From Candidatus Bathyarchaeota archaeon (GTDB lineage Archaea > Thermoproteota > Bathyarchaeia > 40CM-2-53-6), in the NCBI GenBank assembly GCA_005888635.1, contig VBAW01000016.1:1-64000 (forward strand): a DNA stretch of 64,000 bases, read 5' to 3'. A program made the translations under genes and the position numbers. Positions 1-64,000 of the stretch are shown here, piece by piece (position 1 is the first letter of the stretch; the number at the start of each line of letters is the position of its first letter). A model generated the notes under the pieces. That model had not been told where the DNA came from, made no database searches, and was given only the letters and a program-made list of their open reading frames with translations.

Positions 1-1
1 C

Positions 2-205
2 ACTGTGGGAGGAGTCAACTTTACGCCTGGCCTCACACCAGTCCCGATCGCGGCCGGTGCGAAGATTTCTTTCAGCTTCAACCAGGCTATCAGCAGCAGC
101 TTCGCCAACCAGAAGGTCACCTTCACCGCAACACTCTACTGGGCAACAGGAACACTCTACACGCGTAGTAATCCAAAGTCCGGCTCCTTCGCGGTAGTAC
201 CATAG
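2..205 (+). CDS. C-terminal end of a secreted surface protein (5'-truncated by window edge)
   Basis: Only the last 67 or so codons are inside the window, with a TAG stop. The sequence closely matches the C-terminus of the protein at 588-2300: both contain GGVN-TPGLTPVP, SFANQK and TFTATLYWATG at equal spacing. It is therefore the tail of a paralogous cell-surface protein. The shared tail looks like a beta-rich domain with no catalytic motif visible. The N-terminal part cannot be seen, so the domain order is unknown. The tandem position beside its paralogue suggests local duplication. Confidence 0.75.
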   Translation, partial: TVGGVNFTPGLTPVPIAAGAKISFSFNQAISSSFANQKVTFTATLYWATGTLYTRSNPKSGSFAVVP

Positions 206-452
206 ACCCTCGGCGGAGCTAACCTTCTGGGAAAGATCCGCTCTAACTCAGGATCGATATTTTACAAGACGCCCTATGGAGACACTTGTCCTGGAGTAAT
301 CCAACATGCCCAGCGGAACTGACGTTGGTGTTACGCGTCCACCCTATGCGCAGTCATGTTTAGCGTGTGACAAGTATTTCAGGTCCTCCCTTCCGGGGCG
401 ATCAGTGTGCTCAGCTCGTTCTGGCAAGAGTCTAGGAGAGTTTTCCTCGTTC

Positions 453-499
453 TATAGCTTCGGATAACCCAGCTACGCTAGTCATATCCAATGATGGCT
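453..499 (+). promoter_or_regulatory. Conserved 47-bp upstream element, copy 1
   Basis: This block aligns without gaps to 2826-2872 and 36975-37021, each upstream of a cohesin-like surface-protein gene. Invariant parts are TATAGC at the start, GGATAACC, TCATATCC and GATGGCT at the end. GGATA (462-466) and TATCC (485-489) form an inverted repeat, as expected of a dimeric regulator site. It starts 82 bp before the start of the TATA-like box at 535. The sequence and spacing conservation are seen; the regulatory role is inferred. Confidence 0.65.
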
Positions 500-534
500 A
501 TAGATGGCTGCGAATGGAAAATCTCCATTGAGAG

Positions 535-541
535 TTAAATA
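535..541 (+). promoter_or_regulatory. TATA box of the 588 gene
   Basis: TTAAATA matches the archaeal TATA consensus and lies about 50 bp before the TTG start at 588, giving a short leader. Equivalent boxes occur at 2909 and 37059 at the same distance from the conserved 47-bp element. Confidence 0.5.
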
Positions 542-587
542 TTCCATGTGTTGCCGCAGGAGCGAGAAAACAAGAGTGATTTACGAA

Positions 588-2300
588 TTGCACTATCGTC
601 TAGTCAAAAACAAGCGTCTGATACTCTCCCTGCCTCTTCTTCTCGCTTCGCTGTTCCTTGCTTCACAAGCATTTCCCTCGGCTCATGCCCAGTTTACAGG
701 TCTGGTCTGCATCACATCCTCTACAACAGCGACGAGCTGTCCGTCTAGTCCGCCAACGATCGGTCCGGTAACTGTCGGTCAGACCTTCACCGTCGGTCTC
801 TTCGTGCAGGGTTCCGACGCCATGGGTGGCTGGGACATTTATGTTGCCGCCGACCCGGCGTTTCTGAATCCTACCAGTGCTGCTCTTGGTACGCTAGTTG
901 CTAGTCCGTCTCTGACTTCTATCTGTATCAACGGTTCACCCACGACTGGCTCGTGCACTGTCAATACCGCTAATGGTCCTGGTGTTGTCGAGGCTACTAC
1001 GATTGAGAGTTCTGGAGGCAACGAGTGTGGCGGTATCTCGCCTTGCTCTGGTATGGCTCTAACCATAACCTACCAGGTGGTCGGCGCGACTCCAACCACT
1101 TCTCTGTCTTATCCAACATCTCCAGGCTGTTCCGCCAGCAGTGTGTCTTCACCACCGAACGTATGTGTTCTCATAGCTGACGCTTTTGGAACTCCTCTTT
1201 CTGAGAATATTCAGGGTGCCACTGTCATCCGCCCGGCCACGTTGGATCCGACAACTACCATGGTGTCCTGTTCGTCTCCAGTCGCGGTGGGCACTGCCTC
1301 CACGTGCACTGCGACGGTCACTGACACCGCCACTCCTGGAGCGACCAATCCAACCGGCCAAGTCACATTCTCGACTGATGGATCTGGAAGCCTCAGTCCC
1401 GCCAACCCGTGCACCTTGTCCTCTCTCGGCTCGAACCAGGCAAATTGCGTAGTCTCCTACACGCCAACGTCTGTAGGGTCTGGCACCCATAACATCGGCG
1501 CAAGCTATCTGGGTGATTCGGTTCACGCCGCCTCCACGGCAACATCTCTCGCCCTGACAGTTACCAATTCCACCCCAAGCCTCACGACAGTCGTCAACTC
1601 CACTGTCGCTCCACTCGGCACCCTCGTTTCGGACGAGGCAATCTTGACAGGCGGATTCCCATCAACAGGCGTTACCGGCACAGTGATCTACACACTATTT
1701 CCGAATGGCGCATGCACGACGGGAACAGGCACTATCGTCTCAACCGTGAATGTTGGTTCCTCCAACAACGTGGCTGCTTCTGCAACAGTGACGCCGGCCG
1801 CTGCAGGGAGCTACAGCTTCAACGCAGTCTACAGCGGCGATAGCAACAACAACGCGGTGACGAGCGCGTGCGAACCGTTCACCGTCGTTCCTGCTCCGTC
1901 TTTCACTGCTGGAAAACTCCACTGGACACACCACCTAAGTCTGGCCAAGAGCGCGAGCACTCAGAGCTGGACGGCCATTGTGACGAACCCATTGTCCTCC
2001 CCTGTAGAGGTGCTGGTCCGGATAGTGGGCGCGTCCACAATAAATCCGTCAAACACGTTCGATGTCACATGCGGCGTTACCTGTGTCAACACTTCGAGTG
2101 GAGGAGTCAACTCTACCCCTGGCTTGACACCGGTCCCGGTGGACCTCCACACGTCAAGTCTCTCCATCAGCTTCAACCAGCCCATCCCGAGCAGCTTCGC
2201 CAACCAGAAGTTCACCTTCACAGCAACACTCTACTGGGCAACGGGAACAGTCTACTCCGCGAGCAATTCAAAGTCCGGCGCATTCGCAGTAGTATCCTAG
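588..2300 (+). CDS. Secreted cohesin-like / Ig-repeat surface protein
   Basis: The start is set at TTG 588 because the three paralogues only become alignable around KNKR followed by a signal peptide; the frame is open back to an ATG at 504. A hydrophobic signal ending SAHA is followed by a roughly 170-residue cohesin-like beta-sandwich (motifs VGQTFTV, VQGSDAMGG, IESSGGNECGG). Then come two Ig-like modules of the Big_3_5 type with Tyr-x-Gly-Asp ends, and a C-terminal domain shared with the partial gene at 2-205. No catalytic residues are seen. It is probably exported and cell-surface bound, as an adhesin or matrix component. Cohesin-like is a fold-level guess from motif pattern; no dockerin is seen in the window. 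Confidence 0.75.
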   Translation: MHYRLVKNKRLILSLPLLLASLFLASQAFPSAHAQFTGLVCITSSTTATSCPSSPPTIGPVTVGQTFTVGLFVQGSDAMGGWDIYVAADPAFLNPTSAALGTLVASPSLTSICINGSPTTGSCTVNTANGPGVVEATTIESSGGNECGGISPCSGMALTITYQVVGATPTTSLSYPTSPGCSASSVSSPPNVCVLIADAFGTPLSENIQGATVIRPATLDPTTTMVSCSSPVAVGTASTCTATVTDTATPGATNPTGQVTFSTDGSGSLSPANPCTLSSLGSNQANCVVSYTPTSVGSGTHNIGASYLGDSVHAASTATSLALTVTNSTPSLTTVVNSTVAPLGTLVSDEAILTGGFPSTGVTGTVIYTLFPNGACTTGTGTIVSTVNVGSSNNVAASATVTPAAAGSYSFNAVYSGDSNNNAVTSACEPFTVVPAPSFTAGKLHWTHHLSLAKSASTQSWTAIVTNPLSSPVEVLVRIVGASTINPSNTFDVTCGVTCVNTSSGGVNSTPGLTPVPVDLHTSSLSISFNQPIPSSFANQKFTFTATLYWATGTVYSASNSKSGAFAVVS

Positions 2301-2309
2301 ACGCAGCAA

Positions 2310-2347
2310 GGGGGATCTGAGAAATCCCCCCAAACCCCCTTTTTTTT
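2310..2347 (+). terminator. Hairpin plus T-run terminator after the 588 gene
   Basis: A perfect 7-bp stem (GGGGGAT at 2310-2316 with ATCCCCC at 2324-2330, loop CTGAGAA) lies ten bases past the stop codon and is followed by eight T residues at 2340-2347. It would stop transcription before the next surface-protein gene. Confidence 0.7.
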
Positions 2348-2825
2348 CTGTCGAAAAATAATTAGCTGAATCTCCCGATCTTCGGGACGTCTGTCGAGCG
2401 AGACTTAGCTTCTCGCCTCAACAGTCTATCCCATCCTACTCCACTATCGATAAATAATTGCGTCCCGTTCACTTTAGCCTCAACCATTGGATGGTTCGTC
2501 TCACGCAGCCGCAACCAGGATTATGTTGAGCATGATGAGAAGGACTTTAGCAAGTCCTCGGAAGCGTTCGACTGGCTAGCAGCCAAGTACGAGGAAGAAT
2601 GAAGAGAAAGAATGAAGGTTCATTTTACCAGAACTACTCGGTTGCTGTAGACAATCGGAGCATTTTCAGCAACATGCCGACCTAAATGATCGAGTTCAGC
2701 CCGATCCCACGCTAAATGATCGTTGAGTGTAACGCCATAGGGGATAGGACTTCACGGGTCCCGGGATCGCCATATTATCGGACTCTTTCCGTTATGACGG
2801 GAATTCAGCGAGGTTGTGCTCTGCC
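2348..2825. other. Intergenic region with a possible gene remnant
   Basis: No complete gene is seen. A plus-strand frame ending at TGA 2600-2602 is open back to about 2456 and reads like protein at its end (FDWLAAKYEEE), but it has no ATG, GTG or TTG start. It may be the tail of a decayed gene of unknown identity. The rest holds no feature that could be recognised. Confidence 0.3.
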
Positions 2826-2872
2826 TATAGCTTTGGATAACCCGGCTAGGCTCTTCATATCCGCTGATGGCT
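2826..2872 (+). promoter_or_regulatory. Conserved 47-bp upstream element, copy 2
   Basis: Ungapped match to 453-499 and 36975-37021, including TATAGC, GGATAACCC, TCATATCC and GATGGCT. It begins 83 bp before the TATA-like box at 2909. The ATG inside its last bases opens a frame continuous with the downstream gene, but in the other two copies the same ATG leads quickly to a stop. It is therefore treated as regulatory DNA, not as the start codon. Confidence 0.65.
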
Positions 2873-2908
2873 CTCGGTTGCCGCAAGCGAATTAGTCGCG
2901 CGTTAAAG

Positions 2909-2915
2909 CTAAATA
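2909..2915 (+). promoter_or_regulatory. TATA box of the 2960 gene
   Basis: CTAAATA lies about 45 bp before the TTG start at 2960. It is placed like the boxes at 535 and 37059 relative to the 47-bp element. Confidence 0.45.
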
Positions 2916-2959
2916 TGAGTGGAGTCCGTAGGTGGACGTTTAGAGAGCTGAATTGTCGA

Positions 2960-4603
2960 TTGAATAAGCGTTTCATCCTCCTACTCCCGCTACTCCTCGT
3001 TGGTTCGATTTTCGTAGGTTCAACCGTAATCCCTAGGGCTCACGCCCTCACTGGTACCGTCTGTATTACCGCTTCCGCAACGGCCACCAGCTGTCCTGCC
3101 AGCGCGGCTGCCATTGGGCCCATTACTCCCGGTCAGAACTTCACCGTCGGCGTCTTTGTTCAGGGTTCCGACGCAATGGGCGGATTCGACATCATGGTTC
3201 AAGCCGATAGTGCATTTTTGAACCCTAGAACTGCTGCTCTCGGCCCTTTGATTGCTAGCCCATCCTTGACATCTATCTGTGTCAATGGCTCATCCGCACC
3301 CCCTGCTGGCACTGGCGCGTGTACCGTGGGATATCCCAACGGTCCAGGTGCTGTTGAGGTTACTACAATAGAGAGTTCGGGAGGCAACGAGTGTGGCGGC
3401 ATCGGCCCATGTTCCGGTATGGCTTTCACCATAACCTATACGGCGGTGGCCGCGAGTCCAAGTACTCCCCTATCTTATCCAACATCCTCCGCCTGTTCTA
3501 CTAGCAGTGTATCTAGTCCGCCGAACACATGTGTTCTGGTAGATGATGCCTTTGGAAACACTCTGCTTGAGAATATTCAGGGCGGTAACGTTGCCGTACA
3601 GGCAGCAGCAGTAACCTCCCTGGTGTCAGTTGTCAGCGGTACCGACGGTAACCTCTACTGGAGTCCCTTCATCAGCAACGCGTGGGGCGCATGGTCAGCC
3701 CTCGGCGGTCAGAGCCCCTCATCCCCATCACTCTGTGTATCGGGAACGAGCACCGCTGAGCTTCTTGTCCGAGGCACGGACAATGCCCTATACCACAAGA
3801 CATTCACTTCCGGTTCCCCTGGATCCTTCGCCGCCGCTTGGGACAAGAACCCAACTGGTGTCACAATCGGCCAGCCTGTTTGCGCCGTCGTAGGTACGAT
3901 TATGCACGTCGTCGTCAGAGGAGCTGGGGGGCAGATCTTCTATACAACCTTCGATCTGACAGCGCGCACTTGGTTAGTAGCAGGTTGGACCAACCTGCAG
4001 GGATCCAGTCCTTCCACTCCAGCCCTGGCCGCAACACCTGCATCGAGCAGACTAGACCTCGTGGTCAGAGGCAATGACAACCAGATCTACCACAAGGCCT
4101 TCACTGCCGGAGCCTGGGCAGCCGCCTGGGATACTTCCAACAGATCACCAGTCCCCGACAAGACCATTGCCACACCTGCAGTAGTCAGCGACGGTACCCA
4201 GCTACACATTGTCGTGGTTGGGACAGAGGAAAACCTCTGGTACGCCACCCTATCCTTCGCGGGCGTCTGGTCTACCTATACTTCACTAGTTGGAGCTACA
4301 CCCGTCGCACCAACCCTCGTCATAGACTCTGCAAATGCCCTCCACCTCCTCGTGCAAGGGAACGATAACCATCTCTACGAAAAAGCCAAACCTTCCGGTG
4401 GCTCCTGGGACGCAGCGTGGACTAGCGCCGGCGGGATAACATCAGGAACTCCGGGCGCAGCGATAGTGGGCTCAACTCTATACGTGCTAACTACGGGTCC
4501 CGACGGCACACTTTGGTACAACTCCCTTACGGGTACTACGTTCGCAGGATGGGCGGGCGTGAACGGAGCCGCAGGCAGATCTCCCGGCCTCTCGACCCCG
4601 TAA
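2960..4603 (+). CDS. Secreted cohesin-like protein with PLL-type lectin beta-propeller
   Basis: The TTG start at 2960 gives MNKRF plus a clean signal peptide ending RAHA; the frame stays open back to ATG 2867. The N-terminal half is a cohesin-like domain nearly identical in motif order to the 588 and 37109 products. The C-terminal half (about 330 residues) is a run of blades with VRG-DN-LYHK and W--AW patterns, typical of PLL/DUF346 fucose-lectin-like propellers. A similar propeller occurs in the 15448-17390 product. A role in binding glycans at the cell surface is inferred from that fold; sugar specificity cannot be read. Confidence 0.75.
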   Translation: MNKRFILLLPLLLVGSIFVGSTVIPRAHALTGTVCITASATATSCPASAAAIGPITPGQNFTVGVFVQGSDAMGGFDIMVQADSAFLNPRTAALGPLIASPSLTSICVNGSSAPPAGTGACTVGYPNGPGAVEVTTIESSGGNECGGIGPCSGMAFTITYTAVAASPSTPLSYPTSSACSTSSVSSPPNTCVLVDDAFGNTLLENIQGGNVAVQAAAVTSLVSVVSGTDGNLYWSPFISNAWGAWSALGGQSPSSPSLCVSGTSTAELLVRGTDNALYHKTFTSGSPGSFAAAWDKNPTGVTIGQPVCAVVGTIMHVVVRGAGGQIFYTTFDLTARTWLVAGWTNLQGSSPSTPALAATPASSRLDLVVRGNDNQIYHKAFTAGAWAAAWDTSNRSPVPDKTIATPAVVSDGTQLHIVVVGTEENLWYATLSFAGVWSTYTSLVGATPVAPTLVIDSANALHLLVQGNDNHLYEKAKPSGGSWDAAWTSAGGITSGTPGAAIVGSTLYVLTTGPDGTLWYNSLTGTTFAGWAGVNGAAGRSPGLSTP

Positions 4604-4762
4604 GCTAGTCAAAGAATCTGGTCCCCGTTCAATCCCCTTTCTGCAACATTTTTCCCGCGCCTATTTTGGGAAGCGCCTTCACGATTCTCGAACCCCTACG
4701 GCCAATCAAGAGGCGTCAAAGGAATGACGGAAAAGTGGAATGAAGACCGATGTTGGAACAGA

Positions 4763-5722
4763 CTAGTGCGATTTGTGATTCCAGAGTTCGACGGTAAGCC
4801 TCAATCCTTCGTCGAGGGTGTAACGGGGCCGCCATCCCACCTCTTCGGTGATTCTCACATTATCTAGGACGAGATACGCCGGATCCTGGCTTTGTGGTCG
4901 TTGCGGATAGCCTGGAGGATAAGATCCAAAGACGAGCTTTCCCTTGAATTCTGTCAATCCGGACAGTTTCTTGGCGAGTTCTGCATTTGTAACTGGATTA
5001 CCTGGTGACACATTGTAGACCCCGCCGATTGCTTTCTCGGATTTCGCGACGTCCAAGTAAGCATCGACATGATCCTCCGCGAACATGTAATCGCGAATGG
5101 ACTCAGGCGAACCGACATAACACGTCTCTCCGCTCAACATCTTTGAGATCAAATACTCTGCGTAGAAGCCGCTCTCCCCGACCCTTCCATAACTATTGAT
5201 GGGTCTCATCACCGTTCCTCGCAGGTGGTAAATCCGATTCGCCATCTGGATATACTGATCCGCAGCCGCCTTCGACACCGCGTAGGGCGACGCTGGGTTG
5301 AGGAGTGCGCTCTCTGCGATAGGTCGGCCGCTCGGTTGCCAGCCGTAGACTTCTGCAGTAGAAGCCGCAATCAGTCTCGTGTTCGGCGACTGCCTAAGAA
5401 TCGAATGGACAAGATTCACGGTTCCATCAAAATTGATCCCAATGTATGGATACGGATCGTCAAACGACAGCCGGACCGGAGTCAGTGCTCCAAGGTGGAA
5501 GACAATACTAGGATCGGAGGTTTCTACCGCAGAGAGAACAGAGTGAAATCTGACCAGGTCGCCTTCTATAAGGTGGATTTTTGGGATGATCTTTTCTATT
5601 CTCTTTAGCTCTCTCTCCGACGAGTGTCTGACCAATCCGTAGACATTGTCTCCCTGCTCCACCAATCTTGTAGCAAGTCGTGATCCTATGAATCCTGTGA
5701 TGCCTGTAACGAGAACGTTCAA
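4763..5722 (-). CDS. NAD-dependent sugar epimerase/dehydratase (extended SDR)
   Basis: 319 aa. The N-terminal Rossmann motif GITGFIG and the catalytic YAVSK (Tyr-x-x-x-Lys) identify an extended short-chain dehydrogenase acting on a nucleotide sugar, near GDP-mannose 4,6-dehydratase or UDP-glucose 4-epimerase. The exact substrate cannot be decided. It overlaps the upstream nucleotidyltransferase by 4 bp, so the two are probably translationally coupled, and it is the last gene of the 8403-4763 nucleotide-sugar operon. Convergent with the surface-protein gene ending at 4603. Confidence 0.85.
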   Translation of the reverse strand: MNVLVTGITGFIGSRLATRLVEQGDNVYGLVRHSSERELKRIEKIIPKIHLIEGDLVRFHSVLSAVETSDPSIVFHLGALTPVRLSFDDPYPYIGINFDGTVNLVHSILRQSPNTRLIAASTAEVYGWQPSGRPIAESALLNPASPYAVSKAAADQYIQMANRIYHLRGTVMRPINSYGRVGESGFYAEYLISKMLSGETCYVGSPESIRDYMFAEDHVDAYLDVAKSEKAIGGVYNVSPGNPVTNAELAKKLSGLTEFKGKLVFGSYPPGYPQRPQSQDPAYLVLDNVRITEEVGWRPRYTLDEGLRLTVELWNHKSH

Positions 5723-6519
5723 TGTGCCTGACTTCTCAACCGTTTCTCTGCATCTTCAAGCTCCCTTAAGGAATTAATCGTAATGAACGACCCGCGGTGC
5801 CTAAACGCGGCTACCTTACCCGCCTTTGAAAGTTTAGGAAAGGTTGTTCTCTCAACGTCACCGACTCGAGGAAGATGCTTCACGATCTCGTGATGAAACA
5901 CGTAGATTCCCGTGGAAATATTAACATCTTTCAATACTGGCTTCTCCAAGAATCCCCGACAATAATCATGCTTGTCTACCTTGACCAGACCGAAAGGAAG
6001 ACGTGGATGAATTACTGCGATGGTCGACACGGTACCGCTTTTCAAATGCTTCGCCAACATCTCATCGAGTCTGAGGTCAGTGATCTGGTCGCCGTTCAGG
6101 GCGTAGAAAGTCTCATCGTCAACGTAACGGCTTATTGCTAGACTAAAGCCTTCACTTGTTCCTCCAGGAACAGTGTGGACACTGTACTGTATCTTCACGC
6201 CAAAGCGCGCTCCATCCCCGAAGAAGTCGATTATCTGCTCTTTCAGATAGGCAACGCCTATTACGATATTCGAAACCCCGTTTGCCTTGAGCCACTCAAC
6301 AACCCACTGAAGAAGCGGCTTTCCCCCCACCTTAACGAGACCCTTGGGCAAGTCTGACGTTATGGGTCTCAGCCGAACACCTTCACCCCCCGATAGAACC
6401 ACCGCGGTTCTTGGCCGATTCGAAAGCCTTGCCAATGCACTTATCGAACAGCGACGCCTTACGGATCCGGGTATAAGCGTTCCATCTGGAAGAACTAGGG
6501 TTTTTGGGAGCGGAACCAT
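5719..6519 (-). CDS. Sugar-1-phosphate nucleotidyltransferase
   Basis: The pyrophosphorylase signature appears as LSGGEGVRLRPIT with DLPKGLVKVGGKPLL, followed by ALNGDQITD carrying the metal-binding Asp. These are hallmarks of the NTP_transferase family (glucose-1-phosphate thymidylyl-, mannose-1-phosphate guanylyltransferase). It activates a sugar phosphate for the epimerase encoded downstream, which it overlaps by 4 bp. The first 35 or so residues before the signature are unusual for the family. A TTG at 6435 is an alternative start that would remove the overlap with the upstream gene. Confidence 0.85.
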   Translation of the reverse strand: MVPLPKTLVLPDGTLIPGSVRRRCSISALARLSNRPRTAVVLSGGEGVRLRPITSDLPKGLVKVGGKPLLQWVVEWLKANGVSNIVIGVAYLKEQIIDFFGDGARFGVKIQYSVHTVPGGTSEGFSLAISRYVDDETFYALNGDQITDLRLDEMLAKHLKSGTVSTIAVIHPRLPFGLVKVDKHDYCRGFLEKPVLKDVNISTGIYVFHHEIVKHLPRVGDVERTTFPKLSKAGKVAAFRHRGSFITINSLRELEDAEKRLRSQAH

Positions 6520-7565
6520 CTTAGGGTCCGGTCTAATCCTGTCTCAAGTCGGAGCGACGGGCTCCAACCCAGCAGTCTCTCCATTCTCGCAGTGTCTGGG
6601 AGACGCCTCATATGATCCCCAGCCGGTAGCGGGAGAAAGCGGACACTAGAATCGGAGACTGCTATGGCCTTTATTCTTTCGGCCAAGTCACGGATATTGT
6701 TCTCCTCTTTCATGCCGATGTTCAAAACCATCTCCGACGATCTATCCAAGCCCATGAATAGGAGCGATGCGGAGACCGTGTCAGTCACGTAAGAAAACGA
6801 TCTTGTCTGAGAACCATCACCAAACACAGTGATGTCATCTCCCCGCAAGGCCTGGAGTATGAATCTAGAGATGACCCTCCCGTAAAGGCCCTCAGCTCTA
6901 AGTCTGGGTCCGTAACTGTTGAAGAGTCGTGCAATCCTAACATCAAGCCCGTACTGGTCGTGGTATGCCTTGCACAAGGCTTCGCCGAACCGTTTCCCTT
7001 CTTCATAACACGATCTTGGTCCGAGAGGATCGACCTTTCCCTCATACGATTCAGGGGTTGGAAAAACCTCAGGATCGCCATAAGCCTCGCTTGACGAGGC
7101 ATAGAAGACTCGGGCATCATTCTTCCTGGCTAAGTCCAGCATTCTATCCGTTCCCGTAGCACTCGCCAACGCTGTCTCCACGGGATGTTTCTGATAATCT
7201 TCAGGAGCCGGTCTGCTCGCGAGATGAAAAACCATGTCAACCTTTGGATTCTTGGAATACGTGCAGACATCGGCCCTTTCGAATTTGAAACTCTTCACAG
7301 TCTTCAGATGATCAATGTTCTCGAAGACCCCTGTAGAGAGATTATCCAGGCAGATGATTCTCGAATCTAACCCGATGAGGGTGTCGCAGATCCAGCTGCC
7401 CAAGAATCCCGATCCCCCAGATACAAGGACACCCTTCCCTTGGAATGCGCTAGGATCTATCGATTTTCTGATCGCATCAAGGTCCTGGTTGATAATCTGG
7501 TCCTTCAACCCTAGTGCGAGATCACCGGAATACCTTCTAGGACGCGGGTTCTCTAGAGTATTCAT
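6495..7565 (-). CDS. UDP-glucuronate decarboxylase-like NAD-dependent dehydratase
   Basis: Extended SDR with GGSGFLGS nucleotide-binding motif, YASSSEAYG, and catalytic Tyr-x-x-x-Lys as CYEEGKRFGE. GPRS-CYEEGKR and RLFNSYGPR are typical of UDP-xylose synthase (UXS), which turns UDP-glucuronate into UDP-xylose. ATG 7565 is chosen over the longer 7634 start because it cuts the overlap with the upstream galU-like gene from 98 to 29 bp. Its expected substrate comes from UDP-glucose dehydrogenase, whose only traces in this window are pseudogenes (8609, 13186). A related 4,6-dehydratase activity cannot be excluded. Confidence 0.8.
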   Translation of the reverse strand: MNTLENPRPRRYSGDLALGLKDQIINQDLDAIRKSIDPSAFQGKGVLVSGGSGFLGSWICDTLIGLDSRIICLDNLSTGVFENIDHLKTVKSFKFERADVCTYSKNPKVDMVFHLASRPAPEDYQKHPVETALASATGTDRMLDLARKNDARVFYASSSEAYGDPEVFPTPESYEGKVDPLGPRSCYEEGKRFGEALCKAYHDQYGLDVRIARLFNSYGPRLRAEGLYGRVISRFILQALRGDDITVFGDGSQTRSFSYVTDTVSASLLFMGLDRSSEMVLNIGMKEENNIRDLAERIKAIAVSDSSVRFLPLPAGDHMRRLPDTARMERLLGWSPSLRLETGLDRTLRWFRSQKP

Positions 7566-8403
7566 AAGACAAATTCTGGGCTTCCCGGTAAAGATCTGGC
7601 GAACCAATGTCCAGCCATGCTTCCTTCGGATCAACCGGGGTCGTGTAAACGTTGAAGTTCCAGTCTACAATCTTCTGGATGCCGTCAGTGAGCTGGAGCT
7701 CGCCAGCGAACCCAGTCTTCGTCGACTCCAATGCCTTGAATATTACCGGGTCGAACACGTAGACGGGCATGATCGCCAGTTTCGAGGCCGGCTCCGCTGG
7801 TTTCTCGACGAGACGTTTCACCTTCACGAGCCCATTGGGCATAGTCTCACCTTCCACGATCCCAAATCGTTTCGGATCCTGAACTTCCTTCGACAAGAAC
7901 AACGTGCTTGTCTTGTACTCCTCGCTTATGCGTACGAGTCTGCGTAAGTGTTCAGCATTTTTCGATATGAAATAGCTGTCACCGGCATGGACTAGGAAAC
8001 GGTCGTTCCCCGTGAAACCTTTTGCTTTCAACACCGCGTCCCCGAAACCTCGAGGAGCAGGCTGGTTAATCCATACCAGGGTCGAATCGTCAATCATCTT
8101 GTAGAAGGCTCGCAGTTCCTCGGTCGCACCGTCCAGACCCTTACTGTCAAGCTTCGAAATAAATGAGAGGTCGGGCGTGAAATGATCCTCGATCGCCCTC
8201 TTTCCCCGCCCGACGATGAAACAGAAGTCTCGGAACCCAACAGAGTACAACTGCTCAAAGATCAGCTGCACGATGGGTTTCAGACACAAGTCTCCATTCA
8301 CAGCCCTCGCGAAGATCGGCAGCATCTCTTTCGGCTGTTCCTTGGTGACCGACAACAGCCTGGTTCCCATCCCTGCTGCGGGAATCACGGCCTTCCTTAA
8401 CAC
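7537..8403 (-). CDS. galU: UTP--glucose-1-phosphate uridylyltransferase (GalU-like)
   Basis: The protein begins with KAVIPAAGMGTRLL and has KEQPKEMLPI, the GalU nucleotide-binding loop and Lys. It would make UDP-glucose from UTP and glucose-1-phosphate. GTG 8403 is preferred to the upstream TTG 8439 because a decayed copy at 9112-9281 has its ATG exactly at this codon (MDTKAVIPA against VLRKAVIPA). First gene of the nucleotide-sugar operon that runs down to 4763; a TATA-like TTCTTAAA lies near 8447-8454. A divergent ugd pseudogene begins 200 bp away. Confidence 0.85.
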   Translation of the reverse strand: MLRKAVIPAAGMGTRLLSVTKEQPKEMLPIFARAVNGDLCLKPIVQLIFEQLYSVGFRDFCFIVGRGKRAIEDHFTPDLSFISKLDSKGLDGATEELRAFYKMIDDSTLVWINQPAPRGFGDAVLKAKGFTGNDRFLVHAGDSYFISKNAEHLRRLVRISEEYKTSTLFLSKEVQDPKRFGIVEGETMPNGLVKVKRLVEKPAEPASKLAIMPVYVFDPVIFKALESTKTGFAGELQLTDGIQKIVDWNFNVYTTPVDPKEAWLDIGSPDLYREAQNLSYEYSREPAS

Positions 8404-8608
8404 TCTAGAACCAGCTCTTACCTGGACATGCCTTCGCAACTCGACAGTTTAAGAATTCCCCCGCGCCAAAGCCGATCAAAGCGGGACACTGACAGGGTCA
8501 TTCTACCAAGGCAACAATTGAAAGATTCTCTCCGAGACGCAAAGCCCACGCGTAGAAGACGATTCTCTCTGAACAGATTACTATCACTCACTCAACTTCC
8601 GGCCTTGT

Positions 8609-9105
8609 ATGAAACCCGCACTGGGGTTCATATCAGTAATCGGAATGGGCTAAGTCGGCCTCTGCACCTCTGCAGCATTCGCATCAAAGGGAATCAAAAC
8701 TGTAGGAATAGACATCGATGAAAAGAGCTTCGAACAGATACAACAAGGCAGAGCACCCCTATAAGAGCCACAGCTCGACAGCATGCCGAAAAAAAGCGGT
8801 AAAAAAGAGACTCCTCACCGCAACGAACGATATTTCTCAAACCACCCACACATATTCGACCTTTCTAACCGTCGGAACGCCCAGCCGGGTAGACGGCTCC
8901 ATAGACCTCACCAGTATGGAAAGAGCCACGGAGGAATTGGGCACGGCGCTTCGTGAGAAACAATCCTATCATCTGGTCAGTTCGGGAAACTCCGAGCGAA
9001 GGACTATCTTGCACTTATGCGGACGCCCAACCTGGTCGACGCAACGAGACTTTACAATCCCGATGAATATCGGACCCTGAATTTCGTCGCAGTTTGGAGT
9101 CGGAC
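8609..9105 (+). pseudogene. ugd: Degenerate UDP-glucose 6-dehydrogenase
   Basis: Reading from ATG 8609 gives a recognisable UDP-glucose/GDP-mannose dehydrogenase start (ISVIGMG-stop-VGL, VGIDIDEK, GRAPL-stop-EPQLD). TAA stops at 8651 and 8762 replace the expected tyrosines. After a frameshift it continues as FLTVGTPSRVDGSIDL and ERATEELGTALREK. Most of the middle is then missing, and the C-terminal end appears from 9002 as DYLALMRTPNLVDATRLYN. Two stops, frameshifts and a deletion of over half the enzyme make it inactive. It is divergent from the intact galU-like gene, a natural pairing because Ugd oxidises GalU's product. Confidence 0.85.
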
Positions 9106-9111
9106 CCGACA

Positions 9112-9281
9112 GAGTACAACAGAGTACAATTGATCGAACGTCAGTTGAACGATAGGCTTCAAACACAGGCCCCCTTCAGACCCCTCGCGAAGATCGGCAG
9201 CATCTCCTTCGGCTGCTCCTAATTGATAGACAAGAGCCTGATTCCCATCCAGGAGGCGGGAATCACAGCTTTCGTATCCAT
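9112..9281 (-). pseudogene. galU: Decayed galU 5' fragment
   Basis: From ATG 9281 on the minus strand the frame reads MDTKAVIPASWMGIRLLSIN, a stop, then EQPKEMLPIFARG. This matches the first 35 or so codons of the intact galU-like gene at 8403. DNA similarity extends to about 9112 and also into the upstream region. It is a truncated relic of a second galU copy. With the ugd remains on both sides it points to an ancient duplication of a galU-ugd divergent pair. Confidence 0.8.
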
Positions 9282-9529
9282 TGCAAAACCTGCTCGTCTC
9301 TCAGCACGCTTCCACTGCTCAGCAATCTAAGATTCCCTTGCCCGGAGTGTAAACCAAGGCGTAAGACGGATAGTCCCTAGGACCACCGCAAATTGTCCAT
9401 TTCCGACTAGAAAGCAATTGTCTTTGAGACGATCTTTGAAAGATCTCCTGCACCGTGAATCAGATGTTAGCGAACGTGACCATTCCTTTTATATTGTCTG
9501 CGCGTGTCACCTCGCACCGCGGTTTTCAA

Positions 9530-11284
9530 ATGTCCAGCGTGAAGATCGAGGAACCGAAGGACCGAATTTCACGAAAGAGGTTTCTTCGAAATCTAGCCGT
9601 GGCAGGAGGACTTGGAGCGGCAAGTCTCACCGTTCCAGAATCATTGATTCCGGCTGCACATGCTGTAGGGACAAGCGATGTAGCGCCAGCAAGCTACATC
9701 GTCGAGAACGCTTCGGGGACAATCACTGCTTATCACTGCGACACAGGGTCAATGGACTACAGCGGTACTGACGCATATCTCGTTATCCAGAGCGCATTGG
9801 ACCACTTGACTCCCGGTCGGACCTGGAAAGAAAAGGTGGTTCTCAAGGGCAATTTCACATTCTCGAATGCGATCCTAATTCCCTCGTACACCATACTAGA
9901 GATACTGGGGTTGATAACGCCAATTTCCGGGTTTCCACTGAATTATGGTCCGGTCATAGTAAGCGGCGCCACTGACGTGGAAGTGATCGGAGGGACAGTG
10001 CTCATGCCGACTAACAACCACTCAAGTGCTTTGACCATCGTCGATTCTTCAAACGTCGATGTTGATTCTGTTATCATGGACGGACAAAACTATTCCAATT
10101 CAAACGGAATGGTAGCATGGGTCTACGCCAACTCTTCGAACATCAGTAACGTTCACTTCACCAGATGTAGGGTTCAGAATGCTATACAAGATGGAATTCA
10201 GTTCGGTGCATACAATGCGACCACGATGAGAAACATAGGCGTCCACGACTCATATTTCACAAACCTATACCGCGCAGCAACCGTCTACGCCCAGAACGGA
10301 ACGGCCGCCGTCTATGATGTCACAATTTCCCGAAACAAATCGTATCTGATTGGAGGAACGATTTCTGGGAAGCAGTATCTCCACTACGTTCTCCAACGAC
10401 AGAGCCCAAACAATATCTTTCTCAAAGCAACCGTGACCGGGAACGTCCTAGATGGTCTAGCTGGACCCCCAGCCGGCGGGGGCATTGGAATCTACTCTAT
10501 TGGGAGTGTAGATGTGGGCCATAACATTATCGACCTAGGCGGAACTGGAGGCGGACCAGCATTCGCTCCCGGCCGAGTAACGGCGCCATGCCAACATGTG
10601 AACATCCACGATAACATCATTGTTTCCTGTGACTCCCCGATGGACTTTGATTCAGCGTTCGATCTGAAATTTGAGGACAATATCGTTGCCAAGGGCGGAT
10701 TGGTTGGACTTGGAACCGGCTACGGATATCACAGGAACGTTACTTTCGAAGGTAACACTGTCCGTAATATTTCCCAACAGCAGAATCCCAATAACTACTC
10801 TAGGTCTTTCATCTATCTCGAAAACGGGATCGTAAGCGGATCACCAGTTACCATATCGTTGCCAGACGCAACGACGAGAACTCTCCCAGTTGGGGACTAT
10901 AACATGCGCAATACGAAGTTCTTCGATAATCTCTTCGTTGACGATGTCGTGATTACACCTGCCAACGTTCTCTATTCAGTCGTTGAGGTCAGTGGGGCTC
11001 AGCTTCAGCCGGGTGATGGGACAAGGATTGAAAGAAACGAGTTCATCGGTACGACAACCCTCGCATCAATCTTACTCACCCGCAATGCACGAATACGAGA
11101 CAATTGGGGACTCAATCCAGGTCCGAAGACCGATGGTAGATTCGCTCAAGCCTTCGTCAAAGCTGGCGCGCCTAGCGATGCGGATTTCGACAACCCAGCC
11201 GACGGGCTTGTTGTCGTCGATACAACTAACAATAAAATCTGGGTTCGAGCGAGCGGAGTATGGAAAGGAGCAAGCGTTTCATGA
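9530..11284 (+). CDS. Secreted right-handed beta-helix protein with Tat-like signal
   Basis: ATG 9530 gives MSSVKIEEP, then SRKRFLRN, a twin-arginine-like motif (Arg-Lys instead of Arg-Arg), a hydrophobic stretch and an AHA cleavage site. About 450 residues follow with repeating short beta-strand and Asn/Asp turns (VEVIGG, NISNVHF, NIGVHD, VNIHDN, NVTFEGN), typical of the pectin-lyase-like parallel beta-helix. The C-terminal 40 residues resemble a phage or appendage tail module (DADFDNPADGLVVVDTTNNK). The family includes polysaccharide lyases and hydrolases; no catalytic set could be assigned. Its stop overlaps the next start, so the two are probably co-transcribed. Confidence 0.7.
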   Translation: MSSVKIEEPKDRISRKRFLRNLAVAGGLGAASLTVPESLIPAAHAVGTSDVAPASYIVENASGTITAYHCDTGSMDYSGTDAYLVIQSALDHLTPGRTWKEKVVLKGNFTFSNAILIPSYTILEILGLITPISGFPLNYGPVIVSGATDVEVIGGTVLMPTNNHSSALTIVDSSNVDVDSVIMDGQNYSNSNGMVAWVYANSSNISNVHFTRCRVQNAIQDGIQFGAYNATTMRNIGVHDSYFTNLYRAATVYAQNGTAAVYDVTISRNKSYLIGGTISGKQYLHYVLQRQSPNNIFLKATVTGNVLDGLAGPPAGGGIGIYSIGSVDVGHNIIDLGGTGGGPAFAPGRVTAPCQHVNIHDNIIVSCDSPMDFDSAFDLKFEDNIVAKGGLVGLGTGYGYHRNVTFEGNTVRNISQQQNPNNYSRSFIYLENGIVSGSPVTISLPDATTRTLPVGDYNMRNTKFFDNLFVDDVVITPANVLYSVVEVSGAQLQPGDGTRIERNEFIGTTTLASILLTRNARIRDNWGLNPGPKTDGRFAQAFVKAGAPSDADFDNPADGLVVVDTTNNKIWVRASGVWKGASVS

Positions 11285-13050
11285 TACGCATAACAAAAAC
11301 GGTGAATTTTCTCAACCCGCGAAGATTCCCCAAGACAATAACAGTCCTTCTACCGTTGCTCGTTGTGCTCACCGCAACCTTTTTTGTAAGTCCGGTACGT
11401 GGGGAGACAGTCGTAGCCACCATCCCCATAGGAACGGGGTTGCCGAACCCCATTGCCAGTGGCATTGACGTAGACGCCTTGTCAAACCTGATCTTCGTAG
11501 CCGACTCTGCCAAGAATGTTGTAGTGATGATAGATGGGTATACCAATAAAGTGGTGGCGACGTCCCAAACGCTGGGCAACTCCTACACTTACGGACTTGC
11601 GGTCAACCCGCAAACCAACAAGATATTCGTAACGGACGCAAGCATATACTGTTGCGATACATCTCGCACGGTGACTGTCTTAGATGAGACGACTCTAGCT
11701 CAGGTTGCTAGTGTTATCTTGCCCAGCAGCCCAGCACAGATCGCTGTCAACTCTGTGACTAACAGAGTCTATGTTGAGGAATACCGCGTTCCTGCTGTGG
11801 ACGTGATGGACGGCTCGACCTACTCCGTCGTGGCCAGATTACCCGTTAATTGCGCCCCCGGAACTGACACCACTAGGTGCAATAGTGCTGGAATAGCCGT
11901 CAACCATGTAACGAACAAGATATACGCAGCCTTTACTTCGCCCACCACCACTTCAGGGTATACCACAATATTCGTGATAGATGGATCTACCAACACCGTC
12001 ACCGCAAACGTTACTTACGCAGACTGGTTGCTGGCAGCCCCCCCGGCACCTTTCGGGCTAGCGATTGATTCAGCCACCAATATGCTGTATGCCGTATCCG
12101 GTCAAGATGTGCAGCTGCAAACTAAAAATTCGGATTCGGTCCACGTAATCGATGCTTCGACTAACTCCATCGTAACATCTGTTCTGCTCGGCAAGTCAAC
12201 GATCGGTATAGGAGTGGACGAGGCAACTGACAGAATATACGCTGGAGGCTTAACCGACTCAACCGTGCTTGTAATTGATGGGGCAACAAACACGTTAGCG
12301 GCCACTGTTCCTCATGTTCCCACCCTTGGCGTCGCGGTGAACTCGGCAACGAGCCTAATTTATGCAAGCGGCTATTTCGCCCACAATGTAACGGTGATCG
12401 CCGGTCCCAGTCCATCTACTCATGCCACCAGGACAATTCTAACGTGTGACCCTGGGTCAGTGGCCGTTAACCAGGCTGCCCAGTGTACCGCCACCGTTAC
12501 CGACACCTCCTCAACACCAACCAGCCCAACGGGCACGGTCTCCTTTACCACCAATAGCTCCGGCACCTTCACACCGTCCGGCAGTTGCACCCTCAACCCA
12601 GCCAGTTCCTCGGCGAGTAGCTGCACCCTAAGCTACTCTCCTGATCTAGGTTCAGACGGAACTCATAGAATCACGGGGACCTACAGTGCCGACTCGACCC
12701 ATTTTGCCACCAGAGGCAGCTTCAATTTGGCTGTAACAAAGCGTTCGACGTCCAACAGCGTGAGTTGTGCCGGCCATTCTGGCAAGTTCACATGCACAGC
12801 CTCTATATCAGACACGTCTCTTGGCTTGCCACTAACCCCCACTGGTACTGTCCCTTGGACTAGTAGCAGCACGAGCAAGAAGAGCGCGTTCGTCCCGCCA
12901 AGCTGCACTCTCAATGGTACCGGTCCGACTGCCAGTTGCACCGTTTCCTATGCAAACCCGGGCAAATCAATGACCGTAACTATCACGGCCACGTATTCCG
13001 GTGACGCCGGCCATTTCGGAAGCACTGGTAGCACAACTCTAACTACGTAA
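11281..13050 (+). CDS. Secreted YVTN-type beta-propeller with Ig-like domains
   Basis: ATG 11281 overlaps the previous stop as ATGA and is preferred to 11260. Signal peptide ends near SPVRG. Residues about 40-370 carry repeats with INPATNKIYV-like strands (NPQTNKIFVTD, NSVTNRVYVEE, NHVTNKIYAAF) and VIDGSTNTV, the signature of YVTN/surface-layer beta-propellers. Two Ig-like Big_3_5 modules follow (CDPGSVAVNQAAQC, then one ending TYSGDAGHFG). Cysteines recur in the Ig modules as in the 37109 protein. Likely an extracellular adhesive or surface-layer protein. It sits with the beta-helix gene between decayed galU and ugd pieces, suggesting insertion of this pair. Confidence 0.75.
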   Translation: MIRITKTVNFLNPRRFPKTITVLLPLLVVLTATFFVSPVRGETVVATIPIGTGLPNPIASGIDVDALSNLIFVADSAKNVVVMIDGYTNKVVATSQTLGNSYTYGLAVNPQTNKIFVTDASIYCCDTSRTVTVLDETTLAQVASVILPSSPAQIAVNSVTNRVYVEEYRVPAVDVMDGSTYSVVARLPVNCAPGTDTTRCNSAGIAVNHVTNKIYAAFTSPTTTSGYTTIFVIDGSTNTVTANVTYADWLLAAPPAPFGLAIDSATNMLYAVSGQDVQLQTKNSDSVHVIDASTNSIVTSVLLGKSTIGIGVDEATDRIYAGGLTDSTVLVIDGATNTLAATVPHVPTLGVAVNSATSLIYASGYFAHNVTVIAGPSPSTHATRTILTCDPGSVAVNQAAQCTATVTDTSSTPTSPTGTVSFTTNSSGTFTPSGSCTLNPASSSASSCTLSYSPDLGSDGTHRITGTYSADSTHFATRGSFNLAVTKRSTSNSVSCAGHSGKFTCTASISDTSLGLPLTPTGTVPWTSSSTSKKSAFVPPSCTLNGTGPTASCTVSYANPGKSMTVTITATYSGDAGHFGSTGSTTLTT

Positions 13051-13185
13051 GAGACCACGGTTGCCGTCTCCCCTCCTCTCTTTAAGATCGTAAGAATCGA
13101 TTTCTCTATTCTTTCTTGAACATGTATAGCCCCAGAAGATGGACCGCCTGGCGTAATCTCTAGAATTCTGAATGATGTTTCTGGA

Positions 13186-13307
13186 GGAGCGTACTATCTT
13201 GCTCTCATGCGGACTCCAACCTGGTTGACGCACGGAGACGATACAATCCTAAGGAATATGAATCCTTGAATTTCGCCGCTGTTGGATTCGGAGCCCAACA
13301 GCAATAA
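13186..13307 (+). pseudogene. ugd: Second ugd C-terminal relic
   Basis: The frame ending at TAA 13305-13307 reads NLVDARRRYNPKEYESLNF and VGFGA, the C-terminal end of UDP-glucose dehydrogenase. YYLALMRTP stands just before it in another frame after a one-base deletion. It matches the tail of the first ugd pseudogene (9002-9105). No start or upstream part is left. The surrounding 13051-13565 holds a TATA-like TTTTAAATT at 13437-13445 and nothing else recognised. Confidence 0.75.
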
Positions 13308-13565
13308 CCTGCAACTTGGCAATGGTATTCTACGGGACTTGTTTCTTTGGGCGGGGTTAAGGGATGGGAAGCTGTGGCCCGCTTTCTTGGATCCTCTTTC
13401 GACCAAGATCTAGAATTCGGCCTTGGAGGCCGGTAGTTTTAAATTCTCAAACCATCGCGAATAGACTACTCGCTCCACAGAAGTCGCTCTGTTCCAGAGC
13501 TTGCTCCTGCTGAGCGGAGTGCCAAGTATGGCACAATAAGAGAATATGCCGTGAGAGGGTCGAGA

Positions 13566-15284
13566 ATGAAGCGGTTAGGGTTAGTCCCAAGTGTCGGACT
13601 AGTAGTTCTCGTACTAGTCTCCATCCAAGCGGTCGCTGTCATGGCTCAAGTTTCGGGTCCCATTCCCACATGGGCCAAGACATACCACGCAACCGGTGCG
13701 GCAGAAACGGCCAATTCGATGCAGCAGACGGCTGACGGCGGCTACATAGTAGCAGGCAGTACTAACTCATCCGGTGTGCCAGGGCACCCGCATGCTTGGG
13801 TCGTCAAGCTGGACTCTCTGGGGAATGTTGTATGGCAGAAGACGTACGGTGGAAACGGCCCTGATGGAGCATGTTCGGTGCAGCAGACAAGTGATGGTGG
13901 ATTCATAGTTGCGGGCGACCTCGGCACTTTCGGTGGGTGTCATGTAGCGGGAAGCCAGAACCAGGCCTGGGTCTTCAAACTGGACCCGATGGGCAATATT
14001 GTCTGGCAAAGGACCTATCTCAGATCAGCGTCCGCGGATTCGATTCAGCAGACCTCTGACGGTGGGTTCATATTAGCGGGCCAGGGTACGCCCGCCTGCG
14101 TAATCTGTTTCAGCCCGCCTACCGGAGTCTGGGTCGTGAAGCTGACCCCATTGGGGAACATAACTTGGCAGCAGGTTTACTCTATCGGAATAGCGAATTT
14201 CGCCAGTTCAGTAAGGCAGACGCCTGATGGCGGGTTCCTGGTGGCCGGCAGTGTGAAGGAGTGCTGTTTCGGCAACGCTGACAACTGGGACGCCTTGATT
14301 TTCAAGGTTAATGCCACGGGCGGTATAGTATGGCAGAAAACCTACGGCGGACCCGACGTTGATGAGGCACATTCGATACAGCTGACCTCTGACGGTGGGT
14401 TCATAGTAGCAGGCGAGGCTAGCGGCTGGGGAGCGCAGGGTAATTGCATTTTTCCCTGCCCCCACGCCTGGGTCTTCAAGATGGACGCCTTGGGGAATGT
14501 TATCTGGCAAAAGTCTTACGGCGGAACGATAATAGATCATGCCAATTCTGTGGACCAGACCTCTGATGGGGGATACATAGTAGTAGGGTCGACCGGTTCA
14601 CCTGGAGGAGCGTGGGTCTTCAAACTAGACGCGGTCGGGAATATCGCTTGGGAGAGGGGTGGATCCTCAGCAGCATCCGTGCACCAGACTTCTGATGGCG
14701 GGTTCGTAGCTGCAGGCCCATCCTCCTCCTATGCCTCAATGGGTGCTGTGGTCGTGAAACTTGACTCCAATGGAAATATTGGGCTCGGCTGCCCATTCAC
14801 TGGACCATCTAATTCAACAGCTGCCGATACTAACGCAACAATTACCACAGCGTCGTTGGTCGTTAACACTACGGGTGCCACAGTCGCTACGTCAAACGCG
14901 ACCGTCACAGATACTTCGGAGCTAACAAGCGTCCAGTGCGCGAGCAACGAGCCGCCCGATTTCTCAATGTCCGCCAATCCATCGAGCCTGACTGTCAAAC
15001 AGGGTGGTTCCGCTACAACCACCATCACCATCAACAGTACTAACGGGTTCACTGGCACCATCACGCTCAACGCCAGTCTTGCTCCCGGCGGCAGTAAGGC
15101 GCCAACTTTGACCCTCAGTTCCACAACTGTAACAGTTTCACCGGGTGCGCCGGCCACCGTTCTCGTGACGGTAACCTCGAAAGGCTCGACTACTCTCGGC
15201 AGTTACACTGTCAAAGTAACCGGCTCCAGCGGGGGCCTGTCAACCACAATCACGATTCCTGTCCAAGTAGTCAAAAAGAAGTAG
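13566..15284 (+). CDS. Secreted WD/delta-60-like repeat protein with C-terminal Ig-like domain
   Basis: ATG 13566 (rather than 13551) gives MKRLG and a signal peptide ending VMAQ. Seven or eight blades of about 50 residues follow the pattern W-KTYGG, SIQQTSDGGFIVAG, AWVFKLD-LGNIVW, a known extracellular propeller-like repeat of archaea and bacteria. Residues about 470-570 form an Ig-like beta-sandwich (FSMSANPSSLTVKQGG). The protein ends with lysines and has no membrane anchor. Function unknown; extracellular binding is inferred. It stands alone behind a TATA-like box at 13437-13445 and is convergent with the next gene. Confidence 0.7.
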   Translation: MKRLGLVPSVGLVVLVLVSIQAVAVMAQVSGPIPTWAKTYHATGAAETANSMQQTADGGYIVAGSTNSSGVPGHPHAWVVKLDSLGNVVWQKTYGGNGPDGACSVQQTSDGGFIVAGDLGTFGGCHVAGSQNQAWVFKLDPMGNIVWQRTYLRSASADSIQQTSDGGFILAGQGTPACVICFSPPTGVWVVKLTPLGNITWQQVYSIGIANFASSVRQTPDGGFLVAGSVKECCFGNADNWDALIFKVNATGGIVWQKTYGGPDVDEAHSIQLTSDGGFIVAGEASGWGAQGNCIFPCPHAWVFKMDALGNVIWQKSYGGTIIDHANSVDQTSDGGYIVVGSTGSPGGAWVFKLDAVGNIAWERGGSSAASVHQTSDGGFVAAGPSSSYASMGAVVVKLDSNGNIGLGCPFTGPSNSTAADTNATITTASLVVNTTGATVATSNATVTDTSELTSVQCASNEPPDFSMSANPSSLTVKQGGSATTTITINSTNGFTGTITLNASLAPGGSKAPTLTLSSTTVTVSPGAPATVLVTVTSKGSTTLGSYTVKVTGSSGGLSTTITIPVQVVKKK

Positions 15285-15447
15285 CGGTCTTAGGATAGGT
15301 TGCAATTTGTTCTAGAGCTGTCCTAGCTTTTCCTACCCGAACAGCAAACCGGCAAATCCAAAGTATTACTGGATGAACAGGCCGGTTTATTCGTCAGATA
15401 AGCTGCAACGAATCGGGGGCAAACACGTCTAACCGGATGGCGAATGA

Positions 15448-17390
15448 TCATGAAATGGCAGACAAGGCCGGTGGTAGGGAGGTTGATCCTTCCAGACTAG
15501 TCCACTTCTGCCATACGGATCCTGCGAGTGTGTTGTACCAGATCCCGCCGTTCGTGCCGCTTACCATGATGTCAATATTAATATTCGGCCGTACACTCCC
15601 ACAACAAATAGATGAACAGCGCCTGCCGAGTCCGTTGCAAGACTGGGCTTGACCCCCGTTGTTCCTCCCAGGGAAACCCAGCTAGACCAGACGCTGGATG
15701 TGAAGTTCAGCGCGCTGTACCAGAGACCATTATCCGCACCCCTCACGACCAAGTGAAGGCTCAGTCCATCACTCGAGATGCCCGGAATATCAGCTGTACT
15801 GCCACCCGTAGGGGGCGGGTCCCATGACTGAGACCAGACCCCATTGATGAGGGCTCTATGCCAGATGGCCCCCGACGCCCCCTGGACAACAACGTCGAGC
15901 CTGTTGAGACCGGGAGAAGCAGCCAGGGCAGGGGACGATAAGAGAGTGCCATTAAGCGGTTTCCAACCACTCCAGATGCCTGAGCCCAGGTTCAGGCTGT
16001 TATAGTACAGACCATAATCCAACGCACGGATTAGAAGATGAAGAGTCCCGTTCATCACGGCACACGCCGGTTCAGTAGTCGTCCCGCCAGGCAGATTCAT
16101 CCAGGCCGACCATGCTCCATTCGAATAGCTCCTGAGGTAAATGCTGGAGTTATCCAAACTCCTGAGAGACATGTATAGACTCGCACCCCCTCCCGAGCAG
16201 AATACTGCCGGCCCAGCCGTAGTCCCACCGAGCGACTTCCAGCCACTCCAGGAGCCTGCCAAGGTTGAGTAGTAGAGTCCGTTGTCAATTCCTCTAACAA
16301 CTGAGACGGCTGACGTTTTTGCGGGGACCGTCACCGTTGGAATCGTCTGGGCTAGAATAAGGGTCGAACCGGATGACCATGATACAGTGAAGCCTTGCAA
16401 GGTGCCGCCACTTCCCGGAACATCGGCATAATTCGCGCAGTAGTAATATCCCCCGGCGCTAGGGTTAGAGTTGAGATACGCCTGTGTGCTATTAGTCAAT
16501 GGCGTAAAAGCGGGATTACCTGAACTTAGCATTGTACAATTACTTACGGTGTCCGCGATCGGGGTGATCGACAGCCCCGCGTAATACTGGGGCAGAGTAA
16601 AAGTCGGAGTATAGTAGCCCGCGACCGACACAGAAAAAGCAGCATAAGGACCAGCGCTATCGACACATTCGAACTCTAGAACTCCGTTGACCGGCGTAGC
16701 GGGAGTTACAGAATCCAACGAGGCCGCGCCACATCCACCGAAACCTGAGGGTGGAGGTTGAGCCTGGACCCTCACCGATGGGAAGGTCTGCGTAAAGAGC
16801 GTCGATCCCGACCGCCACGATATCGTGAAGGTGATCAAGGTAGCGCCATTCGATCCGACACTCGCATAGCTGGCGCAATAGTAGTACAAGCTAGGGGAAG
16901 AGTCGGACCCTGACAATTGCATCCTTGTCCCGTTCGTCAACTGCGACGGTGGCGACCCTAACGTGGCCGGAGAACAGCCGTCCGTACCCGCTACAAAGAG
17001 ACCAGTGTAGTAATGAGGAAGATTGAAGATGGGGGTGTAGTCTCCCGTCTGCGACACATTGAAGACTGGATAGGCACTTGGGCAACCTCCAGGGCAGGCT
17101 AGTCCAGTCGGAGGCCACCCTGTTCTGCTATTACAGCCGAACAGTATCGTTCCGCTTCCCACGGTCACCGGGCCTTTAGTGGAATCTTCGATCAGAGTGG
17201 TGCAGTTGGCCTTCATCCCGGATATCGATACGGAAGAGACGGGAGATAGCTGAAAATGCTGAGTCGCCAGGATCGCTACCAGGGCCAATGCTACGAGTCC
17301 AACCGCCACGATTAGGCGGGTTCTCGATCCGACAGGTCTCACGGACAAACCCGCATAGAGATCGATATGCCGATCCAGCAGATAAGTCAT
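15448..17390 (-). CDS. Membrane-anchored PLL-type propeller protein, probably frameshifted
   Basis: The main frame runs 17390-15561 (609 aa). It has an N-terminal signal anchor (LIVAVGLVALALVAILAT), two repeated beta domains each with GYYTP or GDYTP and ending YYYCA-YA, then a PLL/DUF346-like propeller (VRGIDNGLYYS, W-GWKSLGG). It stops within a blade. The next minus-strand frame continues directly with VSGTNGGIWYNTLAG and WTSLEGST, a matching blade, and stops at 15448. A one- or two-base frameshift near 15575-15600 therefore probably truncates the protein, unless it is a sequencing error. Related in its propeller to the 2960 product. Confidence 0.65.
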
Positions 17391-17453
17391 ACCTTTACGA
17401 GTCAGTTAGACGCGGCGGGGACACACACTCTCAATTCGTCCCTTAATATCTAG

Positions 17454-18587
17454 CTAGAGAACACTCTGATAGACGGTCGAATACTTCTTGGCTACCTCAG
17501 TGGGGTTGGTGAGTTGTTTCACCTCCTTTGCGGCGTTCTTTCCCAGATTCAGACGGATATCATTGTCGGTTAGTTCCAACATGGCTGAGTGAATGGAGTC
17601 GCCATTTCTCGGAACGACTCTTCCCGTCTCGTGGTCTCGGACCATGTAATGAGCTGGAATAGGCGATGCTATGACGGTGCAGCCAGCTGCCATCGCTTCG
17701 AGACAAGCATAGTCAAGTTCTTCTCCGTGAGAGAGGGCCAGAAAGCATCGGCCTGGACCCAAAAGCCGCAAATAATCGCGTCTATCCAGAAATCCTGTGA
17801 AGATGATATTGTCCCTGACAGCCTCCGAAACATTGAGTGCGTCCTTCCTCCCACCAACCATAATGAGAACCGCCCGGATCTTATCACGAAGCACGAGCTT
17901 TGTGAATGCGTCAATCGCGAGCTGCGCGCCTTTTCCCTTAATAGAGAGATCGCGAGATCCGAAAATGAAGACAATATCTGCACTCTCGGTCCTTATGACA
18001 GATTCATGTAGACCAGTGCCCCAGTTTGAAGTTTCTGACAGAGCGAGTGGCGGGGGAATGTAGAACATGTTACCGCGAATGTGCCCTTTTGGTATGTACC
18101 TGAGCGGAAGGAGCGATATGTTCACTCTGGCGGTCCGTAGAGCTAATGTGTTCATCGCCATAAACTCCATCGCCGCAATAGTGCCGGGTATGTTGATTGG
18201 GAATCCGAATCTCTCAGCGTACCATCTTGGGAGAAGTCTCCAACTGAAGTATCCCCATATGGTCAAGACTATTTTGGGATGTCTGATGAAGGCCCCGTAG
18301 GTCGAATCTGGGAAGTGAACCAGGTCGAAATCCTTCATCTTCTGACGAACCACCCTTGTTGCGCCGAATACCTTCGCGAACGGGCCGCCCGTGTAATCTG
18401 ACATACCGAGAAACGCGTTCTTTGGAAGAGTCATAGTAGGAAATTTCGCGTCCGGATAATCGATTCCCTGCCAGGTCAACAGTGTAACGTCAAGATCATT
18501 TCGTACCGTCGCTAATGCCTTGCACAACTCCGAGGTGTACGTAGAGATTCCCGAGCCTCCCCCATAGGGCCCGATCGCAATCTTCAT
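17454..18587 (-). CDS. GT4-family glycosyltransferase
   Basis: 377 aa. The N-terminus has MKIAIGPYGGGSGISTYT (glycine-rich acceptor loop). The C-terminal domain has IMVGGRKD, FTGFLDRRDYLRLLG and the nucleotide-sugar site as ALSHGEELDYACLEAMAAG (Glu-x7-Glu), typical of GT-B family 4. It would transfer a sugar from a nucleotide donor at the inner membrane face. Last gene of the minus-strand glycan locus; sugar and linkage are not predictable. Confidence 0.85.
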   Translation of the reverse strand: MKIAIGPYGGGSGISTYTSELCKALATVRNDLDVTLLTWQGIDYPDAKFPTMTLPKNAFLGMSDYTGGPFAKVFGATRVVRQKMKDFDLVHFPDSTYGAFIRHPKIVLTIWGYFSWRLLPRWYAERFGFPINIPGTIAAMEFMAMNTLALRTARVNISLLPLRYIPKGHIRGNMFYIPPPLALSETSNWGTGLHESVIRTESADIVFIFGSRDLSIKGKGAQLAIDAFTKLVLRDKIRAVLIMVGGRKDALNVSEAVRDNIIFTGFLDRRDYLRLLGPGRCFLALSHGEELDYACLEAMAAGCTVIASPIPAHYMVRDHETGRVVPRNGDSIHSAMLELTDNDIRLNLGKNAAKEVKQLTNPTEVAKKYSTVYQSVL

Positions 18588-18722
18588 TCCGAATCGTCAC
18601 TCTCCTGAATCGCAATGATAGGGCAACGGTCCCAAGCTAAGGCTCAATATTCCAGCCATCTACATTGAACCGAGAGCGCCAAACTCATTGAGCTATCTAA
18701 GCGTGTGACAGACGGCCTCGAC

Positions 18723-19412
18723 TCAGTTCTGAGATGTGCTAGCTTTCATTTTCTGACCCGCATATATTCGTATTCTCTTAGTAAGGTTCACGATTACATC
18801 GCTGTTAGTTTCATCGCGGTAGAATCTTATTCCGAGGTCCACAAGAATTGGCGCGCCTGACTCGTCACAGAAGTCCATGTACCAGATCGGGATATCCTCA
18901 TCCTTCTCAATGCCCGTTCTTACGTGAAATGGATGTTTTTGCCAGTATTCGACTGGATAGATAAACGGCTGAGACACGTAGCTCAACTGGACAAGTCGGT
19001 TTCCAGACCGAGACCATCTGAGGCCTACGCCAAACAGTTCAACGAGTTCAGGGAACCCCAAGGTATCATAGGTACCACGTAGCTGGAAAGGGCCTACGTT
19101 TTTCCGATACAGGACGTTTCCAGCGAGAATTATCTCTGGGCACTGCAGTCTTTCGTATCTGAGAACGAGCTGTCTGAGACTTCTCGTCTGGCCTAGATAA
19201 TAGGTTCCAACGTCGAAGAAGTGCGTTGCGTCGGGATAATATTCAATTGCGAGTTTATGCGCATCGTTCCACCAACGGACCAGTTTCTCGAATCTCTCCC
19301 TTTTCTTATCTCTGGTAAAATAGACCGGTTCGTGCGTATGACAATAGAAGGGCATCTCATCATAGTTAAGAGTGGCAGGTCGCTGCGCTACTGTAACCGC
19401 GAGAAATCTCAA
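18723..19412 (-). CDS. Hypothetical protein of the glycan locus
   Basis: 229 aa, soluble, not assigned to a family with confidence. It is rich in aromatic residues and holds DATHFFDVGTYYLGQ, EIILAGNVLYRKNVGPF and PIWYMDFCDESGAP. The pattern of short hydrophobic strands around acidic residues recalls GT-A type transferases, but no clear DxD with a nucleotide loop is seen. It lies between a GT4 gene and an FkbM methyltransferase gene on the same strand, so a role in glycan assembly is likely from context only. Confidence 0.6.
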   Translation of the reverse strand: MRFLAVTVAQRPATLNYDEMPFYCHTHEPVYFTRDKKRERFEKLVRWWNDAHKLAIEYYPDATHFFDVGTYYLGQTRSLRQLVLRYERLQCPEIILAGNVLYRKNVGPFQLRGTYDTLGFPELVELFGVGLRWSRSGNRLVQLSYVSQPFIYPVEYWQKHPFHVRTGIEKDEDIPIWYMDFCDESGAPILVDLGIRFYRDETNSDVIVNLTKRIRIYAGQKMKASTSQN

Positions 19413-19446
19413 AGTTTTCTCATCTCGAAAGGGCTCTAGCCTATAC

Positions 19447-20205
19447 TCAGGATCTGCGCCCGTAGATTATCTGGAACTGTGGCTGTCTCTCCCGAAGAAG
19501 AAGATGTTCGTGCTTCATAAACGCCCTCAGAGTCGAGCGGGATATCATAAAGTTAGTCGCAAGCTCTGCACCAACAAAATAGGGAAGCTGCCTTAGAATG
19601 TTAACAACTGTCCGGGGTACTCTGAAACTGATCTTGCTCGTCTTAAAATCATATTTCTCGAGAATTCTGACTACACTGTCCTCAGTGCCGTGGGTTTCGA
19701 CGACGATCTCTCTAACGTGCTCCAAGTAGGAGCCAGGCAAGCACAATCTTTCAGCTCCTTCAACGTCCATCTTCACAACGTCGACAGAGACGTCGAGGTC
19801 GGCTAAGAGAGAGTCTATGGTAGTTGAAGGTATCATAATTCCTTGCTGTTCGATCTTGAACGTGGCTCCGTCGCCTCGCATAGTGACATACCCGTCGTGG
19901 TCTGAGAGAGCCTTGTTGATGGGAAATACATTGGTAGCCTTGTTAATCCGCTTGTTCAGATTCAGGAGACCGAAGGTTTCCGGTGCTGGTTCCACGGAGA
20001 TGACGCTACGACACCTCGGGGCTGCCCAAATCGAAAAGAGGCCCGCGTTAGCCCCCGCATCGAGAACGATGTCATTGGGGTGAATCGTGAGGCTTCTGTA
20101 GTCTCCCTGAAAGAAGATTTCATGAAACGCAGGCACATTCCCTGCGCTGCCAAGGCGAAATTGAAGCCTGCCGAACCGTAGAAGCGGCCCGTACCCCAGA
20201 GTCAT
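19447..20205 (-). CDS. FkbM-family methyltransferase
   Basis: SAM-binding motif I appears as DIVLDAGANAGLFS, followed by SVEPAPE at the end of the second strand and VVKMDVEGAE, the FkbM signature. 252 aa, full length. These enzymes commonly O-methylate sugars in polysaccharide clusters. Consistent with that, it lies between glycosyltransferase genes. Confidence 0.85.
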   Translation of the reverse strand: MTLGYGPLLRFGRLQFRLGSAGNVPAFHEIFFQGDYRSLTIHPNDIVLDAGANAGLFSIWAAPRCRSVISVEPAPETFGLLNLNKRINKATNVFPINKALSDHDGYVTMRGDGATFKIEQQGIMIPSTTIDSLLADLDVSVDVVKMDVEGAERLCLPGSYLEHVREIVVETHGTEDSVVRILEKYDFKTSKISFRVPRTVVNILRQLPYFVGAELATNFMISRSTLRAFMKHEHLLLRERQPQFQIIYGRRS

Positions 20206-20377
20206 TCTAATGTGCTAATCGGTTTCGCGCGTAATAGAGGCTTCGCGTTATCTGCCAGGGGCTTTCTAAAGCCATGTACAATTTTCCCGAGATCATTTGA
20301 TCTACCTAAACGAAGTAATCGTTATCCCCATTCATGCCGATGTGTTCAGGGGCAGCCAATACTTCTTCATTCCGTCT

Positions 20378-22174
20378 TCAGTTTGCTTTCCGAAAGATTC
20401 TGCTGACATGGCCTAGGCCTGCGGCTGCGAATTCGAGCGTTCTTAGGATTAGTATTCCCACGCCATGCACAAGGTCGGTCGGAAGCGTTGCGAGTGTGGG
20501 AACGAGTATGCGTCGAAACGGGTTAAGCTGTCTTACTCCTTCGTAGGGGTTTGTGGCCAAGTAGATGCCAAACACCTTGCCATAGAAGTATTTCTTCCTG
20601 AGCAAAGATAACAGAGTTGGTGTCCCCTCGTCGTGTTCGATTTCAGCGACTGTTCGGCCAACAGCTAGACCCGCAGCTCTTGCACGTTTCTGCAGATCCC
20701 AATCCTCCCCGGCTTCTAATCGCGGATTGTATCCGCCAAGTGAGAGAAGGGCGTCTCTCCGAAAACAGCGGGCAGCTTCGATCATCTCGTTGTGAATGTA
20801 CGTCTTTCTTTCAGCGGCCTTGCACTCAGCCCAGAATCCTCTTCCTACCGATATTTCGGGGATAATGAGGGCGTGATATTTGCCTAGTCCAGTCTCGCAC
20901 TCTTCTATCAACGATGGTGGCAATATCATATCTGAATCCACAAAGAGGACACCGTCCGATGATGATTTTTCCAGTCCGATATTTCTGGCTAGACTACGGT
21001 TTACTCCCGTTTCAATCAGCTTTGCGCCCTCAGTCATTGCAACCTCCGAAGTACCATCTGCGCTGAATCGATCTACCACAATAACAGACTTAGGGCCGTG
21101 GCTTTGGCTTCTTACCGACTCCAGACAACGAGCCAATGTCACTCCAGAGTTGTAGGTAGGAATGATTATCGTGATTCCAAATAAGTGAGGCGGTTCTCTG
21201 AAAAGCAACTCATCGTGAACCGATGATACCGGATACAACGGGTGGTTGATGATTGTTGGGCTTTGGGCGGTTTGACGGAAGGGTGGGGAGAAGGGCCAGG
21301 TGAGTTGAGCTAGAAGCCCAAGAAAACCGGAGAGATATTTTGCTGTCTCGTAGACCATGAGGCCCAGCAATAGCTTGGGCCTATGCAGGAACACCATTCT
21401 TTGATTGAAAAGAGATTTGCGGACTGGAAGAATCTGAGTTGCAGCAATGTGAGGATATAGCCTGACGTACCGAATCGCGGTCTTCCCGTAGTACCAGCTC
21501 GTTGTCACGATTTCTGCGAGTTTTTTCGGTTCGCCGATGTGCCACTCCACAGCGCCTTCGATACGGGCAATTTTGCCTAGCCTCGATACTTTGTTGTGAA
21601 GATCGTGCTCTTCGTAAGCCACTAGGGTTCCGTCGTGGCCTCCCGCGGCATTGTACACGTCGTGTCTGATGAAGCGCGCGGCTTCAATCTGCTTTGAGCC
21701 GACATAGGACAGACGCTCGAAGAAACGTACTTCGGACCAGAAACTTGTCTTCGGGTATGATAGGTTTGGAATCACAACTCCAACAGCCTTCTGGTCTAAG
21801 GCAACTCTCACAGCCCTCTCAAGTACGGAAGGTTCAAGCACGAAGTCCGAATCGATCTTGTAGATGAAATCGCCTTTGCTATTGGCAGCTCCCAGCTTCA
21901 CTTGGCTAGTCCTCTCAGGACCTGCCAGAAGGACTAGGTCAGCGTATTCCTTGGCTATTCGTACTGTCGAATCGACAGAGAAATTGTCTACCACCACGAT
22001 CTCGAAGTTCCTATAGGTTTGAGCGCAAACGCTCTCGAGACATGGACGAATTGTTCGTTCTGAGTTCTTCGTTGGAATTATTACGGACACGAGTGGATGC
22101 CCTGGTGATCCAACCTTGCTCCCGCGATCCGAGCGTTGGTCAGCTGTAGGAGCGAGGAGCGTACTAGGTCCCAT
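20378..22174 (-). CDS. Tandem double GT2 glycosyltransferase
   Basis: 598 aa with two complete family-2 GT-A domains. The first (about residues 28-280) has SVIIPTKNSERTI, VVVDNFSVDST and KIDSDF as the DxD. The second (about 330-560) has ITIIIPTYNSGVTL, VVDRFSADGT and FVDSDM. Both halves continue with parallel features (RFIRHDVYNAAGGHDG against RCFRRDALLSLGGYNP; EEHDLHNK against EDWDLQK), so the gene arose by internal duplication or fusion. Each half could add one sugar, as in dual-activity polymerases. C-terminal hydrophobic stretch suggests membrane association. Confidence 0.85.
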   Translation of the reverse strand: MGPSTLLAPTADQRSDRGSKVGSPGHPLVSVIIPTKNSERTIRPCLESVCAQTYRNFEIVVVDNFSVDSTVRIAKEYADLVLLAGPERTSQVKLGAANSKGDFIYKIDSDFVLEPSVLERAVRVALDQKAVGVVIPNLSYPKTSFWSEVRFFERLSYVGSKQIEAARFIRHDVYNAAGGHDGTLVAYEEHDLHNKVSRLGKIARIEGAVEWHIGEPKKLAEIVTTSWYYGKTAIRYVRLYPHIAATQILPVRKSLFNQRMVFLHRPKLLLGLMVYETAKYLSGFLGLLAQLTWPFSPPFRQTAQSPTIINHPLYPVSSVHDELLFREPPHLFGITIIIPTYNSGVTLARCLESVRSQSHGPKSVIVVDRFSADGTSEVAMTEGAKLIETGVNRSLARNIGLEKSSSDGVLFVDSDMILPPSLIEECETGLGKYHALIIPEISVGRGFWAECKAAERKTYIHNEMIEAARCFRRDALLSLGGYNPRLEAGEDWDLQKRARAAGLAVGRTVAEIEHDEGTPTLLSLLRKKYFYGKVFGIYLATNPYEGVRQLNPFRRILVPTLATLPTDLVHGVGILILRTLEFAAAGLGHVSRIFRKAN

Positions 22175-22208
22175 TAGAAGTGTCCTTCACTAACACCTGC
22201 ATCAACCT

Positions 22209-23066
22209 TCAGTTAAACTGGTCGCTCGCTTCAGGAAACTGTTTGAATGGTGATCCGCTCGGTAGATTTCCCTGAATCTGTTCAATAGTCTCGCTGACAG
22301 TCAAATTGTCGATTTCTCCCTGCTTTGAACGAATGTGCGAAAGGTGTTCCTTTAGGGCAGACTCAGAACAACTGTATGGGTAGTGGCGCAGATTCATCGC
22401 ATGAAAGACCTCGATTAGCCAAAGATTCTGGTTTATGGCCTTGTCTACCCATTTGTCAGCAATTCTTGCGGTCGTCCATGCGTCCCACACTTGGCATCGG
22501 AGTCTGTAGGGTTCGAAGTGACGAGAGTTATTGAACCCTGGACGGATCGTTCTCGCCGATGTGTAACCTGTGTCTCTCGCAAGGTTCATGAGCTCCGGAG
22601 TTGGTTCTCCTCCCGGGTAAGAGTAACTCTTACAGGGTCTCCCCAGTTCCTTCTCAATTACCCCCTTCGACATTGCAACTTCCTCCTCCGGTCGCAAATG
22701 CGTTCCTGGATACTCTTCAGCCAACCCTAGAAGAGCGCGGGTGAGCCTCACAGAACGTGCCAGACCTTTGCTTCTCACCAAGCGAAATAGTTGAACGGCT
22801 TTCGTTCTAAGGTCCAACATTGATCTTCCATGCATGAACGAATGCGACCCTATTTCGTGACCCTGTTTTGACATCTGGCGAAGCGCATCCCATTCGACAA
22901 ACTCAAAGCCGTTAACTTCTCTTCCCACAAATCCTGCTATGACATAGAACACGCCTCGAAGGGACGTTGAATCAAACGCCTGATTGAATGAGTGTGCATG
23001 TGTTTTCCAACAATCGTCTACAGTGAGTGTGATTACAGGTCCAGCGTCTAAACTATGACGTGTCAA
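22209..23066 (-). CDS. Polysaccharide deacetylase (NodB-like)
   Basis: The catalytic-domain start is ITLTVDDCWKTHA (Asp-Asp), and the metal-binding histidines are in HEIGSHSFMHG. SYPGGEPTPEL is the third NodB motif. It would remove acetyl groups from N-acetylated sugars. The frame is open to 23195, but the extra residues are Arg/Ser-rich and overlap the neighbour by 53 bp, so TTG 23066 is preferred. A C-terminal helical extension follows the domain. Part of the minus-strand glycan locus. Confidence 0.8.
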   Translation of the reverse strand: MTRHSLDAGPVITLTVDDCWKTHAHSFNQAFDSTSLRGVFYVIAGFVGREVNGFEFVEWDALRQMSKQGHEIGSHSFMHGRSMLDLRTKAVQLFRLVRSKGLARSVRLTRALLGLAEEYPGTHLRPEEEVAMSKGVIEKELGRPCKSYSYPGGEPTPELMNLARDTGYTSARTIRPGFNNSRHFEPYRLRCQVWDAWTTARIADKWVDKAINQNLWLIEVFHAMNLRHYPYSCSESALKEHLSHIRSKQGEIDNLTVSETIEQIQGNLPSGSPFKQFPEASDQFN

Positions 23067-23142
23067 TGAGCACAGCCCCTCAAATCGGGTCGTGGATTGC
23101 CGATATGAGTTTGGATGCGAACAAAGTCTTTGACGTCGCCGT

Positions 23143-25713
23143 TCAGCTATTAGGGGCCTTCGACTTCCCGAACGCCCTCGGCTGTAGCTGGTCAAACAGC
23201 TGTGTCGGGACTGGCACGGACAAGGTCTTCTCTAGTGAAGCAGTGGTCTTTGGTCTGCTCTTTCTCCACACCAAAACGATGGCTAGCAGGAACAAAGAAA
23301 GGCTTGCGGCCGAAAGCGCCATCCCAACGTAAAGGTAGGTTTGCAGAGGATAGTAGACTCTGATGTTTAGAGTTCCCGTTTGGTTTACCAAGAAACCGTT
23401 GACTAAGCCGTAAATTGGTGTCGGCTGGATTTCACTGCTGCCAATATACGCTCTCCAAAGTCTGTCAAATGGTTCGGTAAGAATCATGACGAAAGGTGCT
23501 GAGGCTTGAAAAGTTACTCTAGCTTCGACTCCACTCGTTTGTTGATAACTGGTCAGATTGGCTGAAGGAGATGACACAATACTGGCATTGCTGATTAGGA
23601 GTTCCGTCATGTTCGCATTGTTCGCAATATTCACGTTTTGGGAGAAAACCGTTCCATCGAAATCTGTGTTTTCAAAGATGAAATAGCGGTTTGTCACCTG
23701 ATTTGGAACGAGTGTAAGTCTGTCGATGAAGTAGATCGGTGTTAAAGGTCTGTAGCCGCCATCATAAAAGTTGGCGTAGAGGTCGATTGAAGTACTTGGA
23801 TAGTTTAGAGACGAGGTCACATTGAAGGACACGTACCCACTCGTCGCATTTGTCATGTCTTGATGGGCGACCGTGGCAAAAAAGATCTGGTTCGAGAAGT
23901 CGACGCTCCCAGCAGGAAATCCATAAAGCCCGATGCTAAAGTAATCGGCGAATTGTCCACTCGTATACCCTTGGTCTATTACTGTTTTTGGTATCGTGTA
24001 GCTCATAGTGAGGTTATCTTGACCTCTGGGTAGCGTGACGTTTGACAGGTGGAAGGGTCTGTCCGTGAAATCGGTTCCCGGGGCGTCAATGGGAAGGGGT
24101 GTATGAGAATCGTCTTTTGGGGAGATAGTGCCATTGAGGGATTCGACCGTTGCAAGATCTCGTTGTGCGAGTAAGGTTTGCAGTATCTGGTCGTTGGGAT
24201 AATTGATCGAATCACCATGGTATACGACATACTTCACTCCCATGAAGGCCAGAATCTTTCCAATGTTGTATGTTGACCCAAGCGGATTTGGGTAGATACT
24301 GGTGAATGGTACGGTAGGTTTTGATGACAACAAGTCTGGAAACGCAGTTATGGCGTACGGCTTCCAGTCATAAGCTCCAGCAGCAGGGATCCACATGACT
24401 TTGTAGTCTCCTGGCTGCGCTGTGAGCCAGTTGTTTAGCTGTCCATATTGTTCCGGAATGTTCGAGGGGCTGTAGCGCGGCCAGGTGTATCCCTGAAGGT
24501 CGAGCAAGGTTCCGTATGTTATCGGCGCGAGGATTAAGAAAACGAGGGTGAGAACAATCGAGTGCCGGACGAGATTTCTACTCGAGATCAGGAGGGAGAA
24601 TCTTCTCGAGGATAGTGAGGAACTTACCGCGATCACCCCCAAGCCGAGAAGTAGTCCATATGCGAACGTCACGATGGGGACAAATTTCGTAGGATTTCTC
24701 AGAATGGCCGCGGCACCGTATGGAAGGTAGCTGGTGAGTAGGTAGTAGAGGACTCCAATGGGTTCATTAACGCCAGCAGTGGCAAGTGCTCCTACAATCA
24801 GAACTGCCCCGACAAAGAAGACCGCGCGATTTCTGCGATACGCGAGAACTGAGGTCACGGCGACTAGGGGAATAATGATGCTAAACAGTGTGTAAGTCTG
24901 GGGATGGTCCCAAAAGAAATAGTGTGCACTTTCACCTAGCAACAGAACGTCCTGAAAGCTCCAGAAGCTGAGAAAGCTAAGATCACCGAGGCTGACCGCT
25001 CCCTGAGCGCCGTAGAGTTGAAAGGTCGAGCCTCCTGCCTGAAAGAGGTAACCCGCAGCAGTCGGCACAATCCAGAAAGCGTTGAACCCGAGTCCGGTCG
25101 CGACTGCCAGCAACGAATTCTTGATCAGTTTCACCCTGTGGGGAGTGGAAATCCTTCGCTCCAGTGAGAAAATCAGGTAGATCAGCCCGACTATTCCAAC
25201 AAGATACGGCCAGAATGGTTGGGGACTGGCAACCGCCGAAGATATACCAAAGATGAGCAGTTGGCGTATCGTCCCGGTGTCCATGAATATCATGAGAGAT
25301 GATGCCAGGAGAGGGAACATGGCGTAGTTCCACACGAAACTGTTCGAGCCTGCCACGATAGCCTGATTGCTGAAAAACAACAGGCAAACCAGGCCGCTCA
25401 CCCCCGACGCAAGCTCAAGTCTGAGGGGGTCAAGTACGAACTTCCAGTGTCTGAGGAGTTGCTTGGTTGCAGCATAAGGGATGATGGCGGTCAGCCAAGC
25501 TAACAGGAGAAGGTAGCCCTTGACACCGAGTTCTTGACCCAGAATCCCCCTCAATCCAACAAGCAGCATCGTGGGAAAGAGGGATAGCACTCCTGTCGAA
25601 GGTCCGTTGCCAGGGGTCCAGATTTGGAGATTGTAGCTTGAGAGCGTGCCGAGGGTCCATGGAATATAGTACGTTTCGTCACCGTAGTAAGGGAGCCCCT
25701 GCGGTATTAGCAA
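23143..25713 (-). CDS. Large polytopic membrane protein, GT-C / PTPS-related type
   Basis: 856 aa from TTG 25713, with many transmembrane helices in the first 400 residues, a large Asn-rich outer domain and a last helix near the C-terminus. The first outer loop has LPYYGDETYY, an acidic loop like that of GT-C glycosyltransferases and 6-pyruvoyl-tetrahydropterin-synthase-related membrane proteins. TTG 25713 would cut into the first helix. The same frame continues upstream to a stop at 25984, encoding a further helix (FPGIALVASIVLLSPLLIP), but it has no ATG, GTG or TTG. The true start is therefore unresolved. Probably a lipid-linked sugar transferase or glycan assembly protein. Confidence 0.7.
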   Translation of the reverse strand: MLIPQGLPYYGDETYYIPWTLGTLSSYNLQIWTPGNGPSTGVLSLFPTMLLVGLRGILGQELGVKGYLLLLAWLTAIIPYAATKQLLRHWKFVLDPLRLELASGVSGLVCLLFFSNQAIVAGSNSFVWNYAMFPLLASSLMIFMDTGTIRQLLIFGISSAVASPQPFWPYLVGIVGLIYLIFSLERRISTPHRVKLIKNSLLAVATGLGFNAFWIVPTAAGYLFQAGGSTFQLYGAQGAVSLGDLSFLSFWSFQDVLLLGESAHYFFWDHPQTYTLFSIIIPLVAVTSVLAYRRNRAVFFVGAVLIVGALATAGVNEPIGVLYYLLTSYLPYGAAAILRNPTKFVPIVTFAYGLLLGLGVIAVSSSLSSRRFSLLISSRNLVRHSIVLTLVFLILAPITYGTLLDLQGYTWPRYSPSNIPEQYGQLNNWLTAQPGDYKVMWIPAAGAYDWKPYAITAFPDLLSSKPTVPFTSIYPNPLGSTYNIGKILAFMGVKYVVYHGDSINYPNDQILQTLLAQRDLATVESLNGTISPKDDSHTPLPIDAPGTDFTDRPFHLSNVTLPRGQDNLTMSYTIPKTVIDQGYTSGQFADYFSIGLYGFPAGSVDFSNQIFFATVAHQDMTNATSGYVSFNVTSSLNYPSTSIDLYANFYDGGYRPLTPIYFIDRLTLVPNQVTNRYFIFENTDFDGTVFSQNVNIANNANMTELLISNASIVSSPSANLTSYQQTSGVEARVTFQASAPFVMILTEPFDRLWRAYIGSSEIQPTPIYGLVNGFLVNQTGTLNIRVYYPLQTYLYVGMALSAASLSLFLLAIVLVWRKSRPKTTASLEKTLSVPVPTQLFDQLQPRAFGKSKAPNS

Positions 25714-25933
25714 CGGGGAAAGGAGAACGATTGAAGCGACTAGTGCGATGCCGGGGAATAGAAGTTGAATAAGCGTTTTCTGACTTACGAGTCGCGGTCG
25801 GATGAAATGGTTCCATGCTTGCGTAATGAGATCCCAGAGATGACGCGCACCCTTTCGACCCGCGGGTCCAATCTGGACGACGCGGCGCCAAGCGCGAATG
25901 AGAGTAATCCAGAGATGTTGCGCTGTCTCTCGC

Positions 25934-26593
25934 CTAACTGATCTTTGTCGCGTATAACAACGCCACGTGAAACGGATAGAAGCCTAAAGCTAGGTTTGCC
26001 ATGAAACGCCAGAGACTCCAGAGGAAGGGCCTGTAGGGCGCGGTTCGGCCTCCGATATACAACTGAACCTTGAAACCGAATGTTTCGAAGTACGATGCCT
26101 CATCCTCAAGTGCTACAGGTTTGTGTGATCTGTCCCTCTTGAAGAATTCTATGAGGTTTAGGTTTGAAATATACGGAATATCGATGATTAGGCTACCGGA
26201 TCTGCAGAGCAATTCATGCGCTCGGGAGAGGAAATGTTGCCTCTCTGGCTCGGTGAGATGCTCGTAGACCTCCGAGGCTATTATGATGTCAAACGACCCA
26301 AGTAGAGCATTATCGTTGTAGAAGTCGTAGTAATAGTCGTGCCCTTTCAACCATGAGATTGCATCCTCGCTGATATCGTATCCCATGTATTTTCCATCCT
26401 TTCCTGCGTTGTCTCGTTGGAACTTCTGGTAGAGTGGAGCATCCACATCCGAGCCGAAATCGAGTACGCGCTTTCCCTGAAGGTTAAAGATTCGATCGTA
26501 AAATCGCCCCCAAGACCCCCAAACGGGTTGAGGCTTTATCTGCTCTCTCCGAGCCTTGATCTTGTGATATGCCTTCTGATACGGACTCGTCAT
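25934..26593 (-). CDS. SAM-dependent class I methyltransferase
   Basis: 219 aa. Motif I is RVLDFGSDVD, followed by GYDISEDAI and FDIIIASEVYEHL, as in the Methyltransf_11/23 group. It overlaps the upstream GT4 gene by 4 bp, so it is probably made together with it and modifies the sugar added, or a neighbouring residue. The C-terminus ends with a hydrophobic stretch that may bind the membrane. Confidence 0.8.
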   Translation of the reverse strand: MTSPYQKAYHKIKARREQIKPQPVWGSWGRFYDRIFNLQGKRVLDFGSDVDAPLYQKFQRDNAGKDGKYMGYDISEDAISWLKGHDYYYDFYNDNALLGSFDIIIASEVYEHLTEPERQHFLSRAHELLCRSGSLIIDIPYISNLNLIEFFKRDRSHKPVALEDEASYFETFGFKVQLYIGGRTAPYRPFLWSLWRFMANLALGFYPFHVALLYATKIS

Positions 26594-27732
26594 GATAACG
26601 CGTCCTCATAGGCAACAAGGCACCGTCGAGCAACGTGATGCCAAGTGAATTTCTCAAGAACCTCTTGCCTCCCAGCCAGGCCTAAGGCTTCACGCGTGGT
26701 CGGATCGTCAAGGAGAAGTTCTAATTTGTCCCTTAATTCAGACACATTTCCGGGCTCTGTTAGGAAACCAGTCACGCCGTTTCGTATGATTTCAGGAATC
26801 CCGCCAACTCTACTTGCTATGACCGGTAACTGACATGCCATTGCCTCTGCAAGGACCAGACCGAATAGTTCGGGCTGTGGGTGGTACTTGCCATACATGT
26901 CGAAATACACTGAAGGCAATACGAGTGCCATGGATGATGAATAATAACGCACGAGCTGATCGTCGGAGATAGGCCCGGGAAAGTCGGCATTGACAGAGAC
27001 TTTCTTAACCAAGTCTCGTAAGAACGAGTAGTAGTTGTGGTCGATTACAGGGCCCGTTATGATAAGATCTGGCATTCTCTGTATCTGGGAAACGGCTTTC
27101 ACCAAATTCTCAATCCCCTTATGAGGAGCAATTCGCCCTGAGAATATCACACTGTTCCGCCTCTTGATATCGACAGGTCTGAAGAATTTTGTATCAACGC
27201 CGCCATAAATAGGGTCGTACACTTTGACGTACGCTCTGTATCGAGAGAATGAGAAACGTGTCAATGGCAGGAGCTGGAAATTTCCCAATCTGCTCAAGAC
27301 CGGCAATTTTCTCAGAATGCGGATGAGTGTTAGTCCATTCCATCCATAATCAGTGACAAGAAGTTTCAATCGCTTATTCTTGAGTCTCGTTAAGAATGAC
27401 AACAGTCCTAACAAGTCGGCCCCAAAACCATGTAAGTGGACAATATCATTGCCATCGAGGGCCCTCGAGAAACGAATATCAGTTGGAATAGGATCAAAGC
27501 CTGAGTTAATGGAGTAAATTAGTGGAAATGACTTCGCTACGAGCGTCGGCTTGATAGGGTCATCTGTCATAGATTCTCTCGGTCCAAATAACATGAGGGA
27601 CGAATCTAAGCCAATTTCGCGCTGAGCCCTGCATAAGTTCACGACAAATCTTTCGGCCCCCCCTTTCTTCTCGAAATCCTTGAGGGTTCGTGTGTTATCG
27701 ACGAAGCGAGGGTAGATGTTAAGTATCTTCAA
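26590..27732 (-). CDS. GT4-family glycosyltransferase
   Basis: 380 aa GT-B enzyme. KKGGAERFVVNLCRA is the N-terminal glycine loop. IFSGRIAPHKGIENLVKA begins the donor-binding domain, and PELFGLVLAEAMACQLPVIA carries the Glu-x7-Glu motif. GNVSELRDKLELLL is usual at the end. Four-bp overlap with the methyltransferase downstream. Substrates unknown. Confidence 0.88.
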   Translation of the reverse strand: MKILNIYPRFVDNTRTLKDFEKKGGAERFVVNLCRAQREIGLDSSLMLFGPRESMTDDPIKPTLVAKSFPLIYSINSGFDPIPTDIRFSRALDGNDIVHLHGFGADLLGLLSFLTRLKNKRLKLLVTDYGWNGLTLIRILRKLPVLSRLGNFQLLPLTRFSFSRYRAYVKVYDPIYGGVDTKFFRPVDIKRRNSVIFSGRIAPHKGIENLVKAVSQIQRMPDLIITGPVIDHNYYSFLRDLVKKVSVNADFPGPISDDQLVRYYSSSMALVLPSVYFDMYGKYHPQPELFGLVLAEAMACQLPVIASRVGGIPEIIRNGVTGFLTEPGNVSELRDKLELLLDDPTTREALGLAGRQEVLEKFTWHHVARRCLVAYEDALS

Positions 27733-27812
27733 GCCCGATCCCTGTCAGTCTTGTCTGGACATTTGGAAGAGGAGTAGATTCCTAGTAGCAAAATTCTAGT
27801 TTGCCAACCTGT

Positions 27813-28958
27813 TCACGCGGGGACTAGACTACGGTAGACATCGAACACTTGACTTGTGATCAGTGACTGGTCAAAAAGCATCTTGCATCTCTCGAGTCCT
27901 CGAGTTCCCATTTCTTCCACCAGCTCTCGACGATTTTGGAAGATGAGTAGTTTCTCGGCGATCGCAGATGGCGTGGCAGGCGGGACATGGTAGCCTGTTC
28001 GTCCATCGTCTATTATCTCGGTCAATCCACCGGTGGCGGTTCCGATGACCGGCCTGCCCCTACTCATAGCCTCCACGGCGACCCTGCCAAAGGGTTCAGG
28101 CGTGATCGTAGGGACGACTACAACATCAGACCAATCATAAAGACGCGTCAGCTCCTGAGGGGCTACTCGACCGACAAACTTGATTCGGTCCATCAGGCCT
28201 AGCCGCTCTGCTAGATTCAGTAATTTGCTGGAATAGGGTCCGTCACCTGCCATGATGACTTCCAATGGCCCCGCATCTATGGAGATCTTTTTGATGGCTA
28301 AAATCAGGTTCTGGAATCCCTTGTGAACTTGCATGATGCCCACCGAGAGAACGCGGATGTAAGGGCGATCCGAACGAGTCGGAGGAGTCCCCCATTCCCG
28401 AATCGGGCCATCGATGTATATCCGCTTAACGTGGGTGGGAGACAAGCCAGCGTCGATAAGCCGCCTGGCGATGTAGTCACTGTCGGCGATTATCATCGAA
28501 CACTTGCTCGCCGCCTTCAGTATCCCCTTCTCTCTGGAGTCCATCCAAGAACTAATCGGATAGGGATATCCATATGCTGAGTAGGGTATGTTCAAGTTAT
28601 TATGATATGAGAGAACAAGAGGAATTTCAAGAGTTTCCGCGGCCTTTGCAGCGGCGCGCAAAGAGTATGTGTCGTTAACGTGAAGAAGTTCGATGCGGTT
28701 CTCTCTCAACAGTTTTGTGAGCCGGTTCGCGAGAATTGAGTTCAGCCCGGGCATTCCGAAGAGTTTCAATCTTTTAGGAACTGCTCCGAAGCGGCTTATA
28801 CGAATCACACGAATCGGGAGGTCGGGTTGAGCCCTAGATAGCGTGACAAGAACCTCGTCGAGGCCCAGTCTTCGGAGCCCATCGAGAAGAACTGCCAGAC
28901 TGGTTTCGGCACCCCCGTGAATTTCGGGGTAGAACGAGCTGAATATTCCAACTCTCAA
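27813..28958 (-). CDS. GT4-family glycosyltransferase
   Basis: 381 aa. FYPEIHGGAETSLAVLLDG opens the acceptor domain. SVGIMQVHKGFQNLI begins the donor domain, and PEPFGRVAVEAMSRGRPVIG holds the nucleotide-sugar site. One of four GT4 genes in the minus-strand locus, which suggests a branched or multi-sugar repeat unit. 29 bp behind the methyltransferase gene at 28987. Confidence 0.88.
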   Translation of the reverse strand: MRVGIFSSFYPEIHGGAETSLAVLLDGLRRLGLDEVLVTLSRAQPDLPIRVIRISRFGAVPKRLKLFGMPGLNSILANRLTKLLRENRIELLHVNDTYSLRAAAKAAETLEIPLVLSYHNNLNIPYSAYGYPYPISSWMDSREKGILKAASKCSMIIADSDYIARRLIDAGLSPTHVKRIYIDGPIREWGTPPTRSDRPYIRVLSVGIMQVHKGFQNLILAIKKISIDAGPLEVIMAGDGPYSSKLLNLAERLGLMDRIKFVGRVAPQELTRLYDWSDVVVVPTITPEPFGRVAVEAMSRGRPVIGTATGGLTEIIDDGRTGYHVPPATPSAIAEKLLIFQNRRELVEEMGTRGLERCKMLFDQSLITSQVFDVYRSLVPA

Positions 28959-28986
28959 AAGCCTGATTTCTCCGCGCCGTTCGGGA

Positions 28987-29616
28987 TCAGAGGATCGCTT
29001 CCCCTTTCCATGAACAAACCATGAAAATCGTGTAGCCTGACCCGCTCGGCCTACTGTATTGCGCGTCAGCCATCTCGCCCAGCCCCAATGGACCGGGCAC
29101 TTCCCGCCCGAGGATCCTACTGAGAGGGTATTCGATCAGGTAGTAGATGAGAAGGCCGATCGCTTCCCAGATGCCTCCTGAGGCGGTCAGATGCTCTATT
29201 CTCCAGCCGTCGCCAACCATGATCCGGGATATCTTTTCTACCGTGTAAGGATGATTGCCCAGCAGCCATCGGTCCGGGTCGAGCAGTGTAAAAACGCCAA
29301 TCGCGTTGGGCACGCTCAAAACTAGACGTCCTGTTCTCTTCAAGCATCGTCTGATTTCAGAGAATGCTAGGCTCTCTGTGTTGACAGGGAGATATTGTAG
29401 CACATCTGTGAAGAGTATGGTGTCAAATAGTTCCGGACCGAACGGTAGGTGGAAGACTGTCGCCAAAATGTCCGGCCTCGCCCCCTTGTTGGGGTCAACG
29501 TTCACATCGGCAAGCTTGGTCGACTTGGACCCTACCGACAGCGAAAAACCATTGTTGCTTCGTGCTAGCTGTTCGATCACTCTAAGACGGCCTAGCGTAC
29601 GGCCTCTCGAAACCAT
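28987..29616 (-). CDS. SAM-dependent methyltransferase (type 11)
   Basis: 209 aa. Motif I is weak (LSVGSKSTK), but FDTILFTDVLQYLP and RCLKRTGRLVLSVPN are the later Methyltransf_11 motifs. The C-terminus has a hydrophobic helix (IGLLIYYLIEYPLS), suggesting membrane association. Between two GT4 genes; probably modifies the growing glycan or its lipid carrier. Confidence 0.75.
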   Translation of the reverse strand: MVSRGRTLGRLRVIEQLARSNNGFSLSVGSKSTKLADVNVDPNKGARPDILATVFHLPFGPELFDTILFTDVLQYLPVNTESLAFSEIRRCLKRTGRLVLSVPNAIGVFTLLDPDRWLLGNHPYTVEKISRIMVGDGWRIEHLTASGGIWEAIGLLIYYLIEYPLSRILGREVPGPLGLGEMADAQYSRPSGSGYTIFMVCSWKGEAIL

Positions 29617-29671
29617 TTTCGAAATCGTGGAATCTGGACCGGTCTGATAAGGATAAGTTTGGGTGAGGGAT

Positions 29672-30763
29672 CTAGTTAGCTGAGGCCCCTAGTATCTTCA
29701 AGGTTTCGTTGGCGGTCGTGTCCCAGTCAAACCGGTTAGAGTATTCGAAGGCGGCGTTCGACATGGATCGGCGTAGCTGATCATCTTGGTTAAGCGCAAC
29801 AATTTTTTCGGACAGCGCCTGAATGTCTCCGTTCTTAACTAAGTACCCGGTCTCCCCATCCACGATCGCCTCGCTGCTGCCTCCTCCATCATACGCCAAA
29901 GTGGGAGTTCCGCATGCTGCGGCCTCTGTTATGACAAGGCCCCAGCCTTCAACGAGCGAGGGAGTGCAGAGCGCCCAGGCCTTTTGCAGGAGCCGAACCC
30001 TCTCCTCATCTCTGACTCGGGACACGAATAGAACATCGTCGAGGTTCAAGCATTTGGCGAGGTCGACGATATGATCTTTATAGTCGCCGCCTCCGCAGAT
30101 TACAAGTCTTAGGTCAGGCACCTTCGTCTTAGCTTGACCGTAGGCGCGTAGAAGATGATCGAGGTTCTTGTATTTCTTTATCCGTCCCAGCGATAATAAT
30201 GTCGGTCGTGAAAATTTTTCCCCATCTGGCCGGAAGGTCTCATGGTCGACGCCGTGGTATACCACGTGGATTCTGGAGCTTTCAACCCCGAGTTGTTTCT
30301 CGATCTGATACTTCGTCTCTTGGGAGACAGTGATGATGTTGCTATAGGATGACTTGATGGTCTTCTCTGCGAGCTTTACCGCTGTCCCTAGGAAAACGCC
30401 GAGTTCTAGGGTAGCTACGGTTTGGTGAACATGATGAACCATCCCGATGACTGGGGTTTTTGTTACAAAACGGGACCACCATGGCACAGCGTGAGCGATA
30501 TCATCGACGACAATATCTGCATCCTTGGCCAGTCTTCGCACCAGCAGTGGGGCTTTCAGGTGTATTCCGAGTCTTCCTCCTCGTCTCAGAACCTTGATGC
30601 CGTCAATCAATTCTTCCTCCTGTGAGCCCGGGAACCTCTCAGAGATCAAAGTGACTTCGCAACCCTTCTTGACAAGCCTCTTTGCAACTTCTCTGAGGTG
30701 AACTTCGGCACCGCCCGCCTGTGGGTGCCGTGGGTCCCGATGATTCACCCAGATGATATTCAT
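29672..30763 (-). CDS. GT4-family glycosyltransferase
   Basis: 363 aa. DPRHPQAGGAEVHLREVA is a typical GT4 acceptor-side start; LLSLGRIKKYKNLDHLL and PSLVEGWGLVITEAAACG give the donor domain with Glu-x7-Glu. It overlaps the DPM1-like gene upstream by 4 bp, so both act probably early in the same glycan chain. Confidence 0.88.
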   Translation of the reverse strand: MNIIWVNHRDPRHPQAGGAEVHLREVAKRLVKKGCEVTLISERFPGSQEEELIDGIKVLRRGGRLGIHLKAPLLVRRLAKDADIVVDDIAHAVPWWSRFVTKTPVIGMVHHVHQTVATLELGVFLGTAVKLAEKTIKSSYSNIITVSQETKYQIEKQLGVESSRIHVVYHGVDHETFRPDGEKFSRPTLLSLGRIKKYKNLDHLLRAYGQAKTKVPDLRLVICGGGDYKDHIVDLAKCLNLDDVLFVSRVRDEERVRLLQKAWALCTPSLVEGWGLVITEAAACGTPTLAYDGGGSSEAIVDGETGYLVKNGDIQALSEKIVALNQDDQLRRSMSNAAFEYSNRFDWDTTANETLKILGASAN

Positions 30764-31713
30764 GATTGAACCGACATCTGGAATCTGAGCCTTCGCAGAA
30801 TCTTGAGAAGGCTCGAATTTTCAGAGCCGATGAGCGTTATCTCTGAAGCGAGCGTCTTGCCCGTTATTGGATTCTTGAAGAAGCCGTTGGTTACTCTTTG
30901 GACCCCCAGTAGGTTCCGACTGCCAACTGAAGCCGTCCGGAGCACAAGGAGGTCTATGAGCATTGCGAGAGTGGTTTTGAGAGCGGGAAGGCTCGAGTCG
31001 AGCCCGTTTCTTTTCTCTAGCCAGTCGATCTCAAACTGAGTGATAGGTATTCCTTGCGATTTTGCCTTCACGATCAGTTCTGCATCGAAAGCAAAATAAT
31101 CCGTTCCAATCAGAGGGAACAGCCTGTCAGCTGCGCTGCGTTGAATTAGTTTGAAGCCACATTGGTGGTCTCGAACTCTAGTTCTGAAGAGAATATTCGT
31201 CAGCGTGTTAAAGCCAATGCTCAAGAATTTCCTCCGTGTCCTTGTGAAGGGTCGGGATCGGCGCACTCCTATTACGAATTGGTGTCCTTCCTCCATTAGA
31301 GAGATTGCCCTGGACAACTCCTGAGGTGAGACTGGTATGTCCGCGTCAAGAATGACTATTATTTCTCCTCGAGCTGCGTTGAGCGCGTTCTTGATTGTTG
31401 CTCCTTTACCAATTCTCTCTGAGAACCGTAAGTGGAAAACACGGTCCGATGAGGCTAGCTCAGCTGCGTCTCTGGTGCCGTCGTTGCTGTTGTCATCGCA
31501 GAGCAATATTTCAGAAACCAAACCTAGGCGGTTGAGCGTTTTCGTCAAGTTGCGAACGTTATCAAGCAATATCATGCCTTCGTTGTAGATGGGAAGAATG
31601 AGTGAGACACTTACTGGCTCGGGGTACGCAATGACTGATGGGTTCCTGACGAACCTGTGCACAGGCTCTACTGTGGCCTTAGAAGGAGGTTCCGCGAGGA
31701 CTTGTTCCATCAT
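30760..31713 (-). CDS. Dolichyl-phosphate mannose synthase-like GT2
   Basis: 317 aa. SLILPIYNEGMILLDNV, CDDNSNDGT, GKGATIKNAL and VILDADIPVSP (DxD) are DPM1/AglD-type motifs, and DHQCGFKLIQR is a family hallmark. Such enzymes charge polyprenyl phosphate with a hexose for use on the outer side of the membrane. It has no clear C-terminal helices beyond one hydrophobic stretch. The GT-C-like membrane proteins in the same locus would be natural users of its product. Confidence 0.88.
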   Translation of the reverse strand: MMEQVLAEPPSKATVEPVHRFVRNPSVIAYPEPVSVSLILPIYNEGMILLDNVRNLTKTLNRLGLVSEILLCDDNSNDGTRDAAELASSDRVFHLRFSERIGKGATIKNALNAARGEIIVILDADIPVSPQELSRAISLMEEGHQFVIGVRRSRPFTRTRRKFLSIGFNTLTNILFRTRVRDHQCGFKLIQRSAADRLFPLIGTDYFAFDAELIVKAKSQGIPITQFEIDWLEKRNGLDSSLPALKTTLAMLIDLLVLRTASVGSRNLLGVQRVTNGFFKNPITGKTLASEITLIGSENSSLLKILRRLRFQMSVQS

Positions 31714-31796
31714 TTATTTCAATCTCTACGGATTGGCTATTCGGCTCGTAATCGGAGAGTCTGCGGATGCTTGCTGAGCCACGGCTGATCTGTAGA

Positions 31797-32171
31797 TCAG
31801 AGTATGCCCGCTCCTAAACAAACTTGGAAGCTTTCGTCGAATCGCCAATTCCAGGCCAGCTGGTTTTCCCATCGCACTGCGAGTTCGCTCGTGCGAACTG
31901 CCATTGGCCCTCCACGCTCGCGCAAGCGACACAGAACCGAATTCATTGCCTTCGCTAGTTTCGCCAGAATCCTTGTCAAGATCTGTTTCAGTCGATCGCT
32001 TCTTATGTTGTTCAGCCAGCTTAGCGTGGCGTCCAGTAGGCCTCTCTCTTGGCATTCCAAGGCTCGGAACCACAATCCCTGTCGCAACGATCTCAACTTG
32101 AACTTTAAGACGAGACCGTAAGTCAGTGGCCTCTGCTGTAGGTCTCTCGATAGTTGCGATAGCCCTGCCAT
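31797..32171 (-). CDS. Small conserved-looking hypothetical protein
   Basis: 124 aa, basic, mostly helical. GLWFRALECQERGLLDA, TRILAKLAKAMNSV and SELAVRWENQLAWNWRFD look like a real soluble protein rather than a shadow frame. I recall similar short proteins in archaeal genomes but cannot name a family. It lies alone in the 600-bp gap between two glycan genes on the same strand. Overlapping frames on both strands are less protein-like. No function proposed. Confidence 0.5.
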   Translation of the reverse strand: MAGLSQLSRDLQQRPLTYGLVLKFKLRSLRQGLWFRALECQERGLLDATLSWLNNIRSDRLKQILTRILAKLAKAMNSVLCRLRERGGPMAVRTSELAVRWENQLAWNWRFDESFQVCLGAGIL

Positions 32172-32311
32172 AGTTCACTTGTCTTCTCATAGCGGCACAG
32201 TAGCCCCGTTTGAGGGCTATCGACCGATAGCTAATAGATAAGGTGTTCCGTTATTTTAGCTTACTCTGTATTCCTGCCGCTACCCATGTATTGAGAGGGC
32301 AACCGCAGTTA

Positions 32312-33772
32312 TCAAAATGGTGCGGCAACCAGATTGATCGCCGTCCTCAAAGCATAGTTTGCGCTAAGCAACAATATGAGCAGGAGTGCGAGGTCGGAGT
32401 GTAAGGTCTTGTTCCACATCGGACGAATCACAATGAGGAGTCCTATGGATGTCAGCACTGGGATGGGAAGGTCGTAGATGAATCTTGCTTGACCCCCACC
32501 GTCAAAAAAAGGGAAAAGGAGTGATCCTATTACAACCCAGGAGGTCAGTAGTCGTTCGAATTTATCATGGAATCCTATGAACAACATTGCGATCAGAGAG
32601 AACCCAAGAAGGATGGCGTTGGCGAGGAGCCCATCAAAGTAGACGAACAGGGCGCTGGTGATGTTTGTCCAGAATCCGAGAGTCTGGGAAAAGCTTCCTC
32701 CAGATAGGCCTCCTGAAACGTCTTGGGCAGCAGCCAGTCCTCCGAAGAATAGGCTCTTGGCGACATCGACAACTATGTTAATTGCGAGGAACAGGAGAAT
32801 CGGCTTTGCCAATATGGTCTTCCTGGCGTCTCTCCAGACGCTGACGACAAATACGGCTGCGACCGTGAGCACCATCACCCCAGTCCAGGGGTGCGTGAGG
32901 AGCATGCTGAGCGACAAAGCTGTCATAATGACGAATTTGGATTTGGTGGCACTTTTAAAGAAGCTCATTAAAGTGGCGAGAAACAGGTAGGCTTCGGCGA
33001 CGGCTAACCAGTTCGCGTAGAAGCCTGCCCACAAACCCACAGTCACGTTGAAACTGAAGATGGAGAGGAGCGATACCACGCCGGCCATTCTCTCAGTCTG
33101 TTGACCTTCCCTCACAAATAGGAAGGTTGACAGGGCAAGCAACGGACCCAGAACCGCGGGAAGAAACTCTACAGCCTGAACTGTACTGATCATTCCAGTG
33201 CCGACTACCAAATAGATAGGTATGAGGAGGAGCGGTCTTGAGCCGAACGAGGCGCTCCCGAGGGCGTAGGCAAAAGCTCCTTCCGGGGATCGTTGCAACA
33301 TCGCGTTTACCCACTCGATGTAGTAGTGAGCATCAACTCCTACGGGAGTCATCGCAGGGTTGAGTTCCGGCCGATAAGGTATGAGGCCAAGCAACACTGC
33401 CATGATCATTGCGAGTCCAAGTAGTAATCTCGGGCGATCCGTGAGTGCGAATCTATTGACGGAATCCGATGAGATTCTAGGTCTAAGGTACGACAGAGAT
33501 TGTGCGAGCTGGCTGAAGTAGCTCTTCAAACGTTTTGAAGACTTGTTGTCGAAGGAGGCGCCTAGTTTGGCGACCCAAATGTATAGTAGAATGATGACAA
33601 ACTCGGGAGAGAAGGGAGCCAAGACGGAGAAGAGGGTCGCGTCCATCTTGGCGAAAAATAGGCTCTTGTCAGGGAAGTAAGGGTACGCGGCCCACTCGAC
33701 AGCTGAGAGCGCTTCTATCCCTACCGCCAGGAGTAGGAGTGAAGTTAGGACGATATACCCAGATACCCTCAT
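32312..33772 (-). CDS. Polytopic membrane protein, GT-C-like
   Basis: 486 aa with about 12 predicted membrane helices. After the third helix the outer loop holds PVGVDAHYYIEWVN, where Asp and His/Glu sit as in the acidic motif of GT-C transferases such as Stt3 and ArnT relatives. A function in transferring sugars from polyprenyl phosphate is plausible, but family membership could not be proved by eye. Lies between the flippase and the DPM1-like gene. Confidence 0.7.
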   Translation of the reverse strand: MRVSGYIVLTSLLLLAVGIEALSAVEWAAYPYFPDKSLFFAKMDATLFSVLAPFSPEFVIILLYIWVAKLGASFDNKSSKRLKSYFSQLAQSLSYLRPRISSDSVNRFALTDRPRLLLGLAMIMAVLLGLIPYRPELNPAMTPVGVDAHYYIEWVNAMLQRSPEGAFAYALGSASFGSRPLLLIPIYLVVGTGMISTVQAVEFLPAVLGPLLALSTFLFVREGQQTERMAGVVSLLSIFSFNVTVGLWAGFYANWLAVAEAYLFLATLMSFFKSATKSKFVIMTALSLSMLLTHPWTGVMVLTVAAVFVVSVWRDARKTILAKPILLFLAINIVVDVAKSLFFGGLAAAQDVSGGLSGGSFSQTLGFWTNITSALFVYFDGLLANAILLGFSLIAMLFIGFHDKFERLLTSWVVIGSLLFPFFDGGGQARFIYDLPIPVLTSIGLLIVIRPMWNKTLHSDLALLLILLLSANYALRTAINLVAAPF

Positions 33773-33866
33773 GCCTGAATTCTTTGAGGTGATTGTCCCT
33801 TCTATTCTTTCGCATGATCTCCAAGATCGGATCTAGTTGTAGCCTTGATGAATTCCTCAGCTTGCG

Positions 33867-35570
33867 CTATTGCTGCCTCGTGGGTCCTGACTCACTGGGC
33901 TTTCTCCTAGTCTTCTGAACCAAGAGATGCGTAATTCTTCTCAGAAGGGGCGAGAAGGATTTTGGTAGTGCATTGTTCAGAAGATCGAGATCATCCTCGT
34001 TGAAGACGTTGAATCCTCTGCTTGTAGCGAGAAAACAGGCGACAAAGACTCCCAGTAACATTGGGACCCGAATTAGGGGGACGAGTCGGAAGTCCACTGT
34101 TAGAAGGCTATCAACTGTTAGGAGGGGAAGAGCGGTGAGCACGGTTAGAGCCAGAGCCTTTGAGAGGCCCTGTGCCACGGGAGCATACAGGACTCGTCGG
34201 AGTGAGAACCACGCGAGTAGCATTGTTGTGAAGGCGAGTAGAGCTCTGCCTATGGCCCCTGCTGTTGTTCCGAGTATACTAGCCCCCAAGCCGACTGTAA
34301 CAAGATCGACTATTGTTGCGGCGAGGCTGATTCCCAGAATATGCCTGGTCCGGCTGACTGATTGGAGTGTTGTTATCAGGAGGAGGCTCTGCGCAGTGAA
34401 GATGAGTGTCGTTGCGAGTATAGCGAACGGAACGGCTTGATTCGCTAGTGATGATCCAAAGACGGCCTCTAAGGCAGTTGGCGCGATAGCCGCGAGGGTT
34501 ACACCCGTCGGGAGAACTGTCAGGTTGATGAGCCTAGTTGCTACTGCAAGTCTGGCGGAGACTGCAGTCGCTCCCTCTCTTGTGAAACTCGACGATAAAG
34601 CTGGATAGAGCGCTCCGGCGACCGGAATCCAGAGGATGGACAGAAAGCTGACACTGGAAACGAGGATGTAGTAAGCGCCTGTGTTTCCGAACTGGCCTAA
34701 GATGCCCTGAAGGAGCGCGATATCCCCCCAGCCCTGTACCAGAGTAACGAGGGCTGAGGCGAAGAGCGGAAGGCCGAAGACTAGCAGGGGACGAGAGGGA
34801 TATCTGCGGGAATGCGATAGTTTCCCTTTCCAAAGGTAAAGCGAGAGTAAGAGTGTGGCGAGTGATCCTATTGCCCATCCTAGTGGGATTCCAAGGGGTC
34901 CGAGACCCTTGTAAGCGAGTGCTAGCCCGAGTCCTCGGCTTAGCGGAAAGAAGAGGATATTCTGGTAGAGAATGTCCACGTATAGCCCCAGTCCTAGAAA
35001 AAACGCGCCGTAGAGTGCTGTGAGGTCAAAGAGGAAAGAAGCCGTGAAAGTGGCGATGAGTAGATTGCTAGAATCGGGTGTTTTGAAGACTGTCGTTCCA
35101 ATCAAAGGAGAGGCGAGAATCGCTATTACTAATCCGGGTCCGGCGATCGCTAATAGTAGTCTAAGGCTAGTTGCTGCTATGCCACTAGCACTTGTAGGGT
35201 CGTTGTTACCTATGCGTGAGGAGATGAACCGGGTCGCGGCTGCAGGAAGGGCAAGCTGTGTGAGTGTTGTAAAGATGGAACTCGCTGCCGCGAGAAGTGA
35301 TACCTCTCCGACTTGGGAGAGGTTGAGGATTCGGACTAGGAGGACATAGTAGAGGAATGATGTGACGTAGAAGACTACCTGCTGGATTGTAATGTACGCA
35401 GTTCCTCGGGGAACATTGAAAATCGTTGCCGTCTCTGCCAAGGATGGTGAAACGCGGACCGCGTAGGCTTGTTCTTGTATATTGTCCCCCAGAGTTGGCA
35501 GGGAGATATTTACTGGGTCTCTCCAGCTCCATGAATCATGTGATCTGACATGAGGCTTATGCCAGTCCAA
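33867..35570 (-). CDS. Polysaccharide/oligosaccharide flippase (Wzx-like, MOP superfamily)
   Basis: 567 aa with about 14 membrane helices. The start of the domain, FYVTSFLYYVLLVRILNLSQVGEVSLL, carries the usual MOP-family LxRxLxxxxxGxxSL pattern. Such proteins flip lipid-linked oligosaccharides to the outside. First gene of the minus-strand glycan locus. The 60-residue N-terminus before the first helix is longer than usual, and a later start is possible. Confidence 0.85.
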   Translation of the reverse strand: MDWHKPHVRSHDSWSWRDPVNISLPTLGDNIQEQAYAVRVSPSLAETATIFNVPRGTAYITIQQVVFYVTSFLYYVLLVRILNLSQVGEVSLLAAASSIFTTLTQLALPAAATRFISSRIGNNDPTSASGIAATSLRLLLAIAGPGLVIAILASPLIGTTVFKTPDSSNLLIATFTASFLFDLTALYGAFFLGLGLYVDILYQNILFFPLSRGLGLALAYKGLGPLGIPLGWAIGSLATLLLSLYLWKGKLSHSRRYPSRPLLVFGLPLFASALVTLVQGWGDIALLQGILGQFGNTGAYYILVSSVSFLSILWIPVAGALYPALSSSFTREGATAVSARLAVATRLINLTVLPTGVTLAAIAPTALEAVFGSSLANQAVPFAILATTLIFTAQSLLLITTLQSVSRTRHILGISLAATIVDLVTVGLGASILGTTAGAIGRALLAFTTMLLAWFSLRRVLYAPVAQGLSKALALTVLTALPLLTVDSLLTVDFRLVPLIRVPMLLGVFVACFLATSRGFNVFNEDDLDLLNNALPKSFSPLLRRITHLLVQKTRRKPSESGPTRQQ

Positions 35571-35715
35571 GGGTGCGAGTTGAAATATTCAGCATGTGTT
35601 GCCTGATCGAGCGAGTGAGAAAGAAGGAGGTAGCTATCTTCGTATGGAGCTATCCAATGGTACCGATCGGAGAGAAACTCTTAAATGTCGACCCGTGGAA
35701 GGTCGGTCGTTCACC

Positions 35716-36059
35716 ATGAGTTCTGAGGTTCGACGGGGTAGCCCGCTAAAGTTCATTCTTCCCCTTGCTTTGCTCGCAGTCATTGGTCTGGGAGCTGGCT
35801 ACTTTTCCGCCTCCGCGGCAAAGTCGTTCCCGGTCGCTTGGAGCGTGAATCCTCTCATGATCAAGTTCAATGCGTCAGGCTCATTCTCTGGGAGCGCGCC
35901 GGATTCCTTCACTTGCATATCTCCTCGGTTTGCGATGGAGAGTACACCGGCTCGGTCCAAGTGTGCGGACCTGCACCTTACACCTGCCTGAAGCAGAGCC
36001 TTGTCGTGGACGTAGCCGTCACAACGCACAAGTGCCCTTGTCCTACAACCGGTGGATAA
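35716..36059 (+). pseudogene. Frameshifted paralogue of the 36296 gene
   Basis: From ATG 35716 a membrane segment and FPVAWSVNPLMIKF and FSGSAPDSFTC match the 36296 product. About 45 codons are then missing and the frame shifts. The end of the protein reappears in another frame as CDGEYTGSVQVCGPAPYTC and LVVDVAVTTH, to a TAA at 36057. The intact paralogue has QYTGQILVCGPSSYTC there. Non-coding DNA after the two genes is also similar (GAGCCGAT-TGCTC; TGTATATCTGTAG), so the whole unit was duplicated in tandem. Confidence 0.75.
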
Positions 36060-36295
36060 TCCCAACACGCGTCGAGCCGATTTGCTCGAGCATTTTGTAC
36101 CGCCTTGGGTTTTCTGCAAACTTGGTTTTGGGTGAATGCGGCGTCGACTTGAGCCGAGGCTAGGCGGTCATGATGTCTGACCCTTTGAAGGTTGTCCCTG
36201 TATATCTGTAGCATAACTGGGTTGTCTACGGTTCGCCCCTGCTTCCCGTAGTGGAAAAGTCTTAATTCTCGGATTCGCCAGGACGACTGTCTTGT

Positions 36296-36772
36296 ATGGC
36301 ATCCATTAACCGTATGCGAGTTCTGCTTCCCGCCGTTGTTCTGGTCGCAATGGTCATCGCTGGATTAGGAGCTGGTTACTATTTCGCCTCCGCTACCATC
36401 ACTAGTACCGCTTCATTCCCGGTCACTTGGAGTGTGCGTCCTCTCGACATCAAGTTCTCGGTGGTGCACTCCTTTTCTGGGAGTGCTCCGGACTCCTTCA
36501 CCTGTAGCCCGTCTGTTTCGCCCGTCACTCTGCTGGTTTCCTCGAGCCAGCCCGATATTATCAGTATTACAGTCTCTCCAACATCGTTTTCCAGCTGCGG
36601 ATCAACGCCAGACAACATAGTCGTTACTGCAGCCTGCACTCTTGCTCATCAAGACTCAAGTTGCGAAGGAGACCAGTACACCGGACAAATACTGGTATGC
36701 GGACCTTCCTCCTACACTTGCCTACAGAGGGCATTAGTTGTCAACGTAGCTGTCACTACGAATCCGCACTAA
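36296..36772 (+). CDS. Small membrane-anchored exported protein
   Basis: 158 aa. A single N-terminal membrane segment or signal anchor (VLLPAVVLVAMVIAGLGAGYYF) is followed by an outer beta-rich domain of about 120 residues with six cysteines in spaced pairs. No known family recognised. Intact copy of a tandem duplication whose other member at 35716 is broken. It stands beside the giant Ig-repeat gene and is transcribed the same way. Function unknown, likely at the cell surface. Confidence 0.65.
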   Translation: MASINRMRVLLPAVVLVAMVIAGLGAGYYFASATITSTASFPVTWSVRPLDIKFSVVHSFSGSAPDSFTCSPSVSPVTLLVSSSQPDIISITVSPTSFSSCGSTPDNIVVTAACTLAHQDSSCEGDQYTGQILVCGPSSYTCLQRALVVNVAVTTNPH

Positions 36773-36974
36773 ACCGCCCACTTCCAGAGCCGATCTGCTC
36801 AAGTGCGTTTTTGACCGTCGAATCCTATCCTTGTATATCTGTAGAATAGTCAGGTTTGCCTCAGTTCGGCCTAGAGGTCCTACAGCGAGGCCACGGGGAA
36901 GAATTTCCGGTCTTTCCGCGTGAGACTATTTCCGGTCGGCTAGTTATCGCGAGAATCCAGAGATTCTCTAGTTT

Positions 36975-37021
36975 TATAGCGTTGGATAACCAGGTTAGAC
37001 TATTCATATCCACCGATGGCT
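36975..37021 (+). promoter_or_regulatory. Conserved 47-bp upstream element, copy 3
   Basis: Ungapped match to 453-499 and 2826-2872, although 34 kb away: TATAGC, GGATAACC, TCATATCC and GATGGCT are all kept. It starts 84 bp before the TATA-like box at 37059. The ATG near its end opens only seven codons, which argues against a coding explanation of the conservation. Confidence 0.65.
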
Positions 37022-37058
37022 CTCGATTGCTCTGAGTGACAGACATTCCACGCCAAAG

Positions 37059-37065
37059 ATAAATA
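37059..37065 (+). promoter_or_regulatory. TATA box of the giant Ig-repeat gene
   Basis: ATAAATA lies 38-50 bp before the possible TTG starts at 37097 and 37109. Its position matches the TATA-like boxes of the two paralogues. Confidence 0.45.
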
Positions 37066-37108
37066 CATCCGGAGCAGTTAAGCCAAACCGTAAAGAGTTG
37101 GTTTTCGT

Positions 37109-40100
37109 TTGAGTTTTGGTTCGAACAAACGCCTTATCCTCATACTTCCCATAATTCTAGCCTTCACACTGTTTGCGATCTTGCCGTCTGTTCCATCCGC
37201 TCACGCACAACTTACTGGTCTAGTCTGTATCACATCTTCCACGACAGCCACCAGTTGTCCTGCTAGTCCGCCTTCGCTTGGGCCGTTCACAGTCGGTTCG
37301 ACCTTTACAGTCGGTGTCTTCGTTCAGGGTTCTGATCCTATGGGTGGCTTCGACATCTTTGTCAACTCTTCCAACGCGTTTGTGAATCCTACTAGTGCAG
37401 CTCTCGGTACTCTGATCGTTACTCCATCGTTGACCTCTATCTGCATCAACGGCACACCCACAACCGGCTCGTGTACGGTTGGAGAGGCTAACGGTCCTGG
37501 TGTTGTCGAGGTTACTACGATTGAGAGTACGGGGGGTAATGAGTGTGGCGGTATCGCACCTTGCTCCGGTATGGCGTTTACCATAACGTATCAGGTGGTG
37601 GCCTCGACTCCGAGTAGCCCTATATCTTATCCCTCAGCTCCAGGCTGCGCAGCGGCGACGAGTGTCTCTGGAACAAGTGTTTGTGTTGCTGTGGACGACG
37701 CATTTGGAACCGTTCTCAATGAGAATATTCAGGGCGCCACCGTAACCCAAGCAGCAGTCACACACCCCACAAGCACAAGTGTCAGCTGCTCTCCCTCACC
37801 TGTGGTCGTTAACCAGGCTACGAGTTGTACTGCTACTGTCACTGACACTGCCGCCGGTCCGACCACTCCCTCCGGCTCTGTCAGCTTCACAACCAACTCC
37901 ACAGGCACGTTCAATCCAACCTCTGCGAGTTGCACGCTGGCAGCAGGTACAACCGCTGGGACTGCCACTTGCTCGCTAAGCTATACTCCAACGGTTACGG
38001 GTCATCATCTCATAACCGGCTCATATGGTGGAGACTCGACGCACTCGGCTAGCCAGGGCACGTTCACTATTCCAGTAACGCCTCCACCGCCTCACACGAC
38101 AACCACATTGCTCTCCTGTTCGCCTGGATCAGTGACCGTCAACGCGGCCAGTTCATGTACGGCGACAGTCACCGACCACTTCACAACGCCCACCACTCCG
38201 AGCGGAAGCGTGATCCTTGCAACCAATTCTACTGGAACCTTCACTCCGTTTTCTGCGAGCTGTACTCTAGCAGCAGGAACGATTGCTGGGACGGCATCTT
38301 GTTCAGTCTCCTACACGCCAGCAGTAATCGGTCATCATCTTCTTACCGGTTCTTACGGCGGAGACTCGACGCATTCCTCCAGCCAGGGAACCTTTCTCCT
38401 CGCCTCAACACTAGCTCCACCCCACACTACGACAACGAGTGTCACTTGCCTGCCCGTCTCCGTCACTACAGGCTCTACTTCCAGCTGTGCGGCCACGGTG
38501 ACTGACACTTCGTCGAGTCCCACCACTCCTTCCGGTACTGTTAGTTTCACCACGAACAGTACAGGCACGTTCAGCCCAACATCCGCCAGTTGTACTCTGT
38601 CCGCGGGTGCGACCGCGGGTACCGCCTCATGCTCTGTCAGTTATACGCCAAGTTCGACAGCGATCGGTCATCACTTGATAACCGGCACGTATAGTGGTGA
38701 TTCAGGTCACTCTACCAGTAATGGCTCGTTCAACCTTGTTGCAACTGCTCCTCCACCTCATCCCACGAGTACAACCATCCAATGTGCCCCACTATCAGTA
38801 ATGGTGAGTACGCCTTCCACTTGCACAGCGACAGTTACTGATACATCCGCATCAGGCGCGACGACTCCAGTGGGCTCTGTCAGCTTCACCACCAATTCGA
38901 CCGGCACCTTCAACCCGGTCTCTGCGAGTTGCGCTTTGTCCGCTGGCACCGCTGTCGGTACAGCCACATGCCAGATCACCTACACGCCGGGCGCTACTTC
39001 TGTAGGGCACCATCTCATAACAGGAAACTATGCTGGTGACTCGACCCACGTAGCTAGCTCGGGCTCGTTCAAACTCGGGGTAACAGCTGTCCCCCTCCAT
39101 ACGACAACAACTAGCGTTCAGTGCACACCGTCACCGGTCCAAGCCGGGGTTTCGACCAGTTGCACCGCAACAGTCACCGACACTGCCGTAACAGGACCAA
39201 CGACCCCCTCGGGTTCTGTGAGCTTCACGACCAACTCGACTGGTGCATTCAATCCGATCTCTGCGAGCTGTACTCTAACGGCAGGGGCAACTGCAGGTAC
39301 GGCCAGCTGCAGCGTGACCTACACGCCTACCGTGGCGGGTCATCACCTAATTACCGGCACCTACCAGGGTGATTCGACTCACGCTGTTAGTCAGGGAACA
39401 TTCCTGCTTGCAGCAACTCCTGCACCTCATTCGACGGGCACCAGTCTCCAGTGCTCTCCCGGATCCGTGCAAGTGAGTACGTCTTCTACATGTACAGTAA
39501 CGGCCACGGACACATCAGGGACTCCAACGACTCCCACAGGCACAGTCAGCTTCACCACGAATTCCACGGGCACGTTCAATCCAACCTCTTCGAGTTGCAC
39601 ACTGGCAGCAGCCACAACTGCTGGCACTGCAACGTGCCAGGTCAGCTACACACCGGGCGCGACCGCCGTTGGACATCATCTAATTACTGGAAACTACGCC
39701 GGAGATTCGACTCATCTAACCAGCTCGGGCTCCTTCAACCTGGCAGCGACCGCTGCGCCGCCTCCGCCTCCTCATCCAACAAGCACGACTATTCAGTGCT
39801 CACCTGCGCCCGTGCAGGTCAGCATAGCTACGAGTTGCACTGCAACTGTGACTGATACGTCTGCGACAGGCGCAACGACTCCTTCTGGGTCCGTCAGTTT
39901 CACAACTAACTCTACTGGAACTTTCAACCCGACTTCTGCGAGTTGCACTCTAGCAGCGGGCACTATTGCGGGTACGGCTACATGTTCTGTGAGCTATTCG
40001 CCCGGAGCATCGGCTGTGGGTCACCACTTGATTACCGGCACCTATGGCAGTGATTCGACTCATGCCTCCAGCTCAGGCGCGTTCAACCTCTTAGTGACCG

Positions 40101-42124
40101 CTGCCCCGCCCCCACCCCCGCATCCAACTTCGACCGCGATCCAGTGCTCCCCATCCCCAGTCCAAGTCAGCAGTCCGACCAGTTGCACCGCCACCGTCGC
40201 TGATACTTCCTTGACTGGTGTCACAGGGCCTACCGGTTCTGTCAGCTTCACAACCAACTCCACCGGCACCTTCAGCCCTACGTCTGCGAGCTGCACCTTA
40301 TCGCCAGGTACGATAGCCGGTACTGCGACCTGTTCCCTATCCTATACTCCGACCGTCGGAGGTCACCACCTGATCACTGGATCGTACTCGGGTGACGCTA
40401 CTCACGCGATGAGTTCAGGCATGTTCAACCTTGACACTACCACAGTTCCTCCCCCACCTCCTCACCCCACAAGCACGACTGTTCAGTGTTTCCCCTCATC
40501 CGTCCAGGTCGGCAATCCAACAAGTTGCACTGCCACGGTCGCTGATGCCTCCGCCACAAGTCCATCGACTCCCACTGGTTCCATCAGCTTCACAACTAAT
40601 TCTACTGGTACATTCAATCCAACCTCTGCAAGCTGCGCTCTAGTAGCGGGCGCTGCTGCGGGTAGCGCCTCATGCTCCGTGGCCTATACACCAAGCGTTT
40701 CGGCGGCTGGTCATCATCTCATGACTGGAAACTATCCCGGCGACTCGACCCACGCTACGAGTTCAGGAACCTTCACTCTTGAAGTGACCTCCACACCGCC
40801 CCCGCCCCCACACCCGACAACCACCACGGTCTCGTGCAGCCCTTCATCCGTCCAGCTCAACGTAGCAACGACCTGCGCTGCGACGGTCACGGACACTTCC
40901 ACGACCGGTGTGACAACGCCCACGGGTACAGTCATGTTCACGACCAACTCGACGGGAACCTTCACATCCGCCCCCACGTGCACTCTAGCTGGGACTATGG
41001 CCGGGACCGCAAGCTGCAACGTATCATACACTCCCACTGTCACTGGTCACCATCTGATCACCGGCTCTTACAGTAGCGACTCGACTCACCTAGCCAGCAC
41101 GGGTAGCTTCAACGTGGCTGTTTCCTCCGCGGCTCCTCCCCCGCTCCACTCAACGAAGATCGTTGTAACTTGCAGCCCTGGCTCGGCCTCGGTCAACACG
41201 TCCGCTAGCTGCACTGCTAGAGTGATCGACAATTCGACGAGTCCTACTGTTCCAGCTGGTACGGTGACTTTCACCACGAACTCTATTGGAACGTTCAATC
41301 CGTCATCCGCGACATGTACGCTCGTCGCGGGGAATGCTCCGAACCGGGCGGCCTGCTCCGTGGCCTACACCCCGACTTTTGCCGGTAAACATGTGATAAC
41401 TGGATCGTACGTTGGTGATTCAAGTCATGCTAAGAGCTCCGGTGGCTTCACCCTAAATGCGAGGTCTCCACACAGCGGATCTGCTATGCTGACATTCAAT
41501 GGCTCCGATCTGGACGACTTTGACAGCGGCGTCGGCCAGCTACATGTCCTAGTCAATGGCCAACTGGTCGCAGACATCCCTGCGGGCTTGAACCATCTCA
41601 TCGGGACTGGTGACTACCAACCCTACCAGAATAGAGCGGTCGAGTTTGGACCGTTCGACATCACCAGCCTGCTGGTTAGTGGCCAGAACACTATCCTGTT
41701 CAGGGACCCCACATCGTTCGACCACTTCGGTGTCGTAAGAAACGTGCGGATTGTTCAGGGCAGCAGCATACTGCTCGAGGCTCCCCGCGCGAGGGGCGTC
41801 TACCCAGGCTTCTCGTTCAGCTACACATTCTCCAGTCCACCACTCTCAATCAACAGCTTCACAAGCTCGTCGACAGCAGTAGCTTCGGACCAGGTCCTGG
41901 CCTTTATGGCCACGTACACTGGTGGAACAGCGCCGTTCACGTGCATGTTCAGGTTTGGGGACGGCGAGTCCATGACGCTTGCGGGTAGCGCTGGCGTATG
42001 TTCAGCGAGCCACGATTATGACCAGCCGGGAACGTTCACGGCAACGTTCATAGTCCGGGGCTCTAGCACTTCGGACCTCGCCCGTTCAAGGCTGACGATC
42101 AACGTTACCAGTAGCCCCAACTAA
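37109..42124 (+). CDS. Giant secreted cohesin-like protein with 11 Ig repeats and PKD-like C-terminus
   Basis: 1671 aa. The TTG start gives MSFGSNKRLIL and a signal peptide ending SAHA; TTG 37097 is possible. Residues 34-215 are the cohesin-like domain of the family. About 219-1451 are 11 Big_3_5-type Ig repeats of 100-115 residues, each with SCTATVTDT, SFTTNSTGTF, ASCTL, GHHLITG and YSGDSTH-like motifs, and mostly joined by Pro-rich linkers. Most repeats carry four cysteines at fixed places, suggesting disulfides. The C-terminal 200 residues hold a carbohydrate-binding-like domain (FNGSDLDDFDSG) and a PKD-like domain (FRFGDGESM). Probably a long fibrous adhesin or matrix protein. No membrane anchor or sorting signal is seen at its end. 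Confidence 0.85.
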   Translation: MSFGSNKRLILILPIILAFTLFAILPSVPSAHAQLTGLVCITSSTTATSCPASPPSLGPFTVGSTFTVGVFVQGSDPMGGFDIFVNSSNAFVNPTSAALGTLIVTPSLTSICINGTPTTGSCTVGEANGPGVVEVTTIESTGGNECGGIAPCSGMAFTITYQVVASTPSSPISYPSAPGCAAATSVSGTSVCVAVDDAFGTVLNENIQGATVTQAAVTHPTSTSVSCSPSPVVVNQATSCTATVTDTAAGPTTPSGSVSFTTNSTGTFNPTSASCTLAAGTTAGTATCSLSYTPTVTGHHLITGSYGGDSTHSASQGTFTIPVTPPPPHTTTTLLSCSPGSVTVNAASSCTATVTDHFTTPTTPSGSVILATNSTGTFTPFSASCTLAAGTIAGTASCSVSYTPAVIGHHLLTGSYGGDSTHSSSQGTFLLASTLAPPHTTTTSVTCLPVSVTTGSTSSCAATVTDTSSSPTTPSGTVSFTTNSTGTFSPTSASCTLSAGATAGTASCSVSYTPSSTAIGHHLITGTYSGDSGHSTSNGSFNLVATAPPPHPTSTTIQCAPLSVMVSTPSTCTATVTDTSASGATTPVGSVSFTTNSTGTFNPVSASCALSAGTAVGTATCQITYTPGATSVGHHLITGNYAGDSTHVASSGSFKLGVTAVPLHTTTTSVQCTPSPVQAGVSTSCTATVTDTAVTGPTTPSGSVSFTTNSTGAFNPISASCTLTAGATAGTASCSVTYTPTVAGHHLITGTYQGDSTHAVSQGTFLLAATPAPHSTGTSLQCSPGSVQVSTSSTCTVTATDTSGTPTTPTGTVSFTTNSTGTFNPTSSSCTLAAATTAGTATCQVSYTPGATAVGHHLITGNYAGDSTHLTSSGSFNLAATAAPPPPPHPTSTTIQCSPAPVQVSIATSCTATVTDTSATGATTPSGSVSFTTNSTGTFNPTSASCTLAAGTIAGTATCSVSYSPGASAVGHHLITGTYGSDSTHASSSGAFNLLVTAAPPPPPHPTSTAIQCSPSPVQVSSPTSCTATVADTSLTGVTGPTGSVSFTTNSTGTFSPTSASCTLSPGTIAGTATCSLSYTPTVGGHHLITGSYSGDATHAMSSGMFNLDTTTVPPPPPHPTSTTVQCFPSSVQVGNPTSCTATVADASATSPSTPTGSISFTTNSTGTFNPTSASCALVAGAAAGSASCSVAYTPSVSAAGHHLMTGNYPGDSTHATSSGTFTLEVTSTPPPPPHPTTTTVSCSPSSVQLNVATTCAATVTDTSTTGVTTPTGTVMFTTNSTGTFTSAPTCTLAGTMAGTASCNVSYTPTVTGHHLITGSYSSDSTHLASTGSFNVAVSSAAPPPLHSTKIVVTCSPGSASVNTSASCTARVIDNSTSPTVPAGTVTFTTNSIGTFNPSSATCTLVAGNAPNRAACSVAYTPTFAGKHVITGSYVGDSSHAKSSGGFTLNARSPHSGSAMLTFNGSDLDDFDSGVGQLHVLVNGQLVADIPAGLNHLIGTGDYQPYQNRAVEFGPFDITSLLVSGQNTILFRDPTSFDHFGVVRNVRIVQGSSILLEAPRARGVYPGFSFSYTFSSPPLSINSFTSSSTAVASDQVLAFMATYTGGTAPFTCMFRFGDGESMTLAGSAGVCSASHDYDQPGTFTATFIVRGSSTSDLARSRLTINVTSSPN
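37763..41460 (+). repeat. Eleven tandem Ig-domain repeats inside the giant gene
   Basis: The repeats are about 300-350 bp each and start with codons for HPTST or HTTTT followed by a cysteine-containing strand. Copies are diverged at DNA level but strongly alike as protein; copies 7-10 share a PPPPPHPT linker. The array could expand or shrink by recombination, so copy number may differ between strains. Confidence 0.85.
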
Positions 42125-42240
42125 CTAGGACACGACCAGAAAAGACGTTAACAGCCAAAGCTAGGCATCGTGCTCATTCGCCTCCTCCTCTTCCTTGCGC
42201 GAGACTTGCCCTGCGAAGAACCCCTGATATCTCAACCCTA

Positions 42241-42295
42241 GATGTTATCTTTCTCTTTCTCGTTAACTATTTTTTCTGTTATCTTTTTCTCGACC
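42241..42295 (+). terminator. T-rich terminator region after the giant gene
   Basis: Several T and CT tracts (TTTCTCTTTCTC, ATTTTTTCTG, CTTTTTCTCG) follow the stop by about 120 bp. Archaeal transcription often ends at such T-rich stretches without a stem. No strong hairpin is seen. Confidence 0.4.
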
Positions 42296-42352
42296 CCCCC
42301 GGGGCATATCAAAACAAAAAAAGTCCTTCACACTTTACAGGCTAGAACCGTA

Positions 42353-42433
42353 TGGTGCGGGGGGTGGGATTCGAACCCACGAAGGCCTTCGCCACAGGGT
42401 CCTAAGCCCCTACCTTGCGGCCCACACCGCCAC
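42353..42433 (-). tRNA. tRNA-Leu (UAG anticodon), atypical or incomplete 5' half
   Basis: The 3' half is standard: CCA at 42353-42355, A73, acceptor strand CCCCCGC, T-arm GTGGG-TTCGAAT-CCCAC, a class II variable arm with a GGC/GCC stem, and loop CTTAGGA with anticodon TAG (42402-42404). The 5' half is not. Directly upstream only GTGGCGG (42427-42433) could serve as acceptor strand, with one mismatch and one G-U pair. The D-arm would then be about 7 bases short and lacks a partner for its 3' strand. A better acceptor, GCAGGGG, plus a CCTT that could pair with AAGG lies at 42469-42478. The gene may hold a D-arm intron or be a 3' fragment. Confidence 0.55.
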
Positions 42434-42550
42434 TATCTCTTTCCCAGGACCCAGCGACGATAAAGGAAGGTCCCCTGCGTGTAGAATTGGGGCAGCGTGG
42501 GGCAGAAGATAATGAATCCCAAGAACTGTTCTTTCTCAGTCCTGACAAGC

Positions 42551-42720
42551 GCAGAACAAGCCCTGATCAATAATCTGGGCAGGCGATTTGAGATCACGCA
42601 GTTTGCACGTTGACCTGCACGCTGAGCTACACGATGTCAAAAACCGGCGACCTGCTGATTCTGCCCCCTTTTTCGCAAGACTCGCCCAGTTCAGTTTCAA
42701 CTGGCGAGACCCCTCGCCAA
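42551..42720 (+). ncRNA. Structured repeat unit, copy A (possible RNA)
   Basis: Similar to 42856-43023. Near its end are a CCAGTT/AACTGG hairpin (42686-42704) and a GGCGAG/CTCGCC hairpin with four-base loop (42703-42718), followed by an A-run. The hairpins share two bases, so they may alternate. The structure is kept in copy B despite sequence change. Whether it is transcribed is unknown. Confidence 0.35.
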
Positions 42721-42855
42721 AAAATGTCAAAAGTAGTTGCTTTCCGCGACACAAAACTCGACTCTGCGAGGGAATTAACAAAGAGTAATCCAACCCTCAC
42801 ACGCTCTTCGAAACCGAAAAAGCCGCAGAATGTTCTTCATCAAACCCCGGCAGGG

Positions 42856-43023
42856 GCAGAACAAGCCCGGATCCGAAATCGGGATAAGCGATTCTAGATC
42901 CCGAGATTTTCATGAAGAGCCGTACGCTTGATTTCCACTCTGGAAAAACAGTCGACCTTTCCATTCTGCGCGCCAGGATGCAAGAATCACCCAGAACAGC
43001 TTCAACTGGCGAGACTCCTCTCG
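42856..43023 (+). ncRNA. Structured repeat unit, copy B (possible RNA)
   Basis: Starts with the same 13 bases as copy A. It keeps CCAG/CTGG (42991-43009) and a CGAGA/TCTCG hairpin (43010-43023) at the corresponding place, followed by A, G and T runs (TTTTTTT near 43045). Could be a small RNA gene family or a decayed duplicated segment. Confidence 0.35.
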
Positions 43024-43136
43024 GAAAAAAGGGGGGCCGCAAATTTTTTTCTCGCGGCACGAGACTGCATTTTCCGCGGATGATTCTAACTGTTGCTTGG
43101 GACTGATAATGTGAAAATCCTTGGACAGAACTTCTG

Positions 43137-43898
43137 TTAGGTGAGTGGTTTTGAGCTCTCCCAGAGATACTCGAAATAGCTCTTCCCAAACCTGACCAGT
43201 CCGATATGATCCGAGGAGATCGCCAGCGTCAGTCCCTTCAACGGATCTTCTCCTAGAAGAATTATTATCTGATCATCATCCGAGATTATTCCGCCTCCGA
43301 ACATCTGTTCCCGAGTACGGACCTGGACGAGCGTCTTCAGTTTTCGAAGTGTCTCACGGCTCGTCGTCTGCGGAACCATCACCGACACCTTGACCCCTTT
43401 ATCCTTCATCAACGCGAGTATTGGTAGTGCGATAGAGACGATCGGATCGGGCACCACCGGCATCGCAACGAAAAGCTCTCTCCTCGTCCGTCCAAGAGTC
43501 TCACGAATCTTATCCAAGATATTGTTCTGACCCCTCACAATCCAAATGTCCGGTTTCTCCCGGACACCCTTCTTCTCGTAAAGCGGCTGAAGCTCTTCCA
43601 TCGCGTCCGACTGACTCGACCTCAAAGTCGTCTCTAACCTGGCCTTTGATGATTCTAGAGCGGTCGAAGGAGCCTTCGGATAGTACTTGCTCGGCCTACC
43701 TTGCTCTGTCTCGACCCATCCCTTCCTCTCAAGATTTCCCAGAATCTCATAGATCTTAGAGTAGGGGATCGAAGCAGTACGGCTCAGCTCGCTAGCCGCC
43801 TGAGTGCCTGATTCGACTAGTGAAACGTACACCTTGACCTCGTACTCTGTCAGGCCAAACTCTTTCAGGGCCCTTTTCGTCTTCTCGCTAACAGACAT
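43137..43898 (-). CDS. TrmB-family transcriptional regulator
   Basis: ATG 43898 (MSVSEKTKRALKEFG) is preferred to the longer frame starting at 43982. Residues 1-75 are the TrmB winged helix (FGLTEYEVKVYVSLVESG, IPYSKIYEILGNLERKGWVE), and the rest is a sugar- or ligand-binding-type C-terminal domain of about 170 residues. TrmB proteins usually control sugar uptake and metabolism genes. It is divergent from the Mrp ATPase gene; its targets are unknown, but the glycan island is an obvious candidate. Confidence 0.85.
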   Translation of the reverse strand: MSVSEKTKRALKEFGLTEYEVKVYVSLVESGTQAASELSRTASIPYSKIYEILGNLERKGWVETEQGRPSKYYPKAPSTALESSKARLETTLRSSQSDAMEELQPLYEKKGVREKPDIWIVRGQNNILDKIRETLGRTRRELFVAMPVVPDPIVSIALPILALMKDKGVKVSVMVPQTTSRETLRKLKTLVQVRTREQMFGGGIISDDDQIIILLGEDPLKGLTLAISSDHIGLVRFGKSYFEYLWESSKPLT

Positions 43899-44106
43899 TT
43901 TCTTCGTATTACGATCCTTTACCGAATCGACCCATAAAGTCGTGTGAGTTGAATTTAGGCTCCTCAACCATGAGAATCGCAATCGTGCACAAGATCATTT
44001 TGTCGACCAAATTCTCTCAAGGATCGTGTAGTTTTATGGAAAGAGAGTGTAAATACCTTCTCGCCCCATTCTAGTCCAGAGAAAGTTTCCCAGGATCATG
44101 TAAACG

Positions 44107-45258
44107 TTGATCGACAAAAACTCAATTGTCAACAGTCTCCGCGGAGTTCTTGACCCGGAGATCGGGATCAGCATAGTCGATCTCAACATGGTCCGAGACG
44201 TGTCGATAGAAGGTGACCACGTGAAAGTCACAATTGCACTTACAGTCGCACACTGTCCCCTTGCAAAGACTCTCCAGACAGATGTCGAGAAAGCCCTGAA
44301 GAAATCGAACGAGGTAAAATCCGTAACCGTAGAGACGACGGCAATGTCCAAGACAGAGCTGAACGAACTCCGAACCCGGCTCCAGAACAGAACAACGCAG
44401 ACCCCAACACCTCAGGGAAACAGTCCTGGCCCAGGCATCGATCGGCTGGGAAAGCGCGAATTGAGAAACATAATCGCGATCGCATCGGGCAAGGGTGGAG
44501 TCGGAAAATCTTTCGTCACCAGCATGCTGGCCGTCCAGCTCCGAAGGCTAGGATACGAAGTGGGCATCCTAGACGCGGATTTGACAGGGCCTAGCATAGC
44601 CAAAGTGTTCGGGCTCAAAGACCGGCCTTCCAAAACTCCCTCCGGCCGCATAACCCCTGTAGTAACTAGGACCGGAATCAAAGTGATGTCAATCAACCTC
44701 GTTCTGGATGATCCGGAGATGCCTGTCATTTGGAGAGGCCCAATCGTAAACAGTGTCATTCGACAACTCTACTGGGACGTTGACTGGGGATCCCTACACT
44801 ATCTCCTCGTTGACCTTCCTCCCGGAACTAGCGACGCCCCGCTAACAGTCCTCCAGTCCTTACCACTAGACGGAGTCATCGTTGTATCCTCCCCCCAAGA
44901 ACTAGCCTCCCTAATCGTTACCAAGGCCGTCAACATGGCGAAGAAGATGAACGCCGAACTGCTGGGCTTAGTGGAGAACATGAGCTATCTAACATGCCCC
45001 CACTGTGGTAAGGCTATCAACGTCTTTGGAGAACCGCAAGGCGAGAAACTAGCAAAGCAGCTCAACGTACCGTTCCTAGGCTCGGTCCCTGTAGACCCGA
45101 TTATTGCGCGATTGTCTGACCATGGCCAGATTGAGGACTATTCAGCTTCTGTCTTTCAGAGCATTGCAGACGAGCTTCGAATCAGAGCATCTCAACACGC
45201 TCAACAGCTCATGCAGGGTCTCCCGATAGCATGGTCCATTCAGCCCTCGGAGAGTTGA
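44107..45258 (+). CDS. Mrp/NBP35-type Fe-S cluster carrier ATPase with N-terminal DUF59
   Basis: TTG start at 44107. Residues 1-80 are a DUF59 domain (LDPEIGISIVDLNMV). From about 115 is the ParA/MinD-like ATPase with GKGGVGKS (deviant Walker A), LDADLTGPS, and VDLPPGTSD. CPHCGK near residue 299 is the CxxC that holds the bridging Fe-S cluster in the dimer. These proteins carry and hand over Fe-S clusters. A TATA-like GTTTTATGG is at 44031. Confidence 0.92.
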   Translation: MIDKNSIVNSLRGVLDPEIGISIVDLNMVRDVSIEGDHVKVTIALTVAHCPLAKTLQTDVEKALKKSNEVKSVTVETTAMSKTELNELRTRLQNRTTQTPTPQGNSPGPGIDRLGKRELRNIIAIASGKGGVGKSFVTSMLAVQLRRLGYEVGILDADLTGPSIAKVFGLKDRPSKTPSGRITPVVTRTGIKVMSINLVLDDPEMPVIWRGPIVNSVIRQLYWDVDWGSLHYLLVDLPPGTSDAPLTVLQSLPLDGVIVVSSPQELASLIVTKAVNMAKKMNAELLGLVENMSYLTCPHCGKAINVFGEPQGEKLAKQLNVPFLGSVPVDPIIARLSDHGQIEDYSASVFQSIADELRIRASQHAQQLMQGLPIAWSIQPSES

Positions 45259-45271
45259 CTCGAAACGTCAT

Positions 45272-45291
45272 CCGAGCGTATTAATACTCGG
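45272..45291 (+). promoter_or_regulatory. Near-palindromic promoter element
   Basis: CCGAG and CTCGG arms surround TATTAATA, which is itself palindromic and TATA-like. It lies about 57 bp before the start at 45348. It may be a promoter overlapped by an operator, or the end of the Mrp transcript. Confidence 0.35.
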
Positions 45292-45347
45292 AGTCGCCTA
45301 TTAACAGGAGTCGAGTGGGGCGACCTACCCCGCAAGCTGACCTCGTG

Positions 45348-45824
45348 ATGATCATGACCAAGAAGAAAACACGGAGCAAGAAGGCCAAATCAAAGAAAGC
45401 CTCAAAGAAGATCACGAGGCAGAGTGGTGCCCATAACCAAAAGCCGCAAAGAAAATCACTTTCAAAAGTGCTTGTTAAGGGTCCAATAGTCGCGAGCCTC
45501 CCATTTCAGGCCCGACCTTCGCCGCCCCAAGCCTTGGATGATTCCCGAGTCTTCACTATAGAGATAGATTCGATTCGCGCTGATACCACGATCGGGGATC
45601 TGATAGTCGCTTTTCCGAGGACAAGGGACGTTCTGATGAAGCATGGACTAAGGTTTGACGTTGAGGAAGCTGGATATCTTTACATGACGCTCAACGTATT
45701 TTCGGCTATTCACGGTCTCGTTCTGACCGGTCTCCTCCAAGAGCTTGATATTGCCTCGAAGGAACTGCCTCTTCCACCTCTCGCTCCTCCTATACGTCAA
45801 GTGATCTCGCCTCCGGCAACCTGA
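45348..45824 (+). CDS. DUF1858-like small protein with Lys-rich tail
   Basis: 158 aa from ATG 45348. The first 45 residues are very rich in Lys, Arg and Ser (TKKKTRSKKAKSKKASKK), and a middle linker is Pro-rich. Residues about 75-135 resemble DUF1858: IRADTTIGDLIVAFPRTRDVLMKHGL. The usual cysteine that follows in many DUF1858 proteins is missing (RFDVEEAGY). The basic tail suggests nucleic-acid or ribosome contact, which is only inferred. Follows the Mrp gene on the same strand. Confidence 0.6.
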   Translation: MIMTKKKTRSKKAKSKKASKKITRQSGAHNQKPQRKSLSKVLVKGPIVASLPFQARPSPPQALDDSRVFTIEIDSIRADTTIGDLIVAFPRTRDVLMKHGLRFDVEEAGYLYMTLNVFSAIHGLVLTGLLQELDIASKELPLPPLAPPIRQVISPPAT

Positions 45825-45904
45825 CACTTCGATTTCATTAGATCTCCTCTTCTGCTCACGTCTAAGGCAAGAGAGAAATGCATCTATGTAATTTTCGCTA
45901 GTGA

Positions 45905-46180
45905 ATGGAAGCCCGAGCAAGAATCCTGATTACAGGTTTGGTCCAGGGGGTCTTCTTCAGAAGAGAGATGACTGATCTTGCGACGAGACTGGGAATCTCT
46001 GGATGGGTGAGAAATCTTCCGGACGGTAAGGTTGAGGCTCTAGCCGAGGGAGAGAGAGCGCGATTGGACGAGCTGATTCGATTCTGCCATGTTGGTCCCC
46101 GAGGCGCAGTCGTCAGAAAAGTCGAGGTTGAGTGGTCAGGCTATACGGGAGAGTTCAGAGGATTCAGGATCACGAAATGA
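45905..46180 (+). CDS. acyP: Acylphosphatase
   Basis: 91 aa, the full family length. The signature GLVQGVFFRREM contains the catalytic Arg, and GWVRNLPDGKVEA contains the catalytic Asn. It hydrolyses the carboxyl-phosphate bond of acyl phosphates in the cytoplasm. Single gene just upstream of the tRNA-Glu gene. Confidence 0.92.
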   Translation: MEARARILITGLVQGVFFRREMTDLATRLGISGWVRNLPDGKVEALAEGERARLDELIRFCHVGPRGAVVRKVEVEWSGYTGEFRGFRITK

Positions 46181-46318
46181 GAAAGCAGGCAGCATTAGTA
46201 AAGTGTCAACCCGAAAAATCGGCGTAGTGTTTTTGGGGTCTTACCCAAAGGTAAAAGAAACCGCCTTCGAAGACTTCGGTCGCTCCGGTGGTGTAGCCCG
46301 GTTTAGCATAGCGGCCTT

Positions 46319-46341
46319 TGCCTCAATGGTGTGGCGGCCAG
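46319..46341 (+). other. tRNA-Glu intron 1 (anticodon loop, between positions 34 and 35)
   Basis: 23 nt. GGCC (46313-46316) pairs with GGCC (46336-46339) as the 4-bp central helix. The three-base bulges are TTT (46317-46319) and AGT (46340-46342), and the inner helix is GCC/GGC. Cutting each bulge after its second base joins CTT to TCGA. The outer helix is weak. Not the usual 37/38 intron site. Confidence 0.7.
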
Positions 46342-46344
46342 TCG

Positions 46345-46384
46345 AGCCCTAGATCGGGGAGGCTTACGGGAGGACAAGCCCCAG
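46345..46384 (+). other. tRNA-Glu intron 2 region (near position 37/38), possibly two introns
   Basis: A net 40 bases must leave between the two GAGCC copies; the exact ends are ambiguous within that repeat. An inner 23-nt piece (46362-46384) has a BHB with GGGG/CCCC central helix, bulges AGG and AGA and a CTT/AAG inner stem. Its removal would leave 17 nt, where GGGG could then pair with CTTT of the anticodon loop (mostly G-U). Stepwise splicing is inferred. Confidence 0.5.
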
Positions 46385-46406
46385 AGCCGTTGATCGCGGG
46401 TTCAAA

Positions 46407-46428
46407 CGCGGCAGTAAGCTGCTGAAAT
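46407..46428 (+). other. tRNA-Glu intron 3 (T-loop, position 59/60)
   Basis: 22 nt. The outer helix is the T-stem itself (GCGGG/CCCGC). TTCA (46401-46404) pairs with TGAA (46423-46426) as the central helix, bulges are AAC and ATT, and GCGG pairs with CTGC inside. Cutting after the second bulge base restores a standard T-loop TTCAAAT. This is a complete hBHBh-type motif. Confidence 0.8.
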
Positions 46429-46512
46429 TCCCGCCCGGAGCACCATCATTCCGAATTTCGGTTAGTAGACAACCCTTCGACTAAGATGGTTTGGTCCTTG
46501 TCAATTGTCTAC

Positions 46513-46926
46513 CTACATGCTTTCGTAGTATCTTCGGGCCAAATTCACTGCATCTTGGGATCTGCTCGCGATGGTCTTGTATTCCGGTCGACGGTCTCCC
46601 GCAATCGAAGACGCTTTTTCGAAAAACTTCCTGACGCCTTCTGGATCTCCACGGTATAGTGCAATCCCGCCCGCAATCCTGTACCACACTTCGGCCCGAG
46701 TCTTGTTTCCATTTGAGTCAAAAGCGGTCGCCTGGTTGACCGCATCTTCCAAAGTGGTGATGATTTTCTTCGGGTCGAGGAAGAGGAGTCTAGAAAGAGA
46801 CTGATACATCTCAGCGTCGCCAACGGTTATCTCCTGAAGCTTGCTAAGAACGAGCGGCTCCTGGTTTTCCAGCGAACCTCCCGCAGGAGAAGGCTGGTTT
46901 TTCTTCTTGCCAAACAGACCGAGCAT
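46513..46926 (-). CDS. Hypothetical TPR-like helical protein
   Basis: 137 aa, soluble. The N-terminus MLGLFGKKKNQPSP is basic; the rest is helical with EVWYRIAGGIALYRGDPEGVRKFFEKAS, resembling a tetratricopeptide-type helix pair. No family name can be given. Convergent end with the tRNA-Glu gene, and divergent from the small ORF at 47041. Confidence 0.6.
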   Translation of the reverse strand: MLGLFGKKKNQPSPAGGSLENQEPLVLSKLQEITVGDAEMYQSLSRLLFLDPKKIITTLEDAVNQATAFDSNGNKTRAEVWYRIAGGIALYRGDPEGVRKFFEKASSIAGDRRPEYKTIASRSQDAVNLARRYYESM

Positions 46927-47040
46927 CAGTAGATAACCTGTTCCCCTTGCTGAGGGTCAGCGTTCGGCCCAGCCCATTTAAGAGTTCATTTCCCGAATGT
47001 TGATATTGACGAGTAGCTATGCATTGTATGATCAGGTAAG

Positions 47041-47151
47041 ATGAGTGTCGAAGACAAGCTAGTTCGACGACGCGAGCTGAAGGAGAAATCTCGAAAAAGG
47101 AAGAGAGGGCCCTACCGAAAGGCTTCAAGCGGAAGACTCATCAAGTATTAG
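47041..47151 (+). CDS. Possible 36-aa basic protein
   Basis: ATG 47041 to TAG 47151. The product is very basic (ELKEKSRKRKRGPYRKASSG), like small RNA- or ribosome-binding proteins. It lies alone in the gap between two minus-strand genes and has no strong ribosome-binding site. Supported only by composition. Confidence 0.4.
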   Translation: MSVEDKLVRRRELKEKSRKRKRGPYRKASSGRLIKY

Positions 47152-47290
47152 TCAACTTCACCGCGTTCGAGAAGCTCTGAGAATCGAGTCAGCCTAATCC
47201 AAATTGAATGTTAGCTAATGGGAGAGAGAGCGCACGAGACTGGCTCTGGCCTGGATTTGCCAGTCTAAAATAATGAACTCACGAGAGCCC

Positions 47291-47740
47291 TCAAGAGAGT
47301 ACTGGGATACGCCGATACTTTCCAATGCTGCTGGGTTCGATGCTCACTAATTCAGAGCAGCTGTGGTTTCCGAAGCATATTGTGCAATGCTCTACGTCCC
47401 AGGTGGGATCTACCTTGCGGCAAGTCTCGCACATCAGGCCCAGCGCACGAATATCGGTGCAAGCCTGGCACAGTTTCTGTGAAACTTGCAGCGGGTTAGG
47501 GTTCCGGGATAACATCGACGCAATATCTTTACTCATGGCCTTGACTTCAGGGGCGGCTCCAAGCTCGACAGCTTCTCCGCGGACCTGATGCTGATACTTG
47601 CTTACGGCCGCCTGAGTTACTCCGAGTTTCCTCGCGACCTGTTCCTGCTTGAGTCCGTATTCTTCTATGAGTTCCCTAGCCACAAGTGCGCGTAGGGCTG
47701 GGATAACTGACTTCGAGGCCACTTCGCAGGGAATTATCAA
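47291..47740 (-). CDS. HTH transcriptional regulator with Cys-rich C-terminal domain
   Basis: 149 aa. Residues 10-55 form a helix-turn-helix (EEYGLKQEQVARKLGVTQAA, then VSKYQHQVRG). The C-terminal half holds CQACTDIRALGLMCETC and a further CTICFGNHSC, which look like a metal or Fe-S site. Similar archaeal XRE-like regulators carry this Cys pattern. A TATA-like sequence (TTTTTAATT on its strand) lies just upstream at 47753-47761. Divergent from the DUF59 gene, which it may control; a redox or metal sensor role is inferred. Confidence 0.75.
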   Translation of the reverse strand: MIIPCEVASKSVIPALRALVARELIEEYGLKQEQVARKLGVTQAAVSKYQHQVRGEAVELGAAPEVKAMSKDIASMLSRNPNPLQVSQKLCQACTDIRALGLMCETCRKVDPTWDVEHCTICFGNHSCSELVSIEPSSIGKYRRIPVLS

Positions 47741-47920
47741 ACGGAGACGGCAATTAAAAAGGACGAGTAGCCTATTTAAACATGACCTATGTCATAATCC
47801 AGTCGCGGGGACCTCCATTATTATCGGTAGATAGTCGAATAATCAATCGCTGTCTTCGGGGACTGACGACGGTTAGGCCGGAGACACGAATGCATAAATG
47901 AAATCATAACCAATTTGATT

Positions 47921-47926
47921 GAGGAG
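47921..47926 (+). promoter_or_regulatory. Strong ribosome-binding site deciding the 47933 start
   Basis: GAGGAG stands six bases before ATG 47933. It lies inside the frame of the alternative TTG 47915 and so favours the later start. Confidence 0.65.
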
Positions 47927-47932
47927 AACAAG

Positions 47933-48244
47933 ATGGTAACAGTGGATGAGATCACAAAGGAGCTTGAGAAGGTTGTGGATCCCGAGATTGGACTTCCGAT
48001 AACAGAGATGCACCTAGTCGACGAGATCGACATCAAAGAAGACGGAGTGCTGTTCATAAAATATCATCTCACCGCCCCGTTCTGTCCGCCGATTTTCGCG
48101 GAGGATATTGGGATGAACATTCGTCAACTTACATCGAAACTTGATGGCGTGAAGAAGGTAACAGTAATTCTTCACGGTCATGCTTTGGCGAACGAGATCA
48201 ATCAGAGAGTGAATCCTGACTACACTCCTCCGCCTTCGTCATAG
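47933..48244 (+). CDS. DUF59 / SufT-like metal-sulfur cluster assembly protein
   Basis: 103 aa. VVDPEIGLPITEMHLVDEI is the DUF59 signature, and TAPFCPPIFAEDI carries the conserved Cys, as in PaaD/SufT/Fe-S assembly proteins. It works with Fe-S cluster maturation. The same domain is fused to the Mrp ATPase at 44107. ATG chosen by the GAGGAG site upstream. Its neighbour is a Cys-rich HTH regulator on the opposite strand. Confidence 0.82.
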   Translation: MVTVDEITKELEKVVDPEIGLPITEMHLVDEIDIKEDGVLFIKYHLTAPFCPPIFAEDIGMNIRQLTSKLDGVKKVTVILHGHALANEINQRVNPDYTPPPSS

Positions 48245-48487
48245 CTTTCCAACGTCTGTTCGATTTGTTTACCGGAATGGTCATGGCCAGACTTTGCTCC
48301 GAGTCAGACGTTGTAGAAAACTCGGTCCGCCGGTTTGTAGTCGAAGGAGGAGAGATTCTTTTAGGAAGTTTGCGGGAAAGTACTATGCTCTGACGAGAGG
48401 TTAACGCATCGCGGTGGTCCCCTGTCAGAAACATGTGAGACTCGAGTTGAAGGAGTGGATATTCTAACCTCGATGCCGTAGCGGACT

Positions 48488-49186
48488 TTACCGGACGACT
48501 TCGTAAAGAAAGCCACCCAGTAGCCCCCCGAAGATTGGACCTACGATGTATATCCACAAGGTGGCGAAGGGCGTGAGGCTGAATGCTGCCGAAGCAATAG
48601 TGGGGCCCCATGTTCTAGCGGGGTTCAGCGAAGCTCCGGATATGGGACCGAACATCCAGATCGACGCAGCCAGAACCAGTCCTATGGCGACACCTGCCCA
48701 TGACTGGTCAGCTTTCTTGTCGGTCGCGCCGAATATTGTGAATACGAGAATGGCGGTTGCAATAACCTCGGCGAGCAGAGCAGCCCCGACCCCGAAGCCT
48801 AAGCCAGGAGTTGTGTCGCCAAGATTGGTTGCCTTTGCCACGCCGTAGTTGTCGCTGGAAGACCATAAGGCGAGCTGAGCTAGTCCCGCGATTGTCGCTC
48901 CGATTAGTTGGGCTATGATGTAGGGTGCGACCCTTCTGGGCTCCAGCCTTTTGGTGGCCCAGGACGCTATTGTGACCGCAGGGTTGATGTGTGCTCCTGA
49001 GATGTGTCCTATTGAATAGACCGCGACTAGTAGTGCGACCCCGTGGGCAAGTCCTATGACCCCTAGCCCAGCCGCTGTCGATCCCAGCCCAGCCAAGCTG
49101 GTTGCCGTGATAGTCCCTGGACCGACGAGTGTCAAAAGAAATGTTCCGTAGGCTTCGGCCGCTGAAGCTCTTCTAATTCCGTTCAA
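48488..49186 (-). CDS. aqpM: Aquaporin / glycerol facilitator (MIP family)
   Basis: 232 aa with six membrane helices. The two pore motifs are GAHINPAVTIAS (NPA) and GASLNPARTWGP (NPA with the following Arg). Passive water or small neutral solute channel. TTG start at 49186, with a TATA box 28-33 bp upstream implying an almost leaderless mRNA. Gene symbol by analogy with archaeal AqpM. Confidence 0.88.
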   Translation of the reverse strand: MNGIRRASAAEAYGTFLLTLVGPGTITATSLAGLGSTAAGLGVIGLAHGVALLVAVYSIGHISGAHINPAVTIASWATKRLEPRRVAPYIIAQLIGATIAGLAQLALWSSSDNYGVAKATNLGDTTPGLGFGVGAALLAEVIATAILVFTIFGATDKKADQSWAGVAIGLVLAASIWMFGPISGASLNPARTWGPTIASAAFSLTPFATLWIYIVGPIFGGLLGGFLYEVVR

Positions 49187-49213
49187 ATTAGAGCCCCATC
49201 GTCGAGCTTAGGC

Positions 49214-49219
49214 TATATA
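49214..49219 (-). promoter_or_regulatory. TATA box of the aquaporin gene
   Basis: TATATA, centred about 30 bp before the TTG start at 49186, which fits archaeal TATA-to-start distance for a leaderless transcript. Confidence 0.6.
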
Positions 49220-49351
49220 GTGCTTGTTTTTAGCCGCGAAATCTCGCCTGCTAAGGCCGTGGGTATTCATCGGCTCTTGCCGGTATGGTTGTGTACAAGC
49301 AAGATTATTTCTATGGTTTCAGCCATGACTAGTGTTGAATAGTCGTTGAGC

Positions 49352-51202
49352 ATGGTTAACAGTTTCACCTGGATGATTGGCGGTCCTCAGGGTAGCGGGA
49401 TCAATTCCGTCGCCGAGAATTTCGCGAAGGCATGCATTCGGGGCGGATTGCATATATTTGCCAATATCGAATATCACTCAAATATCAAGGGTGAGCATAG
49501 CTATTACCGGTTGAGGGTTGATTCGCGTGAGCCCAGATCCCACGTCGACTGGGTAGACCTTCTTGTTGCTCTAGATAGGGAAACGATGTTCGGTGACCTG
49601 AACAAGGTTCATCCTACTCATCGGGGTCATCGCCATGAGGTCAGCCCGGGGGGCGGGATAATCTATGACTCCAGCCTCAAATTGCAGCCTGAGTCATTTG
49701 GTAGAGATGACATCAAGCTCTTTCCCGTACCCTACATGGATCTACTCATTGATGCTCTCAAAGAGTTTGGAAAAGACAAGGAGCTAAGCAAGTATCAAGT
49801 CATGGTCAACACCATTGCGCTGGGAGCATCCATCGGGCTAGTAGACTATGATTTTGACCTAGCGACCGAGGCAATCAAGGAAGGCTTCACAGGACGGAAA
49901 GCCGCTCTTGGAGACTTGAACATCAGCGCAGCTCGTCACGGTTACGACTATGCGAAGAAAATGTTCGGGCAGAACGCTTTCCCGATAAAGCTGCGAAAGC
50001 AACCCTTAGGCGCGAAACGGATGATGATACGCGGAGTCCAGGCGATCGCAATTGGCAAGTTGAAAGCAGGATGCGGTTTCCAGACCTACTATCCAATCAC
50101 TCCGGCCACTGACGAGAGTGAGTATCTCGAGTCCCATCAACCAGAGTACAACATGATCGTCGTTCAGGCAGAGGATGAAATATCAGCGATAAACATGGCT
50201 ACGGGTGCCGCTCACGCGGGTCTACGTTCGTCGACTTCGACCTCGGGTCCTGGATTCTCGCTGATGGCTGAAGGACTGGGATGGGCAGGAATAACGGAGG
50301 CGCCAGGTCCTGTGATTATTCTGTGGCAGAGAGCTGGACCCGCCACAGGACTCCCAACGAGGACGGAACAGGCGGATTTGCGGTTCGCGCTCCACGCTGC
50401 CCACGGCGAGTTTCCCAGGATCATCATTGCACCGGGAGATGTTGCGGAGTGCTTCTACGATACCTTCGATGCTTTCAACTATGCTGAGCATTACCAGGTT
50501 CCCGTAATCATTCTGGCCGATAAGTTCCTGGCGAGCACGTACAAGGACATTCCGCTCTTCAACACGGACGGGATGAAGGTCGATAGAGGAGACCTAGTCC
50601 AGGAAGCGGATCTTGCTAAGAGCCCGGACTACAAGAGATACCAGTTTACGGATCTTGGAATCTCTCCTAGAGCTAGACCGGGTCTGAAGGGTGGCGTATT
50701 CTGGACTACTGGAGATGAGCATGATGAGTACGGCCACATCACCGAGGCGGCTGACCTCCGGGTCCGGATGATGAAGAAGAGGATGAACAAGATCGAGCTA
50801 GCTGGTCAAGTCATCCCTAACTCGAAGAAAGCCATCCTACACGGACCTACGTCTGCACCCATCACCTTGGTCGGCTGGGGATCGACGAAGGGCGCGATCC
50901 TGGACGGGATGGAGGATCTCAGGGCTGATGGAATCGAGACGAATTTCTTGCAGATACGATATGTAAATCCGTTCCCGACAGACTTCGTTCAGAAAGTTCT
51001 CTCAAGTTCCCGACGCACGGTCGCAGTTGAGAACAACTATTCTGGACAAATGGCCGGTTTGATCCGCGAGAGAACCGGGATAGCCATAGACAGCAAGGTC
51101 GTCAAGTTCGACGGTCGACCCTTCTCCCAGAACGAGGTTTATGAGGGCGTCAAGGACGTTGTTAGAGATGGTGCCAAGGAGGTCACACTGAGCCATGCTT
51201 GA
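49352..51202 (+). CDS. korA: 2-oxoacid:ferredoxin oxidoreductase, fused gamma-alpha subunit
   Basis: ATG 49352 is preferred to TTG 49346. Residues about 1-190 are the gamma domain (GGPQGSGINSVAENFAKA). From about 210 is the alpha subunit with YYPITPATDESE, the YPITP motif involved in CoA and substrate binding. It forms an alpha-beta enzyme with the next gene, oxidatively decarboxylating 2-oxoacids such as 2-oxoglutarate or pyruvate with ferredoxin as acceptor. The fused layout is typical of aerobic archaea such as Sulfolobus. Stop overlaps the beta start by 8 bp. Confidence 0.92.
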   Translation: MVNSFTWMIGGPQGSGINSVAENFAKACIRGGLHIFANIEYHSNIKGEHSYYRLRVDSREPRSHVDWVDLLVALDRETMFGDLNKVHPTHRGHRHEVSPGGGIIYDSSLKLQPESFGRDDIKLFPVPYMDLLIDALKEFGKDKELSKYQVMVNTIALGASIGLVDYDFDLATEAIKEGFTGRKAALGDLNISAARHGYDYAKKMFGQNAFPIKLRKQPLGAKRMMIRGVQAIAIGKLKAGCGFQTYYPITPATDESEYLESHQPEYNMIVVQAEDEISAINMATGAAHAGLRSSTSTSGPGFSLMAEGLGWAGITEAPGPVIILWQRAGPATGLPTRTEQADLRFALHAAHGEFPRIIIAPGDVAECFYDTFDAFNYAEHYQVPVIILADKFLASTYKDIPLFNTDGMKVDRGDLVQEADLAKSPDYKRYQFTDLGISPRARPGLKGGVFWTTGDEHDEYGHITEAADLRVRMMKKRMNKIELAGQVIPNSKKAILHGPTSAPITLVGWGSTKGAILDGMEDLRADGIETNFLQIRYVNPFPTDFVQKVLSSSRRTVAVENNYSGQMAGLIRERTGIAIDSKVVKFDGRPFSQNEVYEGVKDVVRDGAKEVTLSHA

Positions 51203-52124
51203 GCTGAAAAACTATCGGACCCAGGTTCACAATGACTGGTGCCCTGGTTGCGGGGACTTTGGCATCGTAAACGCGATCCAGATGACTCTCTTGGAGATGC
51301 AGCTTGAGCCGCATCGGATCGGATTATTCTCTGGTATCGGATGCTCAGGCAAGACACCCCACTTTGTCAACGCGTACGGTTTCCACACTCTGCACGGCAG
51401 AGTCCTGCCAATTGCGACAGGAGCCAAGTTGGCGAATCCTAGCTTGACGGTTATTGCCGTTGGTGGAGATGGCGACGGACTGGGAATCGGGGCCGGACAC
51501 TTCGTCAATACAGGGCGGAGGAATCTCGACTTTACATACGTGCTACATGATAACGGGGTCTACGGCTTGACCAAGGGACAAGCTTCGCCAACCCTCCCGA
51601 AAGGCTTGAAGACGAAGTCTATGCCTGCTCCTTCGATTGTTGAAGGTATTAACCCGATCGCGATGGCTATTGCTTCTGGATACACGTTCGTGGCGAGAAG
51701 CTACGCGCTTGACGTGAGACACTTGAAGGCGACTCTCCGTGCTGCCATTGAGCACCGTGGAAGCGCGTTCGTGGACGTTCTCCAGACTTGTCCGACCTAC
51801 AATGACATCAATACGAAAGAGTGGTACGCTGGCGATGATCTTCCGTCAAAGGCACCGCGGTTGTACAAGCTCGAGGAGACGGGTTATGATGGTAAGGTCG
51901 CGGACCCTACCGTAAGAGATGAGACTAATTTGAAAAAGGGAAATGCTCTGCTGAAATCTTTCGAGTGGGGCGAGAAGATTCCTATTGGGGTCTTCTTCAA
52001 GGTGGAGGTTGCAACTTTTGAGGACCAGCTGGCCAACCGTATGCCTGCTCTGAAGGAGAAACCCTTCGTGGAGCATGACATTTACAGTCGAGACATTTCT
52101 CCACTACTGGACGAGCTAGCGTAG
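51195..52124 (+). CDS. korB: 2-oxoacid:ferredoxin oxidoreductase, beta subunit
   Basis: 309 aa. WCPGCGDFG and GIGCSGK, with QTCPTYND further on, give the four cysteines for the single 4Fe-4S cluster. GGDGDGLGIGAGHFVN is the thiamine-diphosphate and Mg site. Overlaps korA by 8 bp, so the two are made together. A hairpin terminator follows at 52175. Confidence 0.93.
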   Translation: MLELKNYRTQVHNDWCPGCGDFGIVNAIQMTLLEMQLEPHRIGLFSGIGCSGKTPHFVNAYGFHTLHGRVLPIATGAKLANPSLTVIAVGGDGDGLGIGAGHFVNTGRRNLDFTYVLHDNGVYGLTKGQASPTLPKGLKTKSMPAPSIVEGINPIAMAIASGYTFVARSYALDVRHLKATLRAAIEHRGSAFVDVLQTCPTYNDINTKEWYAGDDLPSKAPRLYKLEETGYDGKVADPTVRDETNLKKGNALLKSFEWGEKIPIGVFFKVEVATFEDQLANRMPALKEKPFVEHDIYSRDISPLLDELA

Positions 52125-52174
52125 GCAGACGATCCCCGGCATTCTCATCGCGACTGCTCGCGCATTTGAGAGCC

Positions 52175-52193
52175 ACCCCCCTGGGAGGGGGGT
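52175..52193 (+). terminator. G-C hairpin after korB
   Basis: A perfect 7-bp stem (ACCCCCC at 52175-52181 with GGGGGGT at 52187-52193) and a five-base loop TGGGA. No T-run follows directly, but a TTATTTT lies about 20 bp on. The remaining gap to 52452 holds nothing recognised. Confidence 0.5.
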
Positions 52194-52452
52194 CGGACTA
52201 GTGACTCTTCCAGAATGGGCTTATTTTCCGCGTCTATCATTAATTCTGCGTTGAATGTTGAATCTGTCGAGCGGCGAGAACGAGCAGGTGCCGCAAGGAG
52301 AACGAGCATTTAGCGACAAGCGATTATACGGTTGGGGAAGCGTCTCCAGCGTTTTGAAATGCCCGGCGGGGCGGAAGTGGTTAGGGAAAAGGGGCGGTAG
52401 ACTCAGACCCTTGAGAGTCATTAGAGGCGAAAAACTTGTCATGCTTCAGGTC

Positions 52453-53304
52453 CTAGAGACTGTAGGGGATCCGTAGATCCTGGCCTGCGGTTCTAAAACC
52501 GAGCTTGATAGATAGCGGCGGACGTCTCTTGTGCTCGGATTTGAGCCACCGAATTCGGACTTTTTCCACGGTGCGCCGCGGAATCCGTAATTCATCGCTT
52601 ATTTCCCGCGGGGGCATCCATCTCTCAAGCCTCCATAGGATTGAGTCCAGCTTGCTGTACTCCAATCCAAGCTCATCTTCGGCGATCTGTCCAGGCCAGA
52701 GCTCAGGGCTAGAGGGCTTTGAGAAGATTCTTCGCGGAAGTCCCAAGTGTCTTGCGATATCTCTCACTGCACTCTTGTACAGGTCCGCTATCGGTTGGAT
52801 ATCACATGCACCATCGCCGTATTTTGTGAAGTATCCGAGCATAATCTCACTCTTGTCACCGGTGCCCACGACAAGCCCTTTGCTTGTGTTTGCAAAGTAG
52901 TATAGGATCATTGCCCGGAGCCGAGATTTCACATTTCCGTGAGCAATGACACTGTACATCATCCTTGACGGGTGAAGTACCGTTGCAGCGTCCTGTACGA
53001 GAGATGTCATGTCAAGAGTCTTGAACTTGATTCCGAACTGTCCCGCAACCTCCTGTGCGTCCTGCACGCTCCTCCGGCTTCTCGTTTCGGCCTCGGGAAG
53101 GCAGAACCCAAGGGTCCTCTGTCCGCCAAGAGCTTTCGAGCATAAAGCGGCCGTGACGCTTGAATCGAGCCCGCCGGACATACCGATTACGAGATGTCTC
53201 GCGCCTATTCTTTCAGAATGTGTTCTGAGAAATCGTACAATTCTGTCAACAGTCTCGTCTGGTTCTCCGACTGAAAATGGATTGGCTCCCGCCCTCGAGC
53301 GCAT
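52453..53304 (-). CDS. nadE: NAD+ synthetase (ammonia-dependent type)
   Basis: 283 aa. GMSGGLDSSVTAAL is the PP-loop that binds ATP; GTGDKSEIMLGYFTKYGDGA binds deamido-NAD, and KSEHKRRPP is the typical C-terminal end. No glutaminase domain is present, so ammonia is the likely nitrogen donor. It converts deamido-NAD to NAD in the cytoplasm. 40 bp downstream of the PAN-like gene on the same strand. Confidence 0.92.
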   Translation of the reverse strand: MRSRAGANPFSVGEPDETVDRIVRFLRTHSERIGARHLVIGMSGGLDSSVTAALCSKALGGQRTLGFCLPEAETRSRRSVQDAQEVAGQFGIKFKTLDMTSLVQDAATVLHPSRMMYSVIAHGNVKSRLRAMILYYFANTSKGLVVGTGDKSEIMLGYFTKYGDGACDIQPIADLYKSAVRDIARHLGLPRRIFSKPSSPELWPGQIAEDELGLEYSKLDSILWRLERWMPPREISDELRIPRRTVEKVRIRWLKSEHKRRPPLSIKLGFRTAGQDLRIPYSL

Positions 53305-53344
53305 AGTCGTCCCCCGAGTAGAGGGTGGATAAAGCCCGAATGGT

Positions 53345-54604
53345 CTAGCTGACGATGCGTGAGTCTCGTTCTTCGGAGCCCAAGTTTCGGAAGAGAGTCG
53401 TAACTCGATCTATTGTCACGAAGGGCTCTCCCTGGAATGACGCTTCGCTAGCCGCCTCTTGCACGATGTTCTTCATGTCTCGCGGTGTAATTACGTACTG
53501 GTCCTTCACTATTATTCCGCGATCAGGAATCGACGCCTCGTACACTTGGCGTCGCGAGCGGATGATACGCCAGATCTCATCGAACGCTTCCTCTGTGAGT
53601 CCGCCGTCGTACTTCGAGATTGACGGGTCAACCTCGACCTTGGACAAGTAGAAGTCGAGTATTCTCTTGACCTCTTCCCTGGTCTTTGGTGGCGGGACGT
53701 AAATTATCCGTTTCATTCTGTCCATAAGCGCAGGGTCGATGACGCTGGGATAGTTAGTAGCGAAGATTACTGCTACGTTCCGGTTGACGTGGAATCCTTC
53801 ACCGAGCTCTGTCAAGATCTGGTTGAGCATTCCTTGAACATCCCGTCCCGCATCAGTAGTGGCCTCCATTCTCGCCCGGCCAATTGCATCTGCCTCGTCG
53901 ATGAACAGGACGGTTGGGGCAGATTCTCTTGCCAGCTTGAATACCTCTTTGACATTCTTGGCAGATTCTCCGAGCCACTTTGAGACTATTTCGTAACTCT
54001 CTATCTTCAGGAAACTGGTGTGCTGCCCGTGTTTGCTGATCGTTCCCGCCACTGCCTTAGCCATGTAGGTCTTGCCTGTACCTGGCGGTCCGAATAGGAG
54101 AACTGATCCCGCCTCTTCCAACATTCGGGGGTCGCGAATGATTTGTTCCCTTCTAGTCCTTGTCTCCGGGTCCAATATCCATTCTATGGCTTGTCTCAAG
54201 CTGAGCAGTTCCTTGCCCAGACCCACTATGTCTTCATAGAAGACCTTCGGAGCTTTCTCAACTTGATATTCGAGGAGACTCCGGTCCCTCATTCGTTCTA
54301 TAACATCGACGATAACGCCCTTCGTTGGGGATAATACCGCGTCGACGCTTGTGTTTACTTTGTCTCTTACTTCGGGCGGGATACTCACCTGAAATGCTTG
54401 ACCGCCTGAGAGTCGGACGAGAGCCGTGTCTCCTTTTACCTCTTCTACGGTGCCAATGGGTCGCATTCCCTGCTTGAGCTCCTCCATCAGATTGTGGTAG
54501 CGTCGGAGTTCAGTTTGGAGATATTCTATCTGGCGTTCCTTTCGCGTCAGCTCTTTCTCAAGTTCAAGCGCTGGAGGATATTCTGGCGCGTTTTGCTCAG
54601 CCAT
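53345..54604 (-). CDS. PAN-like AAA+ proteasome-activating ATPase without HbYX tail
   Basis: 419 aa. N-terminal coiled coil (ELEKELTRKERQIEYLQTEL), OB-type domain around residues 50-115, then the AAA module with Walker A GPPGTGKT, Walker B VLFIDEAD, and MDRMKRIIYVPPP near the arginine fingers. Layout and length match PAN (about 400-430 aa). The C-terminus ends DSRIVS, without the hydrophobic-Tyr-x motif that docks PAN onto the 20S proteasome. It may work with another partner or as an independent unfoldase. Confidence 0.82.
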   Translation of the reverse strand: MAEQNAPEYPPALELEKELTRKERQIEYLQTELRRYHNLMEELKQGMRPIGTVEEVKGDTALVRLSGGQAFQVSIPPEVRDKVNTSVDAVLSPTKGVIVDVIERMRDRSLLEYQVEKAPKVFYEDIVGLGKELLSLRQAIEWILDPETRTRREQIIRDPRMLEEAGSVLLFGPPGTGKTYMAKAVAGTISKHGQHTSFLKIESYEIVSKWLGESAKNVKEVFKLARESAPTVLFIDEADAIGRARMEATTDAGRDVQGMLNQILTELGEGFHVNRNVAVIFATNYPSVIDPALMDRMKRIIYVPPPKTREEVKRILDFYLSKVEVDPSISKYDGGLTEEAFDEIWRIIRSRRQVYEASIPDRGIIVKDQYVITPRDMKNIVQEAASEASFQGEPFVTIDRVTTLFRNLGSEERDSRIVS

Positions 54605-54851
54605 GCCAGGGTCTGACTACTCCTTGTCCGACCGGAGATAAATAGATATGGGCTATCATGATCAAGCTCAAATTATGTGCTTGGTCCCGTGGTCAATACA
54701 TGGGGCATGCTATGGAGTCGGGAAGATGCCAATCCCTAGGTAGGTTATTAGAAAGCAAGGAATAGAGAGAGAGTCTGCGGATCAGACACTTGCCTCTCGG
54801 ACGAGTAATAGTGCAGAAGGTATTTTTTGTGGTGGTGCTAGCTTTTCGAGA

Positions 54852-55595
54852 TTATTGTGTGACGCCGGGCTTTCTCAATAGAAAGCCAAGTCGGGGAAGT
54901 TTGAGTTGAATACCTCTCCCGCCGACGATGTCGAAACGCACTAGCCGAGGAATTATCTGACGCCGATCCATTTTCCGGACCAACAAGTATCTGTGGAGCA
55001 TCTGGTTCTCCTCAACCATCCTCAGTTCGACAACTCCATCGACCAGGCTTTCCACCTTTCTGAACAACTCTGGGTGAACACTTCCTGTGGAAAGGGTCAC
55101 GATTAGTTTTCCGCCTGCTTTCTTGACTTTTGCTGCGATGCTCTGGATGAAACTGATCGCATGTTTGCTCTCTGTCTCGCTGAATATTGGAATGAGAGAG
55201 TCGAGTAGTATGGTTACTTGTCGGTAGCCCAGTTTCTCCATTAACGTTGTAAGGTAGATACTCACATTTGTCAGGTCGTACGGCTGCGGAACTACCCCTT
55301 CAGTTACGCCCGCGGTGGCCGAGTAACAGTCCATTATCTCGAGCTTGTTCATCAGCTGATATTTTCTCGGGTCCCAACCAAACTCGTTCATCCTCTCCGT
55401 TATGTTCGCAGGGAACGTGTCATAGGTTACTATGATGCACGGCCTAGACCGAGTTAGCTCGTCGTAGAGTATCTGTTGTGCAAGTGTTGTTTTCCCACTG
55501 CCAGGGTCTCCTGCGATCAGGATTGAGGAGGCATCTGGAAGGCTTCCGCCCACTAGATTATAGAAATCCTTGAAAGGTGTGGATATCTTCTCCAA
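54852..55595 (-). CDS. KaiC/RadA-like RecA-superfamily ATPase
   Basis: 247 aa, single domain. Walker A is AGDPGSGKTTLAQQIL, Walker B is QVTILLDSLIP. The archaeal KaiC-like proteins of this size lack the second domain of clock KaiC and are generally signalling or regulatory ATPases of unknown target. It is divergent from the Lrp-type domain gene at 55789. Confidence 0.8.
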   Translation of the reverse strand: MEKISTPFKDFYNLVGGSLPDASSILIAGDPGSGKTTLAQQILYDELTRSRPCIIVTYDTFPANITERMNEFGWDPRKYQLMNKLEIMDCYSATAGVTEGVVPQPYDLTNVSIYLTTLMEKLGYRQVTILLDSLIPIFSETESKHAISFIQSIAAKVKKAGGKLIVTLSTGSVHPELFRKVESLVDGVVELRMVEENQMLHRYLLVRKMDRRQIIPRLVRFDIVGGRGIQLKLPRLGFLLRKPGVTQ

Positions 55596-55788
55596 GTACT
55601 GATTTGCACCCCGTGTAGCCGACCAGTTCTTCCCAGTCGCTATTGGCTTAGCTCAGCGACGGCGGGTATGAATGGGGATTGTAACTACCTTCAACTTTGT
55701 TGAAGTACACTTCCCGCGGCACGTTAGCGAAGAGTTAATCAATCATGTTCCGTCTTACCGCGCACCCTCGAATCAGGGATTACGCTAG

Positions 55789-56076
55789 TTGAAACTGGTT
55801 TCATATGTACTTATACAGCTCGCACCAGGGACAACCAAGACCGCGGCTAAGGCCATCTCCAAGATCAAAGGCGTGAAGATGGCTCATGCTGTCACAGGAC
55901 CATTCGATGTAATTGCTTTTGTTGAAGTTCCAGATCTTACTACGCTTTCGGACCTAATTCTCGCAAAGATTCAGAATATTGAGGGAGTCCAGAAAACTCA
56001 AACGGCTATTGTCGTGACGCCGGATGTGCTCAGGCCCAGTCTTCCACGAAATCGAAAGAACAAAAATTCTGCTTAA
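55789..56076 (+). CDS. Stand-alone Lrp/AsnC effector-binding (RAM) domain protein
   Basis: 95 aa from TTG 55789. VSYVLIQLAPGTTKTAAKAI, VTGPFDVIAFVEVPD and the terminal IQNIEGVQKTQT are the RAM domain of Lrp/AsnC, with no DNA-binding domain. Such single-domain proteins bind amino acids and assemble with Lrp-type partners. The C-terminal tail is basic. Divergent from the KaiC-like gene. Confidence 0.85.
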   Translation: MKLVSYVLIQLAPGTTKTAAKAISKIKGVKMAHAVTGPFDVIAFVEVPDLTTLSDLILAKIQNIEGVQKTQTAIVVTPDVLRPSLPRNRKNKNSA

Positions 56077-56130
56077 GGGACAGTTCGATAACTTCTGAAC
56101 AAGGGGAAGGGGCTCGTCTTGGGCGGACGA

Positions 56131-56265
56131 CTAGTCTGATTCGTTTTCCATCGAATCAGTCTTTGATCGCAGACGAGACTGAAGTTCGAGCAGGTTTTTG
56201 AGGATTAGGATGTCACCCAAGTCTTCCTTGTCTGTTGAGCTCTGATCGTTCTCGTCTGGTCGCAT
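56131..56265 (-). CDS. Possible 44-aa acidic protein
   Basis: ATG 56265 to TAG 56131. The product is acidic with an amphipathic helix in the middle (DLGDILILKNLLELQSRLRS). Too short for a family call. It sits in a 316-bp gap on the same strand as the next gene. Support is from protein-like pattern only. Confidence 0.4.
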   Translation of the reverse strand: MRPDENDQSSTDKEDLGDILILKNLLELQSRLRSKTDSMENESD

Positions 56266-56392
56266 AGGGGCCGTCTTCTCGTTGATAGTATAAGTGTTAT
56301 CAATACTCAAACAGCACGCATATTGATCTAAAATGGGTAAGCCTCGGCAGACTAAGAAACCTAAGAAAAAGAAAGAGATGTAGTGTCTTCCG

Positions 56393-57478
56393 CTAGATAG
56401 TTGGCGGAGGCGGCGGTTTCCGCACCTTGATGGCGAGGAGTATTAGGAAGAACGCTAGCCCGAATATTGTCAGAAGAACGATCGCCGACGTGGTTGTACT
56501 GGTTGCTGTGCTGCCAACATTTAGCTGAACCGTGGCTGTTGGACTGGTGATTGCGTTTTCAGACAGGGGACCGATTCTTTGGTTCTGATACTCTACGCTT
56601 AGTTGGTAGGATCCTTGGGGTATAACGCCGATCTTGGCGTCGCCTTTGCTATCGGTGATGATGCTTCTGCTCGTCTGGTTAACGAGCGTGATTGTGACAT
56701 TGGCTCCGCTGATTGGATTATTGTTATTGTCGACTACGTGAACTATTGCTGGGTAAGCTTGAAGGGCGATTGTTTTTGTCGCTGGACCGCTTGTTAGGTC
56801 GAGAGTTTGTCCGGAAGGCGTTATTCCGACGGTCCAACCTTCCCAGGTCGCTCCAGTCAACGTGTAGAGATCGTTGGACAGAAATCCTGAATACTGCGTG
56901 ATGGTAGTTGTCGTGCCAGCTGTTTGGGCAGAAAGACTAACTGAGGCGGGAGCTGGACTCAATGGGTTGCCTGAAGCGTCGTTGAAAGATAGTGTGTAAT
57001 GGAATTGCTTGTCAAACACGGCCGTGAAGCCAGCTGTCCCAGTGTAGTTGTAAAGAATTCCGCCGGTCGACCCCGCTACTGGAATCCTCAGCGTCGGATT
57101 GGTTGTCCAGACAACTTGGTTTGGTGTTCCAAAATAATTAGCCCATTCCTTCCAAACGTAGTGGCCCCCTGTTGAGGATCCAGTGAAGGTAGTGTTGCTG
57201 CTTAGAACAGTAATGGTATGAATGGTGTTATTTGCAAATGTGAAGGTTGGTGGAGAGCTCTGAGGCAGGGAGACTGTGCACTGATTTGAGCTACAGTAGG
57301 TTCCTGTACCATTGTCTATCTGGACCCAGATGGTCCCGTCGCTTGATGCAACATTCGAGCTGACCGTAACCTGGCAACCCGAAGTACAACCGGAGGTGGC
57401 GTATACGTTTCCGATGAGGAGCGGAACTAGAAATGAGGCGAGTAACGTGAAGAGTATCACTGGGGCTCTTGCTTTCAC
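56393..57478 (-). CDS. Exported protein with C-terminal membrane anchor and Ig-like fold domain
   Basis: 361 aa. Signal peptide ends near VYATSG. A beta-rich outer part follows, with cysteine pairs near the start (GCTSGCQVTV, CSSNQC). Residues about 240-315 look like a carboxypeptidase-regulatory or Big_1-like module (VVDNNNNPISGANVTI, DSKGDAKIGVIPQGSYQL). A transmembrane helix (AIVLLTIFGLAFFLILLAI) and a short KVRKPPPPP tail close it. A surface protein held by its C-terminus; function unknown. Confidence 0.7.
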   Translation of the reverse strand: MKARAPVILFTLLASFLVPLLIGNVYATSGCTSGCQVTVSSNVASSDGTIWVQIDNGTGTYCSSNQCTVSLPQSSPPTFTFANNTIHTITVLSSNTTFTGSSTGGHYVWKEWANYFGTPNQVVWTTNPTLRIPVAGSTGGILYNYTGTAGFTAVFDKQFHYTLSFNDASGNPLSPAPASVSLSAQTAGTTTTITQYSGFLSNDLYTLTGATWEGWTVGITPSGQTLDLTSGPATKTIALQAYPAIVHVVDNNNNPISGANVTITLVNQTSRSIITDSKGDAKIGVIPQGSYQLSVEYQNQRIGPLSENAITSPTATVQLNVGSTATSTTTSAIVLLTIFGLAFFLILLAIKVRKPPPPPTI

Positions 57479-57660
57479 TGTAAGCCTGGCCTCGACGTTG
57501 GTCGAGAAACCGGAGTTGTAGGCTTAGAAGCTCTTGAACCATCAGCCAAGGAGGCGGAGTAACATGGCGCTTAACAGGGCTCGCCTTTCCACTCGGTGCT
57601 TGATAGGCAGAAGTACAGTCGTTTCGCCCGTAGGTCCTTACGCGCTCTTTTACGACGTTG

Positions 57661-57669
57661 TTTTATATT
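57661..57669 (+). promoter_or_regulatory. TATA box of the aldehyde dehydrogenase gene
   Basis: TTTTATATT, 30-38 bp before ATG 57699, so the message would have a leader of about ten bases or fewer. Confidence 0.6.
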
Positions 57670-57698
57670 GTCCATCCAGAAAATAATCAGCGAACATT

Positions 57699-59156
57699 AT
57701 GACGGTTCAGCTTCAGAAGATGAAGATGCTCGTTGCCGGGGAGTGGAAGGACAGCGCCACCGGCGCCAGATCGTCTATTCTTGATCCTTCCAGCGGGGAA
57801 ATTATTGCCGAGGTTCCTAGGGCGTCTAAGCAGGACGCCAAAGCTGCCGTTGATGCGGCTAGAGCTGCTTTCGGTTCTCCTGAATGGCGGGACATGGATT
57901 CCGGGAAGAGGGGTAGGATTCTCACGAAGCTAGCAGGTTTGGTGAGGGAGAACTCGGATGAGCTGGCTAGGCTGGAGACGTCGAATGAGGGCAAGACGCT
58001 CCGGGAGTCAAAGGGTGATGTTGCGTGGGCGGCTCGGGCGTTCGAGTATTTCGCGGGACTCGCCGACAAGATTGAGGGCGAGACGATCCCGGTTCCACCT
58101 AAGCGGTTGAATTATACGTTGAAGGAGCCGTTGGGTGTTACAGTCCATATTGTTCCTTGGAATTATCCGATTGCCTTGGCCTCTAGAAGCCTAGCACCTG
58201 CACTAGCAGCTGGCAATACCGTTGTTATGAAGCCCTCTGAGCTTACCCCACTAACGGCGCTCAAGATTGGTGAACTGGCCCTAAAGGCTGGAACTCCAAA
58301 GGGTGTCATGAACGTGGTGACGGGTTCGGGCGCGGAGGTTGGATCAGCGTTGGTTTCTGACAAGAATGTCGACGGAATAGTGTTTACTGGCTCTGGCGAC
58401 ACGGGTCGTCAAGTTATGGAGGCAGCGGCCAAGAACATTACACACGTGGTAATGGAGCTTGGAGGCAAGAATCCTCACATTGTTTTCGCGGACGCTGATC
58501 TTCAGAGAGCAGTCAAGGCGGTGAAAGATGGGATCTTTACCAACGCCGGACAAATGTGCTGGGCAGGATCTCGCGCATTCATACACGAATCCATCTACGA
58601 CGGTTTCGTCAAAGACTTGGTGTCGAAGACCTCCGCGATGAAGATTGGACCTGGAAGCGAGGAGACGACGGAGATGGGTCCCTTGGTTTCAAAGTCGCGC
58701 CAAGAGACTGTCCTGGGCTATGTCAAGGACGGAGTCTCGGAGGGCGCGAAACTACTGTATGGAGGCAAGAGGCCTAGCGATCCACGGCTCGACAAAGGAA
58801 GCTTTCTCGAACCGACGATCTTCGCTGACGTCACAGGCGAGATGAAGATTGGTTGTGACGAGATCTTTGGTCCCGTGTTGTGTGTGACGAAGTTCAAGAA
58901 TACTGACGAAGTTGTGGCCATGGCGAACGAGACGGACTACGGTTTGTATGGGGGGGTCTGGACGAACAACCTGAAACTGGCTCACGACGTCGCGTCGAGG
59001 CTCGAGGTCGGCGGGGTCGCGATAAACGAATACTTGGTTACTTTTCCACAGACGCCGTTTGGCGGGTACAAGGACAGCGGGATTGGACATGAGAACGGGG
59101 TTCGAGCGTTGGAATACTATACGCGGACGAAGAATGTCTCTGTAAACCTCAGCTAG
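57699..59156 (+). CDS. NAD(P)-dependent aldehyde dehydrogenase
   Basis: 485 aa, full ALDH length. Catalytic Cys in NAGQMCWAGSR, general base Glu in VVMELGGKNP, cofactor loop FTGSGDTGRQVM, and PWNYPIALASR near the active site. It oxidises an aldehyde to the acid. The closest type by eye is the betaine/aminobutyraldehyde or broad-substrate class. Convergent with the thiolase operon; it may feed acids into that pathway. Confidence 0.92.
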   Translation: MTVQLQKMKMLVAGEWKDSATGARSSILDPSSGEIIAEVPRASKQDAKAAVDAARAAFGSPEWRDMDSGKRGRILTKLAGLVRENSDELARLETSNEGKTLRESKGDVAWAARAFEYFAGLADKIEGETIPVPPKRLNYTLKEPLGVTVHIVPWNYPIALASRSLAPALAAGNTVVMKPSELTPLTALKIGELALKAGTPKGVMNVVTGSGAEVGSALVSDKNVDGIVFTGSGDTGRQVMEAAAKNITHVVMELGGKNPHIVFADADLQRAVKAVKDGIFTNAGQMCWAGSRAFIHESIYDGFVKDLVSKTSAMKIGPGSEETTEMGPLVSKSRQETVLGYVKDGVSEGAKLLYGGKRPSDPRLDKGSFLEPTIFADVTGEMKIGCDEIFGPVLCVTKFKNTDEVVAMANETDYGLYGGVWTNNLKLAHDVASRLEVGGVAINEYLVTFPQTPFGGYKDSGIGHENGVRALEYYTRTKNVSVNLS

Positions 59157-59159
59157 TAT

Positions 59160-59570
59160 CTACTGTGATTCTAGTTGGTAGAAGACTCCTTCCCCAGCCT
59201 GTTTGGACTTCAATACGAGTTCCAGACCAGGCTTCAGATCTTTGCGATCGACTTCATTGCTGATGGGTGCGAAAACTCTCATGCCACCTTCGAGTTCTGC
59301 TAGACCGAGAAGGTAAGGGGTCGAGTCTTGGAAGACTGGCGGCGCGAAGTATACTTCGGTAAACGTTACGAGTTTTCCTTTACCCTCTATCGGAACCCAC
59401 GCGACCTCGCTGCCTCGACATTTTGGACAATCGGCTCGGGGTGGAAAATAGAGCGTACCGCATTCCTTGCATTGGGTTGCCATGATCTGGTTCTTCTCCA
59501 GATAGGATACCAATGCTGCGATCTTCGTTTGGGAGACGTAGCCGAAGCGTCCGAATTTCTCGAAACCCAA
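59160..59570 (-). CDS. DUF35 OB-fold / zinc-ribbon acyl-CoA-associated protein
   Basis: 136 aa. Rubredoxin-like zinc ribbon CKECGTLYFPPRADCPKC at residues about 34-51, then the OB fold (GKLVTFTEVYFAPPVF). In archaea this family partners thiolases, bridging acyl-CoA enzymes and channelling intermediates. Seven bp after the thiolase gene, as expected. Confidence 0.88.
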   Translation of the reverse strand: MGFEKFGRFGYVSQTKIAALVSYLEKNQIMATQCKECGTLYFPPRADCPKCRGSEVAWVPIEGKGKLVTFTEVYFAPPVFQDSTPYLLGLAELEGGMRVFAPISNEVDRKDLKPGLELVLKSKQAGEGVFYQLESQ

Positions 59571-59576
59571 CGCTAG

Positions 59577-60731
59577 TTACGCCCTGAGAATCGAGACTGC
59601 GGAATACATGCCTATTCCCCCAATGTTCTGGGCGAGTCCGATCTTCGCACCGTCAACTTGCACGTCTCCAGATTCTCTCCTGAGCTGATGGACTAGACTG
59701 GTGATCTGGGATGCTCCAGTTGCGCCCACTGGGTGTCCTTTGGAGATTAGTCCACCATCAATATTGACAGGGATTTTTCCTCCAAGCTCGGTCTCGTTGG
59801 TCTTGAGAAGCCTAGTTCCTTTTCCGGGCCGGGCAAATCCGAGGTCTTCGTAATTCAATATCTCCGTGATAGAGAATGAATCATGAACTTCAGCAACATC
59901 AACATCCGTGGGTTTTACTCGAGCCATCTCATAGGCTGACCTGGCCGCGTTCTTGGTGACTTCGAAGCTGGTCAGAGGACCCTGTCGCCCTGCGAGAGAC
60001 ATGGGACTTGAGGCGAGACCGAGACCCCCAACCCAGACAGGCTTGTCAGTTATCTTCTTGGCCTTCTCAGTACTTGCGACTATTAGACATGCGGCGCCGT
60101 CTGCGTTGGCGCAACAGTCGTAAAGTTTCAAGGGTTTGGCGACCGGGCGTGAGTGGAGTACCTCTTCGGTGGTGATGGGTTTCTGAAACATTGCTTGCGG
60201 ATTCTTGGTGCCATATTTTCGGTTCTTCACGGTGACTAGCGCCATGTCCTCCTCTGTGGTTCCGTACTTTGCCATGTGGGCGTTTGCGTACATTGCGTAG
60301 TAGGCTGGCATGCTTGTGCCGAAGGGAGATTCCCACATCACGTCACCAGCCCTTCCCATTAGTTCCTGAATCTCTCCCGAGGAGAGTTCAGTCATCTTCT
60401 GAACTCCAACCACTGCGATTACGTCGTGGAGGCGTGACGATATTAGCGACCAGGCGATTCTCAGTCCTACGGCGCTTGAAGCACATGCAGCTTCGACGTT
60501 GAAAGTGGGTTTAGGACTGAGACCGAGGTATTCTGATACAACGCCGGCGGGGGATCTCTGCTTATCATAATGGGTAGCTGAGCAGACGATCGACCCATCG
60601 ATCGCCGGAGACTCTAGTTCTGCGTCGTCGAGCGCACTGCTGTAAGCTTCGAACGCGAGCTCTCGGAGGGAAGCATCGGTTCTTTTTCCAAACTTTGAAT
60701 GCCCCACTCCTACAATTGCTACTCGTCCCAT
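59577..60731 (-). CDS. Thiolase (acetyl-CoA C-acetyltransferase / SCP-x type)
   Basis: 384 aa. Nucleophile Cys in EAACASSAVGL; later AEVHDSFSITE and GHPVGATGASQ carry the catalytic histidines. The short form with HDSF is the archaeal/SCP-x thiolase type that works with a DUF35 protein, present right downstream. It condenses or cleaves acyl-CoA. No HMG-CoA synthase gene is adjacent, so mevalonate synthesis is not indicated here; beta-oxidation fits the neighbours better. Confidence 0.88.
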   Translation of the reverse strand: MGRVAIVGVGHSKFGKRTDASLRELAFEAYSSALDDAELESPAIDGSIVCSATHYDKQRSPAGVVSEYLGLSPKPTFNVEAACASSAVGLRIAWSLISSRLHDVIAVVGVQKMTELSSGEIQELMGRAGDVMWESPFGTSMPAYYAMYANAHMAKYGTTEEDMALVTVKNRKYGTKNPQAMFQKPITTEEVLHSRPVAKPLKLYDCCANADGAACLIVASTEKAKKITDKPVWVGGLGLASSPMSLAGRQGPLTSFEVTKNAARSAYEMARVKPTDVDVAEVHDSFSITEILNYEDLGFARPGKGTRLLKTNETELGGKIPVNIDGGLISKGHPVGATGASQITSLVHQLRRESGDVQVDGAKIGLAQNIGGIGMYSAVSILRA

Positions 60732-60791
60732 AAACTGGATTCCGAGACTAATTCTGGCTCGTGCTGTAAAAGAAGGTTACTTGGAGGTGGG

Positions 60792-61100
60792 CTAGACGGC
60801 CTCTTTGGATTCAGCGTAGAGGAATGTGATTCCTCCAGTGGCGATCTTCACGCCGTGTCGGCCTGAGTCTCTTCCGGCTTGAGAATCAAGGGCTTTCTTC
60901 ATGCTGTCCAGATTGTCGAACTCCAGCTCTACGACCTGGTAGTAAGCAGGGTCACCGCGTGGGGCGCCAACGACCTTGTGGACTGTGTACTTCTTGAGTC
61001 CCGGCATTTGCTTGGCAATAGGGACGTGGTCCTCCCAGTACTGTTTGTCGAATAGTTCCGGATCCTTAGGTTTACCGAACAAAACGATGATCTTCGCCAG
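60792..61100 (-). CDS. EthD-family small protein, start codon probably CTG
   Basis: From TTG 61082 the protein is 96 aa (MFGKPKDPELFD). EthD proteins begin with a beta strand of the type KIIVLFGKP, and the frame upstream encodes exactly AKIIVL after a CTG at 61098-61100, with a TAG stop a few codons further up. CTG 61100 with AGAGG shortly before it is therefore the better start. EthD is a ferredoxin-like dimeric fold of uncertain function. Thirteen bp after the diiron protein gene, so likely one operon. Confidence 0.7.
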   Translation of the reverse strand: MAKIIVLFGKPKDPELFDKQYWEDHVPIAKQMPGLKKYTVHKVVGAPRGDPAYYQVVELEFDNLDSMKKALDSQAGRDSGRHGVKIATGGITFLYAESKEAV

Positions 61101-61112
61101 GGGCTCTAGCCT

Positions 61113-62114
61113 CTAAAAGCTGGTTGCTATGGCCTCGTTTTTCCTGATCTGTACATCGACGCCTTCAACTTCTATCTCGGGGATCGCGGGAACTTTGATG
61201 CCCATTTCTTCTATCTCGCCTCTCTTCTTCTCAATCGCCTGCCTCCAATACTTTACCTTCTCCTCCATCGTCAAGCATCCTAACCCCGAGTCTCGCGCAA
61301 TCTGCTCGAGTTCATGGTCGACTTTGTCAAAATCAGATGGTAGCCGCCAGAATTCGGACTTGTGCTCGTAGAGGAGTGGAGACAAAAAGATGAAGCCTTG
61401 TTTCATCTGGCGAGTAACGGTAAGTTTCTGTTCCTCCGTAAACTCTTGGGACATCGCTCGCAAGAGCGCCATCGTCGCTACCAAGTGCCGGGTCTCGTCT
61501 CTGGTTATGTTCTGGAACGATTGTCGGTAGACTTCGAGTTTGCTCGTCTGGCGCATTGAGTTGAATATTGTCTCGGCTCCGATCTCTGCAAAGAAAAATC
61601 CAGCAAATAGTAGCTCGGGAGAAAGGTATTCCCAGGCACCCACGAATCCCTTCCAGTACCTTCGTCCTTCATCGTAAAGGGTTTGTATGTTCCTCAATGC
61701 CTTCTGTTCGAAATCTGATTGGGGCTTGTATCCGTAAGGCCAGTTGGGGCAGAGTTTGTTGCAGGCTCTGCGGCATACTTCATCGTGACGGCATTCGTCA
61801 TAGGTGATTGATGCGAGCATCTTCTTCGTTGGATCCTCCAAGTTCAATTCTGCTGCTCTTACTATGCCGAAACCGAAGGCTCCAATGCCAGATTTCTCGA
61901 AGAGGGCTAGCTTTGACATCCAGTAGGCCTGAGCTATTCGCTCCTTAGGGTCGAAGTTCTTCCCGTCGAGTTCGTCCCATGGAAGGGTCGAGGGATTCCA
62001 GTTTTGAGCGAAGGACAGGTCGAATGCGCGGAACATCATCTCGTTCTTGATGGTCCAGTTTCCAGGGAAAATGTTCAGGTCCGCTTTGGGCTTGTCCTTC
62101 TGGGCCTTGGGCAA
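61113..62114 (-). CDS. Ferritin-like diiron protein (oxygenase/oxidase type)
   Basis: 333 aa from TTG 62114. Helical throughout, with metal-ligand sets YDECRHDE and TRDETRH (Glu-x-x-His in each half) and further Glu residues in AAELNLED and FAEIGAETIF, as in ferritin-like R2/AurF-type diiron enzymes. It could oxidise or desaturate an acyl or aromatic substrate with O2. The neighbouring EthD, thiolase and enoyl-CoA hydratase genes support a catabolic role. TATA-like ACTTAAAC at 62149-62156. Confidence 0.78.
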   Translation of the reverse strand: MPKAQKDKPKADLNIFPGNWTIKNEMMFRAFDLSFAQNWNPSTLPWDELDGKNFDPKERIAQAYWMSKLALFEKSGIGAFGFGIVRAAELNLEDPTKKMLASITYDECRHDEVCRRACNKLCPNWPYGYKPQSDFEQKALRNIQTLYDEGRRYWKGFVGAWEYLSPELLFAGFFFAEIGAETIFNSMRQTSKLEVYRQSFQNITRDETRHLVATMALLRAMSQEFTEEQKLTVTRQMKQGFIFLSPLLYEHKSEFWRLPSDFDKVDHELEQIARDSGLGCLTMEEKVKYWRQAIEKKRGEIEEMGIKVPAIPEIEVEGVDVQIRKNEAIATSF

Positions 62115-62183
62115 GTTATGTTCGTCTCGGTGATCTTCTCAACATATTACTTAAACGTGAAATCTTGAGGTTCTCTCGTTGAC

Positions 62184-62978
62184 TCATGTTCCTGAGAACT
62201 TGGGCTGACGCTTCTCAAGGAATGCTCTGACTGCCTCTAGATGGTCTTTGGTTTTTCCCGCTATATCCTGGTTCTGGGCTTCATACTCAAGGGCGTCGGG
62301 TAGTTCAAGCCGGCTAACTTGGTTCACTACTCTCTTTGAGAGTCCGAGGGCCTTTGTGGGTCCATTCGCAAGCTTCTCAGCAACGCTGTTCACGACGTTG
62401 TCTAGTTCAGTGCCTGGGACTGTCTGGTTTACTAGCCCTAGATTCTCAGCTTCCTTGGCTCCGACTGTTCTGCCGGTCATGATTAGCTCAAGAGCCCTGC
62501 CCGGGCCCAGGGTTCGGGTCAGGAAATAGCTACTGCCAGAATCGGGTACCAAGCCTACCCCGATGAAGGCTTGTTTGAGGCCCGCCTCCTCAGAGGCTAT
62601 TCGGATATCGCAGGCGAGGGCAATGCTCGCGCCGCTGCCTGCGGCGATGCCGTTGATTCGTGCTATAACTGGCTTCTCCATGTTTCGGATCCTTAGAATC
62701 ATCGGGTGGTATTTTTTTCGTAGGTGATCGCCAAGGGAGGGACGGGAGTCACCACCGTACCTCTCTTTCAGACCTGAGACGTCTTCGCCGGCTGAAAAGG
62801 CTCTACCTGCCCCGGTGATTATGAGACAACGAGTGGCCTCGTCCCTTTCCGCCTCTTTTAGCGCCCTGTAGAATTCTTCTCCCATCTTGTCGTCAAAGGA
62901 GTTGAGGGCTGCAGGGCGGTTCAGGGTGATTCTAGTTATCTGTTCCTTCCTTTCGACTAGTATGGTTTCGTAGCCCAT
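62184..62978 (-). CDS. Enoyl-CoA hydratase/isomerase (PaaG-like)
   Basis: ATG 62978 stands at the end of the previous gene and is preferred to the 63014 start. AFSAGEDVSGL and INGIAAGSGASIALACD form the oxyanion hole; VGLVPDSGSSYFLTR has Asp where hydratases have Glu, as in isomerases of the PaaG group. 264 aa. Acts on enoyl-CoA thioesters. Co-transcribed with the second hydratase gene upstream. Confidence 0.87.
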   Translation of the reverse strand: MGYETILVERKEQITRITLNRPAALNSFDDKMGEEFYRALKEAERDEATRCLIITGAGRAFSAGEDVSGLKERYGGDSRPSLGDHLRKKYHPMILRIRNMEKPVIARINGIAAGSGASIALACDIRIASEEAGLKQAFIGVGLVPDSGSSYFLTRTLGPGRALELIMTGRTVGAKEAENLGLVNQTVPGTELDNVVNSVAEKLANGPTKALGLSKRVVNQVSRLELPDALEYEAQNQDIAGKTKDHLEAVRAFLEKRQPKFSGT

Positions 62979-62979
62979 C

Positions 62980-63753
62980 TCATCGCCCCTTGAACTGGGG
63001 TGGTCGTTTCTCACTGAAGGCTTTCATTCCTTCCTTCATGTCCTGCGTCGAGAAGAGAAGGTAGAAGTTTCTTCTCTCAAATTGGAGGCCCTCCTCTAGC
63101 GAGGTGTCGAAGGCTTTCAAGACTGCTTCTTTGGCTAATCGCGTTGCGACAGGTGCTTTCTGTGCAATCTGCATAGCTAGTTTCTTCGCTTCCTCAAAGT
63201 AGGCCTCTATCGGGACGATCCTGTTGACGAGTCCATGCTTCTCCGCTTCCCGAGCAGTAATGGGTTGCCCGGTTAGGATCATTTCCATGGCGCGGAATTT
63301 TCCGATAGTTCTTGTCAGGCGTTGGGTTCCGCCTGCTCCGGGCATTATTCCTATGTTGATCTCGGGCTGTCCGAACTTTGCTGTTTCTGAGGCGATGATA
63401 ATGTCGCAGTTCATTGCCAGCTCACATCCTCCACCTAGGGCGTGTCCACTGATGGCTCCTACGATTGGTTTGGCTGTTTTCTTCAGTCTGTCCCAGAGTG
63501 CGAACTGGTTGCGCTGGATGAGGTCGACTGGGGTTGCTTCGGATAGTTCTTTGATGTCGGCCCCGGCTGAGAAGGCATCATCATTCCCGGTCAGAACGGA
63601 TGCTCTTATTCGATCATCCTTGTCGAACGCTTCGAGAGCCTCGACAAGTTCTCTGAGGAGTTCGAAGTTTAACGCGTTGAGGACTTTGGGTCTGTTTAGA
63701 CGAATGATACCGATGGGCGGTTCTGTCTCGACTAGTATCTGGCTGAACGGCAA
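62980..63753 (-). CDS. Enoyl-CoA hydratase
   Basis: 257 aa. AFSAGADIKEL and ISGHALGGGCELAMNCD build the oxyanion hole, and INIGIMPGAGGTQRLTR carries the second catalytic region; one of the two usual glutamates is replaced near PGAGG. It hydrates trans-2-enoyl-CoA in beta-oxidation. First gene of a pair with 62184; TATA box at 63785. Confidence 0.9.
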   Translation of the reverse strand: MPFSQILVETEPPIGIIRLNRPKVLNALNFELLRELVEALEAFDKDDRIRASVLTGNDDAFSAGADIKELSEATPVDLIQRNQFALWDRLKKTAKPIVGAISGHALGGGCELAMNCDIIIASETAKFGQPEINIGIMPGAGGTQRLTRTIGKFRAMEMILTGQPITAREAEKHGLVNRIVPIEAYFEEAKKLAMQIAQKAPVATRLAKEAVLKAFDTSLEEGLQFERRNFYLLFSTQDMKEGMKAFSEKRPPQFKGR

Positions 63754-63784
63754 GAGGGATCAGTTTTGCCGATCGTAGCGCGTG

Positions 63785-63790
63785 TATAAA
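63785..63790 (-). promoter_or_regulatory. TATA box of the enoyl-CoA hydratase pair
   Basis: TTTATA on the minus strand about 34 bp before the start at 63753, giving a very short leader. Confidence 0.55.
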
Positions 63791-63803
63791 GCGTTGGGAA
63801 TTC

Positions 63804-64000
63804 TCAACGAGTCGTGAAGAATTCGCGGTAGCCTCCTTTGCTCCCTTTTCTTCGTGAGGGATCTCCCAAGTATCCTTGATTCACCATCTCTCTGAGGGCC
63901 TTCGGCGGTATCCACTTTTCATCACCAGTAGCTTGAAAGAGCGCTTCCAGGTTGCGGAGTCTTGTGTCAAGCCCTACAAAATCCGCCAGTTCGAAGGGTC
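63804..64000 (-). CDS. 3-hydroxyacyl-CoA dehydrogenase, C-terminal end (cut by window edge)
   Basis: An open minus-strand frame from the window edge to TGA 63804 reads PFELADFVGLDTRL, WIPPKALREMVNQGYLGD and a C-terminal KGSKGGYREF. This is the end of the helical C-terminal domain of the 3-hydroxyacyl-CoA dehydrogenase family (GPFELADxxGLD, GxxGxKxGxGxY). It completes a beta-oxidation set with the two hydratases and the thiolase. The NAD-binding half lies outside the window. Confidence 0.8.
   Translation of the reverse strand, partial: PFELADFVGLDTRLRNLEALFQATGDEKWIPPKALREMVNQGYLGDPSRRKGSKGGYREFFTTR

Follow-up and report, generated by a model that had tools for sequence, protein, structure and literature searches.

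Nested introns and a predicted order of splicing in a tRNA-Glu(UUC) gene of soil Bathyarchaeia

How a tRNA could be recovered from a gene that is interrupted within the anticodon, at the canonical 37/38 site and in the T-loop, and in what order the interruptions would have to leave, is the question raised by a tRNA-Glu(UUC) gene at positions 46282-46442 of the plus strand in a 64,000-nucleotide stretch of DNA (“the window”) from the genome of a soil Bathyarchaeia. The initial annotation held that this 161-bp gene reduces to a 76-nt tRNA-Glu(UUC) when 23, 40 and 22 nt are taken out, and it was right: the product is perfect, with all acceptor, D-, anticodon- and T-stem pairs present, the cloverleaf is complete and carries the anticodon UUC once spliced, CCA is encoded next, and ARAGORN reports the joined exons (46282-46318, 46342-46344, 46385-46406, 46429-46442) as tRNA-Glu(ttc). 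ARAGORN makes no tRNA call in the unspliced precursor or in the window, and the Rfam tRNA model, run over the whole genome, does not recover the gene. Standard tRNA finders can thus miss genes of this kind, and the tRNA sets of these genomes would then look incomplete. No Rfam family reaches its gathering score in the window; for this reason, and because the introns are only 17-23 nt long, a group II/III twintron was rejected. The features of the locus are as follows:

46247..46257, plus strand: promoter-like (BRE/TATA-like) element AAAGGTAAAAG, at -35 to -25
46282..46318, plus strand: exon 1 (tRNA positions 1-34), identical in most same-genus orthologues
46319..46341, plus strand: intron A, 23 nt, at position 34/35, inside the anticodon
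46342..46344, plus strand: exon 2 (U35 C36 G37)
46345-46384, plus strand: whole canonical-site (37/38) intron, 40 nt, with the inner intron as its 3' end
46345..46361, plus strand: 17-nt outer portion of the canonical 37/38 intron, with GGGG at 46356-46359
46362..46384, plus strand: inner (nested) intron, 23 nt, with a 3' splice site common to it and the outer intron
46385..46406, plus strand: exon 3 (A38 to position 59); nested relatives show no change in its anticodon-stem and variable-loop part
46407..46428, plus strand: intron D, 22 nt, at T-loop position 59/60
46429..46442, plus strand: exon 4 (position 60 to discriminator A73)
46443..46445, plus strand: encoded CCA end, CCA being encoded also in most same-genus orthologues

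The promoter-like element is kept as (A)AAAGGTAAA(A/T) at a similar distance in most same-genus orthologues, and may act as an archaeal promoter.

The annotation had placed the first and third introns in BHB-like motifs, with the T-stem as the outer helix of the third, and had recognized a further 23-nt BHB nested in the 40-nt insert. Each of the four excisions proposed here has two 3-nt bulges, a 4-bp helix and at least one flanking helix. Written with a slash at each splice site, the BHB of intron A is GGCC.TT/T..GGCC.AG/T, with an inner helix of 3 bp and an outer helix of 0, and because there is no outer helix an enzyme that accepts relaxed BHBs is required; that of intron D is TTCA.AA/C..TGAA.AT/T, with a 5-bp inner helix and the T-stem as outer helix. 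The inner intron has the motif GGGG.AG/G..CCCC.AG/A, in which CCCC lies at 46379-46382 and the inner helix pairs CTT with AAG. The motif of the outer 17-nt intron, CTTT.CG/A..GGGG.AG/A, appears only when both intron A and the inner intron have been removed; the GGGG strand pairs with CCCC first, and with C32-UUU35 once the inner intron is gone. When each intron was replaced by dinucleotide shuffles, with the exons fixed, the motif quality of intron A at 34/35 was matched in 0.44% of shuffles and that of intron D in the T-loop in 0.04%, which bears out both annotated motifs. A nested solution of the window's 40-nt insert arises in 1.8% of shuffles (0.07-3.6% per nested gene), a figure that is modest when taken alone; the weight comes from the relatives.

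A script that followed all BHB excisions of this definition (4-bp helix, two 3-nt bulges, at least one flanking helix), in all orders and to a depth of at most four, reached the UUC cloverleaf solely via four excisions. Once introns A and D had been taken out manually, exactly one two-step product of the remaining 40 nt is a tRNA, and no single excision of the 40 nt yields one, even with one central mismatch. The annotation had proposed that splicing is ordered through the pairing of GGGG with CTTT, and this stands in so far as the path is the only one to UUC and is conserved; what the proposal omitted is the removal of intron A, which splits C32-U35 at 34/35 and must therefore leave before the 37/38 excision.

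These observations are best explained, with high probability, by a functional tRNA-Glu(UUC) gene from whose transcript the endonuclease EndA cuts four introns, the exons presumably being joined by RtcB. Intron D, which has its own complete BHB, could leave at any time, independently of the others. Intron A and the inner 23-nt intron, whose own BHBs are already in the precursor, would be excised first; with both gone, C32-U35 would be continuous and GGGG free, and their pairing would create the last BHB at 37/38, from which the 17-nt remainder would be released. We infer the order and kinetics of splicing, the ligation and the expression of the gene from sequence. If the explanation is true, cells obtain a tRNA they need only through a series of cuts in a compulsory order, and one 3' splice site serves twice.

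Orthologues were read in 16 same-genus whole genomes (L032-L044, L046-L048) and in a sister genus (L045). The same tRNA-Glu gene is found in most same-genus genomes; its exons are near-identical across the 16 orthologues and its introns vary. Nested introns with 4/4 central pairs in both steps are present in the window and in 10 of these orthologues (L032-L040, L047), so the nesting noted in the annotation is conserved; at the inner site it is usually accompanied by an intronic sequence that copies the anticodon 5' stem. This copy, AGCGGC in L033-L040 (GGCGGC in L034), holds the inner BHB and pairs with GCCGUU of the exon; a longer inner hairpin takes its place in the window and L032. The partly duplicated exon (GAGCC..GATCG) to which the annotation drew attention is present, limited to this genome and its closest relative (L032/L061), and its first copy is intronic, because that stretch varies in other relatives and the exon copy is invariant; a reading of the first copy as exon was rejected on the same comparison.

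Among the remaining genes, the inner step has 3/4 central pairs in L048 and fewer in L046, by hand reading. Simple canonical introns are found in L042 and L045, and anticodon-arm introns are absent in L041, L043 and L044; because a single genus thus holds genes with no anticodon intron, with a simple canonical intron and with nested introns, the gain of an intron within an intron is traceable stepwise. The T-loop intron is kept in all read relatives but L046, and an extra T-stem intron (53/54) occurs in L044, L045, L047 and L048; since L047 combines nested, T-loop and T-stem introns, five excisions are needed there. The tRNA-Glu gene of L046 (G017, 1501-1700), which is without the T-loop intron, carries its insert within the acceptor stem on the 3' side (CCGGA...GC ACCA), a different site, so intron sites shift between close species. 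In distant genera of the order (L055, L057, L145), 27-28-nt canonical introns likewise resist one-step excision; their 3/4 nested solutions, seen by eye, were left out of the counts.

In a single-gene endA tree, G003, G008 and G012, none of which has anticodon introns, form a group (support 0.95) with the window genome and the genomes nearest to it, and the other nested carriers fall elsewhere. Either the nested intron was lost in the G003/G008/G012 lineage or it arose twice, and the differing inner architecture fits either history. The nested intron may have originated when the 5' half-site was duplicated in tandem.

Pair counts were made on a gap-free reduced alignment of nine distinct rows. 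In the inner central helix, 97% of cells are paired and both-sided (compensatory) changes occur at 3/4 pairs, a number reached in 8/500 shuffles; these covariation counts are small and the sequences are related. In the outer helix 100% of cells are paired, and all changes are one-sided, its exon side being fixed. In six relatives the minimum-energy structure predicted for the complete precursor already includes the inner BHB, and in three more it is at most 2 kcal/mol off. For the window precursor, the fold with the inner BHB is predicted to be 7.7 kcal/mol less stable than the minimum, because a competing 10-bp helix between the D-arm and the intron takes part of the GGGG strand. For the last-step BHB, built in the window on three G-U pairs and a single G-C, every nested gene shows a cost of 5-9 kcal/mol relative to the predicted minimum. 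These predicted folding energies are the chief weakness of the proposed mechanism. The plain precursor fold has no significant stability (z -1.4) and was not counted as evidence.

A stretch of the outer intron is complementary to the D-arm GCCCGG in L034-L036, L038, L039, L047 and L048. The resulting D-arm/outer-intron helix beats shuffles in seven relatives (0.6-3.8%) and does no better than shuffles in L032, L033, L037, L040 and the window (without GGGG). It may be a folding guide or chance, and it was kept out of the explanation because it does not rise above shuffles in several genomes, the window included.

EndA-family genes are present in 46/46 genomes searched, most of which carry two. 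In the window genome the EndA alpha subunit aligns over 9-188, nearly its full length, to A. pernix 3P1Z, a heterotetrameric enzyme of the alpha-beta type, including the N-terminal insertion; the beta subunit is a separate gene, and an RtcB gene is present. Visual comparison with the M. jannaschii enzyme gave a putative catalytic Tyr, His and Lys in the alpha subunit, which together with beta may form an (alpha-beta)2 enzyme. EndA of the (alpha-beta) type tolerates relaxed motifs (PMC4090602), and heterotetrameric enzymes are associated both with relaxed motifs and with multiple introns (PMC4090602, PMC4033280). Under strict criteria this genome has other multi-intron tRNAs: Phe(GAA) with three introns, and Ala(UGC) and Gly(CCC) with two each.

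The assembly comprises 2.18 Mb in 159 contigs and is ~92% complete. The annotation had named another complete tRNA-Glu(UUC) gene, with this one unexpressed, as one finding that would count against it, and no such second gene was found in this assembly. Two tRNA-Glu(CUC) genes were found (G000 C30:4253, L164, and C38:4310, L165), both with D-loop and T-loop inserts; they are 98% (L164) and 86% (L165) like the tRNA-Glu(CUC) of G009. The 3' end of L165 reads CTA instead of CCA, and this gene may be a paralogue or derive from a contaminating strain. For the neighbouring acylphosphatase, the best relatives with a name come from the soil Bathyarchaeota MAGs BA_7, BA_12 and BA_22, all three of which have a tRNA-Glu gene within ~3 kb of it.

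Elsewhere in the window, 42356-42433 on the minus strand holds the 3' part of a Leu-like tRNA, with an encoded CCA, the anticodon loop CTTAGGA (UAG) and a long variable arm; no matching 5' part was seen within ~200 nt upstream, and the gene may have additional introns or one long intron, or may be split. The plus-strand ORF at 37109-42124, of 1671 aa, with many similar ~100-aa repeats and a signal-like start, probably encodes a large repetitive surface protein.

A tolerant endonuclease might instead take out the whole 40-nt canonical intron at once, GGGG/CCCC being an ordinary internal hairpin. The acceptance of relaxed motifs by (alpha-beta)-type EndA (PMC4090602) would permit this, as would the anticodon stem, which can still form around the intron with an outer helix of 7. 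We nevertheless regard it as unlikely: direct excision finds 0/4 central pairs in 11/11 fully paired nested genes, in each of which sequential excision has 4/4 in both steps, whereas the simple introns have 4/4 (L042, L051) or 3/4 (L045), and the inner motif has the 3-nt bulges of a BHB, a shared 3' site and covariation.

The gene itself could be a copy that is silent or in decay, with the functional tRNA-Glu(UUC) located in an unassembled part of the genome or made otherwise, and the state of the assembly (~92% complete, 159 contigs) and the failure of the tRNA finders used to detect the precursor would both agree with this. Such a copy is very improbable, however, given that all exon pairs are intact, that the exons are near-identical in 16 same-genus orthologues in which the introns vary, that the promoter-like element is conserved, and that the relatives searched yield the same locus as their UUC gene. 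Least credible of all is a multi-product gene in which alternative excision also gives the anticodon UUG or CCC: two weaker four-step paths do end in UUG and CCC cloverleaves, but in relatives the identity of the exons and the preserved motifs at 34/35 and 37/38 speak for UUC alone.

Beyond the working gene with four excisions, we lean slightly towards a more general reading, that of a recursive-splicing design in which a canonical intron has a second 5' half-site, an anticodon 5' stem copy and a strand that takes part first in one BHB and then in another, which would make the cell use one 3' splice site twice in a fixed order; the design may have more than one origin within one genus, and through it a tRNA gene would gather up to five introns.

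The literature search returned nothing on tRNA introns of Bathyarchaeia and no match for four or five excisions, a strand used twice, an intronic stem copy or this lineage, the comparison with nested introns being made through reviews. In the group II/III twintrons of euglenid plastids an intron lies within an intron and the inner one is removed first; the arrangement is alike, whereas here the splicing is BHB splicing by a protein enzyme, with no ribozyme, and the likeness is one of analogy only. The parallel that the annotation drew with multi-intron tRNAs of Thermoproteales holds in that such tRNAs are known, PMC4033280 (citing Sugahara 2008; Fujishima 2010) describing the same many non-canonical introns, several per gene, and a heterotetrameric EndA, which this genome probably shares; the host here is of a different lineage, soil Bathyarchaeia. 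Nested introns and their ordered removal in archaeal tRNAs are already known: in the nested BHB introns of archaeal pre-tRNAs described in PMC3978253 (citing Sugahara 2007; Tocchini-Valentini 2009), the last motif forms only after the others are processed, which is the same BHB-after-BHB logic, and iterative intron removal is built into tRNAscan-SE 2.0 (PMC8450103). Set against these systems as the reviews present them, the genes described here differ in requiring four excisions, or five in L047, where the stated maximum is three introns per tRNA gene (PMC8450103, PMC4033280), in using one strand for two BHBs, one after the other, that have their 3' splice site in common, and, in most relatives, in adding an intronic copy of the anticodon 5' stem.
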